From: Neocallimastix lanati (nom. inval.)
Lineage: Eukaryota > Neocallimastigomycota > Neocallimastigomycetes > Neocallimastigales > Neocallimastigaceae
Reading direction: 5' to 3'
Assembly (NCBI GenBank): GCA_016946835.1
Contig: JACVTC010000001.1
Location: 1,910,001-1,932,500 of the forward strand
Length of the DNA: 22,500 nucleotides
Positions 1 to 22,500 of the stretch are shown one piece after another. The notes under the pieces were generated by a model. It saw only the letters and a program-made list of their open reading frames with translations, was not told the origin of the DNA and searched no databases. The translations under genes and the position numbers were made by a program. Within the stretch, counting starts at the first letter, position 1, and the number at the start of each line of letters is the position of its first letter.

Positions 1-1
1 T

Positions 2-47
2 AATAATAATAATAATAATAATATTGATAATAATAATAATAATAATG

Positions 48-108
<61 letters not shown>

Positions 109-116
109 TAATATTG

Positions 117-152
<36 letters not shown>

Positions 153-154
153 TT
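2..154. repeat. (AAT)n microsatellite inside the partial gene
   Basis: An AAT trinucleotide run of about 50 units, broken by GAT and ATT units at 23-28, 47-49, 107-109 and 113-118. The pattern ATT-GAT occurs twice, which hints at internal duplication of the run. All interruptions keep the frame of the flanking gene. Confidence 0.95.
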
Positions 155-319
155 AACACTAATCACAGTAACATTGAAAATATTCAAAGTACAACGAACC
201 AGCGGGACCATGAAAATGATCATGAAAACGAACTTTATTATATTTATTCAAATAATTTATTACATTATGTATTTAAACATTATTCACAAGATAAAGAAGA
301 ATTTGATTCTTTGTTTTAA
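2..319 (+). CDS. C-terminal end of a gene running in from the left edge (partial, poly-Asn protein)
   Basis: Reading from base 2, the frame stays open for 105 codons to a TAA at 317-319 and is open at the window edge, so the start lies outside. The first 50 or so codons are almost all AAT (Asn), with occasional GAT (Asp) and ATT (Ile). From about 152 the frame becomes ordinary protein with mixed residues (His, Gln, Arg, Glu, Asp, Tyr) and ends in KEEFDSLF. The richer base composition at 155-316 compared with the spacer after it, and codons such as CAG, CGG, GAC and CAC, argue for real coding. There is no in-frame ATG in view, which is why a simple ATG-to-stop search misses it; the parallel poly-Ile frame is a shadow. 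The family is not recognisable from this tail. The poly-Asn tract is encoded almost purely by AAT and is probably length-variable. Confidence 0.75.
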
Positions 320-366
320 TTATATTATATTACATTATGTATTTAATCATTATTCATTAAGATAAA
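259..366. repeat. Imperfect ~37-bp direct duplication across the stop codon
   Basis: Copy 1 at 259-295 lies in the coding tail; copy 2 at 329-366 lies just after the stop, 70 bp further on. Both begin ATTACATTATGTATTTAA, continue with CATTATTCA after one or two changes, and end AAGATAAA. The 70-bp offset is not a multiple of three, so copy 2 is not read in the same frame. Confidence 0.7.
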
Positions 367-419
367 TTAAATAGTAATAATCTTTTTTTTTTTTTATTTT
401 TTTATTTTTTTTATTTTTT

Positions 420-450
<31 letters not shown>

Positions 451-741
451 GAAATGTAAATATAAATATATTAACAGATATATATAATAATATCTCCTAT
501 ACACTTTTTACTTTTTTTTTTTTTTTATTTTTTAAAAAAAAATAAAATATAAAAAAATTAAAAATATTAAAAAAAAAAAAAAAAAATTGGGTATCTTATC
601 CTATTATATTATTATTAAAAAAAAAAAAAAAAAAAAAAGAGATAACTAATAAAAAAAAAATGTACTATATTTTTTTTTTAATTAAAAATTTTTATTTTTA
701 TTTTTATTTTTATTTTTTTTATTATAATATAGTTTTTCTTT

Positions 742-775
<34 letters not shown>

Positions 776-1594
776 CTTAATAATTATAAAATAGGTAAAT
801 AAATATATCTACAAAGGAAAAAAAAAAAAAAAAATAAAAAAATATAAAATAAATAAATAATATATAGATTGAATATTAATATTGAGTAAATAAATAAATT
901 AAAGTAATATTCAAAAATTGGGTATTCAAAAATATAAACAATAAGAATTTACAATTTAATAAGTAATTATATATATATTCTATTCTAAAAAGGATTAAAT
1001 ATGTTATTTCTTTGTTTTTTGTTTTTTGTTTTTTGTTTTAAATAATAATATATTAATAATAAATATAAAAATAGTTGTATTCTATAATTTAAATAATAAA
1101 TAAAAATTTTTTTTTTTTTTTTTTACAAAAATTAAAGAGAAAAAAAAATATGTACAATTAAAATATAAAAAAAAAATAATAATGGTATATGGGAATTGGT
1201 TATATTATTTTTTTTTTTTAAAAAAAAATGTTAAAAAATGGTATATTTATATTAATATTAAGAAATTATTATAATTTTTTTTTTAATATTAATATTTCAA
1301 ATAAATAAAAATTGATTATTTATGATTATTTATGAATATATATATATTTCTTTTAATAAATATAAATATAATATAATAATTAATAAAATGAATATTTCAT
1401 TAATTATTTATTATCTTTCTTAATTATTAAATCTTCTTTTAGTGACTTTATATATAACTAAAATATTATACTCTTTATAATAAAATTATGTATGGAGAGG
1501 GAATCATTCTTCAATTAAAAAGAGCAATTTTTTCTATATGGCTTGTTATATCATCTTTATATAAGTCTTTTTAAATAATATGTATTACGAAGAT

Positions 1595-1631
<37 letters not shown>

Positions 1632-1914
1632 TTTTTTTTATTTTATTTTTTTATAATATTTTTCACTGTATCAATGAACCTTTGGTATATATATGTATTT
1701 AGATTACTTTTTTATTCTATTCTATTTTATTTTATTCTATTCTATTTTGTTGATATGTCTATTAATTTATTTTCGGTTTTTTATTATTTTTTTTGTTTCT
1801 ATTTTTTTTTTTGATTTTTTATATTTTGATTTTTATTTCTTTTTTTTTTTTTTGATAAAAGAATTTTTTTCTTCTTCTTCTTTTTTTTTTCTATATTTTC
1901 ATTTTTTTTTATAT
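320..1914. other. Spacer between convergent genes, no gene seen
   Basis: About 1.6 kb between two genes pointing at each other. It consists of poly(A) and poly(T) tracts, AT runs and short repeats such as (GTTTTTT)3 near 1017-1037. A 32-base A-run (1596-1627) is followed directly by a 12-base T-run. Apparent reading frames here are poly-Phe/Leu/Tyr products of T-runs. The stretch 1480-1580 is less monotonous than its surroundings, but I recognise no RNA or protein in it. Both 3' UTRs must lie here; no poly(A) signal stands out from the background. Confidence 0.7.
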
Positions 1915-4899
1915 TTATGATGAAACAGCATGCTTTTTACTATAACTTTTCCTAATGGAAGAATTGTCATTCATTTTGTTCGATGAAGATTTTGAATTGG
2001 ATCCACTATTTTTTTTAATCATATGATATTGTGGTATATGATGATGATGGCTGTTACTAACCTTATGAAGTGGTGGGTTCTGACCATGATAGACGCGTGG
2101 AACATATGGATTTGAGGAATATCCCGGATAACCTCCATTATAATTCATGGATTCATAGGAGGAAGGATTCATCTTATTATAGTAATGAGTAGTTGGCGCA
2201 TTAGGATGAGGATGAGCATTAGGAGGAGGCATTCTACCATCCGTACCTGTTCCATATCGATTGTATAGAGTGGTGGAAGAGGGATAACCTTGACCATTCA
2301 TATAGGCAGAGGCGGCATTGGGATCTGCGGATGGTCCGTAAACAGAGTAATTTCCAATGGAAGTCGTAGTAGATCCTCCATTGGATAAATGGTAGGCCAT
2401 TTCATTCATATTCATGCCCATATTCATACCCATGTTCATATCCATACCCATACCCATGCCCATGTTCATGTTCATGTTCATATTCATATTCATGTTCATG
2501 TTCATATTCATATTCATATCCATGCCCATGCCCATACCCATGCCCATATTCATTCCCATGTTCCTATTCATATCCATACCCATATTCACTGCCATATCTG
2601 GTCTTTTTAATAAGGAAGGATCTTCATATGGATAGGCTGGGGTAGTGGCTCCTAATGGTAATGAAAATGAATTACCGGTTAATCCTTCGGTACCTGTGGT
2701 ATAAAGAGAGGCTTTTTCCATCTCGGTAAGTACCATAGAGGTTGGTACAGATGTTGGTGTTGGTACTGAATGTGGTTGTGGTTGTGGTTGTTGTTGTTGT
2801 TGTTGTTGTGATTGCGATTGTGATTGTGATGGTTTATCTACTACTTCTGGATTCATAGTTGTAGTTTGATCTACAACAGTAGAGGAAGTTGTTGGAATAC
2901 CTGCACTAGTAGTACTAGTAGTAGTAGTTGCTGCCGTTGTAGTAGCTACAACAGCAATAGTAGTATTTGCTTCAGAAACTTGAATTGGAGTAGGATTAGA
3001 AAGATTATCCGTCATAATAATATCCGTATCTTTTGCTTTTGTAGCATTATTATTTTTAAGGATTTCTTCCTTCTTTACTTCTTCCTTAACTGAAGCGTCA
3101 CTTTTCACTTCCTTTTCTGGAGTAGTAATGGTAATATACGATGAATTCTCAATCTCTGTAGATGATTCAGCTGTATTAATTTTGGTATCCATGGAGGAGG
3201 AGGAAGAGGAAGAAGAAGAGGAGGAAGGTTCACCTTCATTTTTTAATTCTTTTATTGTTGATGGCTTACCAGTGTCAATGGTAGTATTTGAATTTGAGGA
3301 GAGGGTTACCTCTTTTGAACTACTTTCACCTTCTTCCTTTTTTTCTTCCAATTTAATACTATCTTTTAAAATTTCTTTTTTAGGAGATGATTTTTCTAAT
3401 GTATTATTGATTTCTATTTCATTTGATTTAGATTTTGAATTTTCTATTGGAGTAGTAGTTGTATTGACTCCTTCTACTTCATCTTTTGAAGTAGTAGTAG
3501 TAGTAGTAGTAGTTGTAGTAGGAGTATCATTATCACCATTTATTGTAATAATGGCAGTAGTGGTTGTTGAAGGGTTAGTACTTGTAGTAGTATTGGTGAT
3601 GGCGGCTGTTTTCATTTCTTCTTCTTTTTCTGCTTCGCTTTCAATAATAGTGGCTAATGGATAATCAATATCCATATCAGCTAAGTTAGTGGTAGTAGAG
3701 GAAGAGGTTTCTGTACTTAATGGAGTGGCTAACATAGGATGAACTGTACCATCCATACCATAGGGAATTGCATTTCCACCCATGCTCTGTGAAGCGTAAG
3801 GGTTCATAGGATCAAAATGAGTTGAATAAGCTGCAGAAGAATAATAATTTGGAGGAGGAGGTGGTGGTGGAGTAGTTAATAAGTTGGCATTTGTAACATC
3901 AGAAACGGGAAGAGGAACACCAACATTATAACCAGTACTACCATTAGCCGAACCAGGACCGCCAAAACCGTAAAAATCATTTTGGGAGAAAGGAGATAGA
4001 GTGGTATTAGGAGCTATTATAGTGTTACTATTACTATTTATGTTATTAGCAGTAGTAGTATTATTAATAGTAGTAGTTGTAGTAGTAGTAGTAGCAGCAG
4101 TACTATTAGTACTAGTAGCAGTAGAGGTAGTGTTAGTAGTATTGGTGGTAGTGGTCGTTGTTGCTGTTGTCTTTGTACCAGCAAGAGCAGTAGCAGAATT
4201 AGTAGTATTGGCAACTGTTGAATTTGGATTTGGATTTGGGTTTGGATTTGGGTTTGGGTTTAGGTTTAGGTTTAGAATGGGAGTAGGCGTTGTACCGTAG
4301 GCAATATGTGGTGGTGGTGGTGGTAAAGATGAAGGGCCACCACCAAAGGCACCGTAAGGAGGAGTTGATGGATTACCAGCCAATCCTCCAATGGCAGATC
4401 CACTAAAAGAACCTATTGGTATTGAAGAAGAATTGGTATTGGAAGAAGTGATGGGTGAGATGGAAGAAGTAGAAGTCGAAGTAGAAGTTGAAATAGAAGA
4501 AGAAGTAGTAGAAGTAGAAGTACAAGAAGAAGAAGATGAATCAGTAGTAGAAGAAACAGAGAGAGAAGGATCCGTAAAAGGAAGAGGGGAAGTAGGAGAT
4601 GGAGGGGCTTGATTAGGGTACATAAGAGGCTGATAAGGATTATTTTGAAAAGAGACCCCTTGACCCAAATTATAGTTACCCGATTGAAGGTATTTTAAAT
4701 TCAATAAATAGTGTTGAAATCTACTGAAGGTTTGTAAGAATTGTTTTGTTCCCGCTAATTCCACCAAAGTTTCAAACGTTTGAAAGAGATTTGAATCCAT
4801 TTGAATTCCCAACTCATAGACCAATTTGGCCAAACTTTCTATTTCAAGTACATCGGAAGTATGACGAGCATCTGAGAACATCTTTGGAGGTTCTAACAT
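1915..4899 (-). CDS. Low-complexity, probably disordered protein (994 aa) with Met-x-Met and Pro-Asn repeats; family not recognised
   Basis: An uninterrupted 994-codon frame on the minus strand, from ATG at 4899 to TAA at 1915-1917. Residues about 15-72 look folded and helical (LEIESLAKLVYEL, then FQTFETLVELAG and a Leu/Phe/Tyr-rich helix ending LKYLQ). After that come a Pro/Ser/Thr region (98-160), Pro-Asn dipeptides (209-226), Thr/Asn runs (231-300), poly-Pro (344-350), a Thr10 run (461-470), an acidic/Lys-rich stretch (480-625), poly-Ser (559-569), Ser-Gln then poly-Gln (691-707), a Met-x-Met tract (773-834), a Gly/Tyr/Asn/Pro-rich region (840-945) and a basic Lys/Ser/His tail. There is no signal peptide, membrane segment or catalytic motif. 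The first ATG is preferred because the helical domain starts soon after it and an A-rich leader precedes it. The architecture resembles nuclear or RNA-associated scaffold proteins, but that is only inference; no function is assigned. Opposite-strand and shifted frames over it are shadows of the repeats. Confidence 0.88.
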   Translation of the reverse strand: MLEPPKMFSDARHTSDVLEIESLAKLVYELGIQMDSNLFQTFETLVELAGTKQFLQTFSRFQHYLLNLKYLQSGNYNLGQGVSFQNNPYQPLMYPNQAPPSPTSPLPFTDPSLSVSSTTDSSSSSCTSTSTTSSSISTSTSTSTSSISPITSSNTNSSSIPIGSFSGSAIGGLAGNPSTPPYGAFGGGPSSLPPPPPHIAYGTTPTPILNLNLNPNPNPNPNPNPNSTVANTTNSATALAGTKTTATTTTTTNTTNTTSTATSTNSTAATTTTTTTTINNTTTANNINSNSNTIIAPNTTLSPFSQNDFYGFGGPGSANGSTGYNVGVPLPVSDVTNANLLTTPPPPPPPNYYSSAAYSTHFDPMNPYASQSMGGNAIPYGMDGTVHPMLATPLSTETSSSTTTNLADMDIDYPLATIIESEAEKEEEMKTAAITNTTTSTNPSTTTTAIITINGDNDTPTTTTTTTTTTSKDEVEGVNTTTTPIENSKSKSNEIEINNTLEKSSPKKEILKDSIKLEEKKEEGESSSKEVTLSSNSNTTIDTGKPSTIKELKNEGEPSSSSSSSSSSSMDTKINTAESSTEIENSSYITITTPEKEVKSDASVKEEVKKEEILKNNNATKAKDTDIIMTDNLSNPTPIQVSEANTTIAVVATTTAATTTTSTTSAGIPTTSSTVVDQTTTMNPEVVDKPSQSQSQSQQQQQQQPQPQPHSVPTPTSVPTSMVLTEMEKASLYTTGTEGLTGNSFSLPLGATTPAYPYEDPSLLKRPDMAVNMGMDMNRNMGMNMGMGMGMGMDMNMNMNMNMNMNMNMNMNMGMGMGMDMNMGMNMGMNMNEMAYHLSNGGSTTTSIGNYSVYGPSADPNAASAYMNGQGYPSSTTLYNRYGTGTDGRMPPPNAHPHPNAPTTHYYNKMNPSSYESMNYNGGYPGYSSNPYVPRVYHGQNPPLHKVSNSHHHHIPQYHMIKKNSGSNSKSSSNKMNDNSSIRKSYSKKHAVSS
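2398..2595 (-). repeat. Hexanucleotide array encoding ~26 alternating methionines
   Basis: On the minus strand ATG recurs every six bases, with AAT, AAC, GGC, GGT or GAT codons between. From residue 781 to 831 every second residue is Met (26 in strict alternation), with a flanking Met-Gly-Met-Asp-Met at 773-777. The x position is Asn in the middle and Gly or Asp at the edges. This looks like expansion of a 6-bp unit, with later point changes confined largely to the x codon. On the plus strand the same array reads as His-x repeats, which is a shadow. Confidence 0.9.
4222..4275 (-). repeat. Hexanucleotide array encoding Pro-Asn and Leu-Asn dipeptides
   Basis: Nine TTTGGR/TTTAGG units read on the plus strand, encoding Leu-Asn (x3) then Pro-Asn (x6) on the minus strand at residues 209-226. 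The three TTTAGG units at the right end resemble telomere-type repeats by chance of codon choice. Confidence 0.85.
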
Positions 4900-4912
4900 G
4901 TTATAACTTTCT

Positions 4913-4914
<2 letters not shown>

Positions 4915-4951
<37 letters not shown>
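4915..4951 (-). promoter_or_regulatory. A37 tract in the 5' leader or promoter of the 994-aa gene
   Basis: A run of 37 T on the plus strand (A on the coding strand) ends 15 bases before the ATG at 4899. Poly(dA:dT) tracts exclude nucleosomes at fungal promoters, and A-rich leaders favour initiation. Whether this one is transcribed is unknown. No TATA box can be told apart from the AT-rich background. Confidence 0.5.
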
Positions 4952-4954
<3 letters not shown>

Positions 4955-5929
4955 TTTTGTTTTGTTTTTATTTATATTATTTAATTTATTTTAATGTATA
5001 TATGTATATATATTAAAAGAAATAAAAACAAACAAAAAAAAAAAAAAAAAATTTTTTTTTTCCTTATATTTATAAATTCTTATTATTTTATTTTTGATGA
5101 TATTTTAAACTATTATTACTGATATAATTTATTATTTGATAATTTTCTGTTTTCTATTATTCTATTATTAATATTTATGTACAATTCAATAACAAAATTA
5201 CTTTTTAATGAATATATGAATATATATATAAATATATCTTTTTTTTTTTTTTTTTCTTGTGGTTGTTTTTTGTTTTATTTCCTTATTATTATTATTATTA
5301 TTATTATAATAAAATATATGAATAATTATTATTACAATATTGTTTAAATTTTTAAATATAAAAAAAATTTATGCTTTAACTTTTATATTGAATATTTATT
5401 ATTTTAATTTTTTAATTTTAAAAGCATAAAAATATTATATATATATATATAAACAGATAATTTCGTTGAATTAGATCCGCTTTACTTTTTTTTTTTTTTT
5501 TTTTTTTTTTGCCAAGAAAATTTAATAATTTATATATATATACATATATATTGTTATTATCGAATTTTTTCAGAATAAATAAATAATATTTATCGTTTTT
5601 TCAATAGTTATTTTTGATATTGATAATTTTTTTTTTTATTATTTAAAAAAATTTTTTTTTCTATAATTATTAAAAATCTTTATATAAATAGTATTAATAT
5701 AAAATAATAATTATATATATGTATATGTATATATAGGTAATATAACTTATTTTTTTTTTTTAATTTTATTTTTATTATTTTTCAAATATTATTTTATAAT
5801 ATATATTTGTTCTAAATTTCGGATGATCTTATATATATATATATATAAATGTATAATTTTTATTTTACTCTATAAAAAAAAATTTTAATTTACAAAATAT
5901 ATATATATATATGTAACAATCAATAAATG

Positions 5930-5957
5930 AGCGATTAAAATATAGCGATTAAAATAT
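5930..5957. repeat. Exact 14-bp tandem duplication
   Basis: AGCGATTAAAATAT occurs twice back to back (5930-5943 and 5944-5957). It is notable only because GCG is rare in this spacer, so the match is unlikely to be background AT repetition. Confidence 0.85.
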
Positions 5958-6694
5958 ATTATATGTAATAAAATAGTTGTGTAATATGTAAAATAAAAAT
6001 AATCAATAAATTTTTTTTATAAAATAATAATTATCATAATAATAATACATATATATATATAAAAATAGAAAAAAAAAAAAAAAAAAAAAGATAGAAAATT
6101 GAATATAAAAATAATTGAAAAGAAAAATAATTTAATTAAAAAAAAAAAATAAATAAATAAATAAATAAAAATAAAATAAAAGTAAAAATAAAAAATTGAT
6201 TTTATACTTATTTATATAAATCAAATTTTTTATTTTATTTTTATTTCTATTTTTATTTTTATTTTATTTTATTTTTTTTTTTTTATCTTTTCCTCTATAA
6301 CTATTATTTTTCCTATATATAATCTATATATATATTTTTTATCAATATTGAATATATATTTATAATTTTTTTTTTTATTTCTAAATTCTTTTTTTTATAA
6401 AAAAAAAATTTTTTTTTTTAATCATAAGTTTACTTTTCGTTCAAAAAAAAAAAAAAAAAAAGTTCATTATTATTTTATTTATATAAAAAAAAAGGAAGAA
6501 AGAACTTAATATTTTAAATATTAATAACTATATAATTACATCTTTTTTTTTTTTTTCGTCGCAGTTTTCATGATTAATAATGAAATTATATTTTATTATT
6601 TAATATACTTTTTTTTTTAAAAAAATTAAATAAAATAAAATAATCAGTATTTCAATATATTATTAATTTATAGATATATCTATTATTATTTCTG

Positions 6695-6728
<34 letters not shown>

Positions 6729-7864
6729 AAAAAAAGAAATAAAAAAAAAAAAACTTTGATTTATATTAAATATATTTAAAAATCATAATATTGTAATATT
6801 TTCAGAAAATTATAATAAAAAAAAAAAAATAGTGAGCGAAAATAAGTATATTAAAACTTTAAATATATATATTAATACATATTATATGAATCATTCATTT
6901 TTTATATATATATTTAATATTTTCTTTAAATTACATATAAAATAAATATCTTATAATTTATATTAATATTATCATCATATATATTTTTATTATATTTCAT
7001 TTTATGAAATATCATCTAAAGATAATATGGAAAAAAAAAAAAAAAGGAGATAATAATGAATTAGTTTAAAAACTTTAATATTATGAAATTTTAATCTTAT
7101 TTTTTATTATTAGTATTTCATATTAATTATCCATTTATTAATACTTTTTTCTTATTAAAATTTAATTATTAATATTTATTATATAATAATAATAATAATA
7201 TATATATATATAATTATAAATTTGATTGAATTATTTAAAAACTGCTGCTGATGAAAAAAAAAAAAAAAAATCAAAAACCATTTTATTAATAAATAAAGTT
7301 TTCAATTAATTAATTTTTTATTTTTATTTTTATTATTCTATTCTATTCTATTTTATTTTATTTTTATTTTATTATATTTTTTATTTTATTTTTTTATTTT
7401 TATACAGATACTTTAATCATCTCATAGAGTCATAGACTTTTTTGACTTTAATTAAAAGTTTAAAATAAGCATTCAGAAATCATACCCTAATAAAATAAAA
7501 CAAAAATAATAAAATAAAAATTAATTTATTTAAATGAGGTAATATAATACATGATAAAAATAAAATTATTAATTATGATCAAAGTTTTATTATTTTTGTT
7601 AATGAATTATTAATGAATTTTAATATAATAATTCATACATACATATTTCACTTATGTAAAATAGAAATTGTAATAATTATGTATAAAAAAAATAAAAAAA
7701 AGAGTTTTAAAAATAATGTATAATTATATTAATTTTTTAATTATTAATACCAATGTATCAAAAAAAAAAAAATATTATCTGAGTATATTGTAATATATAT
7801 TTGTTTATTATTTAATCAAAAATCAAAAATCAAAATAATTAATAAATATAATCTATATTATAAA

Positions 7865-7891
7865 AATAAACCTTCTTTTGTAAGGTTTATT
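7865..7891. repeat. Perfect 10-bp hairpin
   Basis: AATAAACCTT (7865-7874) and AAGGTTTATT (7882-7891) pair perfectly around a 7-base loop (CTTTTGT). CC/GG pairs lie near the loop end. No gene lies nearby to assign a terminator role. Confidence 0.7.
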
Positions 7892-8100
7892 ATTATTTAA
7901 TTTTTTATCCATATAATTATGAATAAAAAAAAAATATTAATAAATATTTATTTCATTTATTAATAGTAATAATATATATAATATATATAATATATATTAT
8001 ATATATTATAATCCTTGTTAATTATTTAACATTAAATGAAATTATGAAAATAAGATAATATATAGATATATAAATGAAAATGAATATTAATTTTTTTTTT

Positions 8101-8638
8101 ATTTCGAAACTATTATTTCACTACATCTTTTTTTTATTTTTTTTTTTTATTTTTTTTTTTTATTTTTTTTAATAATATATTTTGGTATTTTTTTTTTTTT
8201 ATTATTCCTTTGGTACTTAATCTGTATTAAAAAAAAAAAAAAAAAAAAATTTAATCCACATTATTCATTTATGGTAATTTCTAAAATTTTAATTTAATAA
8301 TTAAATTTATTATTTATTTTATTATTGCAACAATTAATTTTTCTTTTAAACTCAGTAATAAATATTTAAATTAAAACAATATATAGTAATATATTTATGT
8401 ATTATATTTAATTATATTATATATATATTATTAAATTTACATTAGTATTTATTAATATTAAATTTACATTAGATATATTTAATTAATAGATTTAAATTTA
8501 TTTCATATTAATTTATTAATTATTCTTTATATGGATTAAATAAAGCCATTAAATCATTGTTAAGGTTTAGGATTATATATGACCTACAGTAATAACTTTT
8601 TTTTTTTTTTTTTTTATTTCGAAACTATTATTTCACTA
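8101..8638. repeat. 23-bp direct repeat pair preceded by T-runs
   Basis: Copies at 8101-8123 and 8616-8638 are identical (beginning ATTTCGAAACTATTATTT and ending CACTA). Each is immediately preceded by a run of ten or more T. They lie 515 bp apart, and the sequence between them is ordinary AT-rich spacer. Confidence 0.8.
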
Positions 8639-9748
8639 AATCATAACCGAATAATAAAAAAAATTTATTTCTATATTAAAATCATAAAAAAAAAAAAAAA
8701 TTAATAATAAATATTTTTAAAGATGTCATTATTATGACTAATTAATTTCATGACTACTATTTTTTTTTTTTTTTCTTTTTCTTAATTAATATACTTTTAT
8801 TATTAATTTATCTTTTTAAATATATTAATATATATGAATATATTTTATATTATTATTATTATGATTATTATTTATTTCTATTATAGTTTAATTATTAACA
8901 TTTTTTTTTATTTATAAACTTTTATTAATAAAATGCATAACTAAAATAAATAATATATGTTTGTTTATACTTGTTTATTCAATAAATAATGCTTATGTTT
9001 ATTTGTTTGTTTATAAATACTTTTAATCTTGTTTTTTATTTTTTCGTTATTCTTTTCATTATTTTTTAAAATTCATTTAAGGTTTTAAATTAATTTTTTT
9101 AAAAGTTCTAAAAAAAAAAAAAAAAAAAAAAATTGTTTACTTTTTCATTTTCATTTTCTTATTCCATTTAAACTATTTTAAAAAAAAATAATATTTTAAT
9201 CTTATTTTCTATTTTTTTCTTCCTTTTTCTTAATTATTCAAAAGCAATTAATTAAATAGAAAAACATAGTAAAAAAAGTTTAGAGATAGATAAAAAATAA
9301 ACAATTTCAAATTCATGATTAAATAATAATAATAATAAACTAAATAACAATTGATATATAACAATACTAATTAATAATAATAATAACGACTGCGTAGTTT
9401 TTTTTTTTTTTTTATAAAACTTTTTTTAAAACTTTATTAAAATAATATAATTAACCTATTTTTCATAATTATCCATTCAATCTAAAAAAATCAAAAAATC
9501 GTAATTACTATAATTTAATATTTTTCATATATATTCTTATTTTTAATATTTCATATTTAAATATTTAATAATATTATTAAAAAAAAGTCAATAATATTAT
9601 ATGAAAAATCTTTTTTATTTTTTTTATTTTTTATTATCTTTTGTATTCTTTTTTTTTTTTATGAAAAAAATTTTTTTTTCCATTTTCATAATAAATTAGA
9701 TTATATCAATTATATTTCTTTAAAAAAAAAAAAAAAAAAAAAGTATAA

Positions 9749-9778
9749 ACAATTTTTTATGCTATGCATAAAAATTGT
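9749..9778. repeat. Strong 13-bp hairpin with a 3-base loop
   Basis: The left arm 9749-9762 (ACAATTTTTTATGC) pairs with the right arm 9766-9778 (GCATAAAAATTGT). One extra T bulges on the left and the loop is TAT. A poly(A) tract lies just upstream and less monotonous sequence (to about 9830) just downstream. It could be a folded RNA or a remnant of a small inverted-repeat element. Confidence 0.75.
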
Positions 9779-9957
9779 CATAAAGAAGGTCACATTCATG
9801 ATATATCGATTTTATTTCTAAATAGTATCAAAAATTTTAATGATAATAGATAAAAATAACTCTAAATTAAATAGGCGAAATATATTAATTTTTTTTTTTT
9901 TTAACTAAATCTATAATTTATCATGATTTTATATTTTTTAAATATTATTATAATATA

Positions 9958-10020
9958 TTAGAATAGAGATAAGTAAGATAGGTATTCTAAGCGACGATTT
10001 TTTTTTTTTTTTTTTTTTTT
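9958..10020 (+). repeat. 8-bp inverted repeat followed by GCGACGA and a T23 run
   Basis: TTAGAATA (9958-9965) and TATTCTAA (9983-9990) enclose a 17-base purine-rich loop. GCGACGA and a 23-base T-run (9998-10020) follow. A stem followed by a T-run looks like a Pol III or intrinsic-type end, but T-runs are everywhere here, so no transcript is claimed. Confidence 0.4.
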
Positions 10021-10107
10021 AGTATTTATTTCATATTTAATAACCAATAATATTAAAATGAAAAAATGAAAAATAAAAAAGAAGATTTAATTTCAATTAT
10101 AATTTAA

Positions 10108-10138
<31 letters not shown>

Positions 10139-10653
10139 TAAAATTTAAAAAAAAGAAAAAAATTACATATATATCCTAAATTTATTTAAGATATATATAA
10201 AAAAAATATTACGCCTTGTTAAGATTATTTTTTACATAATAAAAAATCATATAAGTAATAATTAATTAAACAAGATATTATTATGTAAAAATTTTATATA
10301 ATTTATAAGAGGATTATCTAATTAATATATATATATACTAATAATTATATAGAAACAATAAATTTAAAAAATTCTTTTATTTTAATAATATATAATTATA
10401 TATCAAATTTAGATATTTCTTCAAATGAATATAGGCAAAAAAAAAAAAAAATTAAGATTTTCTTTTTTTAAAATAAATAAAAATTTTCATAAATATGATA
10501 GATTACTTAAAAATTTTATATAATAAAACATAAAACAATAGGCTACTCCAAATATATATCATTTAATTTATTAATATATATATATATATATTTAAAAAAA
10601 AAATAATAATTGTTCCTTTTTAATGTAGGCAAAATGATAAAATTAAAATTTAC

Positions 10654-10685
<32 letters not shown>

Positions 10686-10967
10686 TGATATATTATTTTA
10701 AGTTTTCCATCTTTTATATATATATATATATTAATAGTAATTTTTATTATTCATTTATGAATATAAATAAAATATTAATATTTATATCATATTATTTAAT
10801 AAAATAATAGGGACATCCAATGTATTAATAATGTACTCTATTGATAATAATATAATTTTTAAAAATTTTTATTTTGATTATTCTTATGATTATTCATTTA
10901 AAAAAAATTGATATTTAATTAATACAATTAATAAAAAAATAAAATAAAAAATTATTATTATCATATT

Positions 10968-11128
10968 ATTTATCATATTATTATTATATTATTATCATAT
11001 TATTATTGTTATTTAATTATCATATTATTATTATATTATTATCATATTATTATTGTTATTTAATTATCATATTATTATTATATTATTATCATATATATTA
11101 TTATTATTTAATTATCATATTATTATTA
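10968..11128. repeat. 47-bp minisatellite, about 3.5 copies
   Basis: A unit containing TTATTTAATTATCAT and several TATTATTA stretches repeats with phase marks at 11011, 11058 and 11106 (spacings 47 and 48). A shorter first copy starts near 10968. The rare G in ATTGTTATTT at 11008 and 11055 marks two units as recent copies; the third has T there. The 66-codon Tyr/Leu/Ile frame over it is an artefact. Confidence 0.8.
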
Positions 11129-11643
11129 CGTATGAATATTAAACATTTATTATTAAACCATTTGATTGCTTATAATAAGATTATAAGAATAAATTTTATT
11201 AAATAAAAAAATTTTTCATCTTATCCATGATTCTTTAATAATATCAAATATTAATATTTATTATCCACTTATTTTAAATTATTAACTTTTATAAAAATTA
11301 AAAGAGTTTATTAATTATTCATGAATCAAGTATCTATGTAAAATATTATTATTTTATATTATTTTATATAATTTTATATAATAAAACAATAGATCCCTGA
11401 TTTATTACTAAATAATAATTATTTAATGAATTTTGAATCTTTCCAAATTTAGATTGTTCTCTATTTGAATGTAGGCAAAAAACTAAAATTTAAGATTGAC
11501 TTTATTTTTTTTAAAAAAAAAAATTTTTTTTTTTCATATTAAAATAATAAAATAATAGGACACTCCATAGTTAAAATCGAAATAATATTCATCTAATGTA
11601 TTAAAATAATGTATTCTATATTCTATAGAAATTACGTTGCATT

Positions 11644-11679
<36 letters not shown>

Positions 11680-11691
11680 ATTATTTAGATT

Positions 11692-11706
11692 GAGAAAATT
11701 AATAAA
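11692..11706. repeat. Target-site duplication, left copy
   Basis: GAGAAAATTAATAAA, identical to the copy at 12102-12116. A 32-base T-run ends 13 bp before it. Confidence 0.85.
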
Positions 11707-12064
11707 CATAGACTTGCACATATGGGTACCCATCTCCCATATGGCCATACAGTTATTAATTAACTATATGGTGATGAGTTATTGGCATACTGTAACAGCT
11801 TCGCTGCTCTCAATCGTCGTTATGCATTCCTAACGTTCCTACATATATCTCTATTGACCACGAGCATCAGAACGGAATCATTAACACCTCCCTAGTGGGT
11901 GTAATTGGCGATTGGAAATTTTACAATCATCAAGGTCTATGCTTCAATTCAAAGCGTAGTGTCAGGGTTGGGTGAAATAATCATTTAAGGCTTTCCCTTA
12001 AATGCCTTATGAATATCACGTGTGGTCTCATGATATCCCAGGATAGAAACCTCATCCGATTATT

Positions 12065-12092
12065 TGGTGCCATGCCGAGGATTCGAACCCCT
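12065..12092 (-). pseudogene. tRNA 3'-half remnant (T-arm, acceptor strand, CCA) in the retroposon
   Basis: Read on the minus strand the 28 bases divide exactly as a tRNA end: T-stem AGGGG, T-loop TTCGAAT, T-stem CCTCG, 7-base acceptor strand GCATGGC, discriminator A, CCA. Four of five T-stem pairs form (three Watson-Crick and one G-T); A49-G65 does not. The B-box GGTTCGAATCC lies at 12079-12089. Only 9 bases of the element precede the T-arm, so the anticodon arm, D-arm and A-box are absent and tRNA identity cannot be read. CCA is added after transcription in eukaryotes, so its presence in DNA points to copying from mature tRNA or a tRNA-like RNA. Confidence 0.75.
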
Positions 12093-12101
12093 CCCTCTAC
12101 A

Positions 12102-12116
12102 GAGAAAATTAATAAA
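12102..12116. repeat. Target-site duplication, right copy
   Basis: GAGAAAATTAATAAA, abutting the last element base (12101). Normal AT-rich spacer resumes straight after it. Confidence 0.85.
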
Positions 12117-12660
12117 AAAATATAAAAATCCTTATTTTATACATATATATGTGTGTATTATTATTATTATTATCTTATTATTTATTTATAATTAAGAAAA
12201 AAGTAATATATATCATATTGTAAAATATAATAATAGAATACTCTTATAATTTTATCTAAATCAAAAATATATAACTTTTTATTTAATAATTTAATTCAAA
12301 TTTAGTTTGTTTATAATATAAATAAGGCATTAAAACCAAAATTAATTTTTTGAAAGAAATATTTTCATATTTTTAATGATAAAATTTTTGTCTTTTTTTT
12401 ATAATAGTTATTATCTATTTATGGATTAATCTATATATATATATAGATATAGATAGATAGATAGATAAAGAAACCATTACTTACATTGTATAAAAATTAT
12501 GTATATAGACTACTATATAGTACAATTCATAATAGTACTTTTTTAATGTATTAATAATGTATTCTATATAGTAAATATTTTTTTTTTATTTTATTTATCC
12601 GATTAACAAATGAAAAAATTAACACTTTATAATTTTCAAAAAAAATTTTTTTTATTTATA

Positions 12661-12661
12661 C

Positions 12662-12692
<31 letters not shown>

Positions 12693-12755
12693 TATTATTA
12701 TTATTATTATTATTATTTATTATTTATTATTATTATTATTATTATTTATTATTTA

Positions 12756-12817
<62 letters not shown>
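12661..12817. repeat. (ATT)n / (ATTT)n microsatellite
   Basis: ATT runs broken by TTTATTATTT and TTTATTTATT segments. The poly-Leu/Ile/Tyr frame at 12610-12942 depends on this repeat. Its tail (12818-12942) is a little less repetitive but overlaps a diverged copy of the local repeat family, so I do not call a gene. Confidence 0.9.
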
Positions 12818-15142
12818 TAAGGTCATTCCATAGTTTGTTACAACCAAATCAAGATCATTTAATTTATGAATTGGCCATTCAACAGGAAAGATTTTTTTTT
12901 TTTAATTTTAAAAAAAAATTGTTTTATACCAATTATCTTTAGAAACTATAAGAAAATAAATTTTTAACCTTTTTTTTTTTTTGTTTTTTTAACAATTCTA
13001 TATAGAAAGATATATTAATAAACTTTTTTTTTATCATATTTTATTATATATATTAAATATCATTATTATATTATTATGATCCTATTGAATGTAAATAAAC
13101 TTTATTTTTTTTTTTTTTATAAAGTTTTTAGATGGATTTTAATGGGAGGACAGATGAAAAAATAATAATAATAATAATACTAATATAAAAAAAATTTAAA
13201 TTAAAAATTTCATTTTTTAATAATACTATAATAAAATGAATATATTTGTTTCATCTAATTACTTTAATTAATTTTGATCCATTTTTTTTTAATAATTTTT
13301 TAAATAATTTTTATTATTTATTTATTCAATAATATGTATAATGTATATCATTTTGTATAGTATAATAAAAGGCCACACTTTAGTAATATTTAAATTATAA
13401 TCATCCATTTAATTTTTAACTAATAATAATAATAACAATAATAAAAAGATATTCCATGTTTATTTTATAAAAAAATAAAATGTAACTTCTGATTAATACA
13501 TAAATATCAATTATTATTATTTATTATTATCCATTTTTTTTATCTAAAATTATAAATTTGCACGTTATTAATTAATACTTCAAAGTGTAATAAAATAAAA
13601 ATAAATATATACATTTATATTACATAAATAACAAATAATGAATCATAAAACAAAAAAAAAAAAATAAATAAATAAAAAAATAAATCATATACATAAAATT
13701 ATATCTAAGATGTACTCTTTTATTATTCTTAAAAAAAAATAACAATAATAATAATAAAATATTTTATCATTATTGACAAAAATTTCAATAATTTATATTA
13801 AGGCTAAGGTTATTTTCATTAGTTATTATTTCAATAGGAAACAATTTTAATATTCTTCCATAACTATTTATATTAAAGATATTCAATTGTATTGTCAATA
13901 TCTATATCAAATTTTTATAAAATGAGAAAATAGAACTATTTTAAAAAGGATATATAATCACACAATACTTTTCATCATTTTAACAATATTTACTATCTAC
14001 TCTTTGTAATACCTTTATAAAAAAAAATATATTTCTTAATTCTTAATAATCATTTTATATATTAATAATAATTAATTAAATAATTATAATAAAACATCAT
14101 GAATAATAATTAGGAATGAGATATTTAATAATTATTGATTATATTTTCTATTCTATTTTTTTTTTTTTTTTTATTTAATTTATCTGTTCTTTAATTCAAT
14201 TTTTAATTAATAAAAATATTAAAATCTCTCTATTTATTTTTTTTTTACAATTAAGAGAGTTTTTTTTTTTATATTTAATAAACAAATAAATATAAATAAG
14301 CTTTTTTAATTTAAATTAAATTTTTAATTTAATAAAAAAAATGATAATACTAAAAAAATATAAAATAAAAAAAAAAAAGAAAAAAAAAAAGTTCAAAATC
14401 AAAAAAATTGTTATTAACAATAATAATAAAAAAAATACTTAAAAAAGAAATAAATAAATAAATACTTGTGTAACCATTTTAATTATCTTTTTGTATTTAA
14501 ACTTTATTTTATAATTTTTATTCTTCATTCAAATTTCATATAAATATTTTATTGTTTTTATATAAATGTAAAAAAGTTTATTTATTAATAAAGCTATTAA
14601 TAGGTAGATATAAAAATTTTATTTATTATTAAAATAGATATAAATTATTTGTGTATATTTATTTTTTTTTTTTTAGAAGATGGATTATTTTTTTTTCCAA
14701 TTTATAAATATAAATATAATAATAAATTTTCCATAATTATTATTATTTTATTTCTTTTTTGTTCATTAAAAGCACAATGTCATATAATAATCTTATATTT
14801 TGTTGATAGTTCATGAAAGGATAATTAGGTATTAATATTTTTTATTTCTTCTTATATTCTTATCTTAGTTAATATAAAATATAGGTTCTAATAGATTTCA
14901 TTAATCATTATCTACATGCATCATACATATATATAAATAATTAATAATGTTATATACAAATATATTTTTCAAGCTGTCTAAATATATATATATATAAGTT
15001 TAAAACACAAAAAACTATTAAACAATTATTTAAAATTAAAAATTTTCGTTACAATAAATTTGTAATATATATCATTTGAAGTAAAAGGATTTGTTTATAT
15101 TATATAATATTTAAAGCTAAAAAGAAATTATCCATAAATGTC

Positions 15143-15190
<48 letters not shown>
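15143..15190. repeat. (AAT)16 microsatellite
   Basis: An uninterrupted AAT run of 16 units in non-coding spacer. Unlike the run at the left window edge it has no GAT or ATT interruptions and no flanking reading frame. Confidence 0.95.
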
Positions 15191-15191
<1 letters not shown>

Positions 15192-15358
15192 GAAAACTTG
15201 ATGAATTTCTATATAAATGTTTAAATTATATATATATATATATATAGTTTAATAAATGAATAAATGATTTATTTAATTATTTATTTGATATATATATATA
15301 TATATAAATACATAAAAATCATTATCTATTCAATTTTATTCATGGATTAGTTAGTGAA

Positions 15359-15444
15359 ACAAATTCATCCCATTTATCATGATTCATTTTATTATAAAAT
15401 GAAAATAGGAGAGGATGGGAAAATGAATATAAAATAAAATTTGT
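15359..15444. repeat. Nested inverted repeats (three stems in register)
   Basis: An outer stem ACAATT-type pair (ACAAATT at 15359-15365 with AATTTGT at 15438-15444), a middle stem TCCCAT (15368-15373) with ATGGGA (15415-15420), and an inner palindrome CATTTTAT (15385-15392) with ATAAAATG (15394-15401). All three share one centre, so the 86 bp could fold as one long broken hairpin. It could be a decayed fold-back element or an RNA, and the AT-rich background makes the two AT-only stems weak evidence. Confidence 0.4.
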
Positions 15445-16149
15445 TGTACTATCCTATTCTTTGTAATATCACAAAAATTTTTTATTATTCATCCTAAATT
15501 GAAATGTTAATGAGTGTTTAAGATACTCACATAATTTTCATGTTGAAAGAATAATAATGAGAATTTAATTACTTTTTTTTTTTATTATATATTATAAAAA
15601 AAATAATTAATATACTTACATAATTATTTTTTATATATTGTTTTATTATAGCTTCTTTTTTATATTTATATTTTTTTTCCCTTCCTATAAATAGGTTAAT
15701 AAATAATAAAATTTTATAGAATTGATTTAATTTTTTAATTATTAAAATGATGATTTAATTATTTCTATTTCTCCATAGAAGAGATATATGAATATTTTGT
15801 TTATATTTTTATATGCTGTGAAAAGAAAATCTTAATAATTAAAAAAAAATAAATAAATTAAATATATGAATTAGAATATATAATATATAAAGATTTTATA
15901 TTACAATTTATTATAATTAATTGTTTATTGAACTTAATAACATTTAATAGTTCTTTAATTTATTAAAAATTAAATATATAATTTAAATTTTTAATAGAAC
16001 ATAAAAAAAAAAAAAAAAAAAATCACCTACGTTCTTCAAAAGAGTCAGAAATAGAAATATTAAATAAATTATAATTATTATTAAAATTGGAATAGTATTA
16101 ATTATTAAAAATAAAGTTTCTATATTAAAAAGAATATTGAAACAAAAAT

Positions 16150-16185
<36 letters not shown>

Positions 16186-16228
16186 ATAAAAATAAAAATA
16201 AAATAAAATTAATAAATTAATAAATTAA

Positions 16229-16264
<36 letters not shown>

Positions 16265-16918
16265 AATATCAACATTTAAATATTATTAGTATTCATTACA
16301 TTAATATGCATATGCATATACCAATATATTTTTTTTTTTAAAAAAAAAAATTAATAATAATAAAATATACCAATTTAAAATTTCGAAAAAACAAAACAAA
16401 ACAAAACAAAAAAAACTGAAAATGAAAATGAAAATGAAAAAGAAAGAATCAAAACGAGATTTTTAAAATGTTATTCAAAGTCTTCTTTTAAAAAAAAAAA
16501 TAATTAACATTACCATATTAAATAATGCTCTCTCTCTTCATGTAATGATATCACCTACTCTAAATTATAATATTTTTTTTTATTATTTTTTTAAATTTTT
16601 ATAATTATTTATATATAATGTAATTGTAATGAATTTTAGCCATCAGAATAAATTAAACTCAATATTAATAAATAAATTAAAAGATTATGGATTTTCTCGA
16701 TCTTTTGAATTTTTTTTTTTTAATATTAATATATCATATAGATTTAATTAAAATTTAAAAATCATATTATAATAAATTAAATTTTAATTTTTATTTTATA
16801 TAAATATCTATATTTATATATATTTATCTTTTTCTTGTTTTTTTTTTTTTTTTATGTATAAAAAGTAAAGAATTATTGTAGTAATTTAACAATGAAAAAA
16901 GGGACTTGAAAATACATA

Positions 16919-16952
<34 letters not shown>

Positions 16953-19900
16953 TTTCTATTTAATCCTCTTTTTTATCTTCTTCTTCTTATTATTATTTTT
17001 TTGGTTAAATGCATTATTTATTATAAATTTCTATTTAAAGTTAAAATAGGTTTTCCATTACTTTTAATAAATAATGTAATTAATGTAATTAATGTAATAC
17101 AGTCTAATATATAATACTTGTATAACAAGAATTGTAATCTTATTTTTATATTCTTTTTTTTTTTTTTGAACATTATTTTATATTAATTAATAATACCATT
17201 TTTAAATGTTGAACTCTCCAAGAAATTCATAAAATAAAAAAAATATAGAAAACTATATAACAATTATAATAAATTTTATATTATATATAATAATATATAA
17301 AATGAATAAAATAAGTATAAATAATTATGACCAAATAAAATATATGGAATAAATAAAAAATATACATAATAAAACACAATATATATTTAAATATATATAT
17401 ATAACTATTTAACAGTATAAATACAATAAATGTAAAATTTAATAAAGTAAAATTAAAAATTTAATTAATATATATACAAATAATTATATATAATTATGTT
17501 CTATTGAAAAGGATTAAGTGTTAGATATTTGAATGGTCATTATGTCATTTCTAATAATTAATTAAAATAATTATAATAAATATAATTATTATAATGATAT
17601 TAATGATATGATAAATTATGATAATTTACTCATAAATATATAATGAATATATTAAGGATTATTAATAATAAATATTAAATAATACATAAATAGAATTAAT
17701 AAAAAGAGTTTACTGTAACAAATCTATTAATTATATATAATAGAAAAATTTAAATAAGAAAAAAAATTCTTATAATAAAATTAAATATTAATATTTAATT
17801 TCTTTACTGATATAAAAAATGATTAAAATGTTGATATTCATTTCATTTATATAATCGATCCATTTATCATTAGTAATCAAAAAAGAAAATATAAAATATA
17901 GGATAACTAATGAATATTATTTAACTACTTCTATATTCAAATATTCCAAATAATAAATATTATAAAAAGAAAATAATAATAATAATAATAATAATTATAA
18001 TAATGATTAATATTTTTCAATGGAATTAAAGTTAAACTTTTCAATTTTAATTTTCCTTATAAGAAACCTCCCTTTTTTTTTTAGTATAATTTCTTTAATT
18101 TTTTTTTTTTTTTTTTTTTTTATTTTGCTTTTAGTTTTTTTGGTTGTTTGAATGCTTTCCATTCTCCTTTTAAAAGATCATAAAATAATTATCAAAAAGA
18201 AATTAAAAAAAAAAAAAAATAAAAAATAAAAAATTGTGTTCAATTTTTAGTTTATTAGTCAAAGTTCTATTTATAGGTTAATTGAAGTTAAATTTTAAAA
18301 AGTTTACCACTTTTATTGCTATTGTTACTATTATGCTGCCTTTTTTCTTTTCTTTTTTCTTTTTTCTTTTTTAAAATTGTTGCAATTTTTGAATTAATAT
18401 AAATAAGTAATTTTTAATAACAAATTAATTAGAAATTCAAAGCTATAAAAAAAAAAAGGAAAAAATGAAAAGATAATACATTAACTCATTATCAAAAAGT
18501 GGAAATTTAGGATGTAATTATCAATTTTATCTTATTTTAACTTTTAAATTCACTTTTTTAATTCAATTTATAATTATATGAATTTAACTACTTGTTATTA
18601 GTTATTATACAAACATTTGTTTTATATTTGAATGTTTTAACTTTTATATATATCGGTTTTATTATTTTATAAATATTTCGTTTTATTTTATATTTAATTG
18701 TTTTAAAATTTTCTTTTTTATAAATATTTTAATTTTTTTTTTTTATTCTATTTTATAAATTCTTTATAAATTCTTAAAAATTTGGTAATCCATTCGTTAG
18801 TTACCTTTATAAAGGAATATATATCAAAATAAATAACACCATTTATATACCATATATTAATTTTTAATTATGATATTAAATTAATTTTTAATTAACCAAA
18901 ACTAAAAAATTTAAAATTTTATAAAGTATTACATTTGTATTAAATATATGATTATATGATTATAGTGTAACCTATACTTCAAAAGTTAAAGTATTACAAT
19001 TAATTATTAATAAATGAAAAATATTATATATAATATAGTTTGTGTTTTTAATGTATAAAAAAAATAATAAAAAAATAAATTAATAAATATTGATAGTATA
19101 TTATAATATATTAATCTATTAATCTATTTTAGTATTTAAAAAAAAAAAAAGAAATATATATATGTAATTAAATATCTATTTTAATTATAATATTGAGTAT
19201 ATAGCTATTAACAAATTAATTATAATATATGTTAAACATATTTCAGTTTACTTTAGCCTATATTATTATTTACTATTCCTAATATATATATATATAGATC
19301 ATATTGATGTTTGTACAAAAGAGAGAAAAAAAAAAAAGTTTTATTTTTTTATTTTTGGTTAAATTGAAATTTTATTTTTTATTTATTTTAATTTTTAATT
19401 TTTATTTTTTAATATCATTAATAAAGCAATATATAAAGAATCAAATGTAATATATACAATTCAATAGAAATAGTCATATTTAATGTAAAACCAAAGAAGG
19501 AAAGTAATATATGATAGAAGCATAAAAAAAATAAAACAAAACAAAATTAACAAAAAAAAAAAAATTTTTTTTTTTTTTGATTATATATAAGAAATGAAAA
19601 TTTCCTTCATATTAGATCTTTAATAATAATTTCTAAAGATAGTTATTAGAAAAAAAAAAAAAGTGATTTTAAAGAAAATTAAATAATAATATTGAATATA
19701 TAATAAAAAAGATGATATTATTATATTAGAAAACTTAAATAATATATGTGAACTAAAAAAAAAAAAAAATATTTAATTTTTTCAATTTTTTTTTTTTTTT
19801 TAATTGAATATATTTTTATTTATGAATAAAAATAGAATAATACACCTTTTTTTAATATCTATATAATATTATTTAGTAACTTTATAAAGTTTATTAAAAT

Positions 19901-20240
19901 TATATTATGTAAATTCAAATAAATAAATAAAAAATAAATAAAAAATAAATAAAAAAATAATACAAAAAACAAAATAAAACAAAACAAAACAAAACGAAAA
20001 ATAAAATCAATAATAAAAACAATATATAGAATATATATATTCAAAATAATACAAACTGTAAATAATACAAGTTTAACTAATTTAATAATAATTCAACTAA
20101 TTTAATAAAACAAATAAAAACAAACATATAAAAAAAAAAAAAAATAAAAAAAAAGAAATAAAAAAATAAAGGAAATAATATTTATTGTTCTAATATTAAT
20201 ATCAAAACTGAATGACAAATAATATTTATATCAATATTTT

Positions 20241-20368
20241 ATAAAATATTAAATATCTATTATTATTTAATTGTCATAAGAATCACACTATAATTTAATA
20301 TATAATTTAATTTAATATATAATCAAATAATATAATTTAATTTAATAATAATAATAATAATAACAAAA
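20241..20368 (+). promoter_or_regulatory. Upstream region and A-rich leader of the 382-aa gene
   Basis: It contains several TAATTTAATATATAAT-like repeats and an (AAT)6 run that ends in AACAAAA directly before the ATG. An A-rich run before the start is the usual fungal initiation context. No distinct TATA box or factor site can be picked out. Confidence 0.35.
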
Positions 20369-21434
20369 ATGTGTACTAATTATCCAAAAATTATTATTAC
20401 AAGTCCAAAGGAACCAGCTGCTTTCTGTCCTGTTCCTCAAACAGTACAAGAAAATTTATTAACTACGAACTATGAACAATGGTGTGCTTTATATTCAATG
20501 GATGATGACAATATATCATTAGACTATGTTTCAAGTGATTTAAGAAGACACAAGCAACAACAGTATGAAAATGATTATTATTATAATAGAGAATATAATG
20601 ATTTTGAGGAAGATGATTATTTTGATAATTATTCCCAAAAATATAATTCAAATGATATGGAATATAATAATTATAATGAAGAATTCCCTCATAGAGAATA
20701 TTGTAATTATGATAATTATTACGAAAATAATGAAAAAGAAGATTATGATTCTGAATTTGATTATGACGAATTAAATGATAATTATGATGATGAAGAAATA
20801 TTCTATATGGAAAAAGAACCAGTAATACAAAATAAATCAAGACCTAGATTAAATTATGATATTCTAGCTAATGCTATCAATCGTCGTTTCCATAACTCTA
20901 CAGATTCAGATACTTCAGTGGAATCACAGGAATCAGAGGAAGAGTTTGAAAAAGAAGATTTTATTGAATCTAAGATTGTTGTTAAGAAAACACCTTCTAT
21001 TGTTATTCCATCCAATTCTTTGAAGAACCATCGTAACTTTTTTCCAAAAGAAATTCTCAAAGATGATGAAGAAGATTATAAAATGTCTGACTATATGGAA
21101 ACGATTAAAAACAAATTTGGTCAAAAAGAAGTTTCATCATCAGTCCCAATTAAATCAGGATTCTCAATTATGAATGAAGTTATTAGTGAAGGTCAAACCT
21201 TTACCTTTGGTTTTCCAGAAGCTATGTCAAATAAACATGGTGCTAGAAGTGCATTTTTAACTCATAGAAAAAGTAATTCATTACAAAGTACTTTATTGGA
21301 AAAGACATTTAATGGAAGTATTTCTTCCTCTTTAAAGAAGGATAGTGAAATTATTCTTAATGGTCCAATGAAAAATAGAAAGAGAGCTTTTTCCTTAAAT
21401 GAACAAAATGAATTTCGCATTATAAAATCATTCT

Positions 21435-21473
<39 letters not shown>

Positions 21474-21517
21474 TCGAATTTAATGATTTGAAAAGAAGTC
21501 TTCGAATTTTATTTTAA
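20369..21517 (+). CDS. Acidic Asn/Tyr-rich protein (382 aa), family not recognised
   Basis: An uninterrupted frame from ATG (context AACAAAAATG) to TAA at 21515-21517. Residues 1-63 are of ordinary complexity (TSPKEPAAFCPVPQ, then NYEQWCALYSMDDDN). Residues 64-150 are a Tyr/Asn/Asp/Glu-rich acidic stretch. Residues 177-197 are a Ser/Glu cluster (TDSDTSVESQESEEE) of casein-kinase-2 type. Residues 226-350 look the most conserved in style, with GQTFTFGFPEAMSNKHGARS at 275-294 and two basic-Ser motifs, HRKSNSL (299-305) and RKRAFSL (337-343), that fit PKA-type or 14-3-3-type phosphosites. Eleven Asn (357-367) follow, then a short basic end. There are no membrane segments, signal peptide or catalytic motif. 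A phospho-regulated, largely disordered protein is an inference; no function is assigned. Confidence 0.9.
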
Positions 21518-21521
21518 ATTC

Positions 21522-21527
21522 AATAAA
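21522..21527 (+). terminator. Candidate poly(A) signal AATAAA
   Basis: AATAAA starts 5 bases after the stop of the 382-aa gene and is followed by T-rich sequence. Placement fits a very short 3' UTR, but the hexamer is common in DNA this AT-rich. Confidence 0.4.
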
Positions 21528-21554
21528 TAATTTTTTTTATTTTTTTTTATCTTA

Positions 21555-21588
<34 letters not shown>
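21555..21588. repeat. T14-A20 snapback tract downstream of the 382-aa gene
   Basis: Fourteen T followed directly by twenty A, 38 bases after the stop codon. The same T-run-to-A-run junction recurs in many spacers of the window, for example near 735-775, 10649-10682 and 16327-16350. It may aid 3'-end formation, by inference only. Confidence 0.5.
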
Positions 21589-21595
21589 GAAATAC

Positions 21596-21625
21596 TAAAT
21601 TTTGATAAAACTAAATCAAAATTTA
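21596..21625. repeat. Perfect 11-bp hairpin in the 3' flank of the 382-aa gene
   Basis: TAAATTTTGAT (21596-21606) pairs perfectly with ATCAAAATTTA (21615-21625) around an 8-base loop. It lies 79 bases after the stop, just after the T14-A20 tract, so it may be in the 3' UTR or just beyond the cleavage site. Confidence 0.7.
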
Positions 21626-21840
21626 TCAATATAGAAAATCAATTTATTTATAATATATATATTTAATTATTATTTATTATTCATTTTTTGTTTTTATTTT
21701 ATTTTATATTTTTTTTAATATATTTTATATATTATAAAAAAAATAAAATTAGGTAAAATAAAATAAGATTAAGAGTAATAAATAGTTAAAAATATATATT
21801 TAAATAAATATATATTTTCTATTCTACATTATAGAGTTTA

Positions 21841-21890
21841 CACTTGTAATTTATTATTTTTTTTTATTCTTAATAATTTGATTACAAGTG
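21841..21890. repeat. 10-bp inverted repeat forming a 50-base stem-loop
   Basis: CACTTGTAAT (21841-21850) and ATTACAAGTG (21881-21890) are perfect complements with mixed base content. An inner TTATTA/TAATAA pair and three outer T-A pairs after one mismatch extend the stem. Sequence inside is T-rich. It may be a small fold-back repeat or a structured RNA. Confidence 0.65.
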
Positions 21891-22152
21891 AAAATAATTT
21901 AAAACTTTTAATTTTTTTTTAATATTAAAGAAAAAAAAAATGATTTAATTTTTTTTTATTTATGTTAAATAGTACTTTATTAATTTCAATAAATTTATTT
22001 TATAAGAATTTTTTTTTCTAACTATTGGAAAGAAATCATTAATATCATACCCTTTAGGTTAACAATTCAACAAAAAAAAAAAAAATATTAATTAACCCTT
22101 AATTAAATTTAATATCATAAAAACATACCCAAGTTAATATTTTTTTTTCTAT

Positions 22153-22195
22153 ATAGTTAAAAAGCAATAATAGCTTTTTTTCTTTATTTAACTAT
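22153..22195. repeat. Imperfect inverted repeat overlapping a possible start codon
   Basis: ATAGTTAAA with AAAGC on the left pairs with GCTTT and TTTAACTAT on the right around AATAATA; the right arm carries about 7 unpaired bases. The right arm ends within the ATG at 22194. Confidence 0.5.
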
Positions 22196-22388
22196 GATTG
22201 AAAAAGGAAATAATAATGAATTTATTCATTTTAATATTATTAAAATTTCACCTTTTTTTTTTTTTCAAGAAAAAAAAAGTGAACATTCAAAAAATAAAAA
22301 AGAAAAAAGAAAGAAAAGTAAAAGAATTGGAAAAATAAATTTTAAGGTAAAAAAAAAAAGTGAACTTATTTTAATAGTTAATAGTTAA
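22194..22388 (+). CDS. Possible short or 5'-exon coding region, basic product (uncertain)
   Basis: A 64-codon frame whose first 20 residues (MIEKGNNNEFIHFNIIKISP) look more like protein than the homopolymer frames of the spacers. A Phe run and a Lys/Arg-rich stretch resembling a nuclear signal follow (KKEKRKKSKR). The last part is poor. A GTAAAA donor-like site follows AAG at 22344-22346, so the frame could be the first exon of a gene continuing to the right. A chance frame is equally possible. Confidence 0.25.
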   Translation: MIEKGNNNEFIHFNIIKISPFFFFQEKKSEHSKNKKEKRKKSKRIGKINFKVKKKSELILIVNS

Positions 22389-22500
22389 TAATTAATAATA
22401 TTAAGATTTTATAAAATTATATATATATATTTAAATCTATATATATATATATATTTTAAAAAAAGGTATAGAAAAATTTTAAAGAATAGTTTTATATATT

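Follow-up and report, generated by a model that had tools for sequence, protein, structure and literature searches.

The locus at positions 11692 to 12116 raises the question of how a G+C-rich block carrying half a tRNA came to stand between exact repeats in AT-rich spacer DNA. The window, meaning the whole stretch of 22,500 nucleotides that was analyzed, spans positions 1910001-1932500 of contig C1 in the genome of the gut fungus Neocallimastix lanati (199,045,447 bases in 762 contigs). A preliminary description of this DNA had proposed a SINE-like retroposon of about 40% G+C, lying on the minus strand, flanked by an exact 15-bp duplication and containing a tRNA 3′ half with CCA. These observations hold. 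The 395-bp block at 11707-12101 has a G+C content of 41.8%, compared with 11.4% and 12.3% in the adjoining 2 kb on its two sides, and with both strands of the window considered, the repeat GAGAAAATTAATAAA has just two occurrences, at 11692 and at 12102. The tRNA 3′ half with CCA is seen on the minus strand, and this orientation proved right. A direct repeat of at least 15 bp arose in 1 of 1077 shuffled flank pairs, placing the 15-bp duplication beyond chance. It is very probable that the block is a 5′-truncated, ageing copy of a tRNA-derived SINE that would spread through RNA polymerase III (Pol III) transcription and LINE-driven, target-primed insertion. The features of the locus are as follows:

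11692..11706, no strand: target-site duplication on the 3′ side of the element, TTTATTAATTTTCTC in the minus-strand sense; exact over 15 bp, with two occurrences in the window
11707..12101, minus strand: 5′-truncated SINE copy of 395 bp with its 3′ end (CTATG) at 11707, from alignment to the reference copy L021
12065..12101, minus strand: remnant of the tRNA-like head, comprising the 3′ half, the B box GGTTCGAATCC, and CCA; in L021, where the head is complete, it matches RF00005
11707..11770, minus strand: 3′ end, where the reference copy is predicted to form two hairpins, followed by CAAGTCTATG as the junction to the T tail, which is lost or minimal here; from pattern search and from folding the final 110 nt of the reference
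12102..12116, no strand: target-site duplication on the 5′ (truncated) side of the element, exact over 15 bp

The full-length element is represented by L021, a copy of 442 nt in which a tRNA-like head (positions 1-72) is followed by CCA, a body of about 365 nt, and the end CAAGTCTATG, after which T's follow. The head matches the tRNA family RF00005 with 38.0 bits, where the cut-off is 29 (Rfam). Judged against the consensus for the two Pol III promoter boxes, L021 has the A box TGGTCCAGTCG at position 8 and the B box GGTTCGAATCC at position 51, and exact A and B boxes occur in 37 of the 40 full-length copies, so that full-length copies restore the A box as the preliminary description had anticipated. 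The anticodon loop of the head is 6 nt long and ARAGORN reads a two-letter anticodon only; thus, the SINE head is a relic of a tRNA. The element begins with GCCATG and ends with CTATG, and two hairpins are predicted near the 3′ end when the last 110 nt of L021 are folded. The longest stop-free stretch in L021 is 71 codons, which indicates that the element is non-coding, as had been claimed for the block, and its length falls within the SINE range of about 100-700 bp. Internal TTTT is absent from L021 and present in 4 of 55 copies. Since 35% of first-order Markov sequences also lack this motif, its absence from L021 is not remarkable.

Aligned to L021, the window copy starts about 38 nt into the element, inside the tRNA-like head, with the B box kept and the A box lost. 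Thus, of the two boundaries first proposed for the block, 11707 is the real 3′ end of the family, whereas 12101 is a point of truncation and not a 5′ end. The identity of the two copies is 91.9% with gaps counted, with 3.85% mismatches and four alignment gaps, and among 55 insertions only L051 carries more mismatches to L021 than the window copy does. In the window copy, the T tail does not extend beyond the TTT that opens the duplication. The window copy is an older, ageing, 5′-truncated member and a poor representative of the SINE family, which is why it looked like a tailless half tRNA. No tRNA genes and no Rfam families at gathering score were called in the window, the lack of an Rfam match presumably being due to the cut tRNA head. 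The block gave matches to a plastid 3′UTR family and a nematode snoRNA at a relaxed threshold; these lie below their own cut-offs and are not believed. The predicted RNA fold of the whole block is mildly better than that of shuffled sequences (z of -2.17 and -1.90). Elsewhere in the window, a 994-aa frame on the minus strand (1915-4899) has no Pfam match and, except at its N-terminus, is of low complexity, with Thr, Ser, and Asn and GMNM repeats.

The block is not single-copy; a single copy was the outcome that the preliminary description had named as speaking against a retroposon. A 40-nt pattern across the head/body junction, with up to three mismatches allowed, matches 296 places in the genome (157 + 139), and a 37-nt pattern of the 3′ end matches 328 (167 + 161) at the same tolerance; the reversed pattern gave 0 matches in each case. 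Of 574 candidates from a BLAST search of the block against the genome, the best 40 comprise the window copy and a further 39 copies that are 89-90% identical to it. Neither viral contigs nor bacterial and archaeal genome contigs contained a match to exact SINE patterns (0 in each set).

Sixty loci were aligned, representing 55 unique insertions, as five places occurred twice. Half of them (L001-L030) are the 30 best BLAST matches, a sample biased toward window-like copies, and the other half (L033-L062) are the first 30 places of the 3′-end pattern in contig order, all with 0 mismatches to that pattern. The alignment extends to the 3′ end in 60/60 loci, half of which were picked by that end, while the 5′ end is reached in 40 of the 55 insertions; the remaining 15 are 5′-truncated, as are 10 of 30 in the positional sample. 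Zero mismatches to L021 were found in 18/55 copies, L021 counted (7/30 in the positional sample), and at most 1.36% mismatches in 52/55. Many near-identical copies therefore exist, but no age profile of the family follows, because the BLAST and positional samples both favor well-kept copies. In the positional sample, three of the 10 copies with a truncation end at reference position ~119 (simulated p 0.013, post hoc), which is no more than suggestive of a truncation hot spot or a possible pause in reverse transcription. A predicted hairpin, read by eye from the fold, has the edge of its loop at position ~119.

The idea that the block belongs to a more extended gene or LTR unit was considered and rejected, as no flanking sequence common to the copies is seen in the displayed part of the alignment of L001-L030 or in the table of 60 loci. 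Among the other repeats in the flanks of the copies, neither a further SINE copy nor another element with the 3′ end of the SINE was seen. One of these repeats, common to L018:1978-2681, L085:2342-3074, and L046:1-136 at 84-96% identity, is richer in G+C than its surroundings. At two places, head and 3′-end patterns lie on the same strand at a distance, 1.7 kb apart on C13 (1438898 and 1440583) and 0.9 kb apart on C40 (93536 and 94456). These pairs are perhaps copies split by another insertion, or paired partial copies.

Direct repeats of at least 11 bp, with one unit at the 5′ junction and the other following the tail, were detected in 46 of the 55 insertions, with actual lengths of 12-18 bp and a mode of 15, compared with 15 of 1077 pairs when flanks were shuffled among copies. 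By sample, the duplication is found in 22/30 positional and 28/30 BLAST loci. The nine insertions in which no duplication of at least 11 bp is seen are L004, L013, L034, L040, L048, L051, L054, L057, and L062, of which L013 shows, on inspection by eye, a repeat of 11 bp that contains a single mismatch. The forecast of many copies with shared ends and differing duplications was thus borne out at the 11707 end and in the duplications, but not at 12101, which is not a shared 5′ end. Dispersed copies, a tRNA-like head, a common 3′ end, and duplications together support the original reading of the block as one of a SINE-like retroposon family.

The preliminary description was correct that there is no poly(A) tail; the family instead carries a poly(T) tail. 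In the 46 insertions with a duplication, the tail, defined as the letters between CTATG and the duplication, is 0-37 long and amounts to 587 T, 13 G, and 1 A. The first letter of the duplication is T in 43/46 insertions against 41% expected (binomial tail 9e-14), and the duplication opens with two or more T in 34/46 against 18% expected. Because the finder counts adjoining T's as part of the duplication, these expectations were taken from flank positions that follow a letter other than T. Since tails reach 37 and the target offers at most 6 leading T's, the target did not supply the long tails. Tail length is also not inherited unchanged, as tails range from 2 to 27 among the 17 copies that have a clear duplication and agree with L021 without mismatch. 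As far as sequence can tell, this is consistent with a SINE RNA that ends in U, finds its primer in an A-tract of the nicked strand, and has its tail lengthened at or before reverse transcription. Lengthening by slippage and lengthening by uridylation would both fit and cannot be told apart from these letters.

Integrase-mediated insertion produces duplications of 4-6 bp, and LTRs begin with TG and end with CA. This background bears on a different reading of the block as a solo LTR or an LTR-type non-autonomous element, in which the plus-strand TGGTGCCATGCCGAGGATTCGAACC would serve as a primer-binding site by pairing with the 3′ end of a tRNA. The stretch does open with the complement of CCA, and LTR-type elements are present in the genome, with an integrase domain above its cut-off in L043 and a weaker one in L017. 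However, the duplications of the family are 12-18 bp rather than 4-6 bp, its ends are GCCATG... and ...CTATG rather than TG...CA, and full-length copies contain the whole 72-nt tRNA head and not an 18-nt primer site. In addition, one end of the element bears a variable T tail, and the opposite end is subject to truncation. Helenus and Ajax have been described as non-autonomous LTR elements that contain small-RNA-like sequences (PMC10886601), but for this family the primer-binding-site reading is refuted by the length of the duplications and the variable T tail, and we consider it extremely improbable.

The window copy alone, with half a tRNA and its CCA, no tail, and a 15-bp duplication, would also fit a one-off chimeric, tailless retropseudogene, formed when a reverse transcript switched onto a mature tRNA and the product was inserted once. 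Tailless tRNA retropseudogenes are described in a 2013 review (PMC3747384). This explanation is refuted for the window copy by copy number, as the chimera recurs with a complete head, 40 of 55 insertions being full length and the junction pattern occurring at 296 places; it is therefore given next to no weight. A template switch of this kind may nevertheless have founded the family, with the window copy as a descendant.

The SINE reading remains the preferred one, and a path can be proposed for it. Pol III would transcribe the SINE from its tRNA-like head, the transcript starting at GCCATGTTGG. In the reference copy, which is without internal TTTT, the transcript would for that reason run into the T tail, probably ending in U's. 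The endonuclease/reverse transcriptase of a resident LINE would nick AT-rich DNA, and the exposed A-tract would pair with the U tail and thereby prime reverse transcription. Slippage or uridylation would lengthen the tail, and a staggered second-strand cut would leave the duplication. An early stop of reverse transcription, as in the window copy, would cost the element its head.

Candidate components of such machinery are present in the genome. The endonuclease domain PF14529 has 78 matches among the best 150 of 485 candidates; it also matches in 3 of 14 prokaryote controls, above its cut-off in 1. For the reverse transcriptase domain RVT_1, the best 150 of 5028 candidates were scored, a set that takes LINE and LTR types together. 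One SINE copy, L013 (contig C1, beside 3924794-3925215), sits in the frame of a non-LTR reverse transcriptase with an RVT_1 score of 106.3 bits, and the sequence of this frame matches proteins of solved structure that include R2 and LINE-1. A long Asp-Asn repeat lies inside the matched domain, and a zinc-finger-like stretch of the form CPICH...C is found on the far side of the SINE.

The SINE may be mobilized by a relaxed L1-like LINE that needs just a run of U at the 3′ end, instead of a stringent partner sharing the CAAGTCTATG end; we regard this as plausible, if somewhat short of probable. The 15-nt pattern of the 3′ tip is no commoner than the SINE itself, matching exactly at 302 places compared with 328 for the 3′-end pattern with up to three mismatches. 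Among the first 100 tip places listed, 81 have a perfect 3′-end pattern, one (C18) has a head at the usual distance, one (C13) has a head 1.7 kb upstream, and 17 have neither among the matches listed; these 17 could represent SINEs that have diverged or been truncated, or sequences of another kind. The partner LINE with this 3′ end that the preliminary description had suggested looking for was not found: no other element sharing the 3′ end of the SINE was detected in the 313,817 letters around the loci read, where AGTCTATG occurs 66 times (some places twice), 61 of these being SINE ends and the other 5 having no T tail after them. Against a relaxed partner stands the constant 3′ end with its two predicted hairpins, a property of stringently recognized SINEs (PMC3747384), although this same end had served in part to select the copies.

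Plants, too, have T-tailed SINEs, possibly moved by LINEs that recognize a poly(U) RNA end, which had not yet been identified according to a 2013 review (PMC3747384). It is possible, although we hold the idea with some doubt, that the present family represents a poly(T) SINE with recent activity, its RNA ending in a U tract that pairs with nicked A-tracts and its partner being a new kind of LINE recognizing poly(U) ends. If so, this partner would be the LINE postulated for the T-tailed SINEs of plants and not identified as of that review (PMC3747384), most spacers of so AT-rich a genome would offer the A-tracts, and the T tail would act both as a terminator for Pol III and as the sequence used in priming.

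The tRNA from which the head derives was sought among 63 tRNA matches scored from 9278 candidates; all 30 loci read hold tRNA-Arg(TCT), which is unlike the head by eye. By eye only, the head loop GGTCAC is reminiscent of tRNA-Asp(GTC). At many of these 30 loci, a tRNA-Asn(GTT) or tRNA-Thr(TGT) gene adjoins tRNA-Arg(TCT). The tRNA-Arg genes form a dispersed array: on contig C555, between about 170,700 and 399,100 (in part L087-L092), 34 of the 63 scored matches lie within 228 kb, 31 of them at equal score, and the six C555 loci read are tRNA-Arg(TCT) genes.

The host genome contains fungal-type dockerin modules (PF02013, CBM_10), the best 150 of 1440 candidates each scoring above the curated cut-off, with 0 in 14 prokaryote control genomes. 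Many dockerins together with very AT-rich spacers point to Neocallimastigomycota. No title in the open-access literature searched concerns a SINE of this phylum; subscription papers and Repbase lay outside the search, and the family may be listed there. One paper on RNAi in a gut fungus discusses transposons, but not those of that fungus itself. The present elements probably form a new SINE family of a known, tRNA-derived kind, set apart by its T tail and T-biased target sites. These two properties make it possible to check, in one genome, which machinery copies T-ended SINEs, and with many near-identical copies, transcription and mobilization should be testable. For annotation, a family of some 300 copies should be masked.

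Magnaporthe, Fusarium, Blumeria, and Aspergillus all belong to the Ascomycota. The SINEs described from them, namely Mg-SINE, Foxy, SINE2-1_BG, and AfuSINE2, respectively, are also tRNA-derived, and AfuSINE2 resembles the gut-fungus SINE in having CCA after the tRNA region and short duplications (PMC5063351). However, the same source gives the SINEs of A. fumigatus as very low in copy number and divergent and Mg-SINE as having about 100 copies (PMC5063351), whereas the gut-fungus SINE occupies about 300 places, with many near-identical copies and a T tail. Classical tRNA SINEs, as characterized in the 2013 review, have the same modular head, body, and 3′ end and the same target-primed insertion (PMC3747384). 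Their 3′ end is held in common with a LINE, while the gut-fungus SINE has a T tail, and no LINE with its end was found in the sequence searched. Compared by description rather than by sequence, there is a likeness in how the elements end, as the p-SINEs and Au-like SINEs of plants also finish in poly(T) or a short T stretch (PMC3747384). In contrast to these plant elements, the SINE described here resides in a gut fungus and bears tails of up to 37 T before the duplication.
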